Part shown: positions 1 to 64,000 of the stretch, piece after piece
How positions within the stretch are numbered: position 1 is the stretch's first letter
Layout: each line of letters starts with the position of its first letter
Assembly (NCBI GenBank): GCA_902793285.1
Contig: CADBCV010000004.1
Location: forward strand, 1-64,000
Source of the DNA: Oscillospiraceae bacterium
Lineage (GTDB): Bacteria > Bacillota > Clostridia > Oscillospirales > Oscillospiraceae
Reading direction: 5' to 3'
DNA length: 64,000 bases
Notes under the pieces: generated by a model
The model's input: only the letters and a program-made list of their open reading frames with translations
Told to the model about the DNA's origin: nothing
Databases searched by the model: none
Made by a program: the position numbers and the translations under genes

Positions 1-7
1 GAACATT

Positions 8-41
8 AGAGATTCTTAGCGGCTTGCCGCTTAGAATCTCT
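8..41. repeat. Intergenic palindrome
   Basis: A near-perfect inverted repeat: AGAGATTCT and AGAATCTCT arms, a GCGGC/GCCGC inner stem and a TT loop. It has no T-tract on either side, so it looks more like an intergenic palindromic repeat than an intrinsic terminator. Whatever gene it belongs to lies left of the window. Confidence 0.5.
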
Positions 42-118
42 ATGCCCTTCAGGAGGATGACAGCAGGGGGAGCGGTTTGCTCTGCGCCCGGGCGAATGCA
101 TAAACCGACCATGTACCG

Positions 119-146
119 CCGGGAGGGGCAAGCCCCTCCCCTACGG
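119..146. repeat. GGGAGGGGCAAGCCCCTCCC palindromic repeat
   Basis: One copy of a palindrome family whose core is a GGGGCAAGCCCC stem followed by CTACGG. The same core recurs near 15350, 30316, 30430, 41296/42712 and 42823, always between genes. Here it stands alone, without the TACGGCGATTTCGTA module that accompanies it elsewhere. Confidence 0.7.
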
Positions 147-224
147 TGTGAACGGTGCATTCGCGTTTGTGGGTATGATTTCTGTACAGCAAGGCTTCGG
201 GTCGATCTGGGGATCGACCCCTAC

Positions 225-266
225 AAAAAAACAGTGGCTGCAGCAAACGCTGCAGCCACTGTTTTT
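225..266 (-). terminator. Intrinsic terminator of the V-ATPase operon
   Basis: A perfect 14-bp stem (231-244 with 249-262) and a 4-nt AAAC loop lie 15 bases past the subunit D stop codon. On the minus strand the stem is followed by a run of seven Ts; on the plus strand a shorter T-run follows. It should end the V-ATPase transcript and could act in both directions. Confidence 0.9.
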
Positions 267-281
267 GATGAAATTTGGCAA

Positions 282-932
282 TTACTTGTAGTTGTGGGCG
301 TCCTGCAGGACCATTTCCTTGACTTTGAGGAGCCGGACCTTGGTGGCGTTTTCGTTCTCCTCGAGCTTCATGGTGATGTACTTGATGTTGGACTCCAGAT
401 CGGGGATCATCACGTACTCGAGGGCGTTGACGCGGCGGCGGGTCTTTTCGATCTCCTCGGCCAGAAGCTGCATGGTCTTCTCGACCTCCGCAAGCTCCAG
501 CATGTCCTCAAAGACCTTCGCCATGTTCTCCAGCGCGTCGTCCAGCTCGCCGCTGGTCTGCGCAAAGCCGTAGGGGTAGATCTCCGTGGGGTCATTGCTC
601 TGGGTCTTGAAGCTGTAGACCGGCACGTTCACCGACATGATGTTCTTAAACTTCATGCCGAGCTCCACGCTCTGCCGCGGGTAGAGGAGCGCCTGCTCCA
701 GCATCTCGGGCGACATGATGGAGCTTGCCACCTGCAGGGAGGCAAACGCCTCGGTGAGGCCGCCCTCCACGCGCTCGCGCAGGACCTTGTTGCGGCGGAC
801 CACGTCCATGAACTGGCGCATCAGCTCGTCGCGCTTATCCTTTAAGAGCTTGTGGCCGCGGCGCGCCGTGCGGAGCCGGCCCTTGAGCTGGTTGAGGACC
901 ATTCTGGTCGGAATGACTGTTGTACCTGCCAA
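282..932 (-). CDS. ntpD: V-type ATP synthase subunit D
   Basis: Central rotor stalk subunit of the V/A-type ATPase, 216 aa. It forms a long two-helix coiled coil that transmits rotation between the A3B3 head and the membrane ring. The N-terminus matches the family (PTRMVLNQLKGRL, then a long basic and acidic helix), and the C-terminal half contains the conserved EKTRRRVNALEYVMIP segment near residues 160-176, which in the folded protein pairs with the N-terminal helix. Length is normal for the family (about 200-215 aa). It is the last gene of the operon, just after subunit B, and is followed directly by a strong terminator. The start has a GGAGG-type site 8 bases upstream. Confidence 0.95.
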   Translation of the reverse strand: MAGTTVIPTRMVLNQLKGRLRTARRGHKLLKDKRDELMRQFMDVVRRNKVLRERVEGGLTEAFASLQVASSIMSPEMLEQALLYPRQSVELGMKFKNIMSVNVPVYSFKTQSNDPTEIYPYGFAQTSGELDDALENMAKVFEDMLELAEVEKTMQLLAEEIEKTRRRVNALEYVMIPDLESNIKYITMKLEENENATKVRLLKVKEMVLQDAHNYK

Positions 933-963
933 AAAGCATCACCTCCGTTTGATGTGTTGGGCT

Positions 964-2337
964 TTACTTCTTGGGCAAATACTTCTCGATATACTCGGGC
1001 TTGATGCGCTTGAGCTCACGCTTGGGCAGGATGCTGAGGAGTTCCCAGCCGATGTTCAGCGTCTCCTCGATGGAGCGGTTGGTGTTGTTGCCCTGGCTGA
1101 CATAGACCTTCTCAAACTCCTCGGCAAATTTGGCGAAGAGCTTGTCGTCCTCAGAAAGCGCTGCTTCGCCCAGGATGGTCATGAGCTCCTTGGCGTCCTT
1201 GCCGCGGGAATAGGCGGCGAAGAGCTGGTTCATGGTGCCGGCGTGGTCCTCGCGGGTCTTGCCCTCGCCGATGCCCTTGTCCTTGAGGCGGCTCAGGGAG
1301 GGCAGCACGTTCACCGGCGGGACGATGCCCTTGCGGTGCAGCTCGCGGGAGAGGATGATCTGCCCCTCAGTGATGTAGCCCGTGAGGTCGGGGATGGGGT
1401 GGGTCTTGTCGTCCTCGGGCATGGTCAAAATCGGGATCATGGTGATGGAGCCCTTGTGCCCGATGCGGCGGCCCGCGCGCTCATACATGGTGGCAAGGTC
1501 GGTGTACATGTAGCCGGGATAGCCGCGGCGGCCCGGCACCTCCTTCTTCGCGGCGGAGATCTCGCGCAGGGCCTCGGCGTAGTTTGTGATGTCGGTCAGG
1601 ATGACCAGCACGTGCATGTCCTTCTCAAAGGCCAGGTACTCCGCGGCGGTCAGGGCCATGCGCGGGGTGGCGATACGCTCGACCGCGGGGTCGTTGGCGA
1701 GGTTTGAGAAGACCACCGTGCGGTCGATGGCGCCGGTGCGGCGGAAGTCGTTGATGAAGTACTCGGACTCCTCAAACGTGATGCCGATGGCGGCGAAGAC
1801 GACGGCGAAGGTCTCGTTGTCGCCGAGCACCTTGGCCTGGCGCGCGATCTGGGCGGCGAGGGCCGCGTGCGGAAGACCCGAGCCGGAGAAAATGGGGAGC
1901 TTCTGGCCGCGCACGAGGGTGTTCAGGCCGTCGATGGTGGAGACGCCCGTCTGGATAAACTCGGCCGGGTAGGCGCGGGCGGCGGGATTCATGGGCAGGC
2001 CGTTGATGTCCATATGGGCGTCGGCCAGGATGGCGGGGCCGCCGTCGATGGGCTGGCCCATGCCGTTGAAGACGCGGCCCAGCATGTCCTCCGACACGGC
2101 GAGCTGCTGCGGGTGGCCGAGGAAGCGCACCTTCGACTCCGCGAGGTTGATGCCCTGGGCGGATTCAAAGAGCTGCACGACGGCCTTGTCGCCCTCGACC
2201 TCGAGCACCTTGCAGCGGCGAAGCTCGCCGTTCGGCAGCTCGATCTCGCCCAGCTCGTCGTAGGTGACGCCCTCGACATGCTCGACGACCATCAGGGGGC
2301 TTGCGATCTCTCGGATAGTCTTATATTCTTTGATCAT
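964..2337 (-). CDS. ntpB: V-type ATP synthase subunit B
   Basis: Non-catalytic nucleotide-binding subunit of the V1 head, 457 aa, normal length. It alternates with subunit A in the A3B3 hexamer. The N-terminal beta-barrel begins [20 protein letters not shown]. The P-loop position reads FSGSGLPH, which lacks the GKT of a working Walker A, as expected for B rather than A. The conserved [17 protein letters not shown] segment near residue 350 and a lysine-rich C-terminus are also typical. The gene overlaps the 3' end of subunit A by 4 bases, indicating translational coupling that would help equal A and B stoichiometry. Confidence 0.97.
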
Positions 2338-4106
2338 TCTTCCTCACCTCCGGCGGCAACGGCCTCGATCTGCTGTTTCATCTCGGCGATGATGGCGTCG
2401 TAATCCTCGCCGAAGGTCTTCGCGTCCGCCATCTTGGCGCGGCCGATCTTCTCGCGCGCGGGGATGACAAAGAGAGCCTCCATGTCGGCGTGACGCTCCA
2501 GGGCCTCGCGGCAGGCGGCGTCGTACTCCAGCACCATGTCGAGCAGGCGGAACTGCTTTGCGTAGGAGGAGTAGGCGTCCTCGTCCACGAAGGCGTTCTG
2601 CTGCAGAAAGTCCTCGCGGATCATCTTGGCGGTCTCCATGGTGAGACGGTCCGCCGGGCTCAGGGAATCCTGGCCGACGAGACGCACGATCTCCTGCAGC
2701 TCACTCTCCTCCTGGAGGATGTGCATGGCCTTCTCGCGGTTTTGCATGTACTTCTCGCCGAACTGTTCGGTATACCAGGGGGCGAGGGTGTCGAGATACA
2801 GGGAGTAGGAGGTCAGCCAGTTGATGGCGGGGAAGTGGCGGGCATAGGCGAGACTGGAGTCGAGCGCCCAGAAGACCTTCACGATGCGCATGGTGGCCTG
2901 GGACACGGGCTCGGAGATATCGCCGCCCGGAGGCGACACGGCGCCGATGGCGGTGACGGAGCCGCGGCGGTTTTCGTCGGAGCCGAGGCACTGCACAACG
3001 CCCGCGCGCTCGTAGAACTGGGCGAGACGGGAGGCGAGGTAGGCGGGATAGCCCTCCTCACCGGGCATCTCCTCCAGACGGCCGGACATCTCACGCAGGG
3101 CCTCGGCCCAGCGGGAGGTGGAGTCGGCGAGGACCGCGACGTCATAGCCCATGTCGCGGAAGTATTCGGCGATGGTGATGCCGGTGTAGATGGACGCCTC
3201 GCGCGCCGCGACCGGCATGTCGGAGGTGTTTGCGATGAGTACCGTGCGCTTCATAAGGGGCTCCCCGTTTCTGGGGTCCTTGAGCTCGGGGAACTCCATC
3301 AGCACGTCTGTCATCTCATTGCCGCGCTCGCCGCAGCCGATGTAGACCACGATGTCCACGTCCGACCACTTGGCAAGCTGGTGCTGCACAACGGTCTTAC
3401 CCGAACCGAAGGGGCCGGGGACCGCGGCGGTGCCGCCCTTTGCGATGGGGAAGAGGGTGTCGATGATGCGCTGGCCGGAGTTCATGGGCCGCGCGGGGAC
3501 GAATTTTCTCGCGTAGGGGCGCTGGATACGCACGGGCCAGCGCTGCACCATGGTGAGGGCCTGCTCGCCCTTGTCGGTTTTGACCCTGGCGACGGTCTCG
3601 TCCACGGTGTATTCGCCCTTCTTGATGACCCAGCTCACCTCGCCCTTTACGCCGTTCGGGACCATGATCTTGTGGAGGATGGCGCTGGTCTCCTGCACGG
3701 TGCCCAGCACATCGCCGGGGCCGACCTTGTCGCCGGGCTTCGCGGCGGGAATAAACTCCCACTTCTTCTCACGGTTCAGGGCGGGCACGTCCGTGCCCCT
3801 CGTGATGCAGTCGCCGGTGAGGGCGCGCATCTCGGGCAGGGGGCGCTGGATACCGTCATAAATATTGTCCAGCATACCGGGTCCGAGCTCGACGGACATG
3901 GGCATACCGGTCGTCACGACCGCGGCGCCGGGGCCGAGCCCGGAGGTCTCCTCATACACCTGGATGGAGGCCGTATCGCCGGTCATGTTCAGGATCTCGC
4001 CGATCAGACGCTGAGAGCCCACGCGCACCACGTCGGAGACGTTGGCGTCCGCGAGACCCTCGGCCACGACAAGCGGTCCGGATACCTTGGTAATTGTTCC
4101 GCTCAT
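2334..4106 (-). CDS. ntpA: V-type ATP synthase subunit A (catalytic)
   Basis: Catalytic subunit of the V1 head, 590 aa, full length. The Walker A motif [10 protein letters not shown] is near residue 230 and the catalytic Glu region GCGERGNEM near 260. The non-homologous insert that separates V-type A from F-type beta is present between residues 110 and 190. Downstream, [10 protein letters not shown] and [11 protein letters not shown] match the family. It sits between F and B, the usual order. The gap of about 250 bases to the upstream gene F is unusually large and holds palindromic repeats, so A may be expressed partly from separate signals. Confidence 0.98.
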
Positions 4107-4135
4107 TACTTTCCTCCTTCCGCTCAGCGCCGAGG

Positions 4136-4320
4136 GGCGCGAGCGGGAATTTTTATACGGGTTTGTCCGGCTGCTCTTTTGCCTCCCTCAGCCGCTTGCG
4201 GCGAAAAGAGGGAGGGGGACCGCTTCAGCGGTGGAAGGAGTTTTGACGACTCCCTCAATCACCAGTGTGAGCACTGGTGACAGCTCCCTCAGGGAGGGAG
4301 CCATGCTGCGCGCAGAGAAA
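4136..4320. repeat. CTCCCTCA-type palindromic repeat inside the V-ATPase operon
   Basis: The 246-base gap between subunits F and A holds no gene but several inverted repeats: CTCAGCCGCTTGCGGCG, ACCGCTTCAGCGGT, CACCAGTGTGAGCACTGGTG and GCTCCCTCAGGGAGGGAGC. Related CTCCCT/TGACTGAGGGAG elements occur at 6805-6925 and 13960-14076. It looks like a small non-coding mobile or REP-like element that entered the operon. Confidence 0.6.
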
Positions 4321-4352
4321 GCAGCCAAACAGAAAAAGCGTCAGATGAGAAC

Positions 4353-4685
4353 TCAGTCTCCCAGTATGTTCGTGCCGACGGCGCGCTCGACCGCGGCGCG
4401 CAGCGCCTGCTGACCGAGACCCGTGGAGCCCTCGCGCCCCGGGATCAGGATAATGGCGGGGCTGGGGCTGTCCTTGAAGCGGTCGATCTCGTTTTGGATC
4501 TGGGGGGCAAAGGTCTCCTCCAGATAGATGATGGCGTACTCGACCTCGCTCTCGTGGGTGAGGCGCCGGAGGATCTTTCCGGCCTCGGCGGCGTCGGCCG
4601 CGGGGAAGGTGTCGAGCCCCAGGGCCTTGAAGCCCATGACGGTGTCGCGCCCGCCGATAACGGCTATTTTAAGCATACAGATCAC
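4353..4685 (-). CDS. ntpF: V-type ATP synthase subunit F
   Basis: Small central-stalk subunit (110 aa) that binds subunit D and regulates coupling. The Rossmann-like N-terminus reads MLKIAVIGGRDTVMGFKALG, then the VEYAIIYLEE strand and PAIILIPGREGSTGLG, all typical of the F/NtpG family. The annotated Met at residue 1 may be early; the second Met at residue 4 fits the family N-terminus better. The gene overlaps the end of subunit C by 17 bases, so translation is probably coupled. Confidence 0.92.
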   Translation of the reverse strand: MICMLKIAVIGGRDTVMGFKALGLDTFPAADAAEAGKILRRLTHESEVEYAIIYLEETFAPQIQNEIDRFKDSPSPAIILIPGREGSTGLGQQALRAAVERAVGTNILGD

Positions 4686-5661
4686 GCAGCCTTTCCCGGA
4701 TGCTCTCCGCTTTCACGCCGGCGAGCCTGCCCGTCAGAATCATGCGCACCGCCTGGATCTCCCCCTCGACGGCGGCGAGATAGGCGACTACCGCCTCGGG
4801 CCCGTAGCTGATGAGCTTGGCCTTTTTGAGATAGTCGTTCACGGCGTTGTCGCAGGCGCGCTCAAAGGCGGTCATACCGCCGCCCGCGAGGGCCTCCCCG
4901 CCGAGGACGGCCGCCTTCTCCAGCGGCGTGTGGACGTAGAGGGCCGCGAGCGCGTCCTTATCCGAGACCGCCGCGACGCGGCGGGCGTCGATGCTGCCGC
5001 CGTCCACCAGCACCTCCTGCAGAAAGTCCCGGCTCTTGCCCATGCGCAGGGTGCGCACGGCGCTTTTGAGATTCGCGCTGTCGACGAGGACCTGCACATA
5101 GCCGCGGAGATAGTCGCTGTCCACCCGGTCGGCCAGGGCGCGCAGCTCCTCAAAGCAGGCCCTGTCCAGCACGAAGTCCGAAAGCTGGGGGTTTGCCGTG
5201 CGGGCGAGCACGCCGCGGGCCTCCTCCATCGCCCTTGCGAGCACCGGGGGCAGTTGGCTCCAGCGCTCCTCGTGATAGAGCTCCAGAAGCTGTGCCCCGG
5301 GGACGCGCCCGGCGTCGGAGAGAAGGCGTTTGGGGTCTGTTTCCACCGCCTCGGCCTTCACGATGGCCTTGGCGTTGTGGTAGTCGTATTTGAGCTTGAA
5401 GAGATCCGCCAGCTCCTTGTCGGGGGAGAGTCTCGATAGCTCGTCAAAGATCTCCGCGCGGTGGGCGGCGAGCATTTCCTCCACCTCGCCCGCCGTGCTG
5501 TGGGACATGTCGGGGTACCCGCAGTCCGTCAGGATCTTGGCGGCGTCCTCAAAGGAGGCGGCGTCCAGCATCCGGTGGGCCCGCTCGGCGTTGAGGAGCC
5601 TCGGCTCCCGCGCCCGCAGCATGGCCGACACGCACAGATACGCTTCTTTTTTCGTTGCCAA
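4669..5661 (-). CDS. ntpC: V-type ATP synthase subunit C
   Basis: Socket subunit (330 aa) linking the central stalk to the membrane ring; homologous to eukaryotic subunit d. The sequence is a string of amphipathic helices with few absolute motifs. Identity comes from the family-like N-terminus (VSAMLRAREPRLL, then helices ending LADLFKLKYDYHNAKAIVKA near residue 110-125) and from its fixed place between E and F. It starts 24 bases after subunit E ends, with a GGGAGGG ribosome site. Confidence 0.92.
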   Translation of the reverse strand: MATKKEAYLCVSAMLRAREPRLLNAERAHRMLDAASFEDAAKILTDCGYPDMSHSTAGEVEEMLAAHRAEIFDELSRLSPDKELADLFKLKYDYHNAKAIVKAEAVETDPKRLLSDAGRVPGAQLLELYHEERWSQLPPVLARAMEEARGVLARTANPQLSDFVLDRACFEELRALADRVDSDYLRGYVQVLVDSANLKSAVRTLRMGKSRDFLQEVLVDGGSIDARRVAAVSDKDALAALYVHTPLEKAAVLGGEALAGGGMTAFERACDNAVNDYLKKAKLISYGPEAVVAYLAAVEGEIQAVRMILTGRLAGVKAESIRERLRDLYA

Positions 5662-5685
5662 TGTATTCCCTCCCTTGATGGGATG

Positions 5686-6273
5686 TCAGCCGAAGAGAAC
5701 GCCGGCAAGCTCGGCGGCCATTTCGTCGCGGCAGAGATCCACTAAAAGCTCCGCCGTGCAGTTGACCGCGATGTTCTCGCGGCGCAGGATGAGGCCGCCC
5801 TTGAAGTCGCCCGTCTCGGGCGCGAGGGTGAGCCTGCCGCCCGCGAGCTTTTCGTTCGCCGCGGCGACGACCTTCTCGCCCACAGTCTCGCGGTCGCGCG
5901 CGTTCAGGACGATCTGCTCGTCCCCGGTGACGCTGGCCTGAGCCGCGAGCTTTGCGAGAAACGCGACATACTGCGCCTCCGGCAGCTTCACGAGCTTATC
6001 GGCGGCGAGATCGAAGCTCTCGTTCACCATGTCCTGCTTGAGGGCGAGAATGGCCTTGCGGCCCTCCATTCTGGCAAGCCGCTCCATGCTCTCGAGCCTG
6101 TCCTGGTTTGCCTTGACGCCGGCGCGGATCTTTTCGGCATAGGCCTCCTTCGCCTTCTGCTCGTAAGCCTCGCGGGTGGCGGCGGCCTTCGCCTCCGCCT
6201 CCTTGATGATCGCGTCAGCCCGGGCATTGGCGTCGGCCTCGATATGTGCGATGATTTTTTCCGTGCCCTTCAT
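5686..6273 (-). CDS. ntpE: V-type ATP synthase subunit E
   Basis: Peripheral stalk subunit, 195 aa. The first ~90 residues are an alanine- and charge-rich helix (IIKEAEAKAAATREAYEQ) that forms a coiled coil with subunit G/H. The C-terminal globular domain carries the GGLILRRENIAVNCT segment, matching the GG(L/A)(I/V)xxxGxI(x)VDNT motif of the family. It lies between K and C as in enterococcal and clostridial ntp operons. Confidence 0.93.
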   Translation of the reverse strand: MKGTEKIIAHIEADANARADAIIKEAEAKAAATREAYEQKAKEAYAEKIRAGVKANQDRLESMERLARMEGRKAILALKQDMVNESFDLAADKLVKLPEAQYVAFLAKLAAQASVTGDEQIVLNARDRETVGEKVVAAANEKLAGGRLTLAPETGDFKGGLILRRENIAVNCTAELLVDLCRDEMAAELAGVLFG

Positions 6274-6295
6274 AGCTTTTCCTCTCTTATGCCGC

Positions 6296-6797
<502 letters not shown>

Positions 6798-6804
6798 TTA
6801 CCGC

Positions 6805-6925
6805 GCTTCCAAGCTCCCTTTCGAAAAGGGAGCTGTCGCGGCGCGATCTCCCGCGAGCGCCGTGACTGAGGGATCGATCCCTCCGCCCCTTCGGGGCACC
6901 TCCCTTTTCGAAAGGGAGGTGTGGG
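6805..6925. repeat. CTCCCTTTCGAAAAGGGAG palindromic repeat between subunits I and K
   Basis: The gap between subunit I and the broken K gene holds two perfect hairpins built on CTCCCTTT(T)CGAAA(A)GGGAG, separated by a GCGGCGCGATCTCCCGCG stretch and TGACTGAGGGATC. It resembles the elements at 4136-4320 and 13960-14076. No gene is visible in this gap. Confidence 0.6.
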
Positions 6926-6932
6926 TGTTGGC

Positions 6933-8918
6933 TTACTCCTGCGGGTTTATATACTGCGTCCGGATGCGAAGCGGCTCGAAGGGCTTGCCGCCGTCCTGAT
7001 AGAACTTGCCGAAAAACTCCAGGCACTGGAGTCTCAGGTCATGCACGAAGCAGCCCAGCAGGTTCAGCGCGAAGTTCAGCGCGTGGCCGATGAGGAACAC
7101 GACAATGAAGATGATGCCCGACACCGGCGTCACGCCCTTTTCGGAGGGCATGGCCGCGATGGTGTTGAACACCTGGGCCACAACGCCGCCCGCCAGCATC
7201 AGCGCCATGATACGCGAGTAGCTCAGCACGTCGCCGAACCAGCCCGTGAGCGTGTTGTAGATGCAGGAGAAGGGGGCCGTGAGCTTGCCGAAGCCCTTCG
7301 CCCCGCGGGCAGAGCCGATGAGGAGCATTGCGGCGCCGAGGATCATGACCCCGAGGCCGACTGTCTTCAGGAGCGCAAAGTCTTTGAATACCAGCATCTG
7401 CAGGGCAAATAGAATGATGCCGAGCAGGATGATGAACTGCGCGCCCTCCTCCAGGATGGCACCGGCCTTGTCGCCGTGCTTCATCTTTTCGTGATAGTTG
7501 ACCGCCATGCCCACGTTCAGGTGGATGACGCCCAGCACCATCGCGCCGTAGAGGACGGCGTTGGAGTCCCGCACGGGGCTGAAGAGCGCGGGCAGACCCT
7601 GCCAGTCGGAGCCGAACATGCCCGCGATGACCTTTGGCGCATCGCCGAAGAAGCCGCCGGTGAGCGCGCCCATCACAAAGGTGGCGATCCCGCCGTAGAG
7701 AAGCAGCCTGCAGAAGGAGAGCGTCCCCTCCCGGGGCTTGATTTTTTTCATCGCGACAAGCGCCGCGAGGATCATGATGATGCCGTAGCCCATGTCCGCC
7801 ATCATGAGCCCGTAAAACAGGATGAAGAAGGGGGCCATGAGGGGGTTCGGGTCCACGCTCCCGTAGGCCGGGAGCGAATACATGTTGGTCACCATGTTGA
7901 GCGCGTCGGAGAATTTGTTGTTCTGGAGCTTGACCGGCACCTCGGGATATTCCTCCTCGGTGGGGTCCAGGGTCTCCCAGGCGCAGCCGAAGCGCTCAAA
8001 CACCGCCGCAAGCTCCTGCTCCCGCGCGGCGGGAAACCAGCCCTCCATCACAAGGACGCTCTCCGTGCCGCAGAGCCTCTCCTCGGCCTCGGCCATGGCG
8101 ATCTTGACGTTCACCCGGTCGGCGGCGAGCTTGAGCTCGTCCCGGTGCACGGCGTCGTCCGTGATGTAGTGCACGCAGTTTTCCTTCTCCGCGGCGAGCT
8201 CCTTGAGCCGCTGCTCCGCCTCGACCCGGCACTGGCGCGCGGTGCCGTCCATGCCGCCGAGGGCCGAGGGGGTGAAGCCGAAGGGCCGCAGCGCGTCCAG
8301 AAGGGCCGGAAGCTGCCCGCGCATACACACGAGGAGCACATAGCGGGTCTTCTTCTCCTCGCGCACGGTGAAAAGCTCACACTCCTCGTCCACGGCGTCC
8401 AGCGCGGCCTCGACCTGCTCCGGCGGGATGCGGGCGGGGAGGGAGCCCATCTGCACCTGGCAGCGCTCGGTCCCCTCAAAATTCAGGGGCAGATCCAGCT
8501 CCAGCCAGGGCTGCAGAGATTCGAGCAGCGCACGCTCGCGGCTCTCCTCGGCGCTGATGCGGCGGATGTCGGCCTCAAAGCCCTCCAGCGTCCCGGCCAC
8601 CTTCAGGGCGCCGGCAAGCCCCGTGTCGTCAACGAGGACGCGGTCCTCCAGCTCGGGCTTGGCGGAGAGCAGCTTGGTCTTCTTCGGCGCGTAGCGGTCC
8701 AGAAGCTCAATGGCGTGGACAAGGCTTGCGTGGCGGGCCTTGAGGGTGCTCAGCTCGCTGCTCTCGGGATGGACGAGACCTTCGGCCTCCGTCCCCTCAA
8801 GCCGGGGCTCCAGCTCCGTAAACTGCACGCAGCCGTGGCGGACAAGCTCCTTGAGGAGCTCCTCCTTGCTGTCGCGGACAGCCAGCAGCCGGAGCTTTTT
8901 CATTTTTACAATGGCCAT
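6933..8918 (-). CDS. ntpI: V-type ATP synthase subunit I (a-subunit)
   Basis: Membrane stator subunit (661 aa) providing the ion half-channels next to the proteolipid ring. The N-terminal half (about 1-330) is soluble and coiled-coil rich (MAIVKMKKLRLLAVRDSKEE). The C-terminal half has about seven membrane segments, including FILFYGLMMADMGYG near 370 and the conserved GWFGDVLSYSRIMALMLAGGV near 565, which holds the essential arginine. It begins 16 bases after gene H ends and is followed by a repeat-filled gap and the broken K gene. Confidence 0.96.
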   Translation of the reverse strand: MAIVKMKKLRLLAVRDSKEELLKELVRHGCVQFTELEPRLEGTEAEGLVHPESSELSTLKARHASLVHAIELLDRYAPKKTKLLSAKPELEDRVLVDDTGLAGALKVAGTLEGFEADIRRISAEESRERALLESLQPWLELDLPLNFEGTERCQVQMGSLPARIPPEQVEAALDAVDEECELFTVREEKKTRYVLLVCMRGQLPALLDALRPFGFTPSALGGMDGTARQCRVEAEQRLKELAAEKENCVHYITDDAVHRDELKLAADRVNVKIAMAEAEERLCGTESVLVMEGWFPAAREQELAAVFERFGCAWETLDPTEEEYPEVPVKLQNNKFSDALNMVTNMYSLPAYGSVDPNPLMAPFFILFYGLMMADMGYGIIMILAALVAMKKIKPREGTLSFCRLLLYGGIATFVMGALTGGFFGDAPKVIAGMFGSDWQGLPALFSPVRDSNAVLYGAMVLGVIHLNVGMAVNYHEKMKHGDKAGAILEEGAQFIILLGIILFALQMLVFKDFALLKTVGLGVMILGAAMLLIGSARGAKGFGKLTAPFSCIYNTLTGWFGDVLSYSRIMALMLAGGVVAQVFNTIAAMPSEKGVTPVSGIIFIVVFLIGHALNFALNLLGCFVHDLRLQCLEFFGKFYQDGGKPFEPLRIRTQYINPQE

Positions 8919-8919
8919 C

Positions 8920-9234
8920 TCAGCTGTTCACTATCCTTTCCACTACCTTTGCCGCAGCGGCCGCCATCTTTCCGCCGGCCTTCGCGCGCAGTGCGGCTTT
9001 CTGATTTTCCAGCTCGCCGGACAGGGCCTCGGCCTGTTTGCGGGCCTTCTCGTTGACCTGGCGGCTGAGCTCCTGCAGCTCGTCGTCCGCCTTCTCGAGC
9101 GCGGACGTGACGGCGAGCCTGCCGACGTTCTCCGCGTCGGCGGCGAGCTGCTTTGCCCGGCTCTCGGCGTTTGCGACCGTGGTCTTGGCCTGCGCTTCCG
9201 CCTGGGCAATATTGCTGATCGCTTCAAATGACAT
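8920..9234 (-). CDS. V-type ATPase peripheral stalk subunit G/H
   Basis: First gene of the V-ATPase operon, 104 aa. The product is almost entirely alpha-helical and rich in Ala, Glu and Lys (AEAQAKTTVANAESRAKQL), as expected for the coiled-coil partner of subunit E (subunit G/H, AhaH-like). The start chosen is the Met of MSFEAISN because AAGGGGG lies 8 bases upstream; the open frame extends further but lacks a ribosome site. It has little distinctive sequence, so the name rests on position and composition. Confidence 0.8.
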   Translation of the reverse strand: MSFEAISNIAQAEAQAKTTVANAESRAKQLAADAENVGRLAVTSALEKADDELQELSRQVNEKARKQAEALSGELENQKAALRAKAGGKMAAAAAKVVERIVNS

Positions 9235-9311
9235 TGGCACACCCCCCTTGATGTAATCGGGATAAGCCCCTCCCGGCGCCCGCCGGGGAGGGGGTTTGTC
9301 CAAACAGGCGT

Positions 9312-9340
9312 ATTATAGCACCCCGCGCGGCGTTCGGCAA
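9312..9340 (-). promoter_or_regulatory. Sigma-A-type promoter of the V-ATPase operon
   Basis: On the minus strand TTGCCG (-35, 9335-9340) and a perfect TATAAT (-10, 9312-9317) are separated by 17 bases, about 78 bases ahead of the first V-ATPase start codon. The -35 matches consensus at four of six positions. Confidence 0.75.
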
Positions 9341-9358
9341 CTGCGATATGCACTTTTT

Positions 9359-9480
9359 TATAGTAAACGCAAAAGGAGTTGCGTTTACTATACCATATGA
9401 AAGCCGTTTTTCTCGCCCCTGACGGGGCAACCGAAAAACAGGGCTAAATCGTAAACTCATTTTTCAAATTCGTTTACGAT
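9359..9480. promoter_or_regulatory. Paired GTAAAC palindromes upstream of the V-ATPase promoter
   Basis: A perfect inverted repeat with 14-bp arms (TATAGTAAACGCAA, 9359-9372 and 9379-9392) and a 6-base centre lies 19 bases upstream of the -35 element. A second one (ATCGTAAAC, 9448-9456, with GTTTACGAT, 9472-9480) follows. All four arms share a GTAAAC core. They could be operators for the V-ATPase operon, transcript ends, or part of a repeat; sequence alone cannot decide. Confidence 0.5.
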
Positions 9481-9486
9481 AACCTG

Positions 9487-9574
9487 GTGTCATTCTGAGG
9501 AGCGTCAGCGACGAAGAATCCCGTACCTTCTGCAACCATCTACGGGATCCTTCGCTAACGCTCAGGATGACAGA
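9487..9574. repeat. GTCATTCTGAG...GAAGAATC inverted repeat, copy 1
   Basis: An 88-base element with ends GTGTCATTCTGAGGAGCG and CGCTCAGGATGACAG that fold back on each other. It is almost identical to 30543-30632. A diverged relative with a different centre is at 25494-25581. The rest of the 9481-9766 gap holds GTAGGGGCCGACGCCCTCGG and GAGGGCGCCGTCCCCTACGG repeat arms and no gene. Confidence 0.8.
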
Positions 9575-9766
9575 TACGGTTTTATGTGTTACACGACAGT
9601 AGGGGCCGACGCCCTCGGCGGCCCGGCACAGAAAACGAAAAAACGCATTAACCCCCCGGCGAATTCGTACCATGATACGCTTTCGCCGGGGGCTTCTTGT
9701 TTGATTTGGCTTATACCGCGCGGGACGTCGAGGGCGCCGTCCCCTACGGCATTTTACTTTTTATGC

Positions 9767-10537
9767 TTACGCCGCTTCGGCGGCGGTTTTGCGCGCCCGG
9801 CCGACCACGCGGCTCAGGGCGATGCTGATCTCATAGAGGGCGATCATGGGGATGGCCACCATGATCTGCGAGACAATGTCCGGCGGGGTGATGATGGCGG
9901 CGAGCACGAAGATCACGACGATCATGACCTTGCGCCCCTTGACGAGCCACTCGGCCCGCACAAGCCCCAGCCCGGTCAGCAGCACGGACACCACCGGCAG
10001 CTCAAACACCAGGCCGAAGATCACAAACACCGTCATCAGAAAGCCCACATACTGCTGGATGCTGATGGAGGCGGTGACATCCACCTCCCCCGTGAAGGTG
10101 AACTGGATGAGAAAGTGCAGCATGAAGGGCAGGCTGATGAAGTAGGCGAAGGCCACGCCCAGCAGAAAACACAGGCCGCCCGCGATGAGGGAGCCGGAGA
10201 TATAGCCCCGCTCCCTCCCCGTGAGACCCGGGCTGCAGAAGGCATAGACCTGGTAGGCGAGCACCGGAAAGCACACGACGAGCGCGCCCACGAGCGCGAT
10301 GTTCATGTACACAAGGAAAAGCTCCTGCGGGGCGATGTAGACATAGACGTAGTTGAAGCGCTTGCCCATATCTGTCAGGAGCGTGACAAGCTGGGGCGCA
10401 AAGCTCAGGCACACGCCGAACACGACCACAAGGAGCACCACACAAACGAGAATCCTGTTTCTCAGCTCCTTGAGGTGGCCGGACAGACTCATGCTGCCGT
10501 CGGGCGAGGCGGCCGCTTTTTCAGCTTTCTTCTTCAT
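9767..10537 (-). CDS. tatC: Sec-independent protein translocase TatC
   Basis: Core receptor of the twin-arginine export system, 256 aa, six membrane segments. It recognises RR signal peptides and recruits TatA. Family hallmarks are SLSGHLKELRNRIL near residue 17-30 (the conserved HLxELRxRL) and FELPVVSVLLTGLGLV near 180-195, with the conserved Glu. It overlaps the upstream tatA gene by 17 bases. The last ~10 residues (RARKTAAEAA) form a short basic tail. With the two genes upstream it forms a complete TatAC system. Confidence 0.96.
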   Translation of the reverse strand: MKKKAEKAAASPDGSMSLSGHLKELRNRILVCVVLLVVVFGVCLSFAPQLVTLLTDMGKRFNYVYVYIAPQELFLVYMNIALVGALVVCFPVLAYQVYAFCSPGLTGRERGYISGSLIAGGLCFLLGVAFAYFISLPFMLHFLIQFTFTGEVDVTASISIQQYVGFLMTVFVIFGLVFELPVVSVLLTGLGLVRAEWLVKGRKVMIVVIFVLAAIITPPDIVSQIMVAIPMIALYEISIALSRVVGRARKTAAEAA

Positions 10538-10739
10538 GGGAAGCCGCGGCGCTCTCGGCCTTCCTGGCCTTGGGGGCCTTTTTGCCCTCGGGCACGTCTT
10601 CCTCCGTCTCCTCCATGCCGTCCTTGAAGCTCTTGACGCTCTTGCCGAACATTCGGGTCAGCTTGGGGATCTGCGTCGGCCCAAAGATGATGACGACGAC
10701 GATCAAAACGATGATAAGCTCCTGCATTCCGATCTTCAT
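10521..10739 (-). CDS. tatA: Twin-arginine translocase subunit TatA (short form)
   Basis: Small 72-aa TatA/TatE family protein. The single N-terminal membrane helix reads MKIGMQELIIVLIVVVIIFG, followed by the amphipathic hinge PTQIPKLTRMFGKSVKSFKDGM and an acidic or charged tail. It has the FG-P hinge that marks TatA pore-forming subunits. It overlaps both neighbours (4 bases with the upstream paralogue and 17 with tatC), so the three genes are probably translated as a unit. Confidence 0.92.
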   Translation of the reverse strand: MKIGMQELIIVLIVVVIIFGPTQIPKLTRMFGKSVKSFKDGMEETEEDVPEGKKAPKARKAESAAASHEEES

Positions 10740-11140
10740 GCGGATTCTCCTCCTTTATCTTCCGTGTTCTCCGCGGCGGGCGGCGCTGCCTGGACGGGCG
10801 CTTCCGCCGGGGCCTCGGCCGTCTCCGCCTCCGCGGGTTTGGGTTCCTGGGGCTTTGTTTTGCCGATGTTTTTCAGATCTTTTTCCACCGCGTTCAAATC
10901 GCCCTGGAGCCCCTTCGAGATATCCTCCAGCGGCTCCATCGCCTCGCGCAGGGGCTTCTGGGCCTCCTCCAGCGGGTCGATGACGCTCTCGCGGATCTCC
11001 TTCGTCACGTCCGAGGACGCCTTGCGGAATTCCCGGAGAGCCGCGCCGAACTTGCGGGCGTACTGCGGCAGCTTGTCAGGTCCGATCACCAGCAGGGCCA
11101 CGATAAAAATGACAACCAGCTCCATCGCGCCGATCTTCAT
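10736..11140 (-). CDS. Twin-arginine translocase TatA/TatB-type subunit (long form)
   Basis: Second TatA/TatB family protein, 134 aa. Its start is set by an AGGAGGG site at 11149 on the minus strand; the open frame continues upstream but without a ribosome site. The membrane helix and hinge (MELVVIFIVALLVIGPDKLPQ) are typical. It is followed by a long charged helix and a Pro/Ala/Glu-rich low-complexity tail. Its longer cytoplasmic helix suggests a TatB-like role beside the short TatA, but the two are hard to separate by sequence in Gram-positives. Confidence 0.88.
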   Translation of the reverse strand: MKIGAMELVVIFIVALLVIGPDKLPQYARKFGAALREFRKASSDVTKEIRESVIDPLEEAQKPLREAMEPLEDISKGLQGDLNAVEKDLKNIGKTKPQEPKPAEAETAEAPAEAPVQAAPPAAENTEDKGGESA

Positions 11141-11253
11141 AAAGGGGCCCTCCTTTCTGAAAATGTCCCGGATTCGACAACAGAAATAATACAATTATTT
11201 TGCGCACCTGTCAAGGACACGGAGACATTTCCATGCCTCCGGCCCGCTAAGGA

Positions 11254-12720
11254 TCACTCTTCGCCGTCGTCGAAGAAATCGCTCATGTCCGTGGGAAAGT
11301 CGAAGCGCTCCACGGGGTCGGCGCTGCGGAAGGGGACCCCCTGCCGGCGGCGGGCGAGCTCCTCCTCCCGGCGGCGCTTCTCGGCGCGCCTGCGCTCCTG
11401 CAGGTGCTTTTTGCGCAGGCGGCGGTAGCGCGTGATGAGCACGAGATAGATGAGTGCGAAGAAGGCCAGGATGCTCAAAAGCGTGATGACCCAGCCCTTG
11501 CTGAGAATGTCGCCCACACGGCGCATGAGGTAGGCGTTGCGCGAGAGCTCAATGGCGGAGCTGTTTACGAGCTTGCTTGTGCCGTAGAGCGTGCTGCCGA
11601 CATAGAGGCGCACCTCGCCCAGCACGGTGCCGGCGTCGATGGGCGCGCGGAGCGTGTCGTTATAGAGCACGACCTCGCGGCGGATGTCCTCCTCCATGAC
11701 CTCGTTCGGCATGAGGGCCGTGATGTCCTCCGCCGGGCGGAGCATGGCGGCGGCGTCCCCCTCGCTGAGCTCCACGTCCTGGCGCTCCACGACCTCGTTT
11801 GCGCTCAAGAGCGTGCGGTAGGAGAAGTTGTCAAAGCCCCAGTCGTAGAGGGTGCGGCTGTCGATGAAGTTGTAGTAATCCTCGATCTGGGCGTTGAGCG
11901 CGCCGTCGCAGCCCATGGCCACGGCAAGAAGCCTCACGCCGTTTCGCTGGGCCGTGGAGATGAGGCAGTAGCCGGCGGCGCGGGTGTAGCCGGTCTTGCC
12001 GCCGCTTGCCCCCTCGTAAAGGTAGCGGCCGCCGTTGGAGTAGATGGAGGTGATGTTGATGAGGGCGTTGGAGTTTCCGATCGGCTCGCCGTTATTCACG
12101 GCGGTGCAGGCCGCCTGGTAGGAGGCGGCGTTCGAGATCTCCATGAAGAGCGGGTGCTTCATGGCCGCCGCGAAGATCAGATACTGGTCATAGGCCGAGC
12201 TGTAGTGGCCCTCCGCGGGCAGGCCGTTGGTGTTGACAAAGTGGGTGTGCCGGCAGCCGAGCTGCTCGGCCTTCTGGTTCATCTGGTCCACAAAGCCCGC
12301 AATGGAGCCCGCGAGATAGCGCCCGATGATGTTGCAGGCTTCGTTCGCCGACTGCAAAAGCGCGCAGTAGAGCAGATCCTTCATCGAGATATGTACCCCC
12401 GGCCCGATGCCCGAGGTGCTGGAGTCGTCCTCCATGCCCTGGAGACAGTCGTCCTGCGCCACCACCATCTCGTCGAGCGTGACGCGCCCGGAGTCGACGG
12501 CCTCGAGCGCGAGCAGCACCGTCATGACCTTGGTGAGGCTTGCGGGCGCGCGCTCCTCATCCATGTTGTAGCCGTAGAGCACCCGGCCGGAGTCGAGGTC
12601 GATGAGCACGGCCGCCTGCCCGTTGAGGGAGGGCGCCGTGAGCGCAGAGGCGCCCGGGGCAAACATGCCGCCAAGCAGACACAGGAGCAGGAGCAGGGGA
12701 AAAATTCGGAATTTTTTCAT
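11254..12720 (-). CDS. D-alanyl-D-alanine carboxypeptidase (DacF/PBP5 type)
   Basis: Secreted, membrane-attached penicillin-binding protein (488 aa) that trims the terminal D-Ala from peptidoglycan stem peptides. A signal peptide covers residues 1-26 and ends in GASA. Catalytic motifs are SLTK at 61-64, SAN near 120 and KTG near 225. The PBP5 C-terminal beta domain follows, then a membrane segment near residue 415 and an unusually long Arg/Glu/Lys-rich tail ending in acidic residues. The Met chosen begins the signal peptide. The gene is divergent from the peptidase gene at 12882. Confidence 0.93.
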   Translation of the reverse strand: MKKFRIFPLLLLLCLLGGMFAPGASALTAPSLNGQAAVLIDLDSGRVLYGYNMDEERAPASLTKVMTVLLALEAVDSGRVTLDEMVVAQDDCLQGMEDDSSTSGIGPGVHISMKDLLYCALLQSANEACNIIGRYLAGSIAGFVDQMNQKAEQLGCRHTHFVNTNGLPAEGHYSSAYDQYLIFAAAMKHPLFMEISNAASYQAACTAVNNGEPIGNSNALINITSIYSNGGRYLYEGASGGKTGYTRAAGYCLISTAQRNGVRLLAVAMGCDGALNAQIEDYYNFIDSRTLYDWGFDNFSYRTLLSANEVVERQDVELSEGDAAAMLRPAEDITALMPNEVMEEDIRREVVLYNDTLRAPIDAGTVLGEVRLYVGSTLYGTSKLVNSSAIELSRNAYLMRRVGDILSKGWVITLLSILAFFALIYLVLITRYRRLRKKHLQERRRAEKRRREEELARRRQGVPFRSADPVERFDFPTDMSDFFDDGEE

Positions 12721-12881
12721 TTTGGTCTCCCGTTTTCTCAGGAATATGGTATAGTATATACGGGCAAGGGCTCCATAGCGGGCCCTGCCGCCGGACAATC
12801 GTATTGTTTATTATACCGCCCGGCGGGATAAAAAGCAAGAAAAACGCGGCGCATTCCGCCGAGGGGAAGGAAACCAACACC

Positions 12882-13952
12882 ATGAATCAGATCGCAAGAA
12901 TCCGAGAAGAACTCACAAAGCGCGGCCTGGACGCCGTGCTCGTCACCGATGAGAAAAACCAGCGCTATGCCGCGGGCTTTCCGTTTACCGACGGGGCGGT
13001 GCTCGTGGGGAAGGAGAAAGCCTTCCTGCTCACCGACTCCCGCTATATCGAGGCCGCCGGGCAGCAGGCCGAGGGGGTGGAGGTGCGCCTGTTCGACAAG
13101 GAGCGCCCGCTCTCCGCGCTCTTAAAGCAGGCCGTTGCCGAGTCCGGCGCGCAGAAGATCGCGGCGGAGGATCAGAAGCTCAGCCACGCGGCCTTCCTCG
13201 CGTGGGAGAAAAAGCTCGGCCTCCGGCTCGAGCCCGCGGGCAATCTCTTTGAAGTCCTGCGCGCCGTGAAGACCGAGGGGGAGATCGCCTCCATGATCGC
13301 CGCCCAGCGCATCAGCGAGCAGGCGCTGGAGGAGGTCCTGCACATCATCAAACCCGGCATGACCGAGCGGGAGGTCGCGGCGGAGCTTGTCTACCGGATG
13401 CTGCGCCATGGGTCCGAGGGAAACTCCTTCGATCCCATCGTGGTCACGGGCTCCAAGACCAGTATGCCCCACGGCGTGCCCGGGGACAAGCTGATCGAGG
13501 CGGGCGACTTTGTCACGATGGACTTCGGCTGCCTCAAGGACGGCTACTGCTCCGACATGACCCGCACCGTCGCCGTCGGCTCCGCGACGGATGAGATGAA
13601 GAACGTCTACGATACCGTCCTCCGGGCCCAGCTTGCCGGCATCGCGGCGGCGCGGGCAGGGGTCCTCGGCCGGGAGATCGACGCCGCCGCCCGCAGGGTC
13701 ATCGCGGACGCGGGCTACGGGGAGTACTTCGGCCACGGCTTCGGCCACTGTCTCGGTCTTGATATCCACGAGTGGCCCTTCGCGGGCCCCCGCGGGGATC
13801 AGCCCATGCCGGCGGGCTGCCTCTCCTCGGCAGAGCCAGGCATCTATCTCCCCGGCCGCTTCGGCGTGCGCATCGAGGATGTGATGATCATCCGCGAGAC
13901 CGGCGCCGAGGTCATCACCAAAGCGCCCAAGGACGAGCTGATCGTTCTGTAA
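12882..13952 (+). CDS. Xaa-Pro aminopeptidase/dipeptidase (M24 family)
   Basis: Cytoplasmic metallopeptidase, 356 aa, cleaving peptides next to proline. It has an N-terminal creatinase domain (1-125) and a C-terminal pita-bread catalytic domain. The metal ligands are visible as MDFGCLKDGYCSDMTR (two Asp), GHGFGHCLGLDIHE (His) and the two Glu of AEPGIY and VRIEDV. The Met at 12882 follows an AAGGAAACC site and gives the usual N-terminus; the longer open frame upstream overlaps the divergent promoter region. It may be co-transcribed with efp, the classical neighbour in Firmicutes. Confidence 0.93.
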   Translation: MNQIARIREELTKRGLDAVLVTDEKNQRYAAGFPFTDGAVLVGKEKAFLLTDSRYIEAAGQQAEGVEVRLFDKERPLSALLKQAVAESGAQKIAAEDQKLSHAAFLAWEKKLGLRLEPAGNLFEVLRAVKTEGEIASMIAAQRISEQALEEVLHIIKPGMTEREVAAELVYRMLRHGSEGNSFDPIVVTGSKTSMPHGVPGDKLIEAGDFVTMDFGCLKDGYCSDMTRTVAVGSATDEMKNVYDTVLRAQLAGIAAARAGVLGREIDAAARRVIADAGYGEYFGHGFGHCLGLDIHEWPFAGPRGDQPMPAGCLSSAEPGIYLPGRFGVRIEDVMIIRETGAEVITKAPKDELIVL

Positions 13953-13959
13953 GTATCGG

Positions 13960-14076
13960 CTCCCTCCCTGATGGACTCCTTTCGTCACGGCCTCGCGGGA
14001 GATCGGCCGTGCCACCTCCCTCAGAGAGGGAGTTGAGGGAGCTGTCAGCGCCGTTCACGGCGATGACTGAGGGAGG
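13960..14076. repeat. CTCCCTC...TGACTGAGGGAG palindromic repeat
   Basis: The gap between the peptidase gene and efp contains GGCTCCCTCCCTGATG, a CTCCCTCAGAGAGGGAG hairpin and AGCGCCGTTCACGGCG followed by TGACTGAGGGAG. This is the third copy of the family seen at 4136 and 6805. Confidence 0.6.
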
Positions 14077-14097
14077 CTAACAGCCTGAAAAAAAGTC

Positions 14098-14126
14098 TTG
14101 CATTATGCGCGTATATCCTGTAAAAT
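14098..14126 (+). promoter_or_regulatory. Promoter of efp
   Basis: TTGCAT (14098-14103) and TAAAAT (14121-14126) are spaced by 17 bases and stand 54 bases ahead of the efp start codon. So efp does not depend on read-through from the peptidase gene. Confidence 0.7.
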
Positions 14127-14179
14127 GATGTAGATAACAGGATTTATCTATTCAATTACTTTTCGGGAGGTCCCATTTT

Positions 14180-14911
14180 ATGATCACTGCAGGCGATTTC
14201 AGAAACGGCGTTACCTTTGAGATGGACGGCCAGGTCATGCAGGTCGTCGAGTTCCAGCATGTCAAGCCCGGCAAGGGCGCGGCCTTTGTCCGCACCAAGA
14301 TGAAGAACGTCATCACCGGCGCCGTCACCGAAACTTCCTTCAACCCCACCGCAAAATTTGAGAACGCCACCGTCGACCGCGGCAGCCTCTACTACTTCAT
14401 GAACCCCGAGACCTATGAGCAGGAGCCGGTTGACGGTTCCGTCCTGGGCGACAACTTCAAGTTCGTCAAGGAGAACATGGAGTGCACCATCTACTCCTAC
14501 AAGGGCAAGGTCTTTAATGTGGAGCCCCCCTTCTTCGTGGAGCTCGAGGTCACCGAGACCGATCCGGGCTTCGCCGGCAACACCGCCACCAACGCCACCA
14601 AGCCCGCCACCGTCGAGACCGGCGCCGAGATCAAGGTGCCCCTCTTCATCGAGCGCGGCGAGCGCATCAAGCAGCGGCACAAGAGGGAAGGCCATGCGGT
14701 CTTCCCTCCTTTTATCATGGACTGCAAAACCGTGGCTTCGCAAGCGATTAAAAAAGGAGGAATCTGCTATGACGATCACCGAGAAAACCGCGTATCTCAA
14801 GGGCCTGGCCGACGGGCTGGGGGTCGATCCCCAGTCGAAAGAGGGCAAGCTCTGGGCGGCGCTCAACGACCTTCTGTGCGACATCGCGCACGAGCTGGAG
14901 AACCTGCATGA
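14180..14911 (+). CDS. efp: Elongation factor P, with internal deletion and aberrant C-terminus
   Basis: EF-P relieves ribosome stalling at polyproline. Domain I is intact, with the [14 protein letters not shown] loop at about 27-40 that carries the modifiable residue. Around residue 68 the sequence jumps from VDR to GSLYYFM. The family has about nine more residues there (KDMQYLYSD-like), so one strand of domain II is missing in frame. The C-terminus reaches GERIK but lacks the conserved IDTRTGEY ending. It runs on through unrelated codons and overlaps the next gene by 143 bases in another frame. About 165 residues are recognisable. The defects may be real or assembly errors. Confidence 0.85.
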
Positions 14912-15248
14912 GACGGACCGCGGCCAGGCGGAGGCGCTCGACGGCGTGGCGGATGAGCTGAGCTATCTGGAGGATCTCTGCGCCGTCTTCGATGATGACG
15001 ATGAAGCGCCCGAGGACGACGAGGACGACTACGACGGACTCGAGGAGGGCGACGAGGAGCTGGAGTACGACGGCCTCATCTATGACGCCACCTGCCCCGT
15101 CTGCGGCGAGGAGATCAGCTTTGACGAGGAGACCCTGGAGCAGGGCTCCATCCGCTGCCCCAAGTGCGGGGAGCTGCTGGAGTTTGACCTGAGCGAGGGC
15201 GAGGACAAGGACGACGCCCCCGCCGACGAGGACGAGCTTAAGTTCTAA
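14769..15248 (+). CDS. CD1247-type N-terminal domain / zinc-ribbon protein
   Basis: 159 aa, next to efp as in many Clostridia. The N-terminal helical domain ([22 protein letters not shown], 6-27) matches the CD1247 family, whose function is unknown. A strongly acidic linker follows (about 75-100). The C-terminus is a zinc ribbon with CPVC and CPKC pairs 19 residues apart. The start has a perfect AAGGAGG 8 bases upstream. A role in transcription or ribosome-linked regulation is only a guess from the zinc ribbon. Confidence 0.85.
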
Positions 15249-15342
15249 ACCATTTTACCCGTGCATCGTAGGTGTACCACGATGTACAGACTTTCCCACT
15301 CTGATCCGCACGCTAAGCTCCCTTTTCAAAAGGGGGGTTAGA

Positions 15343-15463
15343 AAGCGCCGTAGGGGCGGCGGCTTGCCCCGCCCGGCGGCACAAGATAACCACAAATAGC
15401 AATGTACGGCGAAATCGTAGTCAATCTACGAAATCGCCGTACATTTTGCCCCTCCCCTACGGA
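15343..15463. repeat. Composite palindromic repeat, copy A
   Basis: Outer arms GTAGGGGCGG...TTGCCCC and GCCCCTCCCCTACGG flank an inner inverted repeat GTACGGCGAAATCGTAG / CTACGAAATCGCCGTAC. The same two-part design occurs at 30315-30461 and, split by the insertion sequence, at 41295-42848. The 15249-15568 gap holds this element and no gene. Confidence 0.75.
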
Positions 15464-15568
15464 ACAGACGGACACTTTTCCCGTATATACGCACATTTCC
15501 GCTACGATGACATCTCGGGCGGTCGGGACGCCCGCCCCTGCGGAGTGATCGGAGATTTCCAGTCCCCT

Positions 15569-16024
15569 TTACGGCGCGTAGAAGTCGATGTCCCACTCGA
15601 GGGTGAAGACCGCGTTTTTATCCCGGGTGCAGATGGACAGGGCCTTGAAGGACTCCAGCGGGTAGAAGTCAAATTCATATACCTGCCAGGAACCGTCCCC
15701 CTGCTCCTTTTCGATGCGAAACTCCGCGATATGCTCCCAGTTGTCGTCCAGATCCAGGGCATAGAGATACCAGTCCCCGAAGGGGTAGCCGGTGTATTCC
15801 TCCACCGAGAGGAGCATGACGAGCCTGCGGCAGTATTTGAGGCGCTTATCCAGCACAAAGGGCTTGTAGACACCGTTGTGGATGGGGATCGCCTCCTCCC
15901 AGGTCCCGTCGATGGGCAGGCCCCAGTCCTCCTCCGGCTCCGGCTTTTCCTCCGCAAAGGAGGGGGCCGCAAAAAGCGCGAGGAATACGCACAGCAGCAA
16001 AAACACGGAAACAGCCTTTTTCAC
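15569..16024 (-). CDS. Secreted protein of unknown function
   Basis: 151 aa with a clear signal peptide (KKAVSVFLLLCVFLALFAAPSFA). The mature part begins with an acidic EEKPEPEED stretch and is rich in aromatic residues (WGLPIDGTWEEAIPIHNG, YPFGDWYLYALDLDDNW), suggesting a small beta-sandwich. I do not recognise the family. The start chosen is GTG at 16024 because GGAGG lies 8 bases upstream; the Met further out has no ribosome site. It stands alone, divergent from the Mrp operon. Confidence 0.75.
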   Translation of the reverse strand: MKKAVSVFLLLCVFLALFAAPSFAEEKPEPEEDWGLPIDGTWEEAIPIHNGVYKPFVLDKRLKYCRRLVMLLSVEEYTGYPFGDWYLYALDLDDNWEHIAEFRIEKEQGDGSWQVYEFDFYPLESFKALSICTRDKNAVFTLEWDIDFYAP

Positions 16025-16236
16025 AGACACCCCTCCAATACTATAATTTAGCAATATTTTAACATGCCGCGCGCCTCGTGTACAGCTTTTTCTGCAATTC
16101 GGGCTTGAATCCTTTCTTTATTTGTATTATACTGTCTCATCATTTATGCATCCGCCTCCCCGATGAAAAGACCTGCTTTTTGTTGGGGAAGCGTCTTTTT
16201 GCGGAATTTATTACCTTTTTGGGAGGGAATTCAGCC

Positions 16237-16695
16237 GTGTTTTTTATCCTGCTGGTTCTGTGGCTGGTCTTCGCCGGGAGCCTGACCGCCGCGAACCTCA
16301 TCCTCGGGGCGCTCGTGTGCGGGCTCATCACGCTCCTGTGCGCAAGGTACATGGGCTATGACCCGCGGCGCTTTTACGGCAGCGCGCGCAAGCTGCCGAT
16401 GCTGGCGCGCTATCTCGCGTATCTTCTGAAGGAGATCGTGCGCGAGAATTTTGACGTGCTGCGCTTTATCTACCGCAAGGGGCAGCCGAAGCCCATGCTC
16501 GTCCATTTCCGCACGGACCTTAAGTCGGAGGGGCTGCGCACGCTCGTGGCAAACTCCATCACGCTCACCCCCGGCACCTATACGGTGCGCCTGGAGGGGG
16601 ACGAGTTTGCCGTGCACGCCCTGGACGAGTATTTCCAGATCGACATCGAGCACAGCGCCTTTGCAGCCATGGCGCGGAAGCTGGAGGACGCATGA
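16237..16695 (+). CDS. mrpE: Mrp-type cation/proton antiporter subunit MrpE
   Basis: 152 aa with two N-terminal membrane helices and a cytoplasmic C-terminal domain. The family segment is LVANSITLTPGTYTVRLEGD near residues 103-122. The start chosen is GTG at 16237, preceded by GGGAGGG; the open frame continues 53 codons upstream but that part is not MrpE-like. It is the first gene of a ten-gene operon in which most genes overlap or nearly touch. No strong promoter is obvious upstream. Confidence 0.9.
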   Translation: MFFILLVLWLVFAGSLTAANLILGALVCGLITLLCARYMGYDPRRFYGSARKLPMLARYLAYLLKEIVRENFDVLRFIYRKGQPKPMLVHFRTDLKSEGLRTLVANSITLTPGTYTVRLEGDEFAVHALDEYFQIDIEHSAFAAMARKLEDA

Positions 16696-16976
16696 TGGAA
16701 GAAAAGCTCCTCACGGGCGTGCTGGTGCTGCTCGCCCTCATGATGCTGGCCCTGATGCCGAGGGTGGTGCGCGGCCCGCGCTTTACGGACCGCATCGTCG
16801 CCATCAACGCCATCAACACCATGGTCACGGCCTCGATCTGTCTCCTCTCCCGCCTGCACCGGGCGGGCTATCTGCTGGACGTGGCCCTCATCTACGCGCT
16901 CCTGGGCTTCACGGCCACGACGCTTCTCACAAGGCTTCTCGCCGCGGAGCGGGAAAAGGAGGGAAAAAAGAAATGA
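16692..16976 (+). CDS. mrpF: Mrp-type antiporter subunit MrpF
   Basis: 94 aa with three membrane helices. The conserved RVVRGPRFTDRIVAIN segment near residues 25-40 and ALIYALLGFTATTLL near 65-79 are typical of the MrpF/MnhF family. The gene overlaps mrpE by 4 bases and mrpG by 4 bases. Confidence 0.93.
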   Translation: MMEEKLLTGVLVLLALMMLALMPRVVRGPRFTDRIVAINAINTMVTASICLLSRLHRAGYLLDVALIYALLGFTATTLLTRLLAAEREKEGKKK

Positions 16977-17290
16977 TACGGCTCATTCTGGCGGGGCTCT
17001 TTCTCGCCCTCGCGGTGTTCATTTTCTTCTCCGAGGTGCTGGGCTTTTACAAGTTCCGGTACGTTATGAACCGGATGCACGCCGCCGCCATGGGGGACAC
17101 CCTCGGCATCGGGTCGGTCCTGATCGCGGTTGCGATCCTCACGGGGGAGCTCGTCCCGATCTTAAAGCTCGCCCTGATCCTGCTCTTCATGTTCCTCACC
17201 GGCCCTGTGGTCACGCACCTCATCGCCGGGGCGGAGGTCGCGGCGCACCGCAGCGCCGGGCACGAATACCGGGAGGTGGACAGACGATGA
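16973..17290 (+). CDS. mrpG: Mrp-type antiporter subunit MrpG
   Basis: 105 aa, three membrane helices. The family pattern is seen in FYKFRYVMNRMHAAAMGDTLG near residue 25-45 and FLTGPVVTHLIAGAEVAAH near 75-93. The ATG at 16973 overlaps the mrpF stop and has GGAGGG upstream. Confidence 0.92.
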   Translation: MIRLILAGLFLALAVFIFFSEVLGFYKFRYVMNRMHAAAMGDTLGIGSVLIAVAILTGELVPILKLALILLFMFLTGPVVTHLIAGAEVAAHRSAGHEYREVDRR

Positions 17291-17541
17291 AACTTGTGGA
17301 ATGCATCCTGCTTTTGCTCCTCATCATCACGGGCGTCACCGCGCCCTTGCAGAAGCACCCCCTCATCATGGTCATCACCTTCACCGCCTTCGGGCTCGTG
17401 ATGAGCGTGATCTGGATGCTGCTGCAGGCCCCGGATCTCGCCATCACGGAGGCCGCCGTGGGAACGGGCGTCTCCGGCGTGCTGTTTTATCTCTGTCTCA
17501 GGCGCATCCGGCAGCTTGAGGGGACGGAGGACGACAAATGA
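17287..17541 (+). CDS. DUF4040/MbhD-type antiporter subunit
   Basis: 84 aa, three predicted membrane helices. It matches the DUF4040/MbhD module that forms part of the long C-terminal half of MrpA in Bacillus but is a separate gene in Mbh/Mbx-type complexes. The marker segment is LLQAPDLAITEAAVGTGVSG near 45-64. It overlaps both neighbours by 4 bases. Confidence 0.88.
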   Translation: MKLVECILLLLLIITGVTAPLQKHPLIMVITFTAFGLVMSVIWMLLQAPDLAITEAAVGTGVSGVLFYLCLRRIRQLEGTEDDK

Positions 17542-18377
17542 GCGCTTTTACAAACTGGGTGGACGGGGAGCATCCTGTCCCGCTCAAGACGGAATTTAAG
17601 CCGACGCCCGTAAAAAAGCCCGCGAAAAAGCGGGCCTCTCTCGGCGATGAGCGGCGGCTCGACGGCTTTCTGCGGCTCTACGCCCGCTGCGGGGTCGTCA
17701 TCAGCGTGATGCTCCTCATCGTGCTGCTCATCGGCGCGGTGGCGCTGCCGGCCTTTGCCGCCCCCGGAAACCCCACCGACAACGAGGTGGTGCACCGCTA
17801 CGTCGGCTCCGCCGAGGAGGAGACCGGGGCCGAGAACGTCATCGCCGGCATGATCTTAAACTACCGCGGCTTCGACACCTTCGGCGAGAGCTGCGTGCTG
17901 TTTCTCGCGGTGTGCTGCGTGATGCTCCTGCTCTGGGCGACGAACGACAGGCTCCGTGCCGAGGCGAGGGCCTGCGAGAAGACCGCGCCCCGGGACGCGA
18001 TCCTCGCGACCAACGCAAAGATGATCCTGCCCTGTGTCCTCTGCTTCGGAATGTGCGTGCTCTTTAACGGCCACGTCTCCCCGGGCGGCGGCTTCTCCGG
18101 CGGGTCGATTTTGGGCGCCGCCCTCATCCTCTTCGCCGTGGCCTTCGGGAGCGACGCTGTGCGGCGATTCTTTACAGCAAAGGTCTTCAACACCGTCCGC
18201 ATCACGGGTCTTCTGATCTACGCCTCCATGTTCGGCGTGTATATCTACCAGGGCGCAAACGGCATTGACTCCAACCTTGCCCGTTACATCGTGCTGGTCA
18301 TCGACATCGCCGTCGGCCTCGTCGTCATGAGCACCATGTACGGCTTCTATTCCTTCTACACGAAAGGAGAGCTCTGA
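17538..18377 (+). CDS. Fused MbhE-like + MrpB antiporter subunit
   Basis: 279 aa. After a basic, cytoplasmic N-terminal stretch (1-45), one membrane segment and an exported loop lead into the MbhE/MrpA-C-like motif NYRGFDTFGESCVLF near residue 110-124. The second half is the MnhB domain, marked by NGHVSPGGGFSGGS near 175-188. So the last module of MrpA and all of MrpB are joined in one protein. The gene overlaps the genes on either side by one to four bases. Confidence 0.88.
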   Translation: MSAFTNWVDGEHPVPLKTEFKPTPVKKPAKKRASLGDERRLDGFLRLYARCGVVISVMLLIVLLIGAVALPAFAAPGNPTDNEVVHRYVGSAEEETGAENVIAGMILNYRGFDTFGESCVLFLAVCCVMLLLWATNDRLRAEARACEKTAPRDAILATNAKMILPCVLCFGMCVLFNGHVSPGGGFSGGSILGAALILFAVAFGSDAVRRFFTAKVFNTVRITGLLIYASMFGVYIYQGANGIDSNLARYIVLVIDIAVGLVVMSTMYGFYSFYTKGEL

Positions 18378-18751
18378 TGCTGAATCTCATCCTGGACAAC
18401 CGCTTCGCCATCGCATCGGTCATCCTCTTCGTGACGGGCTTTGCGAACATGATGCTGCACCCGAATCTCATCAAAAAGATCGTGTCTTTCAACATCATGG
18501 ACTCCGCCACCTTCCTCATGCTTGCAAGCCGCGGCATGATCGCGGGGCGCTCCGCCGCCATCCTCACGGACGGCGGGGCCGACGTCACCCGCTATGTCAA
18601 TCCCATCCCCGCGGGGCTCGTCCTCACGGGCATCGTGGTCTCCGTCTCCGTCAGCGCGTTCTCTCTCGCGCTGGTGCAGCGCATCTACGGCGCCTACGGC
18701 ACCGTGGACATGCGGGAGCTCCTGGAGGCCATGAAGAAGAAAGGGGAGTGA
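18377..18751 (+). CDS. mrpC: Mrp-type antiporter subunit MrpC
   Basis: 124 aa, three membrane helices, NuoK-like. The expected TGFANMMLHPNLIKKIVSFNI segment is at about residues 21-41, and a conserved VNPIPAGLVLTGIVVSVSVSA at about 74-94. It starts on the last base of the preceding stop codon and ends 4 bases before the first large antiporter gene. Confidence 0.92.
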   Translation: MLNLILDNRFAIASVILFVTGFANMMLHPNLIKKIVSFNIMDSATFLMLASRGMIAGRSAAILTDGGADVTRYVNPIPAGLVLTGIVVSVSVSAFSLALVQRIYGAYGTVDMRELLEAMKKKGE

Positions 18752-18755
18752 GACT

Positions 18756-20252
18756 GTGCCTTTTGCCTGGAACCTCCCCTACTTAAGCGTTTTTCTCACC
18801 ATGGTCACGGCGATTTTGCTCTCCGTCATCCCCGGCGCGAAGCGCGCCTACTGGCTGACGGTGGGCGTCTCCGCCGCGGTGACGGTGATGTCGCTCGTCT
18901 TCCTGCGCTTCATCGTGAAAGCGGACGCGGCCTATGCCTTCACCATGGGCAAGTTCCCCGCGCCCTTCGGCAATGAGATCAGGTTCGGCCCCCTCCAGGG
19001 GCTCCTCGCCTCGGTGTTCGGGGCAGTGATGTGCCTGTCCCTGCTCGGCGGGCGGGCGGAGCTCTTTGAGGATGTGGACGAGAAGAAAATGGGCCTTGCC
19101 TGCGTGATGCTCAATATGGTGCTGGCAAGCCTCCTCGTTCTGAGCTACACGAACGACGCCTTCACCGCCTACGTCTTTATCGAGATCAGCACCATCGCGG
19201 CCTGCGCCCTCGTCATGATCAAGGACTCCGGCCCGACCCTTGTCGCGACCATCCGCTATCTCTTCATGAGCCTTCTGGGCTCGGGCCTCTTCCTCTTCTC
19301 CATCATCCTGCTCTATGCCATTACAGGGCATCTGCTCATGCCCCAGCTTCACGAGAGCGTGCAGAAGCTGATGGCGGACGGGGCCTACACGAAAGTGCTG
19401 GCCCTGATCCTCGCGATGATGACGGCGGGCCTCGGCGTGAAGTCCGCCATGTTCCCCTTCCACCGCTGGCTGCCCGACGCCCACGGCACCGCGACGACCA
19501 CCTCCTCCGCGGTCCTGTCGGGCCTTGTGGTGAAGGGCTACGCGGTGCTGCTCATCACGATGTACTGCCGCGTCTTCACGCTCGAGACCGTGCGGGCCTT
19601 TCATATCCATGACGCCGTGTTCGCTCTCGGCTTTTGCGGGATGATCCTCGGCTCTGTGATGGCCCTCCGGGAGACGCACGCGAAGCGGATGCTGGCCTAC
19701 TCGTCGGTGGCCCAGCTCGGCTATGTGTTCATGGGTCTCGGTCTCGGCACCGAGGCCGGCGTCGCGGCGGCCCTCTTCCAGATCCTGGCCCACGCCTTTA
19801 CAAAGCCGCTGCTCTTCGTGTCCGTGGGGCGCCTTGCCGCCGCGGTACACCATGATAAGCAGCTCCGCGCCCTCAGGGGCACCGCGTGGAAGGCCCCGCT
19901 TGCCGGCGTCGGCTTCGGCATCGGCGCCCTCTCCATGGTGGGCATCCCCCTCTTCGGGGGCTTTGCGGCGAAGGTCAATTTCTCCACCGCGTCGATTTTC
20001 ACCGACCAGAAGATCGCCCTCACGCTCTTTGTGCTGGCGCTCTCCTCGGTTCTGAACGCGCTCTACTACATCCCGGCCCTCATCAACATCTGGAGCGACC
20101 GGAAGGAGGCCGCCCTGCCTGAGACAAATGAGCCCGGGCGGGACACGAGCGCGGCTGTCGCCATCGTGCTCCTCGCCGGCGGAGTGCTGTTTTTAGGCGT
20201 CTGCTTCACGCCCGTGATGAATATCATCGTCCGCGGGCTGGAGCTCATGTGA
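18756..20252 (+). CDS. MrpD-type proton antiporter subunit 1
   Basis: 498 aa, about 14 membrane helices, NuoL/M/N superfamily. The essential Glu of TM5 is in FIEISTIAACALVMI near 140 and the essential Lys of TM7 in GLGVKSAMFPFHRWLPDAHG near 230, followed by a lysine in LVVKGYAV. The discontinuous-helix segment after HAFTKPLLF is also present. It begins with GTG-adjacent spacing just after mrpC. It is the first of four such subunits in a row. Confidence 0.93.
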   Translation: MPFAWNLPYLSVFLTMVTAILLSVIPGAKRAYWLTVGVSAAVTVMSLVFLRFIVKADAAYAFTMGKFPAPFGNEIRFGPLQGLLASVFGAVMCLSLLGGRAELFEDVDEKKMGLACVMLNMVLASLLVLSYTNDAFTAYVFIEISTIAACALVMIKDSGPTLVATIRYLFMSLLGSGLFLFSIILLYAITGHLLMPQLHESVQKLMADGAYTKVLALILAMMTAGLGVKSAMFPFHRWLPDAHGTATTTSSAVLSGLVVKGYAVLLITMYCRVFTLETVRAFHIHDAVFALGFCGMILGSVMALRETHAKRMLAYSSVAQLGYVFMGLGLGTEAGVAAALFQILAHAFTKPLLFVSVGRLAAAVHHDKQLRALRGTAWKAPLAGVGFGIGALSMVGIPLFGGFAAKVNFSTASIFTDQKIALTLFVLALSSVLNALYYIPALINIWSDRKEAALPETNEPGRDTSAAVAIVLLAGGVLFLGVCFTPVMNIIVRGLELM

Positions 20253-20268
20253 AAGGAGGGGTGAAGAT

Positions 20269-21711
20269 ATGCTGATGCTTCTCGCAATCCTGATCCCCGT
20301 TGTCGGCGCTGTGCTTGTCTTCCGGACGGAGGACGCTGCCAAGCGCCGCAGACTCTGCGCCGCGTCCATCGTGTCAGCCTGGCTCTGTGCCACGCTTGCG
20401 ATCATCCCCGACGGGAGCGACATCACGCTCCTGCGCCTGAGCGATACGCTCTCCCTGCGCTTTGCCTTCGACGGGCTGAGCCTGTTTTTTGTCAATCTGG
20501 TGGGCTTCATCTGGTTCCTTGTGGAGTTTCACGCCTTCGGCTACATGAAGCACGAGGGCAAGGAGCCGCAGTTCTTCGGCTTTTTCCTGCTGACCTACGC
20601 AGCCCTCATCGGCCTTGCCTCTGCCAAAAATGCCGTGACGCTTTACATGTTCTTTGAGCTCATGACGCTCTGCTCCATGCCTCTCGTGCTGCACAACGGG
20701 TCCGAGCAGTCGCGCCGCGCCTCCTTTGCCTACCTCGGCTACTCCACCCTCGGCGCGTCGCTTGCGCTGCTGGGCTTCTTCCTCCTCGCCGCCCAGGGGA
20801 ACGACCTCACATTCCTCGCAAAGGGCGGGCAGCTTGTCGGCGATGAGAAGACCCTGCTTGCGGCGGCCTTTCTCATCATCCTGGGCTTCGGCGCGAAGGC
20901 CGGCATGGTGCCCCTGCAGATGTGGCTGACGGAGGCCCACCCCGTGGCCCCCTCGCCCGCGAGCGCGGTGCTGTCGGGCCTCATCACAAAGGGCGGCGTG
21001 CTCGCCATTATCCGCTGCAGCTTCCAGCTCTTCGGAGCGGAGATGCTGCGCGGCACCTGGGTCCAGACCGCGATCCTCGTGCTCTCCATTATCACGATCT
21101 TCACAGGCTCCATGCTGGCGCTGCGCGAAAAGCTCCTCAAAAAGCGCATGGCCTATTCCACCATCTCCAATGTGTCCTATGTGCTCTTCGGCCTGTTCGT
21201 GTTGGATGAGGCGGGCATGGGCGTTGTGGGCGCGTTTTTGCAGATTTTGTTCCACGCCCTCGCCAAGGACGCGCTCTTCCTCTGCGCGGGCTCCATCATC
21301 TTCGCCACGGGTAAAACGCGCGTGGACGAATTGAAGGGCATCGGGCGGCGGATGCCGGTGACCATGTGGTGCTTTGCCATCGCCTCCCTGTCCCTCATCG
21401 GTATCCCGCCGATGGGCGGCTTTATCGCAAAATACTGCCTTGCCATGGGCGCGCTGGCAACATCCTCCACGCTGGCGACCGTCGGCGTGGTCACACTGAT
21501 GGTGTCGGCCCTGCTCACGGCCTTTTATCTCTTGCCCATCGTTGCCGCCGCCTTTTTCCCGGGGCGGGACTTTGACGCCGGTGAACGCTGCGAGGTGGAG
21601 AAAACCATGCTGGTCCCGCAGATCGTGTTTGCGGGCCTCACGGTGATCCTCGGCATGTTCCCGATGGGTCTCACAGCCTTTGCCGCGATCATCAACGGCT
21701 GGCTGCTGTAA
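20269..21711 (+). CDS. MrpD-type proton antiporter subunit 2
   Basis: 480 aa, NuoL/M/N superfamily, about 14 membrane helices. The key residues are present: Glu in FFELMTLCSMPLV near 130, Lys in GFGAKAGMVPLQMWLTEAHP near 205, and a second Lys in LITKGGVLAII. It starts 16 bases after subunit 1 ends, with an AAAGGAGG site. Sequence is closest in style to MrpD/NuoN rather than to the long MrpA. Confidence 0.92.
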   Translation: MLMLLAILIPVVGAVLVFRTEDAAKRRRLCAASIVSAWLCATLAIIPDGSDITLLRLSDTLSLRFAFDGLSLFFVNLVGFIWFLVEFHAFGYMKHEGKEPQFFGFFLLTYAALIGLASAKNAVTLYMFFELMTLCSMPLVLHNGSEQSRRASFAYLGYSTLGASLALLGFFLLAAQGNDLTFLAKGGQLVGDEKTLLAAAFLIILGFGAKAGMVPLQMWLTEAHPVAPSPASAVLSGLITKGGVLAIIRCSFQLFGAEMLRGTWVQTAILVLSIITIFTGSMLALREKLLKKRMAYSTISNVSYVLFGLFVLDEAGMGVVGAFLQILFHALAKDALFLCAGSIIFATGKTRVDELKGIGRRMPVTMWCFAIASLSLIGIPPMGGFIAKYCLAMGALATSSTLATVGVVTLMVSALLTAFYLLPIVAAAFFPGRDFDAGERCEVEKTMLVPQIVFAGLTVILGMFPMGLTAFAAIINGWLL

Positions 21712-21723
21712 GGAGGGGATACA

Positions 21724-23199
21724 ATGAATAACACTTTTACCTTGTTTGCTCTGATCTTCCCCATCCTCTCCGGCATTGCGCTTTTGATCACGCGGCCACA
21801 GGACAGATTGAAACGAAACCGCTTTGTGATGCTCATGGTCTGCCTGAGCTCCTTCTTCGTGCTCGGCACCGCCCTCTGCTCCGCCCTCAACGGCCCGGAC
21901 GCGGTGTACCTCCACGTCGCCGACCTCTCGGACAAGCTCGTGATCGCCTTTCGCCCGGACGGGGTGAGCCTCGTCTTCGGCGGCATCATCGGCGTTCTCT
22001 GGCCCGTGACCACGGTCTACGCCTTCTCCTATATGGCGCATGAGGGGCGGGAGAACCTGTTCTTCGGCTTCTTCCTCATCACCTTCGGGGTTGTTGCCGG
22101 CATCGCCTACTCCGCAAACTTCTTCACGCTCTACCTCTGCTATGAGTTCATGACCCTTGTGACCCTCCCGCTCGTGATGCACGAGATGGACGACAAGGCC
22201 CGCGCGGCGGGAAAAAAATACGTCCTCTACTCCATGACGGGCGCGGCGCTGGTGTTCATCTGCCTCATGTATTTTCTCCGCTATGCCGATACGCTGGCCT
22301 TTACCTACGGCGGCATTCTGAACATGGAAAAGGTGAAGGGGCACGAGAAGGAGCTCATGACCGTGTTCGTGCTGGCCTTCTTCGGCTTCGGCGTCAAGGC
22401 CGCGATCTTCCCCTTCCACCGCTGGCTCCCGGCGGCGTCCGTCGCCCCGACGCCGGTCACGGCGCTGCTGCACGCGGTGGCGGTGGTGAAGTCCGGCGCC
22501 TTTGCCGTGATGCGCCTTGTGTACTTCGGCTTCGGCTGCGAATTTCTGCGCGGCACCTGGGCCCAGGCTGTGGTGCTCGCGGCCTCGGCCTTCACGGTGA
22601 TGTTCGGGTCCGTCATGTCGCTCCGGATGCCGCACCTGAAAAGGCGCCTTGCCTACTCCACGGTCTCGAACCTGAGCTATATCCTCGTGGCCTTCGCCTC
22701 CATGAGCCCCGTGGGCCTCGTCGGCGGGCTTCTGCACATGGTGTTTCACGCGGTGATCAAAATCTCCCTCTTCTTCTGCGCGGGCGCGATGCTCCACCAC
22801 AACGAGCTTGAGTACGTGTACGACATGGAGGGCCTCGCAAAGAAAATGCCCGTCACCTGCGGGGTGTTCCTGACGGCGTCCCTCGCCCTCATGGGCGTGC
22901 CGCCCTTCGGCGGCTTTTTGTCGAAGTGGACCATCGGCACGGCGGCGGCCGGAAACGCGGGCTGGGCCGGGTATCTCGGCGCGGCAAGCCTCATCGTCTC
23001 CGCCATCCTCACGACGCTTTATATGCTCTCGGCCGCGGTGCGCTTCTATTTCCCGCTGAAATCCGCCCCTTTACTGCCGGAGCGCGTCCATGAGGCCGAC
23101 CGGCTCATGACGGGGCCGCTCGTGTACCTGATGGCGCTGCTTGCTCTGCTGTCGCTCTGCTCCGCGCCGCTGAGCGCCTGGATTGGAGGTCTGGTCTGA
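21724..23199 (+). CDS. MrpD-type proton antiporter subunit 3
   Basis: 491 aa, about 14 membrane helices. Catalytic positions are Glu in CYEFMTLVTLPLV near 140 and Lys in GFGVKAAIFPFHRWLPAASV near 220. The next helix reads ALLHAVAVVKSGAFAVMR, a form common in NuoL-like members. It is preceded by AAGGAGGGG and shares one base with subunit 4, so translation is coupled. Confidence 0.92.
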   Translation: MNNTFTLFALIFPILSGIALLITRPQDRLKRNRFVMLMVCLSSFFVLGTALCSALNGPDAVYLHVADLSDKLVIAFRPDGVSLVFGGIIGVLWPVTTVYAFSYMAHEGRENLFFGFFLITFGVVAGIAYSANFFTLYLCYEFMTLVTLPLVMHEMDDKARAAGKKYVLYSMTGAALVFICLMYFLRYADTLAFTYGGILNMEKVKGHEKELMTVFVLAFFGFGVKAAIFPFHRWLPAASVAPTPVTALLHAVAVVKSGAFAVMRLVYFGFGCEFLRGTWAQAVVLAASAFTVMFGSVMSLRMPHLKRRLAYSTVSNLSYILVAFASMSPVGLVGGLLHMVFHAVIKISLFFCAGAMLHHNELEYVYDMEGLAKKMPVTCGVFLTASLALMGVPPFGGFLSKWTIGTAAAGNAGWAGYLGAASLIVSAILTTLYMLSAAVRFYFPLKSAPLLPERVHEADRLMTGPLVYLMALLALLSLCSAPLSAWIGGLV

Positions 23200-25133
23200 T
23201 GCTGATTCTCATGGTATTTCTGCCCATGCTCGCCGCCCTCGTCTGTTATCCCCTCTGCCGCAATTCGGAACGGGCGTGGTTTACCCCGGCTGTTGTTATC
23301 TCCGGGGCGGTGTTCGCCATGGGGCTTTTGCTTCTGTCGGAGCCGACGCTTGCCGACGGGATCTACGGCTTCTGCGGCAACGGCATCTATTTTAAGGCGG
23401 GCGGTCTCAGGACCGTGATGGCGGTGCTCGCGGCGTTCATGTGGGTCATGACGGCGCTTGCCTCCCCGGAGTATTTCGCCGGGGCGCGGGCAAACGGCCG
23501 CTACTTCCTGTTCTATCTCTGGACCCTCGGCGCCTTGGAGGGGGTATTCCTCGCCGCCGATCTCATGACGCTCTTCATCTTCTTTGAGATCATGAGCTTC
23601 ACCTCCTATGTCTGGGTCGTGCAGAACGAGACGCCGGAGGCCATCCGCGCGAGCGAGACCTATCTCTTCATCGCGGTCATCGGCGGCCTCACGATGCTGA
23701 TGGGCCTGTTCCTGCTCGAGAACGCGGTGGGAAAGCTGAGCTTTGAAAACATCGCTGAGAAGGCCCCGGAGCTGAGTCCCCGCCTGCGCTACACCGTGGG
23801 CGTCTGCGCCCTCGTCGGCTTCGGCGCGAAGGCGGGCATGTTCCCGCTGCACATCTGGCTGCCGAAGGCCCATCCCGTGGCCCCCGCGCCGGCGAGCGCC
23901 CTGCTCTCCGGCATCCTGACGAAAAGCGGCGTCTTCGGCATCATCGGCGTCTCCTGCTGGCTCTTTGACGGGGTGCCCGGCTGGGGAAATCTCCTGCTCG
24001 TGCCGGCGGTGATCACCATGCTCCTCGGCGCGGTGCTCGCGGTCTTCTCCGTGGACTTAAAGCGCACCCTCGCCTGCTCGTCCATGAGTCAGATCGGCTT
24101 CATCCTCACGGGCGTCTCGATGTGCGTCCTCCTCGGGGAGCACGGCTCCATCGCGGCCTGCGGCGCGGTGCTGCACATCCTCAATCACTCGCTCATCAAG
24201 CTCACGCTCTTCGTCGCGGCGGGCGTCGTGTACTTCAATGTGCACTCCCTCGACTTAAACGACGTGCGCGGCTTCGGGAAGGACAAGCCCCTTTTGAAGC
24301 TGGCCTTTCTCTCCGGCGCCTTGAGCATCGCGGGCATCCCGGGCTTCGGCGGCTACATCAGCAAGACGCTCCTGCACGAGGGGATCGTGGAATACTGCGA
24401 GCACCTCGCGGAGCACGGGCAGAGCGCCCTCCCGTACCGCGCGGTGGAGTGGATCTTCCTCCTCTCCGGCGGCCTCACGCTCGCGTACATGGCGCGGCTT
24501 TTCTACATCCTCTTTCTCGCGGAAAAGCCCGCGCACCAGCACCAGAAGGAAAAATACATGTCTCCCATGACGGGGGCTGTGCTCTTGATCGGCGGCGCGC
24601 TCATGCCGCTGCTCGGCCTTACCCCGCACCGGACCATGGACAGGATCGCGGCCTACGCCCTGCCCTTTTTTAAGCGGGAGCCCATGGCCCGCGCGGTGGC
24701 CTATTTCTCCCTCGCAAATCTCAAGGGCGCGGCCATCTCCGTCACCGTCGGCGCGCTGGTCTTCGCCTTCGTGGGCATGAAATGGCTCACCGGGAAGGCG
24801 GACGGGCACGAGGTATACCGCGATGTCTGGCCGCGTGGCCTCGATCTCGAGGACGCGGTCTACCGCCCCGCCCTGCGCGCGCTCGCCCTTCTCGGCGGGG
24901 CGGCTGCCCGGCTTGTGGAGACCTGCGGGGCGCTCCTTATCTACGGCACGGTGGATCTCCTCTTCCTCGGCGCAAAGGACAGGGTCGTCCCGCCCGAGGA
25001 CCGGCAGTTCTCCGCCTATGAAAAGCGGAGCGAGCGCGGCCGCATCGAGCGCAGCTTCTCCGCAGACCTCCTCTACGCCGCCTGCGGCGTGCTGGCCCTC
25101 TTCGCCCTCGCGGCCTGGAACATGCTGCGGTGA
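23199..25133 (+). CDS. MrpA/NuoL-like proton antiporter subunit 4, C-terminally extended
   Basis: 644 aa, the largest of the four antiporter-like subunits. The core (1-500) keeps Glu in FFEIMSFTSYVWVV near 130 and Lys in GFGAKAGMFPLHIWLPKAHP near 210. The last ~140 residues add a charged loop (DGHEVYRDVWPRGLDLEDAVYRP) and further membrane helices, as in NuoL and the hydrogenase antiporter subunits, where this part braces the complex. It is the final gene of the operon. No hydrogenase or NADH-oxidising gene follows. Confidence 0.92.
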   Translation: MLILMVFLPMLAALVCYPLCRNSERAWFTPAVVISGAVFAMGLLLLSEPTLADGIYGFCGNGIYFKAGGLRTVMAVLAAFMWVMTALASPEYFAGARANGRYFLFYLWTLGALEGVFLAADLMTLFIFFEIMSFTSYVWVVQNETPEAIRASETYLFIAVIGGLTMLMGLFLLENAVGKLSFENIAEKAPELSPRLRYTVGVCALVGFGAKAGMFPLHIWLPKAHPVAPAPASALLSGILTKSGVFGIIGVSCWLFDGVPGWGNLLLVPAVITMLLGAVLAVFSVDLKRTLACSSMSQIGFILTGVSMCVLLGEHGSIAACGAVLHILNHSLIKLTLFVAAGVVYFNVHSLDLNDVRGFGKDKPLLKLAFLSGALSIAGIPGFGGYISKTLLHEGIVEYCEHLAEHGQSALPYRAVEWIFLLSGGLTLAYMARLFYILFLAEKPAHQHQKEKYMSPMTGAVLLIGGALMPLLGLTPHRTMDRIAAYALPFFKREPMARAVAYFSLANLKGAAISVTVGALVFAFVGMKWLTGKADGHEVYRDVWPRGLDLEDAVYRPALRALALLGGAAARLVETCGALLIYGTVDLLFLGAKDRVVPPEDRQFSAYEKRSERGRIERSFSADLLYAACGVLALFALAAWNMLR

Positions 25134-25673
25134 AGGAGGAACAGCCCCTGTGATGCAGGGGCCAATGCCCGGATCGACCCGCCGAATGGCGTGAATTGTC
25201 ACAAGGGGGCTGTGAAAAAGTCCCTCCAACACTGTAGTGGCGACAATGATAGCCGACCCTACGGAGATGGGCAAACCTGCGATCCGGCACAATTGTGACA
25301 CGATGCGAAAATATTCCCGCCTGCCCGTAGGGGCCGACGCCCTCGGCGGCCCGCGCGGGGAAACCGGCGTTTCTGCACTGCGCCCGGGCGAATACGAATT
25401 ATCACCCAATCCTGCCGGGCTGCCGAGGGCGTCAGCCCCTACGACAGGACCGCAGATCATGCGTTGCATGGGACAGTGCAGCAGCGCCCGTCTGTCATGC
25501 TGAGAAAAGCGAAGAACCCCCGGTCTGGTTGGAGACCGGGGGATTCTTCGTCGCTGCGCTCCTCAGAATGACAGGGGATTTTCTCGGAATGACAGGGGAT
25601 TTTCTCGGAGTGACAGGGGAGCTTCATCGCAAACCTGTTTTCATGATAAGTATTATAACTGCGGTTTTGATTT
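25134..25673. repeat. 540-base intergenic region made of repeat arms
   Basis: No gene is visible. The region holds GTAGGGGCCGACGCCCTCGG (about 25328) and its inverted partner CCGAGGGCGTCAGCCCCTACG (about 25420). It also holds a diverged GTCATGCTGAG...CTCAGAATGACAG repeat (25494-25581) whose centre is a GC-rich hairpin (CCCCCGGTCT / AGACCGGGGG), and a tandem ATGACAGGGGATTTTCTCGGA pair. The hairpin may end the antiporter transcript. Confidence 0.6.
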
Positions 25674-26372
25674 TTACGCCTGCTCTGCTTTCAGGCGTGC
25701 CTGGCGCTCGCGCTCGGCCTGGGAGAGGCGGAGGTAGACCGGCAGCAGCGTGTCCGCGGTGCCGGGCGTCTTGTCCTGCGCCGCCATGGCGACGCTCCAG
25801 GCGCTCTGCATCCGGAGATTCTCCGGCGCAAGCACGCAGGGGATGCCCTGTTCTGTCAGGGCGCGGCAGGTGAGCTCCGCCCCGTCGCCCACGAGAAAGG
25901 CGCGCTCATGCAAGGCGCGCAGCTCTTCCGCAAGCTCCGCGAGAGCGAGGGGCCGGTCCTCCGTGAGGCGGACGGGCCGCCCGTCTTCGATGCGGAAGAG
26001 GGCGTTGTAGACCTGGCTGCGCCGCGCGTCCATCACCGGGCAGATAAGCCCCCCGGCGGAAAGTCCGTGCCAGGCCATCGCCTCGAGCGTGGAGACGCCG
26101 ACGCACACTTTGTCCGACGCCCAGGCGAGACCCTTCACCATCGACACCCCGATGCGCACGCCCGTGAAGGACCCGGGCCCGTGGGCCACCGCGAGCAGGT
26201 CCACGTCCGAAAGGGTAAGCTCTGCGTTTTTCAGCATGTCCTCCCCCATCGGAAGGAGCGTGCGGCTGTGGGTGAGACCGCTGCACTGGGTATACTGGCT
26301 GAGAAGCCGCCCGTCGCGCACGAGCGCGCAGGAGGCCGCCTTCGCCGTGGATTCAAAGGCAAGGATCAGCAT
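25674..26372 (-). CDS. tsaB: tRNA threonylcarbamoyladenosine protein TsaB
   Basis: 232 aa, ASKHA-fold scaffold that partners TsaD and TsaE in making t6A37 on tRNAs reading ANN codons. The N-terminal phosphate-binding-like strand is [17 protein letters not shown], and the signature GPGSFTGVRIGVSMVKGLAW lies near residues 66-85. Length matches the family. It overlaps the end of tsaE by 7 bases, the common Firmicutes pair. TsaD is not in the window. Confidence 0.95.
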   Translation of the reverse strand: MLILAFESTAKAASCALVRDGRLLSQYTQCSGLTHSRTLLPMGEDMLKNAELTLSDVDLLAVAHGPGSFTGVRIGVSMVKGLAWASDKVCVGVSTLEAMAWHGLSAGGLICPVMDARRSQVYNALFRIEDGRPVRLTEDRPLALAELAEELRALHERAFLVGDGAELTCRALTEQGIPCVLAPENLRMQSAWSVAMAAQDKTPGTADTLLPVYLRLSQAERERQARLKAEQA

Positions 26373-26791
26373 AGCTCCGCCCCCTCAATGGTGATTTTCC
26401 GCCCGCTGTCAGAGAGCTTTTCGATGGTGACGCGCACCTCGTCCCCGAAGAAGGCGTCCTCCACCTTCTCGCTCCACTCCACGGCGCAGACCGCGCCGCG
26501 ATTGAGATAGTCCTCCCAGCCGATGTCAAAGAGCTCGTCCGCGCCGGAGAGGCGGTACATGTCAAAGTGGATAAGCTCCCGCTCGCCCAGGTACTCGTTC
26601 ACGATGGTGAAGGTGGGGCTGGACACGCGGCAGGAAAGCCCCATGCCCCGGGCCATGCCGCGCACAAAGGCGGTCTTGCCCGCGCCGAGATCGCCGTACA
26701 TGGCGACCACGGTCCCGCCGGGGAGATTCTTGGCAAGGCGCGCGCCGAGCTCTTCGGTCTCGCCCTCGCTGCGGCTCAGATATTCAGACAT
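26366..26791 (-). CDS. tsaE: tRNA threonylcarbamoyladenosine ATPase TsaE
   Basis: 141 aa P-loop ATPase that drives the TsaBDE cycle. Walker A is [13 protein letters not shown] near residues 36-48, followed by [12 protein letters not shown] with the conserved Thr, HFDMYRL, and the WEDYL / VEWSEK segments that mark TsaE. It begins the tsaE-tsaB operon, divergent from the RodA-like gene. Confidence 0.96.
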
Positions 26792-26953
26792 ACGATACTC
26801 CCGCTCCCCGCGATTTTACACTCTTCTAACAAACGCGGGAAATCCTTTTGATATAATAAAAGTTACTTTTGGGGTATTATACCACCACACTCCGCGTTGC
26901 GTAAAGAGTTTCGTTATGATAAAATAAAGTTTACATGTCTCTCAGGAAAGGCG

Positions 26954-28117
26954 GTGCTGACGATCAACACCCTCAGACCCTATGTAAAACAGTTTTTTCA
27001 GCGGGCGGATATCTTCCTGCTCGTCCTCTGCACGCTCTGCTCCATCTTCGGCATCCTGATGGTGGACAGGGCCGTCACCGGCATGGTGGCGGGCGGCTGG
27101 AACATGTCGGCCCCCTCCAAATATATCGCGGTGCAGGTCTTCTCGATGTTTCTCGGCATCGGGGCCTTTGTGCTGTTCACGGTCATCGACGCGGACATCC
27201 TCGGCTCCCAGTGGAAGATCCTCTGCGTCATCAACGTCCTGCTCCTCGCGGCGCTCATCGTCTTCGGCCAGGACGACGGCACCGGCAACCGCGCCTGGAT
27301 CCGCTTCGCCGGCATCGGCATCCAGCCGTCCGAGGTCGTCAAGATCCTGTATATCATCGTGGCGGCAAAGCAGATGACCTATATCAAGGAGCATGAGGAC
27401 ATCAACGGCTTTCTCTCCGTCGTGCAGATGGTGGGCCACTTTGTCATCGTCTTCGGCATGATCATCGTCGTCTCCTCGGACCTCGGCAGCGCCACCATCA
27501 TCATGCTCATCTTCCTCACGATGTTCTTTGTGCTGGGCGTGCGGCTCTACTGGTTCGCGCTCGGCGGGGCGGCAGTCGCGGCGGCGATCCCGCTTTTGTG
27601 GAACTACTTCCTGAAGGACTACCAGAAAAAGCGCCTCATCGCCCCCTACGATCCCAGCATCGACCCGGACGGCTGGGGCATCACCTGGCAGACCACCCAG
27701 AGCAAGCTGACGCTCGCCTCCGGCCGTCTCACCGGCGTGGAGGAGGGCCACCGCACCACGGTCTTCACCGGCAAGCACACGGACTTCATCTTCTCCGTCG
27801 TGGGCGAAAATCTCGGCATGATCGGGTGCATCGTCGTGGTCATCCTGCTGATGGTCATCATCATCCACATCGTTCACATCGGCCTGCAGAGCGGGCGGCT
27901 TTTCGACATGCTCATCTGCATCGGCGTGGCCGCGGCCATGGCGTTTCAGACCTTCATCAACATCGGCATGTGCATCGGCATCACCCCGGTCATCGGCATC
28001 ACGCTCCCGTTTTTCAGCTATGGGGGCTCATCCATGGTGACGATGTACGGGGCCATGGGCCTCGTGTCCGGTGTCAAATATAAATTAAAGCCCGAGCACT
28101 TCGCGCTGCTGTACTGA
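26954..28117 (+). CDS. FtsW/RodA/SpoVE-family cell wall polymerase
   Basis: Peptidoglycan glycosyltransferase of the SEDS family, 387 aa, about ten membrane helices. Conserved marks are GNRAWIRFAGIGIQPSEVVK near 115-134, the Asp of SSDLGSA near 180, DFIFSVVGENLG near 275 and PFFSYGGSSMV near 355. It resembles RodA more than FtsW in context, with no division genes around it. The start chosen is GTG at 26954 after AGGAAAGG, which gives the usual short N-terminus. The ATG 19 codons upstream has a weaker site. Confidence 0.9.
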   Translation: MLTINTLRPYVKQFFQRADIFLLVLCTLCSIFGILMVDRAVTGMVAGGWNMSAPSKYIAVQVFSMFLGIGAFVLFTVIDADILGSQWKILCVINVLLLAALIVFGQDDGTGNRAWIRFAGIGIQPSEVVKILYIIVAAKQMTYIKEHEDINGFLSVVQMVGHFVIVFGMIIVVSSDLGSATIIMLIFLTMFFVLGVRLYWFALGGAAVAAAIPLLWNYFLKDYQKKRLIAPYDPSIDPDGWGITWQTTQSKLTLASGRLTGVEEGHRTTVFTGKHTDFIFSVVGENLGMIGCIVVVILLMVIIIHIVHIGLQSGRLFDMLICIGVAAAMAFQTFINIGMCIGITPVIGITLPFFSYGGSSMVTMYGAMGLVSGVKYKLKPEHFALLY

Positions 28118-28183
28118 ACCCCCATTGACAAGGGTGATATAATACATTTTTGGAAAAATTAACATGGAAGGAAGACAAAAACC

Positions 28184-29293
28184 ATGACAAGAATTGATAT
28201 TTTCTCCGGCTTTCTCGGCGCGGGGAAGACGACGCTCATCCGCAAGCTGATCGCGGAGGGCTACGGCAAGGAAAAGCTCGTGCTTATCGAGAACGAGTTC
28301 GGCGAGATCGCCATTGACGGCGGCTTTCTCCAGGACGCGGGCGTGGAGATCACGGAGATGAACTCCGGCTGCATCTGCTGCACCCTGGTGGGCGACTTCA
28401 CGAAGGCCCTCAAAAAGGTCATGGAGGACTACGCCCCCGACCGCATTTTGATCGAGCCCTCGGGCGTCGGCAAGCTGTCCGACGTGGCCAGGGCTGTCGA
28501 GCGCGTGGAGGGCGCCCACATCGGGGCCAAGGTCACCGTGGTGGACGCGGGCAAGGCCAAGATGTACATGCGCAACTTCGGCGAGTTCTTCAACGACCAG
28601 GTCGCAAACGCGGACCTCATCGTCATGAGCCGCACCGATACAGCAAAGCCCGAGAAGATCCTTGAGGCGACCGAGATCCTCAAGGCCCTCAACAGTGAGG
28701 CCGGCCTCATCACCACGCCCTGGGCCCAGCTCAGCGGCGAACAGATCCGCGAGGCCATGGATCAGAACGGTCTCAAGCACGCGCTGGAGGAGATGGAGCA
28801 CGAGCATCACCATCATCACCACGACGAGGACGAGTGCGACGATCCTGCGTGCGAGTGCCATCACCATCACCATGACGACGATGAGGACGAGCATGAGCAC
28901 CATCACCACCACCATCACGAGGACGGCGAGGAGTGCGATGATCCCGAATGCGAGTGCCATCACCATGACGATGACGAGGACGGGGAGCACCACCACCATC
29001 ATCACCACCATGCCGACGAGATCTTCCAGAGCTGGGGCCTTGAGACCCCGAAGAAGTTCACGGAGGAGGGCCTGCGCGCCATCCTCGCCCAGCTTGAGGA
29101 CGCGGACCGCTTCGGCGCGGTCCTGCGCGCGAAGGGCATTGTGGACTCCGGCGAGAGCGAGTGGATCTACTTCGACTATGTCCCCGGCGAGATCGACCTG
29201 CGCCGCGGCGCTCCGGCCGTGACCGGACGCTTCTGCGTGATCGGTTCCCACATCAACGAAAACGCGCTGAAGGAGCTGTTCAACCTTGGCTGA
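28184..29293 (+). CDS. CobW/COG0523 GTPase metallochaperone with long His-rich loop
   Basis: 369 aa G3E GTPase that delivers metal, probably zinc, to client proteins. Walker A is GFLGAGKTTLI near residue 9, the metal-binding CxCC motif is GCICC near 65, and MSRTD serves as the base-recognition motif near 148. The linker to the C-terminal CobW_C domain is a remarkable run of His-rich and acidic blocks (bases 28798-29010), with two CDDPxCECHHH-type units and about 40 histidines. The domain after it (EIFQSWGLETPKKFTEEGL) is ordinary. A metal-sink or sensing role is inferred. Confidence 0.93.
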   Translation: MTRIDIFSGFLGAGKTTLIRKLIAEGYGKEKLVLIENEFGEIAIDGGFLQDAGVEITEMNSGCICCTLVGDFTKALKKVMEDYAPDRILIEPSGVGKLSDVARAVERVEGAHIGAKVTVVDAGKAKMYMRNFGEFFNDQVANADLIVMSRTDTAKPEKILEATEILKALNSEAGLITTPWAQLSGEQIREAMDQNGLKHALEEMEHEHHHHHHDEDECDDPACECHHHHHDDDEDEHEHHHHHHHEDGEECDDPECECHHHDDDEDGEHHHHHHHHADEIFQSWGLETPKKFTEEGLRAILAQLEDADRFGAVLRAKGIVDSGESEWIYFDYVPGEIDLRRGAPAVTGRFCVIGSHINENALKELFNLG

Positions 29294-30245
29294 TACCACC
29301 CGGCGGGACATGCCCGTCTATCTCTTCACCGGCTTTCTGGAGGCGGGGAAGACCCGCTTCATCCAGGAGACTCTGGAGGACAAGCGCTTCTGCAACGGCG
29401 AGCGGACCCTTCTGCTTTTGTGCGAGGAGGGGGAGGAGGAGTACGCCCCCGACCAGTTTGCCGACAAGAGCGTGAAGATCCGCGTGATCGGGGATCAGAG
29501 CGAGCTGACGCAGGAAAACCTCGCCCGTTTCGCAAAGGAGACCCGCTGCGAGCGCGTTGTGATCGAGTATAACGGCATGTGGCTTCTGGATGCGCTCTAC
29601 TCCGCCATGCCGGACACCTGGATGGTCTACCAGGAGTTCATGTTCGCGGATGCGACCACCTTCCTCACCTACAACGCCAACATGCGAAATCTCGTCTTCG
29701 ACAAGCTCAAAAGCTGCGAGCTTGTGGTCTTCAACCGCTTTACCCCCGCCATGGACAAGATGGAATTCCACAAGATCGTGCGCGGCGCCTCCCGCCGGGC
29801 CGACATCGCCTATGAGGCCCCGGACGGGAATGTGGTCTACGACGATATCGAGGACCCCCTGCCCTTCGACCTGGACGCCCCCGTCGTCGAGATCGGGGAC
29901 GACGATTACGCCCTCTGGTACCGCGACATGAGCGAGGAGCCCAAGAAGTACGAGGGGAAGACCGTGCGCTTCAAGGCCAAGGCCCTGCAGAGAAAGCGCC
30001 TGCCGCCGAAGACCTTTGTCATCGGTCGCCACGTCATGAGCTGCTGCGTGGAGGATATCCAGTTTGCGGCCCTCGTGTGCAACTGGGACAAGGCCGATAC
30101 GGTGAAGGACGAGGGCTGGATGATCCTCACGGCGAAGGTGAACTTCAAGTTCTCCATGGCCTACGGGCGCAAGGGCCCCGTGCTGACCTATATCAGCCAC
30201 GAGGACTGCGACCCGCCCGAGCAGGCGGTGGCCACGTTCTACTGA
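29286..30245 (+). CDS. CobW-like P-loop protein fused to a DUF1980/TIGR03943-like domain
   Basis: 319 aa. The N-terminal half is a G3E-type GTPase with Walker A FLEAGKTRFI near residue 20 but no CxCC motif (the position reads EYNGMW). The C-terminal part has VIGRHVMSCCVEDIQFAALVC near 235-255, like the cytoplasmic domain of the TIGR03943 proteins that pair with a membrane permease in zinc-starvation operons. The TTG at 29286 overlaps the previous stop; an ATG eight codons later is the alternative start. It is almost surely co-translated with the His-rich CobW gene. Confidence 0.85.
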   Translation: MADTTRRDMPVYLFTGFLEAGKTRFIQETLEDKRFCNGERTLLLLCEEGEEEYAPDQFADKSVKIRVIGDQSELTQENLARFAKETRCERVVIEYNGMWLLDALYSAMPDTWMVYQEFMFADATTFLTYNANMRNLVFDKLKSCELVVFNRFTPAMDKMEFHKIVRGASRRADIAYEAPDGNVVYDDIEDPLPFDLDAPVVEIGDDDYALWYRDMSEEPKKYEGKTVRFKAKALQRKRLPPKTFVIGRHVMSCCVEDIQFAALVCNWDKADTVKDEGWMILTAKVNFKFSMAYGRKGPVLTYISHEDCDPPEQAVATFY

Positions 30246-30314
30246 TTGGAAAACGTCTTTCTATAAAGGGCGCGCTGCAAAATGAAAAATGCGCACAATT
30301 TGAATTTGAAAGCG

Positions 30315-30461
30315 TAGGGGAGGGGCTTGCCCCTCCCGCGCGTGGAAATGTCAAGATTGCAAAAAAGTACGGCGATTTCGTAGATTGATACGATTTCGCC
30401 GTACATTGTTTTAAACTGATATCGGATACTGCCGGGAGGGGCAAGCCCCTCCCCTACGGCC
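30315..30461. repeat. Composite palindromic repeat, copy B
   Basis: The most complete copy: GTAGGGGAGGGGCTTGCCCC, then TCAAGATTGCAAAAAAGTACGG, a GTACGGCGATTTCGTA / ATCGAAATCGCC-type inner inverted repeat, and CCGGGAGGGGCAAGCCCCTC closing with CTACGG. The whole unit is an inverted repeat of about 147 bases without coding capacity. Confidence 0.8.
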
Positions 30462-30542
30462 AAGGACCGCCGCCCCGCGTTCTTGGTTCCCCGCGCGGGA
30501 CGATGAGGGCATCGGTTCCTGCTACTTTGTAACGCATAAAAA

Positions 30543-30632
30543 CTTGGTGTCATTCTGAGGAGCGTCAGCGACGAAGAATCCCGTACCTTCTGCAACCATC
30601 TACGAGATCCTTCGCTAAAGCTCAGGATGACA
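30543..30632. repeat. GTCATTCTGAG...GAAGAATC inverted repeat, copy 2
   Basis: Nearly identical over 88 bases to 9487-9574; the visible differences are a few single bases, such as CTACGAGATCC against CTACGGGATCC. Together with the composite repeat it fills the 30246-30679 gap, which has no gene. Confidence 0.85.
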
Positions 30633-30679
30633 TGTAAAATTTTTGGGTGTTACATCGTACTGCAGCAGGCGGGAGCGTA

Positions 30680-30973
30680 TTATTTCCCGCGCTGCTTGTC
30701 GAGGGCGGTGTTGCGGTAGTAGAGCACCACGTCCGTCACGACCATGACGATGTCCGCGATATAAAACCAGGTGGAGTAGGCGAGCTCCCCGTTGGTGCGC
30801 CAGCCGATGATTTTTCCCGCGAGGCCCACCAGATAGCCCGCGACGATGAGGTACTCGAAGGCGATGCTCTTGCCCTTCGCGGTCCGGGATTTCCAGGATT
30901 TGATGATGTTGAAGGGCCAGGAGATGCCGAAGAGGATCAGCATACCCGCCTCGCAGAGCTGTACAAGATTCAT
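30680..30973 (-). CDS. Small four-helix membrane protein, PQ-loop-like
   Basis: 97 aa with about three to four membrane segments (GMLILFGISWPFNIIKSW, FEYLIVAGYLVGLAGKIIGW, FYIADIVMVVTDVVLYYR). The helix lengths and the PFNI turn are reminiscent of PQ-loop/SemiSWEET-type proteins, but I cannot name the family. It overlaps the gtrA-like gene by 4 bases and has GAGGAGGGG upstream, so it is a real gene at the end of the thyA operon. Confidence 0.75.
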   Translation of the reverse strand: MNLVQLCEAGMLILFGISWPFNIIKSWKSRTAKGKSIAFEYLIVAGYLVGLAGKIIGWRTNGELAYSTWFYIADIVMVVTDVVLYYRNTALDKQRGK

Positions 30974-31419
30974 CTGTCCCCCTCCTCTTTCTTCTGAGCC
31001 GCTTGCTTCCGGGCGCGCTCGTTTGTGTCGATGCTGCCGCGGAAGACCACAAAGCGGTCATAGAGATATTCCGTGACGAGGTTGAGGGCCATGTTGAGGC
31101 CGGTCACAAGATACTCGTTCCAGCCCTGCCCCATGGTCAAAACATGCTCGAGCCAGGTGGTGAGCGGCGTGAACACCGCGTAGAAGAGCGCCACCAGCAG
31201 CATGGCCCTGGGGACGTTGTTCGCGCTCTGGAAGGTGAACTTGCGGTTGAGCGTGAAGTTCCACAGTACCGACGCCACGAGCGCCACAAGGTAGCACAGC
31301 CAGTAGGGCAGGCCCGCAAGCTCGTTGAGCAGCGTAAAGACCGCAAGCTCGATAAGCCCCGCCGAGGCGGAGAAAAGCGCAAATTTCAGGGCGCGGAAAA
31401 ATTCTTTTCTCTTTTCCAT
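30970..31419 (-). CDS. GtrA-family membrane protein
   Basis: 149 aa with four membrane helices. The GtrA family moves or positions polyprenyl-linked sugars. The typical pattern LKFALFSASAGLIELAVFTLL near residue 10-30 and VLWNFTLNRKFTFQS near 65-79 is present. It follows the DHFR gene closely and overlaps the next small membrane gene, so it belongs to the thyA-folA transcript although its job is unrelated. Confidence 0.9.
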   Translation of the reverse strand: MEKRKEFFRALKFALFSASAGLIELAVFTLLNELAGLPYWLCYLVALVASVLWNFTLNRKFTFQSANNVPRAMLLVALFYAVFTPLTTWLEHVLTMGQGWNEYLVTGLNMALNLVTEYLYDRFVVFRGSIDTNERARKQAAQKKEEGDR

Positions 31420-31431
31420 GTGATTCTCCGA

Positions 31432-31914
31432 TCAGGTTATTCTCTCATAGGTCACAAAGCGAAAGCGCAGGCCGGCCTCCTCCTGCCAGGGCCCCGCCTC
31501 CCGCACGCGCCAGTCCGGGGACGCGGCGAGATTTTCAAAGAAGCTGTCGGACGCGGGGGCAAGGCCGATCTCCGTCACGTGCACGAGATCCACCCAGGGC
31601 AGAAGCTGCCGGTAGACCGAGGCCCCGCCGATGACGAGCGCGCGCGGGTACTGCGCCGCGAGCTTGACCGCCTCTTCTGCCGAGTGGGCGATCTCCGCCC
31701 CCTCGATGGGGGTGTCCCGCCGGGTGAGCACGATGTTGTGCCGCCCCTTGAGCGGCCTGCCCCCCGGAAAATCCGCCAAGGTGCGCCGGCCCACGATAAC
31801 AGCGGCGTCCGCCGTGAGGGCGCGGAAATGCGCGCGGTCGGCCTTCAGCACCACCTGCTGCGTCCCCTCGCTGCCGATGCCCCAGTCGGAGAAGACCGCG
31901 ACAATGGCCTCCAT
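31432..31914 (-). CDS. folA: Dihydrofolate reductase
   Basis: 160 aa, reduces dihydrofolate to tetrahydrofolate with NADPH. The N-terminal strand MEAIVAVFSDWGIG contains the substrate-loop Gly, VIVGRRTLADFPGGRPL the cofactor region, and VIGGASVYRQLLP the conserved GG motif. The expected acidic active-site position near residue 27 is in the KADRAHF segment. The ATG at 31914 is preferred over the GTG two codons earlier because GAGGGGGG sits seven bases upstream of it. It pairs with thyA, which produces its substrate. Confidence 0.92.
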   Translation of the reverse strand: MEAIVAVFSDWGIGSEGTQQVVLKADRAHFRALTADAAVIVGRRTLADFPGGRPLKGRHNIVLTRRDTPIEGAEIAHSAEEAVKLAAQYPRALVIGGASVYRQLLPWVDLVHVTEIGLAPASDSFFENLAASPDWRVREAGPWQEEAGLRFRFVTYERIT

Positions 31915-31927
31915 CGTCACGCCCCCC

Positions 31928-32758
31928 TCAGAGCGCCACCGGGATCTTCCCGGTGAAGTCGGAGTATTCGTAGCCCTCCATCGTGAAGCTGTCGCGGGTG
32001 AACTTGTAAAAGTCGTCCACCGCGGGATCGAGCGTGAACTTCGGGGCGGGCTTCGGATCGTTTCGGATGAGCTCCTTCACGGCGTCCACATGGCGGTCAT
32101 AGATGTGCGCGTCCGCAATCACATGCACAAATTCGCCCGGCTTGAATCCGGAGACCTGCGCCATCATGAGCGTCAGCACCGCGTACTGCACCACGTTCCA
32201 GTTGTTCGCGGTGAGCATGTCTTGGCTGCGCTGGTTCAAAATGGCGTTGAGCCTGTCGCCCGTCACATTGAAGGTCATCGAGTAGGCGCAGGGGTAGAGC
32301 GCCATCTCCGAGAGATCGGCAAAGGTATAGATGTTCGTCATGATGCGCCGGGAGGCGGGGTTGTGCTTTAAGTCCCAGAGGACCTTGTCCACCTGGTCCA
32401 TGTCCCCCTCGGGGTAGTGGTGCTTCACGCCGAGCTGGTAGCCGTAGGCCTTGCCGATGGAGCCGTTCTCGTCGGCCCAGGCGTCCCACACCCGGGTGCG
32501 CAGCTCCTTTACATTGTTGCTCTTGGCCTGCCAGATCCACAAAAGCTCGTCGATCGCGGACTTCCAGTAGATGCGCCGCAGCGTGAGGATGGGAAATTCC
32601 TCCGCGAGATCATAGCGGTTCACCACGCAGAATTTTTTGACGGTGTGGGCGGGGGTCCCGTCGTCCCAGCGGGTGCGGACGGCCCTGTCCGTGTCCCAGA
32701 TGCCGTTTTCCAGGATGTCTTTGCAGTTTTGAATGAAGATCTCGTCGGCTCTGCTCAT
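31928..32758 (-). CDS. thyA: Thymidylate synthase (divergent ThyA clade)
   Basis: 276 aa, converts dUMP to dTMP using methylene-tetrahydrofolate. The active-site Cys is in LYPCAYSMTF near 180, followed by NQRSQDMLTANNWNVVQYA, which carries the conserved Arg-Ser and Asn positions. Classical ThyA has PPCHLLFQF and QRSxDLGLGxPFN; this version differs in both, as in a clade common in Clostridia. The Met of MSRADE is chosen, giving the normal N-terminus. It heads the operon with folA 13 bases downstream. Confidence 0.93.
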   Translation of the reverse strand: MSRADEIFIQNCKDILENGIWDTDRAVRTRWDDGTPAHTVKKFCVVNRYDLAEEFPILTLRRIYWKSAIDELLWIWQAKSNNVKELRTRVWDAWADENGSIGKAYGYQLGVKHHYPEGDMDQVDKVLWDLKHNPASRRIMTNIYTFADLSEMALYPCAYSMTFNVTGDRLNAILNQRSQDMLTANNWNVVQYAVLTLMMAQVSGFKPGEFVHVIADAHIYDRHVDAVKELIRNDPKPAPKFTLDPAVDDFYKFTRDSFTMEGYEYSDFTGKIPVAL

Positions 32759-32887
32759 AGTACACCTCGCACACAGTGATGGCCCATTGTAACACGCATC
32801 CGGGAAAATGTCACTATCTACCGTAAAATTTACCAAGAATCCGCCGCGGAGCTCCCGGAATTTTTACACGCGGAATGCGCTTTTTTC

Positions 32888-32917
32888 TTGTATGTTTATG
32901 CCCTCTTGCAGTATAAT
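32888..32917 (+). promoter_or_regulatory. Promoter of gdhA
   Basis: TTGTAT (-35) and a perfect TATAAT (-10, 32912-32917) with an 18-base spacer, 34 bases ahead of the gdhA start codon, which has an AAGGAGG site. Confidence 0.7.
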
Positions 32918-32935
32918 TGCCCCATCCGAATGTAA

Positions 32936-34300
<1,365 letters not shown>

Positions 34301-34324
34301 GAACAAAGTTTATACACGCAAAAG

Positions 34325-34353
34325 GGAGGCTGTCTCAAAGCGAGACAGCCTCC
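34325..34353 (+). terminator. Terminator of gdhA
   Basis: A 12-bp perfect stem GGAGGCTGTCTC / GAGACAGCCTCC with a 5-base loop, starting 25 bases after the gdhA stop. The T-tract after it is weak (TTGTC). Confidence 0.8.
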
Positions 34354-34415
34354 TTGTCATCCCCGCGGGGATTTGATAAAATAGGGCAAAACGGATCAGG
34401 AGAGGTTGAACAGCC

Positions 34416-37400
34416 ATGCTGGAGTTTCTGATCGGCAGGGCGGGCGCCGGCAAGACGGCCCTGCTCATGCGCCGGATCAAAGAGAATATGGACCGGGGCG
34501 AGGGGGGCAGCATCCTCCTCGTCCCCGAGCAGTACAGCCACGAGGCCGAGCGCGAGCTCTGCCGCGTCTGCGGGGACAGGCTCTCCCTCTATGCCGAGGT
34601 GCTGAGCTTTTCCGGCCTTGCCCGCGCGGTCGAGACACGGCGCGGCGGCGCGGCGGCCCCCTGGCTCGACCAGGGGGGCAGGATGCTCTGCATGGCGCTC
34701 GCCATGCAGGGGGTGGGGCCAAGGCTCAAGGTCTATTCCGACGCCCAGCGCCGCAGCGAGATGCAGGAGCTGCTGCTTCAAACGGTGGACGAGCTCAAGG
34801 CCGCCCGCATCGACGCGGACCGCCTCACCGCCGCGGCGGGGGACTGCCCGGAGGGGCTGGGCGAAAAGCTCGCCGATCTCGCCCTCGTGCTGGAGGGCTA
34901 CGAGAGCGTCGTGGCAAACGGCAGGGCCGATCCCGCGGACCGCCTCACCCGCCTTGCCGAGGCCATCGACGAAGGGGCGCTGCCGCCGGAGACGAAGGTC
35001 TACGTGGACGGCTTCATCGACTTTACCGGCCAGGAGCGGGAGATCCTCTGCGCCATGCTGCGGCAGGGGCTCCGGCTCACGGTCTGCCTTACGCTCGACG
35101 AGCTCTACGGCGAGAGCGAGATCTTCGCCCTCTCCCGCAGGGCCGCCCGCATACTTTTGAAGGAGGCGGAGGAGCTGGGGCAGAAGGCCGCGGTGCAGAC
35201 GCTCGAGCAGGCGGGGACGGAGGAGAACGCCCTGCACTTTTTGGCCGAGCATCTTTTTGACTACGCGCCCGTCCGCTGGGAGGGCCCTGCCCCGATCCGC
35301 CTTCTGAGAGCCGGGACCATGGCCGCCGAATGCGAGCAGGCGGCGGCGCTCTGCCTCTCGCTCGTGCGGGACGGGGGCTGCCGCTGGCGGGACATCGCCG
35401 TTGTGGCCCGGGGCTTTGAGGATTACCGCGGCACACTCGAGAGCGTGTTTCGCCTCTACGGGGTGCCGCTCTATACCGCGGCGCGCTCCGATCTCGCGGC
35501 AAAGCCCCTGCCCGCGCTCATCGCCTGCGCGTATGAGATCATCCGGGGCGGCTGGGCTCTCGACGATATGATCAGCTACCTCCGCACGGGCCTTGCGGGG
35601 CTCGGGGAGGAGGAGTGCGACGAGCTGGAGAGCTACCTTTTCAAATGGCAGCTTCGCGGCAGCGCCTGGACCCGCGCGCGGGACTGGCGGCAGCACCCGG
35701 AGGGCTACGGCGGGGACTATACCCCGGAGGTCGAGGAAAAGCTCGCGCGGCTCAACGCCCTGCGCCGAAAGGTTTCCGGGCCGCTCAAAGCCTTCGAGAA
35801 GGCCGCGCGGGAGGCCGGGACCGCGACAGGCCAGGCCAGGGCCCTCGCGGGGCTCTTTGAGGACCTGCGCCTGCCCGAGACGCTGAGCCGCCGCGCGGAT
35901 GCGCTCCAGGCCATGGGGCGGGAGAAGAGCGCCGCCGAGACCCGCCAGCTCTGGGAGCTCACCGTGAACGCCCTCGAGCAGTGCGACAGCATCCTCGGCG
36001 AGAGCGCCATGGACTTTGAGCACTTCGGCAGGCTCTTCACCCTCATGCTCTCCAAATACGACATCGGCACCATCCCGGTCTCCCTCGACCGGGTGACCGC
36101 CGGGGACTTTGACCGCAACCGCCGCCGCGACATCCGGCACCTCATCGTCCTCGGCGCGTCGGAGGACCGCCTGCCCAGGGCGGAGGAGGGGGGCGGCCTC
36201 TTCTCCCCGGACGAGCGGCAGCAGCTTCTCGAGCTGAAAATCGAGCTCGGCCCCGGCGGGGACAGCGAGCTCTGGCGCGAGTTTGCCCTTCTCTACTATA
36301 CTCTGACGCTCCCCCGGGAGAGTCTCACCATGCTCTGCCCCCTCGCCGGGGCGGACGGGGAGCCTCTGCGCCCCGCCTTCGTCTTCCGGCGGGCGCGGGC
36401 GCTCTTCGATCTTCCGGAGGAGAGCGCCGATCTCACAGACGCGCGCATGTCCGCCCCGGCCCCGGCCCTGGGCCTTGCGGCCGAGGCGCTGCACGGCGGC
36501 GGCGGGCGGGAGCAGGCCGCGGCACGCTACTTTGCCGAAGCCGCCCCGGAGCGGAGCGCCGCCTTAAAAGCGGCGGCCTCCCTCCTGCGCGGGAGCCTCT
36601 CGCGAGAGGGGGCGGCCCGGCTCTACGGGAAGAAGCTGCGGCTCAGCGCCTCGCGGGTGGAAAAGTTCTCCGCCTGCCGCTTTGCCTATTTCTGTCAGTA
36701 CGGGCTCCGGGCAAAGCCCTATGCCCCGGCGGGCTTTGAGCCGCCGGAGATGGGCACCTTCATGCACTATGTACTCGAAAACGTCGCGCGCGAGACGGGG
36801 AAGCGCGGCGGCTTTCGCCGCGTGGACGATGAGACACTGGAGGCCATCACCGACCGCTTCGTGGAGGCGTATATCCACACGGAGCTCAACGATTTTCAGG
36901 AGAAGTCCAGCCGCTTTGTCTATCTCTTCCGGAGACTGCGGGAGGACGTGCGCCGCGTGGTGCTGGACACGGCAGGGGAGCTGCGCGCGTCGGACTTTGA
37001 GCCGCTGGATTTTGAGCTGGATTTCTCCAAGGCCGCAGACATCCCCCCCATCGAGCTGGGGGAGGAGGCGGAGGCCCTCTCCCTCATCGGCATCGCCGAC
37101 CGCGTGGACGGCTGGCTCCACGAAGGGAAGCTCTACCTGCGCGTGGTGGACTACAAGACCGGGCGCAAGGAGTTTTCCCTGTCCGATGTCTGGCACGGGA
37201 TGAATCTGCAGATGCTGCTCTATCTCTTCACGCTCTCCGACGGGGGCGCTGTGCGCTACGGGCGGGAGATCGTGCCCGCGGGCATCCTGTATGTCCCGGC
37301 GCGAAGTCCCATGCTCTCCGCGGACGCCCGCATGGAGGCGGACGAAGTCATGGCCGAGCGGGAAAAAAAGCTCCGCCGCAGCGGGCTCTTGCTCGATGAC

Positions 37401-37751
37401 GCGGCGCTGCGGGAAGCCTGGGAGCACGGGGACGACAAGCGCTACATCCCGCTCAGGCTGGGCCGCGGCGGAAAGCCCACCGGGGAGGAGCTTGCAGACC
37501 TTGAAAAGCTCGGCCTTCTGGACCGGCACATCCGCCGGACGCTGCGCGGCATGGCGCGCGAGCTTCGCGCCGGGAGCATCACGGCCGATCCCTATTTCCG
37601 CAGCCAGAGCGACAACGCCTGTCTCCACTGCGACTATCGGGACGCCTGCCGCTTCGTGGACGGCCGCGCCGGGGAGAAGAGCCGCTATCTCGCCAAATAC
37701 AGCCCGGAGGAGGTCTGGGCCATGATGGAGGAGGGGGAGAATCATGCCTGA
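34416..37751 (+). CDS. addB: ATP-dependent nuclease subunit AddB
   Basis: 1111 aa subunit of the AddAB helicase-nuclease that resects double-strand breaks. Walker A is IGRAGAGKTALLMRRI near residue 6. The C-terminal nuclease domain has VVDYKTGRKEFSL near residue 910 with the metal-binding Asp and Lys. The four iron-sulfur cysteines are visible: one in SACRFAYFC near 755 and three in CLHCDYRDAC near 1070. It overlaps addA by 8 bases. GC content is especially high, which creates long antisense open frames that are not genes. Confidence 0.95.
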   Translation: MLEFLIGRAGAGKTALLMRRIKENMDRGEGGSILLVPEQYSHEAERELCRVCGDRLSLYAEVLSFSGLARAVETRRGGAAAPWLDQGGRMLCMALAMQGVGPRLKVYSDAQRRSEMQELLLQTVDELKAARIDADRLTAAAGDCPEGLGEKLADLALVLEGYESVVANGRADPADRLTRLAEAIDEGALPPETKVYVDGFIDFTGQEREILCAMLRQGLRLTVCLTLDELYGESEIFALSRRAARILLKEAEELGQKAAVQTLEQAGTEENALHFLAEHLFDYAPVRWEGPAPIRLLRAGTMAAECEQAAALCLSLVRDGGCRWRDIAVVARGFEDYRGTLESVFRLYGVPLYTAARSDLAAKPLPALIACAYEIIRGGWALDDMISYLRTGLAGLGEEECDELESYLFKWQLRGSAWTRARDWRQHPEGYGGDYTPEVEEKLARLNALRRKVSGPLKAFEKAAREAGTATGQARALAGLFEDLRLPETLSRRADALQAMGREKSAAETRQLWELTVNALEQCDSILGESAMDFEHFGRLFTLMLSKYDIGTIPVSLDRVTAGDFDRNRRRDIRHLIVLGASEDRLPRAEEGGGLFSPDERQQLLELKIELGPGGDSELWREFALLYYTLTLPRESLTMLCPLAGADGEPLRPAFVFRRARALFDLPEESADLTDARMSAPAPALGLAAEALHGGGGREQAAARYFAEAAPERSAALKAAASLLRGSLSREGAARLYGKKLRLSASRVEKFSACRFAYFCQYGLRAKPYAPAGFEPPEMGTFMHYVLENVARETGKRGGFRRVDDETLEAITDRFVEAYIHTELNDFQEKSSRFVYLFRRLREDVRRVVLDTAGELRASDFEPLDFELDFSKAADIPPIELGEEAEALSLIGIADRVDGWLHEGKLYLRVVDYKTGRKEFSLSDVWHGMNLQMLLYLFTLSDGGAVRYGREIVPAGILYVPARSPMLSADARMEADEVMAEREKKLRRSGLLLDDAALREAWEHGDDKRYIPLRLGRGGKPTGEELADLEKLGLLDRHIRRTLRGMARELRAGSITADPYFRSQSDNACLHCDYRDACRFVDGRAGEKSRYLAKYSPEEVWAMMEEGENHA

Positions 37752-40700
37752 ATTTAAGCCCACCGCGTCCCAGCAGCGGGCCATCGAGACCCGCGGCTGC
37801 CCCATCCTGGTCTCCGCCGGGGCGGGCAGCGGCAAGACGCGCGTGCTGACGGAGCGCCTCATGGCCCGTATCACCGACCCTGAGCGCCCCTGCGATCTCG
37901 ACCGCTTTCTCATCATCACCTACACCCGCGCCGCCGCGGGGGAGCTGCGCGGCAGGATCACGGAGGAGCTTGCGCGCCGCCTCGCGGCAGATCCCGGCAA
38001 CGCCCGCCTCCGCCGGCAGAGCGCGCTTCTCCGCCGGGCGCAGATCGGCACCATCCACAGCTTCTGCGCGGATCTGCTGCGGGAAAACTGCCAGCTCGCG
38101 GGCCTGCCGCCGGACTTCAAGGTCCTCGACGAGGAGCGCGGCGACGCCATGCAAAATGCCTGTCTCGACCGGGTGCTGGACGCCTGCTACGAGAAGATCG
38201 ACAGCGACCCGGACTTTCGCCTTCTGGCCGACACCGTGGGCGCCGGGCGGGACGACAGCGTGCTCGCCGCGCTCGTCCTCGAGCTCTATCAGAAAATGCA
38301 GTGCCACGCCTTCCCCGCGGCCTGGGCCGAGAAACAGACGGCGCTCCTCGCCGCCCCCGCCGCGGACGCGGGGGACACCCCCTGGGGCGCGGAGCTTATA
38401 CGGGAGGCGCGGCAGCTCACGGACTTCTGGAGCGCGGAGATCGAGGCGCTGCTCTCAAAAATCAAGCCCGAGCCGCGCATCTTTGACGCCTACGCGGACT
38501 ATCTCTCCCTGCTCGCGGCCTCCCTGCGGGAGCTCTCGCGCCGTCTCAGCCTCGGCTGGGACAGCGCGCGGGAGGTCCTGCCGATGGCGCTGCCGCGCTT
38601 TCCGGCGCTGCGCAAATCCCCGGACGAGGCGCTCTCCGACTATGTGAAGGCCCGGCGCAAGGCATGTCTCGAGGACGTCAAAAAAATCGCCGGAATCTTC
38701 GCCATGCCGTCCGCGGAGGTTCTGCGCGATCTTGAGAGCACGGCCCCCGCCATGCGGCGACTTCTCCGCCTCACGCTGGAGTTTGACGCCGCCTTTCAGA
38801 AGGAAAAGCAGAGCCGGGGCCTTGCGGACTATGCCGATCTGGAGCACCGGGCCGCGGCGCTTCTCGTCGGGCCGGACGGTAATCCCACGGAGCTTGCCCG
38901 CCGCCTCTCGGCGCGCTACGTGGAGATCATGGTGGACGAGTACCAGGACGTGAGCCGCGTGCAGGACGCCATCTTCTCCGCCGTGTCCGACGGGGGCCGG
39001 CGCCTCTTTCTCGTGGGGGACGTGAAGCAGTCCATCTACCGCTTCCGCCTCGCGGACCCCGAGATCTTCAATGAAAAATACCGCGCCTGGGGAGACCCGG
39101 GCGCCGGCGCCGCGCGCATCCTCCTGCGGGAAAACTTCCGCTCCCGGCGGGAGATCCTGGACGCCGCGAACGCGGTCTTCTCCCGCTGCATGTCCGAAGC
39201 GCTCGGCAATGTGGACTACGATGAGGACGCCGCCCTCGTCTTCGGCGCGCAGGGCTACACGGGCACGGTCCCCGTGCCGGAGCTGCTGCTCTATGAGCTG
39301 CCGCAGGGGGAGGATGAGGAGAGCCCGGACAAGACCGCGCTCGAGGCGGATTTTGCCGCGCGGCAGATCAAGGCCCTCGTGGAGTCCGGCGCGACGGTCA
39401 CGGAGGGGGAGGGCGTGCGTCCCATGCACTACGGCGACGTCGCGATCCTCCTGCGCTCCCCGAACCGCACCGGCGGCATCTACCGCGAGGCGCTCATGCG
39501 CCACGGCATCCCCGTGGGCAGCGCCCAGGGCAGCGGTTTTTTCACCGCGCCCGAGGTGTCGCTTGTGCTCATGATGCTCTCCGTCATGGACAATCCCCAC
39601 AAGGACATCCCCCTCATCGCGGTGCTGCGCTCCGCCGCCTTCGGCTTCACGCCGGACGAGCTGGCCTCGGTGCGCGCGGCAGACCGGAGCGCGGACTTCT
39701 ATACCGCGCTGGAGGCAGCAGCAAAAGAGCAGGAAAAATGCCGCGCGTTTCTGGAAAAGCTCTCCGCCCTCCGGGCCGAGGCCGCAGACCTGCGCGCCGT
39801 CGAGACCGTCTGGCGCGTGATCGAGGCGCTGGACCTGCTCGCTCTCTGCAGCGCGATGGACGACGGGGCAAGGCGGCGCGCCAACCTCATGGCGTTCGTG
39901 GAGCTCTGTGAGGGCTTTGAGGGCACGGGCTACCGCGGCCTGCACCGCCTGTCCCTCTGGCTCCAGGCGCTCGCCGCCAAAGGGCAGGAGCCCGGCGTCA
40001 CGGCGGGGTCCGGCCCCGCGGTGCAGATCGTGTCCATTCACCGCTCCAAGGGCCTGGAGTACCCCGTGGTCTTCCTCTGCGACGCCGCCCGGAAATTCAA
40101 CACCCGCGAGCAGCGCGGCAGTGTGCTCATCCACCCGGAGCTCGGCCTCGGGCCGAAGGTGACGGACCTTGCGCTGCGCGTCCAGTACCCCAGCATCGCC
40201 CACCTCGCCATCTCCCGCCGGCAGAAGCGGGAGGATCTGAGCGAGGAGATGCGCCTGCTCTATGTGGCCCTCACCCGCGCGAAGGAGCGGCTTTTCGTGA
40301 TCGCCTCCTGCAAGAGCGCGGAAAAGACCCTCGCGGACGCCGCCGTGATGGCGGAGCCCCCCATCGCGCCCGAGACCCTGATGCGCGCGACGAATGCCGC
40401 CGCCTGGCTCCTCTGCGCCGCCCTCGCGGACGGGGAGGAGCATCTGAAGATCCGCCTCTGCCGCGACGAAGCCGCCGCCGAGACGGAGGAGACGGCGGAA
40501 CAGAACGAGACGGAACCCGACCCCGACGCCCTCGCGGAGCTCAAACGCAGGCTCGCCTTCCGCTACGCGCATGAGGCCGCGGTGGACCTTCCGTCCAAGG
40601 TGACGGCGACAGAGCTCAAGGGCCGCCTTGAGCGGGATGAGGACGCCGAGACGCTGATAGCCCCCCGCGCCTTCCCCTTCCGTATGCCGGTTTTGGGCGA

Positions 40701-41229
40701 AGGGGAGCGGGGCCTTACCGCCGCGGAGCGCGGCATCGCGACCCACCTGCTGCTCCAGTATATGGATTTCTCCGCCGCCAGAAGCCGCGACGCTCTCAAG
40801 CGCGAGACGGAGCGGCTGTGTGCTCGCGGTTTCCTCTCCCCAAGGGAGGCGCGGGCCGTGAATCTCAGCGCGGTGGAGCGGCTTTTCCGCTCAGAGCTCG
40901 GCGCGCGAATGCTGCGCTGTGAAAAGCCCCTGCGGGAGTTTCGCTTTTCCCTGCTCCTGGACGCGGAGCGCCTCTACCCCGGCACAGAGGGGGAGGAGCT
41001 CCTTCTGCAGGGCGTGGTGGACTGCTGCCTGGAAGAGGACGGAGAGCTCGTGCTCATCGACTACAAGACCGACAGCGTCCGCACCGAGGCGGAGATCACC
41101 GCCCGGGCCGAGCACTACCGCGGCCAGCTCCTCGCCTACCGCGACGCCCTGGAGCGCATCTTCCAAAAACCCGTCAGGGAGGGCGTGCTGTTCTTTTTGA
41201 CGCCGGGGGTTGCGTACAGATTGTTTTGA
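37744..41229 (+). CDS. addA: ATP-dependent helicase/nuclease subunit AddA
   Basis: 1161 aa UvrD-like helicase with a C-terminal nuclease. Walker A is SAGAGSGKTRVL near residue 23. Motif II is VDEYQDVSRVQ near 400 and motif III GDVKQSIYRFR near 428. Motif V/VI are SIHRSKGLEYPVVF and LLYVALTRAKERL near 770-850. The nuclease motif LIDYKTDSV is near 1105. It has the full AddA layout and starts within the end of addB. Confidence 0.96.
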   Translation: MPEFKPTASQQRAIETRGCPILVSAGAGSGKTRVLTERLMARITDPERPCDLDRFLIITYTRAAAGELRGRITEELARRLAADPGNARLRRQSALLRRAQIGTIHSFCADLLRENCQLAGLPPDFKVLDEERGDAMQNACLDRVLDACYEKIDSDPDFRLLADTVGAGRDDSVLAALVLELYQKMQCHAFPAAWAEKQTALLAAPAADAGDTPWGAELIREARQLTDFWSAEIEALLSKIKPEPRIFDAYADYLSLLAASLRELSRRLSLGWDSAREVLPMALPRFPALRKSPDEALSDYVKARRKACLEDVKKIAGIFAMPSAEVLRDLESTAPAMRRLLRLTLEFDAAFQKEKQSRGLADYADLEHRAAALLVGPDGNPTELARRLSARYVEIMVDEYQDVSRVQDAIFSAVSDGGRRLFLVGDVKQSIYRFRLADPEIFNEKYRAWGDPGAGAARILLRENFRSRREILDAANAVFSRCMSEALGNVDYDEDAALVFGAQGYTGTVPVPELLLYELPQGEDEESPDKTALEADFAARQIKALVESGATVTEGEGVRPMHYGDVAILLRSPNRTGGIYREALMRHGIPVGSAQGSGFFTAPEVSLVLMMLSVMDNPHKDIPLIAVLRSAAFGFTPDELASVRAADRSADFYTALEAAAKEQEKCRAFLEKLSALRAEAADLRAVETVWRVIEALDLLALCSAMDDGARRRANLMAFVELCEGFEGTGYRGLHRLSLWLQALAAKGQEPGVTAGSGPAVQIVSIHRSKGLEYPVVFLCDAARKFNTREQRGSVLIHPELGLGPKVTDLALRVQYPSIAHLAISRRQKREDLSEEMRLLYVALTRAKERLFVIASCKSAEKTLADAAVMAEPPIAPETLMRATNAAAWLLCAALADGEEHLKIRLCRDEAAAETEETAEQNETEPDPDALAELKRRLAFRYAHEAAVDLPSKVTATELKGRLERDEDAETLIAPRAFPFRMPVLGEGERGLTAAERGIATHLLLQYMDFSAARSRDALKRETERLCARGFLSPREARAVNLSAVERLFRSELGARMLRCEKPLREFRFSLLLDAERLYPGTEGEELLLQGVVDCCLEEDGELVLIDYKTDSVRTEAEITARAEHYRGQLLAYRDALERIFQKPVREGVLFFLTPGVAYRLF

Positions 41230-41309
41230 ACACAGAGCCCGCAAATCGGCGATCCGGGACAGGTGTCCCGCGATGCGCAAACGTCGCCGCCTGTCGTAGG
41301 GGAGGGGCT

Positions 41310-42711
41310 ATCATGTCAAGACCCAGATAGTTTACACTTTGTGCAAAGACATGGTTTACACCATGCTGGGAATTGCGAATGCGAATATTGATAGCGAAGG
41401 AGGGCGTAGCCCGACTGAGTTATCAATATTCGCGGCGCGCCTCGCCGCCCCGCAGACGAGGATCGCCATCAATTAAGTAAGCTCTTTTAAAAGTGAAAAC
41501 ACGTTTTTCGGTATCAATCCTACCAATCCGAAATTGGCGGAAAAACAAACTGTAACAGCCTTGAATGTGAGATTTTCTGACCGCAATTTCTTTTTCTGCA
41601 AAAGCCTCGCTTAGGAAGTATCCCTGTCCCTTCAGCGTAAGATATCCTGAACTTTTTATTTTTCTGAGTTCGCAATCTTCAGGATATTCCCACTTGGAAA
41701 TTACGTCAGTGTACTTTCTTGGGCTACGTTGGTAATGCTGTGCCGGCGTATCCAGATTCAATGCCTGATGAGGCCGTTCCTTATTGTAGAAACTGCGGTA
41801 TTCGCTGAATTTTTTTCTGGCATCCTTCGCGTCCAGAATTGTTGCGTGCTGCAACAGCTCCTTCGTCATGGAACGATTGAAGCTCTCTTCTTTGCCCTGT
41901 GTCTGAGGATGAAGCGGCCTGCCATGGATCGTTAGGATTCCCAACTCCATCAGCCATACTTCAAAGCTCGTGAAGCCTGTGCTTTGAGCGGTTCCCCAAG
42001 GGTTACCGTTGTCGCACAAAAACACTTGCGGAAGCCCATATTTCTTGAAAATCCGCACCATGATCGGCTTTATTTCTTCAAAGGTTTCTGTGTTCATAGG
42101 CTCACAGCAAAGGTTAAACCGGCTGTGGTCATCGAGAATGTTCAGCGGATGACAGCGCTGCCCGTTTGCCATGGCAAAGTGGCCTTTGAAATCTGCCTGC
42201 CACATCTCGTTTGGCTGCTCCTTTTCAAAGCGCTTGATGGGCGTCGCTGCCTGACTGGCTTCTTTTGTGACCAGGCCGTTCCTCTTGAGGATATTGTTTA
42301 CCGTCTTTACACACGGAAGATCTTTATGCCCCTGATTCTCGAGTATTCGATGGATTTTTAAGGCGCCGATTGCCGGATGGGCCTTGCGGTAATCTACAAT
42401 AAGCTGTTCAGTCTCAAGTGCTACACCATGTATTTTTTTCGGGCGTCTGCTCTGATCGCTTAATTCCAGTCCATTTTTATACCGTTCCAACCATTTGTAC
42501 CCGGTTGGCCTGCTTATCCCGTATTCCCGGCACAAAGCGCTCATGCTCTTTTCGTCGGATAACACACGTTTTACAAATTCCTCGCGCATTTGGTTTATTC
42601 CCCTATCTTTCCAAGGCATCACGTGTCACTCCCGTTTTTGCCTTTATTTTACCAGATAAGTGTCAACCATGTCCTTGCACAATTTGTAAACCATGTTACT
42701 ACTACTAAACA
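41310..42711 (-). mobile_element. IS481-like insertion sequence (about 1.4 kb)
   Basis: A single transposase gene is flanked by imperfect subterminal inverted repeats: GTTTACACTTTGTGCAA near 41330 and, on the other strand, GTTTACAAATTGTGCAA near 42691. Each starts exactly 20 bases from the proposed end. A GCT trinucleotide occurs on both sides, compatible with a 3-bp target duplication. The outermost 20 bases do not match each other, so the precise ends are provisional. A 13-bp stem (41381-41393 / 41421-41433) lies at the end of the transposase gene. Confidence 0.85.
41423..42619 (-). CDS. IS481-family transposase
   Basis: 398 aa. An N-terminal helix-turn-helix (MSALCREYGISRPTGYKWLERY, about 22-43) is followed by a second DNA-binding region and an rve-type catalytic core. 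The DDE residues are in MWQADFKGHF near 140, FLCDNGNPWG near 205 and the Glu of GKEESFNRSMTKELL near 245. There is no frameshift, so the element may be active. The ATG at 42619 is used; a GTG directly before it is also in frame. The stop codon lies inside a palindrome arm. Base composition is visibly more AT-rich than the neighbours, a sign of transfer. Confidence 0.93.
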   Translation of the reverse strand: MPWKDRGINQMREEFVKRVLSDEKSMSALCREYGISRPTGYKWLERYKNGLELSDQSRRPKKIHGVALETEQLIVDYRKAHPAIGALKIHRILENQGHKDLPCVKTVNNILKRNGLVTKEASQAATPIKRFEKEQPNEMWQADFKGHFAMANGQRCHPLNILDDHSRFNLCCEPMNTETFEEIKPIMVRIFKKYGLPQVFLCDNGNPWGTAQSTGFTSFEVWLMELGILTIHGRPLHPQTQGKEESFNRSMTKELLQHATILDAKDARKKFSEYRSFYNKERPHQALNLDTPAQHYQRSPRKYTDVISKWEYPEDCELRKIKSSGYLTLKGQGYFLSEAFAEKEIAVRKSHIQGCYSLFFRQFRIGRIDTEKRVFTFKRAYLIDGDPRLRGGEARREY

Positions 42712-42926
42712 GCTTGCCCCTCCCGCGCGGGGGAATGTCATAATTGCAAAAAATGTACGGCGATTTCGTAAAAAGCTGCGATTTCGCCGTACATTGCTTT
42801 TAAATGATTGACCTATACTGCCGGGCGGGGCAAGCCCCGCCCCTACGGATCTCCTTTAAGCTCCCTTTCGCAAAGGGAGCTTAGCGTAGGGGACGGCGCC
42901 CTCGACGTCCCGCAAATCCGCTTCTC

Positions 42927-44195
42927 TCAAGCGTCTCCGAGCTCGATTTTCCACTGCCTGCCCGTCTCGGCGTCGACAAGGATGCGCGCGCCCTCCTCGG
43001 AGGGGCCGGTGCAGCGCAGCTCCCAGCAGGGCAGATAGCGCCCGCCCGGGCTTTTGCAGATGAGCTGCCGGGTCGAGACCGCCTCCACCCCTTCGGGCAG
43101 GGTCGCAAGGGCCTCCTCCTCGCCCGTGCGCCATTCGAGCTCCACCGTCCGGTCGCGGTATTCTGTCGCGTCAAAGGCGTAGACGCTCCCGTCGTCCATG
43201 GCGATGGAGATACTGAGCGCGTCGTCCGGCCGCATGATCTCCTCCTGGGTCGGGGCATAGCGGAAGACGGCCACATAGTCGCTGCCGCCCTCCGAATAGA
43301 GCGCGACCGGCCCGTAGCCCATCCGCGAGAGAAAGGCCTCCGCCCGCTCTCTCGCCTGGTCCCTTGTGAGTGTTGACGCGCTCACAAGGCGGGACTGGCC
43401 CATGAACTCAAGCCCCCGGCTGCTCACGCCCAGCAGCAGCCCGCCCGCACTGTAGCAGCGCCGCCCGTCGGGGCCCGCGTAGTCAAACTCCTCCCGCAGC
43501 TCCCGCGGCTCCACGCCCGCCGCCTTCGCCGCGAGGGAGACCGCCTCCTCGGGGCTGAGCGTGCCGCCCGCCTCCTCCTGCGCGGGGCTGTAGCGCCCCT
43601 CGTAGGCAAATTCCGCCGGCGCCGCGAAGCCCCCCTCATAGTCCAGCAGCAGCGCGGAGAGCATGGGGCTCTCCTGCCGCTCGATGTTCACAAGGCGCCG
43701 CTCCCGCGTGTCCATGGTGATGCTCCCGTCGTGCAGCCGCCCCTGGATGTCCAGAAGCGTGCGGGAGAAGTCCTCCGCCGCCTCCCCGCAGGCGGCAAGA
43801 TGCTCCCGGTGCTCTTTGGAGAGCTCCTCGTCCGTCAGGGCGCAGAGACTGCCCGCGTAATCCCCCGCCCGGCCGAGAAAGCCCTGCAGCTTTTCAAGCT
43901 CCTGCGTCGGGAAGGGCAGCACCGAAAGGGCCGTCTCCGCCGCAAGGGCGTCGGCGCAGGCCTGGGCGCAGAGACGCTTGCCCAGTGCCTCATCGTTTGC
44001 GTAGGCGAGCTTTTTGAAGCTGAGGCTCAGATCCTCCACCGCGGTCACGGCCTCCTCAAAGGCGCGGGCGGACTCATAGCCCATCGTGAGACGAAGCTGC
44101 CTGAGCTGCCTTGCCGCGGCAAAGGAATAGCCGCCGAGGGCCACAAGCGCCGCCGCGACATAGATCACCGCGAGCCGCCGGAGCTTTGAAGACAT
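42927..44195 (-). CDS. Germination protein YpeB-like, PepSY domain
   Basis: 422 aa, one N-terminal membrane anchor (RRLAVIYVAAALVALGGYSFA), a long helical region (30-200) and C-terminal PepSY/YpeB domains (about 210-420). In Bacillus YpeB protects and localises the cortex-lytic enzyme SleB. The phrase LVNIERQESPMLSALLLDYEG near 175-195 resembles the conserved centre of the YpeB family. No sleB is adjacent. It supports a spore-forming host. The start chosen is the Met of MSSKLRR, nine bases after GGGGG. That site is inside a hairpin arm. Confidence 0.85.
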   Translation of the reverse strand: MSSKLRRLAVIYVAAALVALGGYSFAAARQLRQLRLTMGYESARAFEEAVTAVEDLSLSFKKLAYANDEALGKRLCAQACADALAAETALSVLPFPTQELEKLQGFLGRAGDYAGSLCALTDEELSKEHREHLAACGEAAEDFSRTLLDIQGRLHDGSITMDTRERRLVNIERQESPMLSALLLDYEGGFAAPAEFAYEGRYSPAQEEAGGTLSPEEAVSLAAKAAGVEPRELREEFDYAGPDGRRCYSAGGLLLGVSSRGLEFMGQSRLVSASTLTRDQARERAEAFLSRMGYGPVALYSEGGSDYVAVFRYAPTQEEIMRPDDALSISIAMDDGSVYAFDATEYRDRTVELEWRTGEEEALATLPEGVEAVSTRQLICKSPGGRYLPCWELRCTGPSEEGARILVDAETGRQWKIELGDA

Positions 44196-44202
44196 AAAAA
44201 TA

Positions 44203-44236
44203 CCCCCTTTTTGCCATAGTCTCTGCAAAAAGGGGG
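44203..44236 (-). terminator. Hairpin between the LUD and ypeB-like genes
   Basis: A perfect 12-bp stem CCCCCTTTTTGC / GCAAAAAGGGGG with a 10-base loop, followed on the minus strand by TATTTTTATG. It can act as a terminator for the LUD gene. It also buries the GGGGG ribosome site of the ypeB-like gene in its 3' arm, so it may control translation of that gene. Confidence 0.7.
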
Positions 44237-44243
44237 ATTATTA

Positions 44244-44834
44244 TTACATGCCGAGCTCCGCGTCGATGAGCACGACCTCGGTCTCCATGCCGTTCATCGG
44301 GCCCCAGAGCACCGTGAGGGCCTTGCAGATGCGCTCGGGACTGCGGCAGTCGTGGCACTTCCCGTCCGCCTGACAGGGAGTCTTCTTGCCAAAGCGGGCG
44401 CAGTTCTGCACCGAAGCCACGTTCCGCGCCCGCCAGAGGGCGCTGTCAAAATCGGGACACAGCTTGTTCGTGCCCGCCACGATGTAGACCTTCCGGTGGC
44501 CGAAGAGCGTGCCCGCGACGCGGTTGCCGCTGCCGTCGATGTTCAGGATCTCGCCGTCCTCGCTGATGGCGTTGGCGCTCGAGAGGTACACGTCCGCCTG
44601 CATCGCCTCCGCCCGGGCCTCTTTGGGGTCCGTCTTCCAGTGCCAGAAGACCCGGTTGTGCTTGGCGAGCCTTTCATACACGCCGAGCGCCTCCAGCGTC
44701 CTGCTGCCGCCGAAGCCCACCGTGCCGCCGTCGATCTCCCGGTCGAGATAGGCGGCCGCCGCTTCGGGATCGGCAAAGTGCGTCACGCGAAAGCCACGCG
44801 CCTCCAGATTCTGTATCGCTTTTTCCAGGTTCAT
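44244..44834 (-). CDS. LUD-domain protein (LutB/LutC-like fold)
   Basis: 196 aa, DUF162/LUD family. Members occur in lactate utilisation (LutC) and as single-domain proteins of unknown role. The conserved centre is VGFGGSRTLEALGVYERL near residue 39-56, and SSANAISEDGEILNIDGSGNRVAG near 84-108 is the family signature. The C-terminal CQADGKCHDCRSPERIC segment has four Cys and may bind a metal. No lutA or lutB is nearby, so the substrate is unknown. Confidence 0.9.
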   Translation of the reverse strand: MNLEKAIQNLEARGFRVTHFADPEAAAAYLDREIDGGTVGFGGSRTLEALGVYERLAKHNRVFWHWKTDPKEARAEAMQADVYLSSANAISEDGEILNIDGSGNRVAGTLFGHRKVYIVAGTNKLCPDFDSALWRARNVASVQNCARFGKKTPCQADGKCHDCRSPERICKALTVLWGPMNGMETEVVLIDAELGM

Positions 44835-44925
44835 GATAATCCCTCCGTTTTTGTTGGTTCTTTGCGCTTATTATACCTGCCGCCCCGCCCCTTGTAAAGA
44901 GAATCGGCGGACCCGAAAAACACTA

Positions 44926-44954
44926 TTGACAGTGACGCTTTAGTGTGCTAATAT
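44926..44954 (+). promoter_or_regulatory. Promoter of the amino-acid ABC operon
   Basis: A consensus TTGACA (44926-44931) and TAATAT (44949-44954) with a 17-base spacer, 50 bases ahead of the binding-protein gene. One of the strongest promoters in the window. Confidence 0.85.
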
Positions 44955-45004
44955 GCTAAATCGTTAAGAGAAAACCGCGCAATCTGATAAAAGGAGAAAC
45001 GATC

Positions 45005-45814
45005 ATGAAAAAAACGCTTGCTCTTCTGCTGGCCCTCGCCATGGTGGCCGCGCTGTTTGCCCCCTCCGCCTTTGCCGACGGCAAAAAGACCTTCGTCATG
45101 GGCATCGACCCGGAGTATCCCCCCTTCAGCTACCTGGGGGACGACGGCAACTACACCGGCTTTGACGTGGAGGTCTGCAAGGCCGTCTGCGATTATCTCG
45201 GCTGGGACTTCAAGGTCTTCGGCGTCAACTGGGATGAGAAGCTCGTCCAGCTCGACTCCTTCGAGTGCGACTGTGTCTGGTCCGGCATGACCATCCTCGA
45301 CAGCATGAAGGAGGCCGGCTATGTGATCTCCGAGCCCTACTATGACAACACCCAGGTCCTGGTCGTGAAGAAGGCCGACGGCTTCACCAAGTCCGCGGAC
45401 CTCAAGGGAAAGATCGTCGCGGTCCAGCTCGGCACCTCGGGCGAGACGCTGCTCAACGGCGATCTTGCGGAGCTGGCCGAGAGCTTTGACTCCGTCCTCA
45501 CCTGCGACAGCTTCCTCAAGTGCTTCACCGAGCTGCAGGGCGGCGCGGTCGACGCCGTGTTCGTCGATATGCCCGTCGCGGCAAGCTATGTGGCAAAGCA
45601 CGACGATCTCGCCATCATCGACGAGAACCTCGGGGCCGAGCAGTACGGCATCGCCTTCCGCGCCGGCGACGCGGAGCTCTGCAAGGCGGTCGATGAGGCC
45701 GTGCAGGCCCTCGTCGAGAACGGCACCTATGCCGAGATCGCGGCCAAGCCCGCCTATGCCGACATCGTCAACAACCTCCTCTTCCTGAACGCGGAGACCG
45801 AGGCCGCCGCGTAA
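45005..45814 (+). CDS. Amino-acid ABC transporter, substrate-binding protein
   Basis: 269 aa family-3 periplasmic-type binding protein. The signal peptide (KKTLALLLALAMVAALFAPSAFA) is followed by the usual FVMGIDPEYPPFSYLGDDG strand and GFDVEVCKAVCDYLG. It has no lipobox Cys, unusual for a Gram-positive binding protein, so it may be kept at the cell by other means or by an uncleaved signal. Ligands are probably polar amino acids, but the exact one cannot be read from sequence. Confidence 0.93.
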   Translation: MKKTLALLLALAMVAALFAPSAFADGKKTFVMGIDPEYPPFSYLGDDGNYTGFDVEVCKAVCDYLGWDFKVFGVNWDEKLVQLDSFECDCVWSGMTILDSMKEAGYVISEPYYDNTQVLVVKKADGFTKSADLKGKIVAVQLGTSGETLLNGDLAELAESFDSVLTCDSFLKCFTELQGGAVDAVFVDMPVAASYVAKHDDLAIIDENLGAEQYGIAFRAGDAELCKAVDEAVQALVENGTYAEIAAKPAYADIVNNLLFLNAETEAAA

Positions 45815-45840
45815 GCATAACGAAACAGCGTTTATCTTCA

Positions 45841-45870
45841 CCCGAAAGCGCAGGTTTCTGCGCTTTCGGG
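45841..45870 (+). terminator. Hairpin between binding-protein and permease genes
   Basis: A perfect 13-bp stem CCCGAAAGCGCAG / CTGCGCTTTCGGG with a GTTT loop, 26 bases after the binding-protein stop. A weak T-tract follows. It probably stabilises or partly terminates the transcript so that more binding protein than permease is made. Confidence 0.75.
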
Positions 45871-45908
45871 CTGTTCTGTCCATTTTTATTGATACGAGGT
45901 TTTTTCCT

Positions 45909-46556
45909 ATGTCGCTGATGACAATGATCGTCAAGATGAGCGAGGGTCTGGGCAAGACCTGCGCCATCTTTTTTCTGACGCTGATCTTCTCGCTCCCCCT
46001 CGGCATGATCGTGGCATTGCTTCGCATGAGCAAGATAAAGCCCGTCGCCTTCGTGACGCGCTTCATCATCACCGTCCTGCGCGGCACGCCCCTGATGCTC
46101 CAGCTCCTCGCGGTCACCTACGGCCCCTACTACCTCTTCGGGGCGTCGGTGGCGCGCAACAAGCTCATCCCGGTGGTCATCGCCTTCGCCATCAACTACG
46201 CCGCCTACTTCGCGGAGATCTACCGCGGCGGCATCGAGTCCATCCCCGTCGGCCAGTATGAGGCGGCGGAGGTTTTGGGCTACACCAGGACGCAGACCTT
46301 CATGCGCATCATCCTCCCCCAGGTCATCAAGCGCATCATGCCGAGCGTCACCAACGAGGTCGTGACGCTTGTCAAGGACACCTCCATGGCCTTCACCGTC
46401 TCCTATCAGGAGATGTTCACCATCGGTAAGCAGATCGCAAATTCCCAGACCAGCTTCACGCCCTTCCTCGTGGCCGGCGTGTTCTACTATGTCTTCAACG
46501 TCATTGTCGACTACGCCATGGGCCGCATCGAGAAGCGGCTTGACTATTATAAATGA
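45909..46556 (+). CDS. Amino-acid ABC transporter, permease
   Basis: 215 aa HisMQ-type permease with about five membrane helices. The family entry segment [21 protein letters not shown] near 47-67 and the EAA loop [22 protein letters not shown] near 116-137 are clear. It lies between the binding protein and the ATPase, and one permease gene suggests a homodimer. Confidence 0.95.
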
Positions 46557-46570
46557 GAGGAGGCGGCGAG

Positions 46571-47341
46571 ATGGCAGATAAAATGAACGAGACCGCACCC
46601 AGCATCCTGAGCATTCGCAGCCTCCAGAAGTCCTTCGGCGCGCTCTCGGTGCTCAAGGACATTTCCCTCTCCGTCGAGCGGGGCAATGTGGTGTCCATCA
46701 TCGGGCCGTCCGGCTCCGGCAAATCCACGCTCCTGCGCTGCGCCTCCTTCCTCGAGCACGCGGACGACGGGGACATCCTCTATGACGGGCAGTACGCCCT
46801 GAAGGGCGGGGTCTATGCCTCCCGGGCGGAGCTCAACCGCTTCCGTACCCGCTTCGGCCTCGTGTTCCAGAACTTCCAGCTCTTCCCCCACTACTCCGTC
46901 CTGCGGAACGTCTCTGAGGCGCCCATCCTCCACGGCGAGGATAAGGAGGAGGTGCGCGAGCGGGCCCTGTCCCTCCTGCGCAAAATGGGCCTCGAGGGTA
47001 AGGAGACAGCCTACCCCTACCAGCTCTCCGGCGGCCAGCAGCAGCGCGTCGCCATCGCCCGCGCCCTCTGTATGCGGCCCGAGATCCTGTTTTTTGACGA
47101 GCCGACCTCCGCCCTCGACCCCGAGCTCACGGGCGAGGTTTTGAAGGTCATCCGCCAGCTTGCCGAGGAGAAGATGACCATGGTGGTCGTCACGCACGAG
47201 ATGCCCTTCGCCAAGGCGGTCAGCAACCGCGTGATCTTCATGGCGGACGGCGTGATCGTGGAGCAGGGCGACCCGCACGCGGTGCTGGAAAATCCCCGCG
47301 AGGAGCGCACCCGCCAGTTCCTGCGCGTCTTCGAGCGCTGA
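46571..47341 (+). CDS. Amino-acid ABC transporter, ATP-binding protein
   Basis: 256 aa GlnQ-type ATPase. Walker A is [12 protein letters not shown] near 44, the Q-loop is [16 protein letters not shown], the signature [15 protein letters not shown] near 150 and Walker [15 protein letters not shown] near 172. The start at 46571 follows GAGGAGG; an in-frame ATG six codons earlier is inside the ribosome site. It ends 3 bases before the DapF-like gene. Confidence 0.96.
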
Positions 47342-47344
47342 GCC

Positions 47345-48142
47345 ATGCGCTACAGTATCCTTGACCCCACCGGAAACATCACCGCCCTGGTGGAGAGCGC
47401 CGTGCCCGACGCCGATCAGCCCGCCGCCGCGGCCAAAATCATGCGCCTGCACCCCGAGGTGGAGCAGGTGGGCTTTGTCCGGGGCGAGAGTCTCCGCATG
47501 GCGGGGGGCGAGTTCTGCGGCAACGCCTCCATGTGCGCCGCCGCCCTGCGGGTATTGAACAGCGGCCTCGCCTGTGAGGGCTGGACCCCGCTGCGCCTGC
47601 GCGTCTCCGGCGCGTCAGAGCCGGTGGAGCTCCGCCTTCGCGCGGAGGGCGGGGAGCGCTTCACCGCCGAAATTCAAATGCCGCCCGCCCTCGAGATCGG
47701 GGCGCGGGAGTTCGTGTTTGAAGATCTCCGCGCCGCCCTGCCCCTCGTGCGCCTGGAGGGGATCTCCCATATCGTTGTCCGGGAGGACGCCCCGTTTTTC
47801 GCGCTCCTCCATGACCGCCCCCGCGCGGAGCGGGCCGTGCGTGAGTTCTGCGGAGAGCTCGGCGCGGAGGGCCTGGGCCTTCTCTTTCTCGAAAAGTCGG
47901 CGGGGGACTGCCGCATGACGCCCCTTGTGTACATCCCCGGCAGCGGCACGGTCTTCTGGGAAAACTCCTGCGCCAGCGGCAGCGCGGCGCTGGGCATGGC
48001 CCTCGCAAAGGCGGCGGGTGCGCCGGTCACGCTCTCGCTCACGGAGCCGGGCGGGGTGCTCACTGTGCGCTCCGATCCTCGGGGCGGCACCGTGCTCTGC
48101 GGCACGGTGCGCCGCCTGTCCCGGCACGAGCGGGAGTTTTAA
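47345..48142 (+). CDS. Diaminopimelate epimerase-like amino-acid racemase
   Basis: 265 aa DapF-fold protein using two cysteines as acid and base. Both are present: GGEFCGNAS near residue 59 and ENSCASGSAA near 210. The N-terminus (MRYSILDPTGNITALV) differs from true DapF, which starts with a KM.G.GNDF-like strand. So it is more like the broader family that includes histidine racemase. It is translationally linked to the ABC importer, 3 bases after its ATPase, suggesting that the imported amino acid is its substrate. The exact substrate is unknown. Confidence 0.85.
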   Translation: MRYSILDPTGNITALVESAVPDADQPAAAAKIMRLHPEVEQVGFVRGESLRMAGGEFCGNASMCAAALRVLNSGLACEGWTPLRLRVSGASEPVELRLRAEGGERFTAEIQMPPALEIGAREFVFEDLRAALPLVRLEGISHIVVREDAPFFALLHDRPRAERAVREFCGELGAEGLGLLFLEKSAGDCRMTPLVYIPGSGTVFWENSCASGSAALGMALAKAAGAPVTLSLTEPGGVLTVRSDPRGGTVLCGTVRRLSRHEREF

Positions 48143-48181
48143 GTTTTCGCCGGAAAAACGCAAAAAAATTTCAGAAAAATG

Positions 48182-48211
48182 TTGACACACCCCCGCCGGA
48201 TATGGTATTAT
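48182..48211 (+). promoter_or_regulatory. Promoter of the tRNA cluster
   Basis: Consensus TTGACA (48182-48187) and TATTAT (48206-48211) with an 18-base spacer. It starts the tRNA transcript about 25 bases ahead of tRNA-Gly. Confidence 0.8.
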
Positions 48212-48235
48212 CTCATGGCTGAATGGGGACGACGT

Positions 48236-48309
48236 GCGGGTGTAGTTCAATGGTAGAACACCAGCCTTCCAAGCTGGATACGTGGGTTCGATTCCCATCA
48301 CCCGCTCCA
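48236..48309 (+). tRNA. tRNA-Gly (TCC)
   Basis: Cloverleaf with acceptor GCGGGTG / CACCCGC, the anticodon loop CTTCCAA giving TCC, and the T-loop GGTTCGATTCC. The 3' CCA is encoded. Confidence 0.97.
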
Positions 48310-48374
48310 GCGTCAGAGGAAGCACGCGGCGTTCCGTTTCGGCGGCCTGCGAAAAGCTGGGCGGCAGCATATAT

Positions 48375-48451
48375 GCGCCAATAGCTCAGCAGGATAGAGC
48401 AACTGCCTTCTAAGCAGTAGGTCGGGGGTTCGAATCCCTCTTGGCGTGCCA
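48375..48451 (+). tRNA. tRNA-Arg (TCT)
   Basis: Cloverleaf with acceptor GCGCCAA / TTGGCGT (a G-T pair at the end), D-arm TAGCTCAGCAGGATAGAGCA, anticodon loop CTTCTAA giving TCT, and T-loop GGTTCGAATCC. The CCA is encoded. Confidence 0.95.
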
Positions 48452-48460
48452 GCGTCAGGA

Positions 48461-48572
48461 GAAACTTACTCCATTCCGCTTCCCCGGTTTCCGTAAGAGC
48501 CGGGAAAGCTCCATATCCGTAAGTTCCTCCTTCCTTTCAAACACAAACCCGCTCCGCTGGGCTTTGTGTTTG
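48461..48572. repeat. Structured tRNA-spacer element, copy 1
   Basis: About 76 conserved bases (GAAACTTACTCCATTCCGCT... to AGTTCCTCCTTCCTTT), bounded by complementary AACTTAC / GTAAGTT, are followed by a hairpin with arms CAAACACAAA / TTTGTGTTTG (48538-48572). A second copy is at 48925-49036. Read on the minus strand, both copies are open for about 40 codons (ERKEELTDMELSRLLRKPG here), but a protein is less likely than an RNA or DNA structure. Confidence 0.75.
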
Positions 48573-48716
48573 GCGAGAGAAGCCATTACGAGCCGTCTTT
48601 GCGCGGCGCGTGGTTTTAAGATAGCCTCTCCGAAAGGGGAGCGCGGCAGGAAAACAACTTCGGGGCCTCGGTCCTGAGTTTGCATAGGACGCGCAGGGAT
48701 CTGCGCGGACAGATAT

Positions 48717-48793
48717 GGTGGGATTAGCTCAGTTGGTAGAGCACCGGATTGTGGTTCCGGGTGTCGTGGGTTCGAGCCCCATATCCCACCCCA
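48717..48793 (+). tRNA. tRNA-His (GTG)
   Basis: The extra 5' G of tRNA-His is present at 48717, opposite C73. The acceptor is GTGGGAT / ATCCCAC, the anticodon loop TTGTGGT gives GTG, and the CCA is encoded. Confidence 0.96.
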
Positions 48794-48839
48794 CTAAAAA
48801 GCCGAGGCCGGCGGCGCCGGCCCCGGTTTTCTTCTTCGA

Positions 48840-48913
48840 TGGGATGTAGTGTAATGGTAACACACCGGACTTTGACTCCGATATAGTGGGTTCGAGTCCC
48901 GCCATCCCAGCCA
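48840..48913 (+). tRNA. tRNA-Gln (TTG)
   Basis: Acceptor TGGGATG / CATCCCA, anticodon loop CTTTGAC giving TTG, T-loop GGTTCGAGTCC and encoded GCCA end. The outermost anticodon-stem pair is a C-A mismatch. Confidence 0.94.
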
Positions 48914-48924
48914 CCACGTCAGAA

Positions 48925-49036
48925 GAAACTTACTCCATTCCGCTTCCCCGGTTTGCGTAAGAGCCGGGAAAGCTCCAGATCCGTAAGTTCCTTCTTCCTT
49001 TCCAAATCGAAACCGCTTCGCTGGGTTTCGATTTGG
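48925..49036. repeat. Structured tRNA-spacer element, copy 2
   Basis: Same layout as 48461-48572, with about 90% identity over the first 76 bases. The following hairpin has different arms (CCAAATCGAAACC / GGTTTCGATTTGG, 49002-49036) that still pair perfectly over 13 bp. Sequence changed but pairing kept is evidence for a selected structure. Confidence 0.75.
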
Positions 49037-49096
49037 TGGGTGACGTTCCAACCCTTTTGCAAAACCGAAGACCAGCAAAGCATGTTCCGACGACAT

Positions 49097-49172
49097 GCCC
49101 CAGTAGCTCAGGCGGTAGAGCACCTGCCTTTTAAGCAGGGTGTCCGGGGTTCGAGTCCCCGCTGGAGCACCA
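49097..49172 (+). tRNA. tRNA-Lys (TTT)
   Basis: Anticodon loop CTTTTAA giving TTT, T-arm CGGGGTTCGAGTCCCCG and encoded CCA. The acceptor arms GCCCCAG / CTGGAGC pair except for a C-A mismatch at the third position. It is the last tRNA before the prophage and a candidate attachment site. Confidence 0.94.
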
Positions 49173-49177
49173 AAGGA

Positions 49178-49207
49178 AAGCCCGCAAACCGTTGAGTTTG
49201 CGGGCTT
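49178..49207 (+). terminator. Terminator after the tRNA cluster
   Basis: A perfect 12-bp stem AAGCCCGCAAAC / GTTTGCGGGCTT with a 6-base loop, 5 bases after tRNA-Lys. Its T-tract is short (CTTCTCCC). Confidence 0.8.
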
Positions 49208-49250
49208 CTCCCATTTTCTCAGAGCTGCTCAGGAATACTCAAGACTGCTC

Positions 49251-49281
49251 AATAATCCGGCGTAAAAGCCGGATTATTTTT
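49251..49281. terminator. Second terminator between tRNA-Lys and the prophage
   Basis: An 11-bp stem AATAATCCGGC / GCCGGATTATT with a GTAAAA loop and TTTT on the plus strand. It also faces the 3' end of the prophage lysis genes and may stop both transcripts. Confidence 0.8.
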
Positions 49282-49318
49282 GCTCTCGGCGTAAATTTCG
49301 GATGACAAACAGGCCCCA

Positions 49319-49999
49319 TCAGCAACCGGCGACGTCCTCGGCGTACTCCACAATGCGCTGCCGGAACTCCGGCGTCTTGATGCCGGTGATCTCGTCGTGC
49401 TCCCAGTACCCGTCGTGCGCCATGGCAAGCTGCAGCATCTTGACGGTCAGATCGTCGCTGATCTGGATGCCGGACACGGCAGCCGGGGCGGCCTGCTGCG
49501 TGGGTACTTCGCCGTCCGGGATCTGCGCCTCAAATTCGAGCGCGTACTTGTAGCGCGCAGCCATGTTCTTGACCTGGGGGTTCTCGTAGACATACAGCAC
49601 CACGCGCACGCATTCCTCCAGATCGTCCGAGGTGGACACCGTCTGCCAGACAGAGGGGAAGTCCTCCTTCATCTCCTTGATGATGAAGTGGGCCTGCATG
49701 TACTCGTCGCCGATGGAGGTGCCCTTGTTCATGGCATAGGCAAGGAGCTTGCGCTTGCGCTTGGAGTCCGTCCACTGCGCGTAGCCGTAGCCGACGTCGT
49801 CGGTGCAGAAGCGCTCCAGAAACTCAGGGTTACCGGTATCGACGGCAGCGGTGTACTGATCATCGTCGAAGTGGTAGCTGTCCTGGGCGTTGTTGCCGCG
49901 CATCAGGCCCTCGGCCCGGATGTTGGCCATGGTACCCAGGGCGCCGGCACGGGTCATGCCGTTGGCGCGGAAAATGTTGTACAATTCAAGATCTTTCAT
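49319..49999 (-). CDS. Phage lysozyme/endolysin (Phage_lysozyme2-like)
   Basis: 226 aa. The first ~140 residues match the phage tail-lysozyme fold: NGMTRAGALGTMANIRAEG near 14-32 with a likely catalytic Glu, then GYGYAQWTDSKRKRKLLAYA near 70-89 and a final FIIKEMKEDFPSVW helix. The last ~75 residues contain an Ala/Pro linker and a small domain ending IVEYAEDVAGC that may bind the cell wall. Its place after the holin fits a lysis enzyme. It is the last prophage gene before the tRNAs. Confidence 0.85.
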   Translation of the reverse strand: MKDLELYNIFRANGMTRAGALGTMANIRAEGLMRGNNAQDSYHFDDDQYTAAVDTGNPEFLERFCTDDVGYGYAQWTDSKRKRKLLAYAMNKGTSIGDEYMQAHFIIKEMKEDFPSVWQTVSTSDDLEECVRVVLYVYENPQVKNMAARYKYALEFEAQIPDGEVPTQQAAPAAVSGIQISDDLTVKMLQLAMAHDGYWEHDEITGIKTPEFRQRIVEYAEDVAGC

Positions 50000-50154
50000 G
50001 GTTTTCTCCTGGTAATTACATAGATGGCCACGGCCAGAATCAGCCCGCCGATCCAGGGCAGCACAAGGTGCGCCTCCGGGCCGTGGAGCACGGCATCCCA
50101 GCCACGGGCGCGGAGCTCCCAGAACACCATGCGGGCAAATTCCAGCGCGGTCAC
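49996..50154 (-). CDS. Small phage membrane protein
   Basis: 52 aa from a GTG that directly follows the stop of the gene upstream. A C-terminal membrane helix (LVLPWIGGLILAVAIYVIT) precedes a basic RRKP end. It overlaps the lysozyme start by four bases. It could be an antiholin or spanin-like accessory, but no family is recognised. Confidence 0.6.
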   Translation of the reverse strand: MTALEFARMVFWELRARGWDAVLHGPEAHLVLPWIGGLILAVAIYVITRRKP

Positions 50155-50277
50155 TTACTCGTCCTCCTCGTTGAACAGATCGGGGTAGCGCTCGTCCGTG
50201 TCCTCCTCGCGGGTCGCGTCGAACAGCGCCCAGTCAAAGATGGCCACCATGACGGCGATGATCAGCAGCGCCGTCAT
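50155..50277 (-). CDS. Small phage protein with N-terminal membrane helix
   Basis: 40 aa: MTALLIIAVMVAIFDWALFD is a membrane segment, followed by a highly acidic tail ending FNEEDE. It lies between the holin and another small membrane protein, with tight spacing. The role is unknown, but it fits the lysis cassette. Confidence 0.6.
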   Translation of the reverse strand: MTALLIIAVMVAIFDWALFDATREEDTDERYPDLFNEEDE

Positions 50278-50279
50278 GG

Positions 50280-50888
50280 TCAGTCCTCCTCGTCCAGCAG
50301 GCCGGACACGTCCTTGTAGTCCATGTCCTCCTTCAGCTCGGCATAGGGGTCGCCGGGGAGCTCATGCTGCGGCTTGTACTCGTCCTCCTCGGCCTCGTCG
50401 GGCGTGTCCACTGTGGACATTTGGGGGGTACCGCCGTCTTTGTCGTCGCCGTCGCCCTTGTCCTCACTTTTGCGGCGCAGCACTTCAAAGGCGTTCTTGA
50501 GGGCCGGCGGGTAGGGGACGCCCATGATACCCAGGTTCTCCAGGATGCTCATGCCGTCGTTGGCTGCAAAAAACAGGATGGTGGCCGTGCGCATGGCGGT
50601 GGTGCTTGCCAGCTTGTCCAGCTCCGCCGCAATCATGACGATCAGCACGATCACGCCCTTGCGGATCAGGCCCTTGAAGCCGGCGCGGGACTCATAGCCG
50701 CCGGTGGCCGTCTTGGGGCTCTTGTGCCACACGGCCGCGCACAGCGCGCCGGTCAGGTAGTCGATGGCCATGGCCCATGCCAGCAGCTGCGTCAGCTGAT
50801 CCCAGCCGCCCAGGTACTGAGAGGCGACGCCGCCGATGGCGGCAATCCCGGCCAAAACGGTGTAGTAGATGCTTTTTGCGCTGTTCAT
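50280..50888 (-). CDS. Phage holin
   Basis: 202 aa, holin_4/Cp-1 type. Membrane segments near 10-28, 36-52 (LAWAMAIDYLTGALCAAV) and 75-95 are followed by the conserved NDGMSILENLGIMGVPYPPALKNA segment near 108-132. A long acidic Lys/Asp tail ends the protein (about 140-202), longer than in most family members. It forms the membrane lesions that let the lysozyme reach the wall. Confidence 0.88.
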   Translation of the reverse strand: MNSAKSIYYTVLAGIAAIGGVASQYLGGWDQLTQLLAWAMAIDYLTGALCAAVWHKSPKTATGGYESRAGFKGLIRKGVIVLIVMIAAELDKLASTTAMRTATILFFAANDGMSILENLGIMGVPYPPALKNAFEVLRRKSEDKGDGDDKDGGTPQMSTVDTPDEAEEDEYKPQHELPGDPYAELKEDMDYKDVSGLLDEED

Positions 50889-51025
50889 GTGGATCCCTCC
50901 TCAATTTCTCCCAGCAGAGCTCGCAGCTGCGCAATGGTCGCGGCCTGCCGTTTAATGGTTTCCGCCTGGCGCTGCACCTCGTCGCACAGCTCCTCGACGG
51001 CCTGGTAGTCAGGTGACGTCTGCAT
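50885..51025 (-). CDS. Small coiled-coil phage protein
   Basis: 46 aa, starting inside the XkdX-like gene in another frame and ending on the holin start. The sequence is one amphipathic helix (QAVEEL, VQRQAETIKRQAATIAQLRALLGEI), typical of the small hemolysin-XhlA-like or tail-accessory proteins found here in siphoviruses. A GGGGTGCCC site is weak. Confidence 0.6.
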   Translation of the reverse strand: MQTSPDYQAVEELCDEVQRQAETIKRQAATIAQLRALLGEIEEGST

Positions 51026-51164
51026 AGGGCACCCCGGTGATCTCCTCAAACTCGGCAGCGGTCAGACGCCCGGCAGCCACCAGCGTGCGCAGGCGCTCCT
51101 CGTTCCAAAGGCCCTCGCGGTAGTTCCGCTTGGCCTGCAGATAGATCTTGCTGTGTACCGCCAT
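51009..51164 (-). CDS. XkdX-like small phage protein
   Basis: 51 aa. The pattern YLQAKRNYREGLWNEERLR, then VAAGRLTAAEFEEITG near the end, matches the XkdX family of defective phage PBSX and many Firmicutes prophages. The function is unknown; it always lies between tail fibres and lysis genes, as here. AGGTGTG lies ahead of the ATG. Confidence 0.8.
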   Translation of the reverse strand: MAVHSKIYLQAKRNYREGLWNEERLRTLVAAGRLTAAEFEEITGVPYADVT

Positions 51165-51165
51165 G

Positions 51166-51504
51166 TCACACCTCCAGATCGATGCCGCTCAGGGCGGCGA
51201 TGTATTCCACATCCGCCTGCACCTGGCGCAGCGTCTTGTCCCGTGCCGGCTGCCAAGCAGCCGCGTACTCAAACCACGCCTCCGGATCCTCCTGGATCTC
51301 GCTGACGGTGGGGCAGTCCTCCGGTGCCAGTGTCATGTATGCCTCATCGCATACCCACTGGCGGCCCTTCTCCTGCCGGTCTCCCGTCTCGATTATGGTT
51401 TCCTCCTCCCGGATGTTGTCGCGGATCCAGATATCCCGGATCGCGCCCCGACTGGCAATGCAGATCTCAGCAGGCCGGTCGGCGGAAATGCTTACGCTGC
51501 GCAT
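51166..51504 (-). CDS. Hypothetical phage protein overlapping the reverse transcriptase end
   Basis: 112 aa; the start is the Met of MRSVSISADRP, with a perfect AAGGAGG 8 bases upstream, and it overlaps the reverse transcriptase by 13 bases. The N-terminal third looks like beta strands (AEICIASRGAIRDIWIRDNI), and the C-terminal half is helical (ARDKTLRQVQADVEYIAALSG). I do not recognise it. It is not obviously the four-helix accessory protein Avd, but it is coupled to the retroelement and could belong to it or to the tail fibre. Confidence 0.75.
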   Translation of the reverse strand: MRSVSISADRPAEICIASRGAIRDIWIRDNIREEETIIETGDRQEKGRQWVCDEAYMTLAPEDCPTVSEIQEDPEAWFEYAAAWQPARDKTLRQVQADVEYIAALSGIDLEV

Positions 51505-52718
51505 CTCAGATCCCTCCTTGTCTGTGCGCCGAGTATGTTCCCCGCAAGCTGCTGCGTGCCCTTGATGTTGATGCACGCGGGATCCTTACGCCTGGCGGGC
51601 CTCAGGTGCAAGATCCTGGCCGCCTTGAAGTACCCGTAGTACGCGCCGATGCGGTACAGGGTGATGCGCGTGCGGTCGCCGCGCCATACTTTGCGGAAAC
51701 TCCGCCGGGCGCGCAGGAAAACGCGCCGCCGGATCTTGAGCCGGCCCTTCGCCGTGATCACATAGCCCATCATGTCGATGGGCGCGTCCACATGTCGGCG
51801 GACATGCCAGGTGTCCTTGATCGTGAGGCCGAAGCTGTCCCGCATGTAGCGGATCAGCTTTCGCACCGCCATGACGAGGTTGCGGCGGTCAGCCCCGGCC
51901 AACAGAATGTCGTCCATGTAGAACAGGGCGCAGCTGACAAGCCTGACGGCCTTGCCGCGCCGCTCCTTGTGCAGGCCCATGACAAAGCGGTAGGCGTAGC
52001 TCATGAAGTAGTTGCAGAGGAATTGAGACAGGAGGCTGCCGATGATGAGCCCGTCGCCGTGCATCTTGAGCAGCTCGTCCACAAACCACAAGAGCAGCAC
52101 GTTCTTGCCAATGTCCCGGCGCAGCCACCGCATGGCGGTCTCGCGCGTGATGCTCTGAAAGCACTTGCGGATGTCCAGCTTCACAAAGTGCTTGGTCTTG
52201 CCGCGCTTTGTCCATTTAAGGATCCGCCGGGCGCCCTTGAGCTGGCCCTTGCCCCGGATGCTGGCGTACTGGTGGTACTCGTACTTCGCCGCCCAGAGCT
52301 CCTCCATGCAGCCGACGGCGACATGCTCCATCAGCTGCTGCATCACGCTCATGAGGCCGATCTTCCTGACCTTGCGGCACATGCCGTCGTGGCGCTCGGA
52401 ATAGCGCACCGGCGGCAGATCCAGACGCCGGGCACGGATGCGGCCGGCGATGTCCAGGGCGATCCAGTGCAGCGCCTGCTCCAGCTCCGGGTACCAGGTG
52501 ACGGCGGCGCGGGCGCGCTTGCGGATCTCCTTGGCCGAGAGGGGACAGTAGCCGGCCACAAACTCGCTGTAGTCCTTGCGCTTGAGCTTGCCGGTCATGG
52601 CCTCATAGGCGTAGCGCTCAATGGTCTGCAGATCTGTAGGATCTGCCCGTTTGCAATATGTTTTCAAGGGATGTCTCCCTTCATGTGCTTTTTGAATCTC
52701 AGGGTCGTTCGGTTCCAT
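51492..52718 (-). CDS. Diversity-generating retroelement reverse transcriptase
   Basis: 408 aa. The palm has LDIRKCFQSI (catalytic Asp182), the DGR-type motif IGSLLSQ at 226-232 in place of the retron or retroviral form, and the catalytic FYMDD at 266-270. An RGKG motif (155-158) lies upstream and a basic C-terminal thumb (about 300-408) ends the protein. It copies the TR RNA into mutagenised cDNA. It lies 157 bases downstream of the TR, the usual order target-VR-TR-RT. No frame damage is visible, so it may be active. Confidence 0.93.
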   Translation of the reverse strand: MEPNDPEIQKAHEGRHPLKTYCKRADPTDLQTIERYAYEAMTGKLKRKDYSEFVAGYCPLSAKEIRKRARAAVTWYPELEQALHWIALDIAGRIRARRLDLPPVRYSERHDGMCRKVRKIGLMSVMQQLMEHVAVGCMEELWAAKYEYHQYASIRGKGQLKGARRILKWTKRGKTKHFVKLDIRKCFQSITRETAMRWLRRDIGKNVLLLWFVDELLKMHGDGLIIGSLLSQFLCNYFMSYAYRFVMGLHKERRGKAVRLVSCALFYMDDILLAGADRRNLVMAVRKLIRYMRDSFGLTIKDTWHVRRHVDAPIDMMGYVITAKGRLKIRRRVFLRARRSFRKVWRGDRTRITLYRIGAYYGYFKAARILHLRPARRKDPACINIKGTQQLAGNILGAQTRRDLRCAA

Positions 52719-52875
52719 CTACTAAACCCATGCGCGGCCAGATATCCGCCGCGCATCCGGGGAGCGGTCACCCGTCCCCGGTGCCGGTACGACGCATTTT
52801 CGCCGCAGCGCGGGAAGGGCAGTGCGGGAGGGCAGGCGCCCTCTGCCTTTGTTGCGTCAAACATTATTTAAAAAT
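52719..52875 (-). ncRNA. TR-RT spacer, probable part of the DGR template RNA
   Basis: 157 bases between the TR and the reverse transcriptase gene, GC-rich and able to form several short hairpins. In studied DGRs the RNA 3' of the TR is required for priming by the reverse transcriptase. A 66-codon open frame starting at 52864 crosses it but shows no protein features. Confidence 0.5.
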
Positions 52876-52982
52876 CCGCCCGCCGATGTTCCAGTTCGCG
52901 TTCGAGAGCGCGTTGTTGCCGTTGCCGCAGGAGAGGCCAGCATTGCCCAGACCGTTGTTCAGGTTGCCCCAGCGCAGCCACT
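52876..52982 (-). repeat. DGR template repeat (TR)
   Basis: 107 bases matching the VR at 93 positions. Read in the VR frame it encodes ten Asn codons (nine AAC, one AAT), at the positions matching residues 746, 748, 749, 753, 760, 762, 763, 767, 769 and 771 of the target. AAY codons cannot turn into stops by changes at the adenines, a known design of DGR templates. The 3' end shared with the VR is the GC-rich ATCGGCGGGCGG. Confidence 0.95.
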
Positions 52983-53021
52983 GACAAGCAGGACCACCAG
53001 CGGATGCGCTGCCAATCCCCG

Positions 53022-53038
53022 CCCGGTCATAGACCGGG
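53022..53038. other. Hairpin between VR gene and TR
   Basis: CCCGGTC / GACCGGG with an ATA loop, 39 bases upstream of the TR 5' end on the transcribed strand. It may end the target-gene transcript or shape the 5' part of the template RNA. Confidence 0.55.
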
Positions 53039-53059
53039 GCTTGTTGTTCAGTTCATTGT

Positions 53060-53098
53060 GAGGGGACGTTCGTCCCCTCTATCAGGCTGCCGCCTGAT
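53060..53098 (-). other. Tandem hairpins downstream of VR (retrohoming signal candidates)
   Basis: Two adjacent stems: GAGGGGAC / GTCCCCTC with a GAAC loop on the coding strand (53060-53079), and ATCAGGC / GCCTGAT with a GGCA loop (53081-53098). The second overlaps the target stop codon. A GC-rich hairpin with a 4-base loop just downstream of the VR is known to raise retrohoming in the Bordetella phage DGR. Confidence 0.7.
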
Positions 53099-55451
53099 AT
53101 TCACCCCTGTTCCCGGTCACGGAAAGCCGCCCGCCGATGTACCAGGTCGCGTTCCCGAGCCCGTTGTGGCCGGCGCTGCAGGAGAGGCCAGCATCGCCCA
53201 GACCGTTGACCAGGGAGCCCCAGCGCAGCCACTCGCGCACCGCGTTGGCGCTGTATTTTTCGATGTAGAAACCGTCGCGGGTACCGCTGGTGGAGCTACC
53301 GCCGAGCACGCTGCCGAGCATGACCTCCGGCAGAGCCGCATCGTGGCCGAGGCGCTTGGGGTACTGCCAGCTGTTCGATGCCGGGCAGGGCGTGCCATAG
53401 GCACAGGTCTTGTAGTCAGCCGTGACGCCGGTGCCGATCTTCGAGGCGTCGCGGCAGACGTGCGCCACCTCACAGTTGACGTCGCCCGAAACCTCATAGC
53501 GCAGGATCGTGTCGCCCATGACCTCATAGCAGCCGCTGAGGATCTCGATGCCCTGCAGCTTGACGGGGTAGCGGTCGTTCAGGGGGTTGATGCCGCCGTC
53601 GTTGCCCAGGACGTCATCCGTGGAGCCGGTGTGCCACTGGTAGGTGTAGAGGTAGTAGGTGGTGGCGCTGTCGAAGGTGTTGCCGCCGTTGTCCACATAA
53701 ACCGCGCCGTAGCTGACGCCGTCGATCTCGACAGTCTCGATCTGCACGATGCGCACACGATCCAGCAGGGCCGTCTGCTGGGCTTTATCGCCGTTTCTGC
53801 CCGCGGCGGTACCCACGCACACGCAGGAGCCGACGATCAGGTTGGCGGCCTGGCCCGGGGTCAGGAGCACGCGCTCCACGCCGGCCTCGCCCAGGGCAAG
53901 CTGATAGGTGTAGTTATAGTTCACGCAGCCGTGCAGGATCCGGTCGGAGTCGAGCTGCGCGTACTTGAGGTAAAGCATGATCTTGAGGAAAGCGTCGTCG
54001 GTGCTGGTGGCCGCGCAGTAGCGGCTGCCCCATACGGCGCGCACCTGCGTCCGGGCGGTATTGTGGGAAACGTCCCACACTCTGAGCGGCACGCCGCTGC
54101 AGCTGCCCCATGTGTCGCCGGCGCCGTACTTGCAGTGCACCACCCAGCTGCGCACCGCGTTGTCCTTGAGCTCCACGGCCTCCGGCAGCGGGGCAAAGCC
54201 CTCGGCCTCCAGCTGATCCGTGTAGTCAAAGCCAAACACGTCCTCCTCCTCGACAAAGTGCATCCAGCCGGTCATCTGCATGCAGCAGACGATCTTTGCC
54301 GGGTCGCTGCGCTGGAAGCCGCCGGCGATGCCGTCGATGGCGGTGACGTGGGGCTTGCCGTCGGCGTCCAGGGTGACGTTGCAGTCCACCACCGCAAACA
54401 GCGGCAGGGCCGCGTAATCGTCGCGGTTGGCCTCCGTGGTGGTGCTGGGCGTGCAGCTCAGACCGGCGTTGTCCCCGGTCTTGGTGCCGTCTGAGGACAT
54501 CGTGACGCCCTCCTCCGGCTGCGAAAAGCGCACGCCGCCCGTCCAGCCGGTGCGGGAAAGCTTGTACCAGCGGTCGCACAGATCGGACAGATCTGTCAGC
54601 AGCAGCGCGCCGTTGGCCAGGAAGAAGCTGCGCATCGTGGCCTTGTACTCGCCGCCGCCGGACAGGATCGCCGCGTACAGCGCATCGTCGCGGGCGTTGA
54701 CGGCCTCCTTGCTGTAGACGGCGTCGCTGTCAGCCTTCTGGCCGAGTGCTTCGGTCACAACCCTGTTTTGCACGGGGTTTTCGCTGTCAGGGTCAAGCGC
54801 GTCGTCGACATCGTCATCCTGCAGGGCCGAGGCCGCAAGGCCCAGGGCGGCGCGCACGGCCTCGGCAAGGTCAGAGGCCGGGATGCCGCCTGCGGGCTTG
54901 GCGTACTTCGCGTTCACGTCCTCAGTGCCGGCCTTGCCGGCAAGGGCCGTGTGCACGGCGCCGCTGGTGATGAGGCGGACGCTGGCCGCCGTCGGGGCGG
55001 TGTCGGGCGTCATCCACGCGCCGTCGGAGCCGAGGTACATGCCTCCTGCAGCCGGGGCCGGGACGATGCCGGCTGCGCCTGCCTCCTGGCCGGACGCGCC
55101 GCGAAACGCCACGTAATTGGCGCTGTCGAGCTTGTCGCCCAGCGCGGTGAATACGCCGCCGCTCTTGACGGGGTTGTCGCTGCCGCTGGTGGGGACGTCG
55201 TCAAAGGTGAGCTTGTCCTGCTTGGCCGGGTCCGGGCAGTAGGCGCGCAGCACGGCGCCGTTGGTGAGCGTCAGCTTGAGCGCGCCGGGGTATGCAGTCT
55301 GCTCAGGGTCGGCCTCGAAGCTGGCCACCGATCCCAGCAGGCCCTTGAGCAGGGAAAAGGGGATCTGATAGCTGTGAGTCCCGTCGTCGACAACCAGCAC
55401 GTCGGAATCATAGACCTGTTCCTTGCGCGGCAGTTCGGTTATGAGTGCCAT
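53082..55451 (-). CDS. DGR target: variable phage tail/receptor-binding protein
   Basis: 789 aa. The N-terminal part (1-110) looks like a fibre attachment domain. The middle has Ala/Asp-rich repeats (SGAVHTALAGKAGTEDVNAKY; ALQDDDVDDALDPDSENPVQNRVVTEALGQK) typical of fibre shafts. The C-terminal ~200 residues end in a C-type-lectin-like domain with EWLRWG...NGLG.AGLSC and WYIGGRLS, the scaffold of DGR variable proteins. The VR covers W741-R775. Variable side chains lie between conserved Gly, Trp and Cys residues. It should bind host surface molecules. Confidence 0.93.
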   Translation of the reverse strand: MALITELPRKEQVYDSDVLVVDDGTHSYQIPFSLLKGLLGSVASFEADPEQTAYPGALKLTLTNGAVLRAYCPDPAKQDKLTFDDVPTSGSDNPVKSGGVFTALGDKLDSANYVAFRGASGQEAGAAGIVPAPAAGGMYLGSDGAWMTPDTAPTAASVRLITSGAVHTALAGKAGTEDVNAKYAKPAGGIPASDLAEAVRAALGLAASALQDDDVDDALDPDSENPVQNRVVTEALGQKADSDAVYSKEAVNARDDALYAAILSGGGEYKATMRSFFLANGALLLTDLSDLCDRWYKLSRTGWTGGVRFSQPEEGVTMSSDGTKTGDNAGLSCTPSTTTEANRDDYAALPLFAVVDCNVTLDADGKPHVTAIDGIAGGFQRSDPAKIVCCMQMTGWMHFVEEEDVFGFDYTDQLEAEGFAPLPEAVELKDNAVRSWVVHCKYGAGDTWGSCSGVPLRVWDVSHNTARTQVRAVWGSRYCAATSTDDAFLKIMLYLKYAQLDSDRILHGCVNYNYTYQLALGEAGVERVLLTPGQAANLIVGSCVCVGTAAGRNGDKAQQTALLDRVRIVQIETVEIDGVSYGAVYVDNGGNTFDSATTYYLYTYQWHTGSTDDVLGNDGGINPLNDRYPVKLQGIEILSGCYEVMGDTILRYEVSGDVNCEVAHVCRDASKIGTGVTADYKTCAYGTPCPASNSWQYPKRLGHDAALPEVMLGSVLGGSSTSGTRDGFYIEKYSANAVREWLRWGSLVNGLGDAGLSCSAGHNGLGNATWYIGGRLSVTGNRGEYQAAA
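53127..53233 (-). repeat. DGR variable repeat (VR)
   Basis: Aligned without gaps to the TR at a constant offset of 251 bases. Fourteen differences: ten at TR adenines on the coding strand (plus positions 52890, 52895, 52917, 52922, 52923, 52944, 52958, 52959, 52964, 52965) and four elsewhere (52904, 52905, 52910, 52926). Seven of ten template Asn codons now encode Ser, Val, Asp, Ala, His, Thr and Tyr. It ends in the shared GC-rich segment that serves as the initiation of mutagenic homing. Confidence 0.95.
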
Positions 55452-55469
55452 GTGTGTACCTCCTTAAAG

Positions 55470-55817
55470 TCAGTGCCATTCCAGGACGCGGGCGGTGGTC
55501 TGAAAGTAGATCACTTCGCCCTCCGGCGTCGTGATGGTGTCGCCGCCGTGCCGCGTCCAGGGCGTGCGCCCGCCGACGGCCTCCATCAGGGACGCCACCT
55601 GGTCGGCGATCTTCTCGATGCCGAGATCCTTCAGCGTCAGCCCGTGGGGGTTGCCGGTGGTGCGGCTGTGTTCCCACGCCGTCAGGCCCTGGTCGCCGTA
55701 AAAGGCGTCCTCATGATTCGTGCCCAGAATGGGCACCTGGTTCAATTTCTCGCAGATCCGGTGCAGCAGCTTCGAGCTGCCGGTGTAACTGATCTTGAAG
55801 TTAAGCACCGCCGCCAC
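55470..55817 (-). CDS. Phage tail/baseplate protein
   Basis: 115 aa. The segment TTGNPHGLTLKDLGIEKIADQ near 53-73 is a motif seen in phage fibre and baseplate proteins where subunits trimerise. The rest is short and unfamiliar. It overlaps the upstream structural gene by 17 bases and precedes the DGR target by 18 bases, so it probably helps attach or fold the variable fibre. Confidence 0.7.
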   Translation of the reverse strand: MAAVLNFKISYTGSSKLLHRICEKLNQVPILGTNHEDAFYGDQGLTAWEHSRTTGNPHGLTLKDLGIEKIADQVASLMEAVGGRTPWTRHGGDTITTPEGEVIYFQTTARVLEWH

Positions 55818-57312
55818 CGCCCTCGCCGCCGCCGGAATCGTCGCCCTGGCCCTCGTCCTCCTCGTCGTCGATGTCCGTGAGGGTGTAGACGATCTTCATG
55901 GTCTCCGCCGGCGTCTTGACGATCTCCGAGGCGAGGTTGTTGATGGTGCCGAGGTAGTTGGCCGCCCACATGCGGGTAAACCATTCGCCGCTGGAGTTGG
56001 AGCTGGAGTAGCCCCACGCCGTGAGGTCGTCGTCGTTCGTCCAGAAGTAGCCGCTGTACTTCTGATCGCCGCCGTGGTTGCTGCTCGTGCCGCTGTAGGA
56101 GTAATCCGGCAGCACCACCGTCCCGTCCGGGTACAGCACGCCGTAGAGATAGGCGTAGCCGGTGGCGGTGTAGTGGTAGACCTCAAAGTAGATCGCGCCC
56201 TCGTGCGCGGCACAGAACTGGATGTTGGTGATGTAGTCGGGGTTTTCGTCCGCAAAGACGCGGATGGGCGTATAGGACGCGGGGTTATTCAGCGGGATTT
56301 TGTAGATCAGCTTGCGGTTGGAGGAAATGCGGTACAGAATGCCCTTATGGACGTGGCCACACCAGCGGTTCGCCCAGTACATGTAGTTGGCGCTTTGGGC
56401 GAAGTAGTTGCCGTAGTTGCTGAGGTACTGCGTGTCGCTCCGGTCGTAGCTGCCATCGCCGTAGTTGACCGTGAAGTAGGTGATGCCGTATGGATAGTCG
56501 CAGTAGGTTAGGCCGCTCTTGCCATAGGCCATGCAGTAGATCAGGCCGTCGTGCCCGTCCTCATAGAACTGCGCGTCGTCGGCGTAGACGTAGAGGTCGC
56601 GGCCGTTCTCGCGCGCCTCATAGTCGCGCTGGGAGTTGTAGTAGGTCAGCACCGTCAGCAGCGTGCTCCAGGACGCCACCAGCTCCATGCTGCGCGCCAC
56701 GTCGGAGAAATCGCCCACGCCCATGCGCAGCATGGGGATCTTCGCCCGCGCCATGCGCATGACGTGGGTCTCGCTGTTGCCCTTGAGCATGTAGACATAC
56801 TCGCCGTCGTACCGGATCGGGCGCCAGCCCTGATCCGTGTTGGGCACGCCGTCGGACGTGGAGCCGGCGGTCGGGGCGTTGTACCAGAAAAGGGGATCCC
56901 GCCCGGCGTGGGCCGAGGTTCTGGCCACGGCCTTGATGCTGCCGTTGGCCTGCCCGGTGCCGAAATCCCAGACGGAGATGTAGCCGGTCAGGGTCTTGCC
57001 GCTCTCGATGGCGTTGTAGCTGCCGCGATATTTGTCCACGGCGTTCACGTCCTGCCCGGCATAGCCCACCAGGTGCGCGGCAGCGGGAAAGTGGATGTTG
57101 TCCGCGTCCTCCTCCAGCTGCCCGTCAAAGAGCATGATGCCGCCCAGGGCGTTGGTGGCAAAGGGGAGCACGTAGGAGTTGAGCGCGTAGTTCATGGCCA
57201 CGTTGATGTTGATGAGCTTGTCCAGGGCGTTGGTGATCAGGTTCTCGTCCTCATACACCCGTGTCTTGCCGGTTTCCACATTGCGCAGAATAATGGTCGT
57301 TTTTCCCTTCAT
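55801..57312 (-). CDS. Phage tail structural protein with Tyr/Asp-rich repeats
   Basis: 503 aa. The N-terminus (KTTIILRNVETGKTRVYEDENLITNALDKLI) resembles tail proteins that start with a beta strand and a NLITN turn. The middle is full of Tyr, Trp and Asp pairs suggesting a beta propeller (GNYFAQSANYMYWANRWCG). It ends in an acidic DDEEDEG run and a poly-Gly tail. The Met at 57312 is chosen by its GGAGGGAGAC site. The function within the tail tip is unknown. Confidence 0.75.
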   Translation of the reverse strand: MKGKTTIILRNVETGKTRVYEDENLITNALDKLININVAMNYALNSYVLPFATNALGGIMLFDGQLEEDADNIHFPAAAHLVGYAGQDVNAVDKYRGSYNAIESGKTLTGYISVWDFGTGQANGSIKAVARTSAHAGRDPLFWYNAPTAGSTSDGVPNTDQGWRPIRYDGEYVYMLKGNSETHVMRMARAKIPMLRMGVGDFSDVARSMELVASWSTLLTVLTYYNSQRDYEARENGRDLYVYADDAQFYEDGHDGLIYCMAYGKSGLTYCDYPYGITYFTVNYGDGSYDRSDTQYLSNYGNYFAQSANYMYWANRWCGHVHKGILYRISSNRKLIYKIPLNNPASYTPIRVFADENPDYITNIQFCAAHEGAIYFEVYHYTATGYAYLYGVLYPDGTVVLPDYSYSGTSSNHGGDQKYSGYFWTNDDDLTAWGYSSSNSSGEWFTRMWAANYLGTINNLASEIVKTPAETMKIVYTLTDIDDEEDEGQGDDSGGGEGGGGGA

Positions 57313-57313
57313 C

Positions 57314-58864
57314 TTAGTCTCCCTCCAGATATTCCACGCGGATCGCGGACACCCATGCGTTCTTCCACATCCAGGCGCGGATCGTGAGCGTGTTGTTTGT
57401 GAGCATCGGCGTCCAGTCGTCGCTGTCAAGGATCTCCAGCCGGCGCTTGACGCAGCCGTCGCCGCCCTCCGTGACGGCGACCCATCCGTCCTCGTACTTG
57501 TACCAGGTCGCGCCGCCGTCGAAGCTCACGTTCCAGAGCGTGGTCTCCGGGTCGGCCGGGATGGTGATATAGGCAAGGGCCTTGCGCAGCGTGACGGTCG
57601 GGTAGGTCACCAGCTGCGGCAGGGGCGGCACGCCTGTCAGCGTCGCCTCAAACGGCCGCGGCGCCAGGTAATGCTGCTGCCCCTGGTCGTCTTCGTAACC
57701 CTCTTTGGTCCAGTACATGATGCTCGGAGACTGGAGGTCGGTCAGCATATCCTCCTCCGGAAAGCTGTCGAAGGAGTAATCCCGGAAAACCTGCGCTGTC
57801 AGCTCGTGTACGCCCAGGTTCCGGCGGCTGCCGTCATCGTTCTGCCCATAGAAGACGCCGGCGTTATCCCTGCACAGAAAGCCCCAGATCCTCTTCCAGA
57901 CGGCGTATACATCGTTCACCGTGCCGTTGAGTATCGCCGGCAGCGGCATACCGTGCCCGGCGTAGTCGCGCGTCGGGTAGACCGCCGTGAAGCTCGCAGG
58001 CGCGGTGTCGAAGCCGACAAACTCATACTTGCGCCCCAGCCGGTCGCTTGGGTGGTCGAAGGGCTGCTTTGCAGAATAGTCCGTCTGCGGCACACTGAGA
58101 GCCTGCACATCCCCGAGTAGCAGCTTCGGCACATATCCGGGCCAGGACTGCCAGACCCGGAACAGCGTCTGGCCGATCTCCGGTCCCGCGAGGAAGTCCG
58201 TCTCCGTCTGCGAATAGAAATAGCTGTCTGTGACGGCGTCGTACAGGCAGACGCGCCCCTCTTCATCCAGGGCTGGGAAGAAATCACGCACCGGGCATTC
58301 GACAAGATAGGTTCGGCCGTCCTTTACAGTGGGCACAAGATCTGAGAGAGTGCACCGATAAAGCTGCATGCAGGCAAGATCCACCGCACCTGCATCGTAG
58401 TCATGGCAGGCGAAGAGGTACATCGTCGCGGGAAACGAGAACCGGGATCCAGTTTGAAACGTTTTCGACTCGCTCTGCAGCCCCTCGCCGGTCCCATATG
58501 TGAGCCGGGCCAGGGCAGGGAAGCCCTCTACCGAGTTCACACGGCCGTACAGCTCGCACGATATGCGCCAGGTGACCTCAGTGTCCTTCTTGAGGTTCGC
58601 GGCCCATGTCTCGTATGCGTCTCCGGGGTTTCTTGTGCCCGTGGTGATTTGCACCTGCATGGCCCCGCGACTGCCCTCAGCAAAGCGCATAACCATGCGG
58701 TAGCCGTTGCCTTTGCGCGTCCCGAAGAAGGCGGCCGCGTTGTCGGTCGGCTCTGTGACCCGGGCCTCCATGGTGACGGAAGCATGGCTGGAGAGCTGCA
58801 CTGCGGTATCAATGAACTGATGACCGTCGGAGGCGATGTATTCCAGAAATTTTGGCGTTTTCAT
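57314..58864 (-). CDS. Phage tail-tip protein with lectin-like N-terminal domain
   Basis: 516 aa, started at the MKTPKF Met. Residues 5-200 (YIASDGHQFIDTAVQL, then alternating strands to LACMQLYRCTL) look like a concanavalin/LamG-type jelly roll common in Firmicutes phage fibres. The C-terminal third has FDGGATWYKYEDGWV, a small repeat also present in the 780-aa neighbour (FDDGETWWYWSDGWT). It ends one base before the 503-aa protein starts. A role in host binding is inferred. Confidence 0.75.
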   Translation of the reverse strand: MKTPKFLEYIASDGHQFIDTAVQLSSHASVTMEARVTEPTDNAAAFFGTRKGNGYRMVMRFAEGSRGAMQVQITTGTRNPGDAYETWAANLKKDTEVTWRISCELYGRVNSVEGFPALARLTYGTGEGLQSESKTFQTGSRFSFPATMYLFACHDYDAGAVDLACMQLYRCTLSDLVPTVKDGRTYLVECPVRDFFPALDEEGRVCLYDAVTDSYFYSQTETDFLAGPEIGQTLFRVWQSWPGYVPKLLLGDVQALSVPQTDYSAKQPFDHPSDRLGRKYEFVGFDTAPASFTAVYPTRDYAGHGMPLPAILNGTVNDVYAVWKRIWGFLCRDNAGVFYGQNDDGSRRNLGVHELTAQVFRDYSFDSFPEEDMLTDLQSPSIMYWTKEGYEDDQGQQHYLAPRPFEATLTGVPPLPQLVTYPTVTLRKALAYITIPADPETTLWNVSFDGGATWYKYEDGWVAVTEGGDGCVKRRLEILDSDDWTPMLTNNTLTIRAWMWKNAWVSAIRVEYLEGD

Positions 58865-58877
58865 ATAGCAGTCTCCC

Positions 58878-61220
58878 TTAAAACGCGGGCTTCCGGGCAT
58901 GCGCACGGATGCCCGTGACCTCGCTGTAGATCGTGGTGTCGATGTCAATGGCCGACATGCGGCCCAGGTCGATGGGCTTCTCCTCAGAGCTGAAGATCCA
59001 CTCATATCGGAGCTCCATACGGTCGCGTGTCTTGACGGTGTAGTACTCCTGGCACTCCGCCTGCAGGTGGCTGGGGGCGTCCCAGTCCGTCGCCGTGGAG
59101 GTGATGATCTGCATGTCCGTCAGGGAGGCGTCCCTCTCCAGGATGGCGCGGATTCTGACCTTGCCCTGGCCCATGAGCTTGGCCTTCCACTGCTTGGCCG
59201 GGATGGTCACCATCGTGCTCTCCACCATGCCGTAGCCGCCCTCATAGGGCGTCCAGCCGTCCGACCAATACCACCAGGTCTCGCCGTCGTCGAAGCTGGC
59301 CACATAGGTCACGTCGCCGCTTGAGGACGTATGCCAGCTCCTGACCTGCAGGATGCGGGGCACCGTGGTGTTCGGCGTGGTGACGGTGCCGTCCACGGCG
59401 GGATCCGCGTTGGCCCAGACGCCGCCGACGGTCTCCACGCTGACCTTCTCCATCTCCTCGTCGTTGTACGGGGCAGAGAACCGGCTGGCCACATGCTGCA
59501 CCAGCAGGGCCTTGAACTTCTTGGCCACCGTGCGCAGGAAATTATGCTTCCTGACCCTGTCCAGCAGCGTGGGCGCGGTGGGCGTGCCCAGAATGGGCTC
59601 CAGATCGCCGGTGAATTTCTTGCGTACTGTCGCAAGGTCGACAGGCGGGAACTTGTCGTAGATGTACAGGGTGCCGTCCCAGTTGACCTCGCCCACAAGG
59701 CCCGGCCCGGCAAGGTAGCCGCGCGCGGCGCCAGCGGGGATGGTGATGCTGCAGCCGATGCACTTGATGTGCACCTCGAAGCTGCTGACGATGTTGCTCG
59801 ACGCCCACCAGGTATACAGCAGGTGCATCAGCTGCGTCCCGTCCGTCAGCAGATCCACCGGGTAGTAGGCGGTGACGGGGTCGCCGCCCTGGTAGTAGGT
59901 GACCTCCACCACGCCGTCCGGCTCGATGTAGGTGCCGCTGCCGGCGTCGTAGTCCTCACTGGTTTCCACCAGGCACTTCAGCTCCGCGTGGAAGTCCACG
60001 TGGGTGCGCTTGGTCGTCGTGTAGTGGAACTCGATCACCTTGGCCCGCTGGCCGTCCCCGATGGTGACGTCCGTGGCGTTGATGAAGTCGTAGTAGAACA
60101 TGCCATCCTTGTTGCTGTTCTTGGCGGCAGTGCGCAGGCGCTTCTCCTGTTCGGTCAGCACGTTAAGGCTCGGGTCGTCGCCGTTGCATTCCAGGGTCAT
60201 GCCGCCGTGCAGCGTGATGACCTGCTTGGTCACCACGGACAGCTTCCCCTCCACGGCGTGGTTGCCGGAAAACTCCAGCACGTCGCCCGGCATGATCGAC
60301 GGGTCGACCGGGAACTTGCCCTTGAACGGCGTGTACACCGCCTCGGCAAGCCGGTTGATAATCGCCGTCAGCACAGACCGGCGCACGTCGTCGGCGTTGA
60401 ACTGGATGAAGGGATTCTCGCCCAGGTCGTAGTCCAGGCCGCCGGGGCCGAGGATCACCGACTCGTACTCCTGGGAGATGTGGAAGTAATGCGTCAGGCT
60501 GGTGAAGTAGCACTCGTAGTCCGTCGGCGTGTAATCCCGGCGCCAGCTTGGCGGGATCGTGCGGTCGGCCTCCATCCGGTAGGGCAGCATATACAGCTTG
60601 CCGTCCGGCCCGCAGATCGCGTTGCAGCACAGAAAGCTGGCCATGTAGCCGATCAGATCCCTCCAGGTGTAAATGCGGATGTCCGCAAGGTTCCAGGTCT
60701 CCACCGAGCCGTTCGGCATGTTGAGGATCTCTGACTGTGACGTGCCCAGCTCAACACCGCACACCCGGCAGGCGTGGGTGATGATGTCGTAGGGCTTGCC
60801 CACAAGCGTGGCGTCGAAATCCTCGTTGAATTTCTGCATGTTGTCGTAGGCGTGGATCGTCAGCACGTCCTTGGCGCGTTCCGGGGGCTCTGTGACCTCG
60901 AAGATGCCGAGGGGCACATCCTCCCAGCTGCCGTCTTGCAGGCGCAGGGAGTGGGTCAGGCTGACCGTGGCGTGCATCAGGGTGTACCGGCTCACGCCCT
61001 GCAGATTGAGCTTCAGATCCAGCTGGGCCGAGCAGGTCGCGCCGATGGTCAGATCCTTGCTGGGGCACAGCTGCCGCGTCAGTTTACCGCCGCCCTCACA
61101 AATAGTGGACGGGGTGATCTCATATTCCACCCCGTCCCTTGTTTTGAGCGTGCCGCTCCAGCGGGTGGCGACAGTGTGCTGCCGTATTGCCTCCAGATAG
61201 GCTTCGGATACAGGGTACAT
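58878..61220 (-). CDS. Phage tail-tip / baseplate hub protein
   Basis: 780 aa. The first half resembles Gp44/hub-type proteins: MYPVSEAYLEAIRQHT, PSKDLTIGATCSAQLDLKL, IFEVTEPPERAKDVLTIHAYDNMQ and the PVDPSIMPGDVLEF segment near residue 300. The second half is a mix of strands and a FDDGETWWYWSDGWTPY repeat shared with the next gene. It sits between a distal-tail-like gene and the fibres, the place of the tail-associated hub in siphoviruses. No peptidase motif is clear. Confidence 0.78.
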   Translation of the reverse strand: MYPVSEAYLEAIRQHTVATRWSGTLKTRDGVEYEITPSTICEGGGKLTRQLCPSKDLTIGATCSAQLDLKLNLQGVSRYTLMHATVSLTHSLRLQDGSWEDVPLGIFEVTEPPERAKDVLTIHAYDNMQKFNEDFDATLVGKPYDIITHACRVCGVELGTSQSEILNMPNGSVETWNLADIRIYTWRDLIGYMASFLCCNAICGPDGKLYMLPYRMEADRTIPPSWRRDYTPTDYECYFTSLTHYFHISQEYESVILGPGGLDYDLGENPFIQFNADDVRRSVLTAIINRLAEAVYTPFKGKFPVDPSIMPGDVLEFSGNHAVEGKLSVVTKQVITLHGGMTLECNGDDPSLNVLTEQEKRLRTAAKNSNKDGMFYYDFINATDVTIGDGQRAKVIEFHYTTTKRTHVDFHAELKCLVETSEDYDAGSGTYIEPDGVVEVTYYQGGDPVTAYYPVDLLTDGTQLMHLLYTWWASSNIVSSFEVHIKCIGCSITIPAGAARGYLAGPGLVGEVNWDGTLYIYDKFPPVDLATVRKKFTGDLEPILGTPTAPTLLDRVRKHNFLRTVAKKFKALLVQHVASRFSAPYNDEEMEKVSVETVGGVWANADPAVDGTVTTPNTTVPRILQVRSWHTSSSGDVTYVASFDDGETWWYWSDGWTPYEGGYGMVESTMVTIPAKQWKAKLMGQGKVRIRAILERDASLTDMQIITSTATDWDAPSHLQAECQEYYTVKTRDRMELRYEWIFSSEEKPIDLGRMSAIDIDTTIYSEVTGIRAHARKPAF

Positions 61221-61231
61221 TTGCCGCCTCC

Positions 61232-61618
61232 CTAATTTTCTACCACGCGGAACTTGATGTTCTTGTACCTGCCGCCCTCGTCCGCGTTCATGTGGCGGCT
61301 GTAACCCTTGTACGTGTACTTATTGCAGTATGCGCTGCTAATCACCTGGCGTCCGTTGTCGTAATAGTTGAAAGTGAAATCATGCCCACGCATCAAGCCC
61401 CAGATGAAATCTTTCTCGGCGCCGGTGAGGAATGGGTAGGTTATATCGATGTATCTGACATCGTCCCGAACCCATTCCTTGAACACGTAGCCGTCCTCGG
61501 CTCTGCCGCTTTCTTTCGTCTGGAGCCCCTCGTGGCCGTAATCCGGCTCACCTGGGGAGGGAATCTCCACGCCATCGACTGCCCAGCTGCCGTCGCCCAT
61601 ATAATGACCTAATGGCAT
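61232..61618 (-). CDS. Phage tail protein, distal-tail-like
   Basis: 128 aa, compact and aromatic-rich (MPLGHYMGDGSWAVDGVEIP, DFTFNYYDNGRQV). By position after the tape measure it should be a distal tail or small tail-tip subunit. I do not recognise a named family. Ribosome site GGAGGGATTTC. Confidence 0.7.
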   Translation of the reverse strand: MPLGHYMGDGSWAVDGVEIPSPGEPDYGHEGLQTKESGRAEDGYVFKEWVRDDVRYIDITYPFLTGAEKDFIWGLMRGHDFTFNYYDNGRQVISSAYCNKYTYKGYSRHMNADEGGRYKNIKFRVVEN

Positions 61619-61628
61619 GAAATCCCTC

Positions 61629-64000
61629 CTATCCGCGCAGCGGGCTCATGCCCGTCCGGTTGATGGCACGGTTGTTCTGCCGTACCATGATGTTGAACAG
61701 CCTCTCGCCGTCCACCTCGGTGTTGATCTCGTGCCCGGCAAGGACAGCGTCGTAAAGCATCTCCAGCAGGCCCAGGACGCCGTTCATGCTCTCCTCGCCG
61801 CTGAAGGACACATCCCCGTCGGCCGTCGGGAAGTTGCGGTCCAGACCCTCGTAGGCTTTGCTGGTGGAAAGCGCATCCGGGGTCATGGCGTCGATAAGAC
61901 TATCCGCCATGCCGGTTGCTTCTTCCAGGATCTCCGGCATCCCTGAGCGTAGGCCCTTCAAGGCGCCGCGGTCCACGTTGTACGTGATGTCTTCGGCTAC
62001 TGTCGAGGGGCTGTGCACGCCCAGGGCGTTGCGCACGGCCTCGGTGCAGCGCCGGACGAAGTCAACAACTTCGTTCCAGATCGTAGACATGAGGGAGCGC
62101 AGGCCGTTCAGGAAGCCCTGCATCAGATTGACGCCGATGGAGTACCAGCTGACGCTTGCAAGATAGTTTGTCGCCGTCTGGATCGTCTGCGTGATGTGGG
62201 AATGCAGGCTCGTAAAGATGGATTTGCAACTGGAAAGCATAGCGTTCCACTGGGCGATGGCCGTGGTCTTCGCCTGCGTCACCGCCGTGACGATGGCCGT
62301 CTTCGCCGTCGTGATCGCCGTCTCGACCGTGGTCTTGATGGCTGCGAACGTCGCCGCCGTGTGTGCCTTGAGCTGCTCCCAGTGCTGCTTCACCATAGCG
62401 GCGGCGTTCTGGGCCGTCGTGGTGATCAGCGTGACCGCCGCCACGAAAAAGTCGCGGATTGCGCCGCCGATGGTCGTGGCGAGGTTCAAGGATTCCTGTA
62501 AAAGGATGCTGAGTTCCGTCTTTACCTGGTTAAAGCCCTGCACGATCCAGTCAATGACAGCTGAAATAGCGGGGGTTATTGTACTTTCCCACCAGGCGTT
62601 TATCTCGTCGGAATACTGGTACAGCCATAGGGCGAAATCGGCGATCCCTGCGATTGCAAGCGGTATCCACGATCCGGTCAGGGCTGCGATTGCGATGCCT
62701 ACGGCGCCGATGCCCGCTTCAAGAGACCTAAAGGATTGCGTCGTGAGCTCCCCGGTTCTATACCATTCGAGGCCCGCTGTTACGGCCATAGTTAAGCCGC
62801 CAGCGAGCAAGCCGATGCTTGCGCCAGCCTTCCCGAAAGCCGAGGCGAGTCCGAGCGTCAGCATAGCGGTGCCGCCTATCATATCGATTAAGCTGCTCCA
62901 GCTGACGCCGTCCTTCCAGGAGCGGAAAGCGCCTTTTACAAGGAAAGCCGCGCCCTCTAAAAAGGCAACGAGGGAAAGAGTGTCTTTGAGGCCCAATTTA
63001 AGCCCTTGCGCGATCTTCCACCCGGCAATAGCCGTCCCCACGCCGAGCGCTACATTCGCAAGGTCGTTCATGTGGGTCTTGATGCCGGTCACGATCTTCT
63101 CCAGCCACGGCAGGCCCTCCTGCGCGGTATCAAGGCCCTCGCTCAGACCGCCGAGCATGGAGCTCGTGGAGCTGCTGGTGTCGTCTGCTTGCGTCTGCGT
63201 CTGATCCTCTTCGTTGTCCTTGCCGCCGAGGATGTTCAGCGTGTCGAAGCCCATGAGCGTGCGCTTGAGCTCCTTCGCCGTGGTGACGGCCTCGTCGAGA
63301 TCCTCCGTGACCTCGCCGACGCCGGTGCTCACCGTCTGCCACCCGGTCAGGCTCGATGTGGAGCCGAAAACCTTGTTCAGACTGACGGCTGCCTTGTTGG
63401 CGAAGTTTGCGATCCGCTCCAGCACGTCCGCCACTTTCCACAAAAGCGGCAGCAGCAGCACGCCGATCAGGCGCACGCACTCGCCGGACTTCTCCCTGAT
63501 GTCGCCCAGGGTGTTGCTGAGCTGCTTCATGCGGCCGGTGGGGGTGCTTGCCAGCGCCCGGTTCATCCCGCCGACGCTCTGGTTGATCACCCTTGCCAGC
63601 GTGGCCGCGCGATCCTCCTCGGTGCCGTATTTGAGGATCTTCTCCTGGGCCTCGGTAAACGAATAGCCCAGCCGGCTCAGAGCGCCGACCTGGCCGTTCA
63701 TGACCTTGCCCAGCATGGTCGCAATATTGGTGGCGTTCTCAGCCGAGGCCGAAAAGCCGTACTGCTGCGCCACCATGTCGTTCATGACCGGGATGAGCTT
63801 TTTCAGCGTCCTGCTCTGGGTCAGATAGGTCGCAAGCTTCTGCGCGCCGGACAGCTGCACCTCGTCGCCGATGATGCCGAGCCGCTGCTGGGCGCTGCAC
63901 AGGTCCAGGACGCTCTGGATCTCGCGGTTTCTGGCCTTCATGGTGTTGCGCATGACGGTTGCCAGCTTCATCTCGTTCTCGGCCTGCTCGTCGTAGGCTT
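61629..64000 (-). CDS. Phage tape measure protein (partial)
   Basis: The last ~790 residues of a tail-length tape measure protein. The frame stays open to the window end beyond the Met at 63971 (AYDEQAENEM precedes it), so the true start lies outside. It shows long helical stretches, a hydrophobic central zone (GLASAFGKAGASIGLLAGGLTMAV near residues 375-400) and the usual GVHSPSTV near the C-terminus. The conserved SRLGYSFTEAQEKIL segment is near 105-120. Confidence 0.9.
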   Translation of the reverse strand, partial: AYDEQAENEMKLATVMRNTMKARNREIQSVLDLCSAQQRLGIIGDEVQLSGAQKLATYLTQSRTLKKLIPVMNDMVAQQYGFSASAENATNIATMLGKVMNGQVGALSRLGYSFTEAQEKILKYGTEEDRAATLARVINQSVGGMNRALASTPTGRMKQLSNTLGDIREKSGECVRLIGVLLLPLLWKVADVLERIANFANKAAVSLNKVFGSTSSLTGWQTVSTGVGEVTEDLDEAVTTAKELKRTLMGFDTLNILGGKDNEEDQTQTQADDTSSSTSSMLGGLSEGLDTAQEGLPWLEKIVTGIKTHMNDLANVALGVGTAIAGWKIAQGLKLGLKDTLSLVAFLEGAAFLVKGAFRSWKDGVSWSSLIDMIGGTAMLTLGLASAFGKAGASIGLLAGGLTMAVTAGLEWYRTGELTTQSFRSLEAGIGAVGIAIAALTGSWIPLAIAGIADFALWLYQYSDEINAWWESTITPAISAVIDWIVQGFNQVKTELSILLQESLNLATTIGGAIRDFFVAAVTLITTTAQNAAAMVKQHWEQLKAHTAATFAAIKTTVETAITTAKTAIVTAVTQAKTTAIAQWNAMLSSCKSIFTSLHSHITQTIQTATNYLASVSWYSIGVNLMQGFLNGLRSLMSTIWNEVVDFVRRCTEAVRNALGVHSPSTVAEDITYNVDRGALKGLRSGMPEILEEATGMADSLIDAMTPDALSTSKAYEGLDRNFPTADGDVSFSGEESMNGVLGLLEMLYDAVLAGHEINTEVDGERLFNIMVRQNNRAINRTGMSPLRG

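Follow-up and report, generated by a model that had tools for sequence, protein, structure and literature searches.

Does the window, a 64,000-nucleotide stretch of DNA from an Oscillospiraceae bacterium, carry a complete diversity-generating retroelement (DGR), and does that element still act on a phage tail protein? The locus is encoded on the minus strand; the prophage around it is 40.6 kb long and is integrated at a tRNA-Lys gene of a gut bacterium. It is almost certainly a complete phage DGR with RNA-templated adenine misincorporation and a tail gene in which the 3'-terminal variable repeat (VR) is replaced. All its parts were confirmed on one strand and at the predicted places (Table 1). 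The proposed prophage location and tail-region target were borne out by attachment repeats, integrase, and tail and lysis genes, and the full set of temperate-prophage features was found (att repeats, integrase, tape measure, holin, lysin). The element is an ordinary-looking member of an already known kind, and adds a gut-Clostridia phage lineage to the DGRs, with natural evidence of activity. What matters more than one added DGR is how a template stays intact while many mutated copies arise.

Table 1. Features of the DGR locus and its prophage
Feature	Position	Strand	Remarks
Attachment repeat, 50 bp	49125..49174	+	3' end of tRNA-Lys 49097-49172
Lysin (Pfam Phage_lysozyme2, 'phage tail lysozyme')	49319..49999	-	E 4e-22
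Holin (Phage_holin_4_1)	50280..50888	-	Pfam E 1e-31
Small ORF	51166..51504	-	Overlaps RT gene 3' end; sub-threshold Pfam match to DUF6767, 17/27 bits
DGR reverse transcriptase (RT)	51492..52718	-	Annotated as 408 aa; TTG 52667 is a possible start
Structured spacer RNA	52688..52859	-	Between TR and RT; overlaps annotated RT start; covarying
Template repeat (TR)	52872..52982	-	Intergenic; 23 adenines in 111 bases
Second hairpin GAGGGGAC-GAAC-GTCCCCTC	53060..53079	-	Candidate terminator or alternative homing hairpin
Hairpin TATCAGGC-GGCA-GCCTGATA	53080..53099	-	23 nt after VR; holds the target's stop codon
DGR target gene	53082..55451	-	789 aa; last large tail-region gene ahead of lysis genes
Variable repeat (VR)	53123..53233	-	3' end of target gene; from TR/VR alignment
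GC-only run CGGCGGGCGG	53127..53136	-	Common to VR and TR
Tail tape-measure protein	61629..63971	-	phrog_58 E 2.6e-29
Phage integrase gene	contig C4 88448-89626		Phage_integrase E 8.4e-16
Second copy of 50-bp attachment repeat	contig C4 89696-89745		Beyond the window; adjoins integrase gene

Template and variable repeats

The mismatch counts originally given over 107 bases were reproduced exactly, at 10/22 TR adenines and 4/85 other bases. Over a 111-base alignment 11 of 23 adenines differed compared to 4 of 88 other bases, an adenine preference with a Fisher p of 2.4e-6. The additional A-to-C change of the longer alignment need not reflect mutagenesis, since it sits at the 3' end, where the two repeats diverge in an IMH/IMH*-like manner: the base after CGGCGGGCGG is C in the VR (53126) and A in the TR. 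Across the family this position was C in 12/12 VRs listed and A in 12/13 TRs, with T in L019 (relatives are given by locus labels). The VR was in frame with the 3' end of the target gene, and 7 of the 10 Asn codons of the TR were altered in it. Compared to the window, the TR matched itself at 111/111 positions, the VR at 96/111 and the background at 55/111 or fewer. Apart from a single match of 18 bp (E 0.54), a search of the bacterium's own genome (57 contigs, 79.5% complete) returned only the TR and the VR. The locus combines the marks of a DGR: an RT of the DGR clade, an adenine-centred TR/VR pair, an in-frame 3' VR and a TR near the RT.

TR/VR pairs were found beside the RT across the family. 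Pooled over 32 relatives, 495 of 814 TR adenines differed compared to 15 of 2,711 other bases, a bias inflated by a finder that penalised adenine mismatches less; the pool counts both near-clonal partners and leaves out L005, the partial pairs (L012, L013, L017, L033, L034, L096) and the duplicates L031 and L115. The finder returned no pair for L006, L011, L015, L016, L018 and L023, in all six of which the RT lies near the contig end, nor for L113, L116 and L117 (in a set without L118). Additional TRs sought by the TR 3'-end pattern (3 stretches) and the spacer pattern (4) all lay in known contigs. The TR pattern matched 3 of 102 genomes of the genus (G000, G084, G049).

Post-VR hairpins have, in passages of a published description (PMC3240598), a stem of 7-10 bp, a GRNA loop and a distance of 4-34 bp. 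The hairpin at 53080..53099 agrees in stem length, loop and distance, with a less GC-rich stem. Among 20 loci examined, a hairpin of 6 bp or more stood behind the VR in 16 and at exactly 23 nt in 7, three of them (the window, L004, L032) with a GRNA loop; an AGGGG/CCCCT-type hairpin like the second one in the window was present in 16/20. Stems of 5-9 bp were also seen behind some TRs (6 bp in the window, 9 in L022).

By analogy with known DGRs, an RNA containing the TR, with its 3' spacer folded into a conserved structure, would be copied by the RT, which would misincorporate at TR adenines, and the cDNA would take the place of the 3'-terminal VR in the tail gene. Homing would be guided by the GC run and IMH-like end, and probably also by the hairpin behind the VR. 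Some ten residues would be varied in a C-type-lectin-like tip of the tail protein; known DGR biology likewise suggests that this tip would be exposed at the surface and bind a receptor.

Variation between sister phages

Two sister phages, L004 (IMG/VR 3300031760_000196) and L005 (IMG/VR 3300032038_000713), encode RTs 97% identical to that of the window. Their VRs differ from that of the window prophage, and the L005 template is changed at adenines. L004 is circular and closed (39,873 bp), and its att region agrees with the window prophage at either end. The two phages are near-clonal, with 1 difference in 20,621 bases outside VR and TR compared to 17/110 within the VR. The VRs of L101/L102 differed at 13/119 positions compared to 0/7,992 elsewhere, and those of L010/L011 at 4/38 compared to 0/3,926. 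VR differences were present in 9 of the 11 near-clonal pairs compared (similar pairs, e.g., L024/L025, L021/L023 and L012/L015, were left out), with no VR change in L029/L031 and L114/L115. Invariant VRs had been named as evidence against a DGR; the VRs of the sister phages vary, and their near-clonal backgrounds indicate that the lineage is active in nature. The predicted rapid change of the protein is supported for these phages; for the window's own copy, of which no near-clonal sister was found, activity would be expected from known DGR biology. Signs of recent activity are reported in 50-75% of DGRs in all groups, viral ones most, in passages of Roux et al. (2021; PMC8144416).

The element could also be a real DGR that no longer fires here, silent or decaying since a template change. 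Its VR carries four non-adenine mismatches, three of which match the TRs of other members, as if the VR had last been written from an older template. However, the cassette looks intact, as predicted (RT, spacer RNA, TR and hairpin), the nearly identical RTs of L004 and L005 accompany differing VRs, and non-adenine mismatches occur in 46.3% of TR-VR pairs according to passages of a published survey (PMC6642488). We consider a silenced element unlikely.

Change in the template

DGR templates are described as unchanging, and the TR had been expected to stay constant here. It was constant in 9 of the 11 pairs; the exceptions were L026/L027, with two differences (C/T and G/A), and L004/L005, whose TRs differed at 13/24 adenines and at 0/86 other bases. 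The expectation failed in L005, where the DGR apparently rewrote its own template too. The changed L005 template could instead be an assembly chimera in which a VR variant was set between TR flanks: L005 is a metagenome contig, and VR and TR have the same bases as far as position 17 on the 5' side and over the 11 bases from the last changed position to the TR-specific A on the 3' side. Against this, the exact 127-bp terminal repeat of L004 suggests assembly at k=127, and if L005 was made likewise, its reads would hold TR flanks and changed core together; moreover, outside VR and TR the two phages differ at the single base noted above, and the core of the L005 TR matches neither L004's VR nor L005's own. 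A chimera appears improbable to us, and a template apparently rewritten by the DGR remains the preferred reading of L005.

Three of the non-adenine mismatches of the window's VR fall in one block, GGGCTCGGG in the VR compared to GCGCTCTCG in the TR. The GGGCTCGGG block matches the TRs of L007, L009, L010, L020, L033 and L035 and not the TR of the window. The four non-adenine mismatches suggest that the VR predates its present TR, and template turnover may explain part of them. An exact search of viral contigs with the conjectured older template (35 bases) gave 0 matches, so the idea of an older template draws on the shared block only. It is quite possible, if somewhat short of probable, that a TR is occasionally hit by its own mutagenic cDNA or by recombination with a VR copy, thereby losing adenines, that TRs are then replaced by recombination, leaving footprints of older templates in VRs, and that this branch, seemingly without Avd, relies on a spacer RNA class of its own. 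Template protection seems to have failed in nature in the L004/L005 pair, which makes the question testable with reads.

Reverse transcriptase

The predicted RT motifs IGSLLSQ and YMDD were found. In a tree of 44 rows (L028, L072 and L074, with no usable RT, and several near-duplicates were left out), the RT grouped with BPP-1-like, Epona, crAss and vir525 RTs at a clade support of 100/99. Five retron-type and six intron-type RTs, labelled from NCBIfam hits (several below cut-off) and motifs, fell outside this clade; the branches of retr_L077 and the BPP-1-like row were long, which leaves the precise position of both uncertain. The original prediction took grouping with retrons or introns as contrary evidence, and the RT stands apart from both. 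The chance that this is a retron or group II intron RT beside a chance duplication is negligible: the only NCBIfam matches were group II RT (42 bits against a cut-off of 300) and retron RT (28 bits against 235), and 14 PADLOC hits were to RT models of defence, CRISPR and similar systems (best E 1.4e-14, a generic 'RT'), but both NCBIfam matches lie far under cut-off, the TR/VR pairs recur beside the RT across the family, and we take such an identity as refuted by the RT tree and the adenine specificity (p = 2.4e-6). A PDB sequence search returned only 8ub7 and sister entries titled 'Reverse transcriptase', which we take to be BPP-1 bRT structures.

Translation of the RT open frame may skip its first 17 codons, since the frame's first Met in L012, L014, L034 and L035 is that of MKTYC/MKTWC; in the window, a TTG at 52667 is preceded by GAAGGGAG.

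Spacer RNA and Avd

The spacer between TR and RT holds a covarying RNA structure traceable to distant relatives. It gave no Rfam match at gathering thresholds, and its model, under stricter filters, had one match among 394 genomes of the order, the window's own. A search of plasmids gave no match. No Avd match was found in the small ORF at 51166..51504, nor (PF22296, E<=1) in the own genome, 79.5% complete; PF22296 was over cut-off in 0 of 14 relatives' records, with one 12-bit match in that of L013, compared to 123 bits in the BPP-1-like control record. DGR membership is not thereby excluded, since published phage DGRs without Avd exist. The conserved spacer RNA offers a handle on how Avd-less DGRs begin cDNA synthesis.

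Target protein

The target is probably a host-contacting tail protein. It matched phrog_17147 (unknown function; E 1.2e-119) and a tail protein, phrog_5302 (E 2.2e-5). No Pfam domain was found in it, and its relatives had none at E<0.04; a PDB sequence search gave no informative match, a profile of its tip had two hits only among PDB sequences, at E 0.13, and a profile comparison with BPP-1 Mtd gave no match. A first structure model of residues 561-789 was poor (pLDDT 52.4), and the C-terminal two-thirds (residues 287-789) were modelled at pLDDT 87.4. The best Foldseek match of this second model in the PDB was the Thermus aquaticus DGR variable protein TaqVP (5vf4; E 2.4e-5, prob 1.00), and the only two chains at E<=0.001 were both from this entry, with 12-14% identity, TM 0.35-0.45 and rmsd 11.5-13.2. 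TaqVP has a CLec fold according to passages of PMC6328139, and the phage target, which is longer, is predicted to carry a variable domain of the same fold. Gene order and modelled fold together suggest that the target binds a receptor.

Comparison with known systems

Phage DGR clades 1, 4 and 6 of Roux et al. (2021; PMC8144416) are among the closest known systems. It resembles the DGR of Bordetella phage BPP-1 (mtd-avd-TR-brt) in an RT of the same clade, a tail gene with a 3'-terminal VR, changes specific to adenines and a stop-codon hairpin behind the VR, the BPP-1 side being drawn from published passages and a BPP-1-like record. Unlike BPP-1, it has no avd found in its genome, its RT is 27% identical over half its length, and its spacer RNA model has no match in the BPP-1-like record. 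Faecalibacterium phage FP_Epona (Cornuault et al. 2018; PMC5883640), listed as a myovirus, has an RT 24% identical to that of the window, and the spacer RNA model finds no match in it. Its gene order, target-RT-small ORF-...-holin-endolysin, is the same, no Avd was found in it either, and the C-terminus of its target was aligned with ours by hhalign at 93.9% probability.

Cassette architecture and reverse transcriptase

The interest of this element lies in the evidence from sister phages for activity and template rewriting, and in the RNA of the spacer between template and reverse transcriptase (RT). By the core features tested it is a diversity-generating retroelement (DGR). The cassette layout of the original prediction was confirmed, with all parts on the minus strand. 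The template repeat (TR) and variable repeat (VR) were paired by an alignment scoring every mismatch equally. Over the 107 bases first considered they differed, as originally counted, at 10 of the 22 adenines in the TR and at 4 of its 85 remaining positions; over 111 bases the counts were 11 of 23 adenines compared to 4 of 88 others (Fisher P = 2.4e-6). Seven of ten Asn codons were altered from TR to VR. Apart from the VR, the best ungapped match to the TR elsewhere in the window was 55/111, and the source genome (2.36 Mb, 57 contigs; the window is contig C4 1-64000) carries a single VR. The neighbouring gene (55801-57429, minus strand; 542 aa, phrog_19291 of unknown function) appeared Asn/Tyr/Trp-rich by eye; comparison of the window with the TR revealed no second VR-like match in it.

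Features of the DGR and its prophage
Feature	Position	Strand	Remark
DGR target gene	55451..53082	minus	789 aa
VR	53233..53123	minus	3' end of target gene
TR	52982..52872	minus	intergenic
Covarying spacer RNA	52688-52859	minus	no Rfam match
RT gene	52718..51492	minus	
50-bp repeat of tRNA-Lys 3' end	49125-49174 and C4 89696-89745		
Phage integrase gene	C4 88448-89626		Pfam Phage_integrase, E 8.4e-16

The RT matched Pfam RVT_1 (E = 3e-14) and PHROG 1423 "Reverse transcriptase" (E = 2e-48). Its sole PDB sequence match at E <= 0.01 was 8ub7 with its sister entries, titled just "Reverse transcriptase", which we take to be BPP-1 bRT structures. In a midpoint-rooted tree of 44 rows, with long branches for retr_L077 and BPP1like_L081 and outgroup types labelled by ourselves, the window RT fell in a 33-row clade (support 100/99) with BPP-1-like, crAss, Epona and phage relatives and with intron- and retron-type RTs on the opposite side, in agreement with the predicted DGR-type RT. 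The nearest phage records are distant, since none of the 38 matches among 50,697 records reached 60% identity. A different RT (~30% identical, EAYMDDCG motif) occurs in two genomes of the same genus (G035:C274 and G039:C68, loci L042 and L044) and is placed on a long branch inside the DGR side of the tree.

The accessory protein Avd is not a universal DGR component. No match to it emerged in the source genome (79.5% complete), nor any over the cut-off in 14 relatives' records, most perhaps fragments but including the closed circle L004, whereas the BPP-1-like record used as positive control matched at 2e-37. Phage DGRs without Avd homologues have already been reported (Cornuault et al., 2018, PMC5883640).

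Target protein

Residues 287-789 of the target, modelled from 26 sequences (pLDDT 87.4, pTM 0.89), matched only two of 350,542 PDB chains at E <= 0.001, both TaqVP, described as a DGR variable protein with a C-type-lectin fold (PMC6328139), although the superposition was loose (rmsd 11.5-13.2, TM 0.35-0.45). In BFVD, 33 viral models matched at E <= 0.001, of which 12 carry the name tail collar fiber protein. The C-terminal profile resembled the target of the FP_Epona DGR (93.9% probability) and, unlike this, did not match Mtd of BPP-1. Seven of 50,697 phage records matched the target, all unannotated. Gene position and predicted fold suggest that the target may bind a receptor.

Variation among sister phages

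Differences were counted separately within TR, VR and outside both for 11 contig pairs, near-clonal except where marked; these counts are independent of the scoring of the TR/VR finder, from which the interval limits derive.

Differences between related phage contigs
Pair	TR	VR	Outside both
L004-L005	13/110	17/110	1/20,621
L009-L010	0/110	14/110	20/6,396
L009-L011	0/110	6/38	20/3,617
L010-L011	0/110	4/38	0/3,926
L012-L013 (clonal part)	0/117	13/117	117/7,127
L017-L019	0/110	13/110	40/3,102
L026-L027	2/109	18/109	195/6,132
L007-L020 (91%, not near-clonal)	0/110	18/110	334/3,558
L101-L102 (IMG/VR 3300010998_000167, 3300011008_000040)	0/119	13/119	0/7,992
L029-L031	0/97	0/97	5/10,766
L114-L115	0/108	0/108	0/6,223

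The VR differed in nine pairs, in keeping with activity in this lineage. The TR, expected to stay constant, did so in nine pairs but not in L026/L027 (2 differences) or L004/L005 (13, all at adenines). Pooled over 32 relatives (L005 left out, close partners each counted), the VR differed at 495 of the 814 adenines in the TRs and at 15 of the remaining 2,711 positions, an adenine bias inflated by a finder that charged adenine mismatches less.

An apparently altered template in L005

Over 20.8 kb, L005 and L004 were identical save for TR, VR and one base. This identity extends to the segment separating VR from TR, to the spacer and to the RT. All 17 VR differences lay at L004 TR adenines. The L005 TR (L005:4738-4847) differed at 13 of 24 L004 adenines and none of 86 other bases, leaving 11 adenines in 110 bases (10%; minimum among the other 32 TRs, 17%); position 46 may be an ancestral C and not an altered A, giving 12 changes. 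The L005 VR was written from an intact template, because it has no non-adenine mismatches to the L004 TR and 11 to its own. The pattern would fit either mutagenic homing into the TR or VR-to-TR recombination. An assembly chimera is the less likely alternative. In the 22-kb L005 record, an incomplete genome, matches lay at the TR and VR positions only. According to Guo et al. (2011, PMC3240598), the TR stays unchanged, with direction set by mismatches in the IMH, the 3'-end element of the VR. In open-licence literature screened by titles, abstract openings and term counts, we recognised no report of altered DGR templates.

Of the four non-adenine mismatches in the window, three lie together in one block (VR GGGCTCGGG, TR GCGCTCTCG). 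Its VR version is identical to the TR in L007, L009, L010, L020, L033 and L035, six of the 12 other TRs listed, some mutually identical; its TR version is that of L004 and L005. The simplest reading would be partial replacement of the window TR after the last VR writing. Among the TRs listed none accounted for the VR in full (four non-adenine mismatches to its own TR, four to that of L033, more to others), and searching for exact copies of the conjectured older TR gave no hit. Non-adenine mismatches are common, occurring in 46.3% of TR-VR pairs in one survey (PMC6642488).

Spacer RNA

The spacer fold comprised 38 pairs in 16 sequences, with 98.2% of cells pairing compared to 34-45% in slid controls. 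Two-sided changes occurred in 66 cells compared to 19.5 in shuffles (0/500 reached 66), scored on the same alignment from which the structure was derived; for further pair types, the alignment did no better than shuffles (269/500). A covariance model built from 14 sequences matched 20 of 34 sources at E <= 1 (E-values are rough): the window, itself part of the model, six close relatives (L011, L016-L019, L035), ten distant ones (L101, L021, L022, L111, L107, L086, L106, L108, L120, L024; E 9e-24 to 1.5e-4) and three weak matches (L026, L042, L109). All ten distant matches were on the correct strand, inside the TR-RT interval or at its edges, and the RNA is traceable to relatives with RTs only ~30-48% identical. 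The model did not recognise L029, L030, L036, L041, L043, L085, L114, L064 or L065, nor the BPP-1-like, Epona, crAss, vir525 and Arawn loci.

Prophage setting and host genus

The DGR lies in a prophage, as originally placed: 50-bp repeats enclose tape measure, tail, holin and lysin genes with the DGR, and an integrase gene is present. The IMG/VR contig L004 closes into a circle through an exact 127-bp terminal repeat (39,873 bp excluding this repeat), and its positions ~20,885-20,935 match both prophage ends, as expected of an attP. A cluster of tRNA genes, one each for Gly, Arg, His, Gln and Lys (48236-49172), lies immediately outside, the Lys 3' end being the attachment site.

In the host genus, genome G084 has an RT locus identical in sequence to L032 ("Ruminococcaceae bacterium isolate RUG13571"; 83/83 40-mers tested). 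At G049:C26:2514-3713 (L040, the place of L035), the stretch matching the RT query contains one TGA, which seems to sit just upstream of the RT open reading frame, not inside it. PMC11080232 mentions a prophage from the rumen in which an RT gene occurs together with a gene that lacks annotation and is under diversifying selection, possibly the same sort of system.
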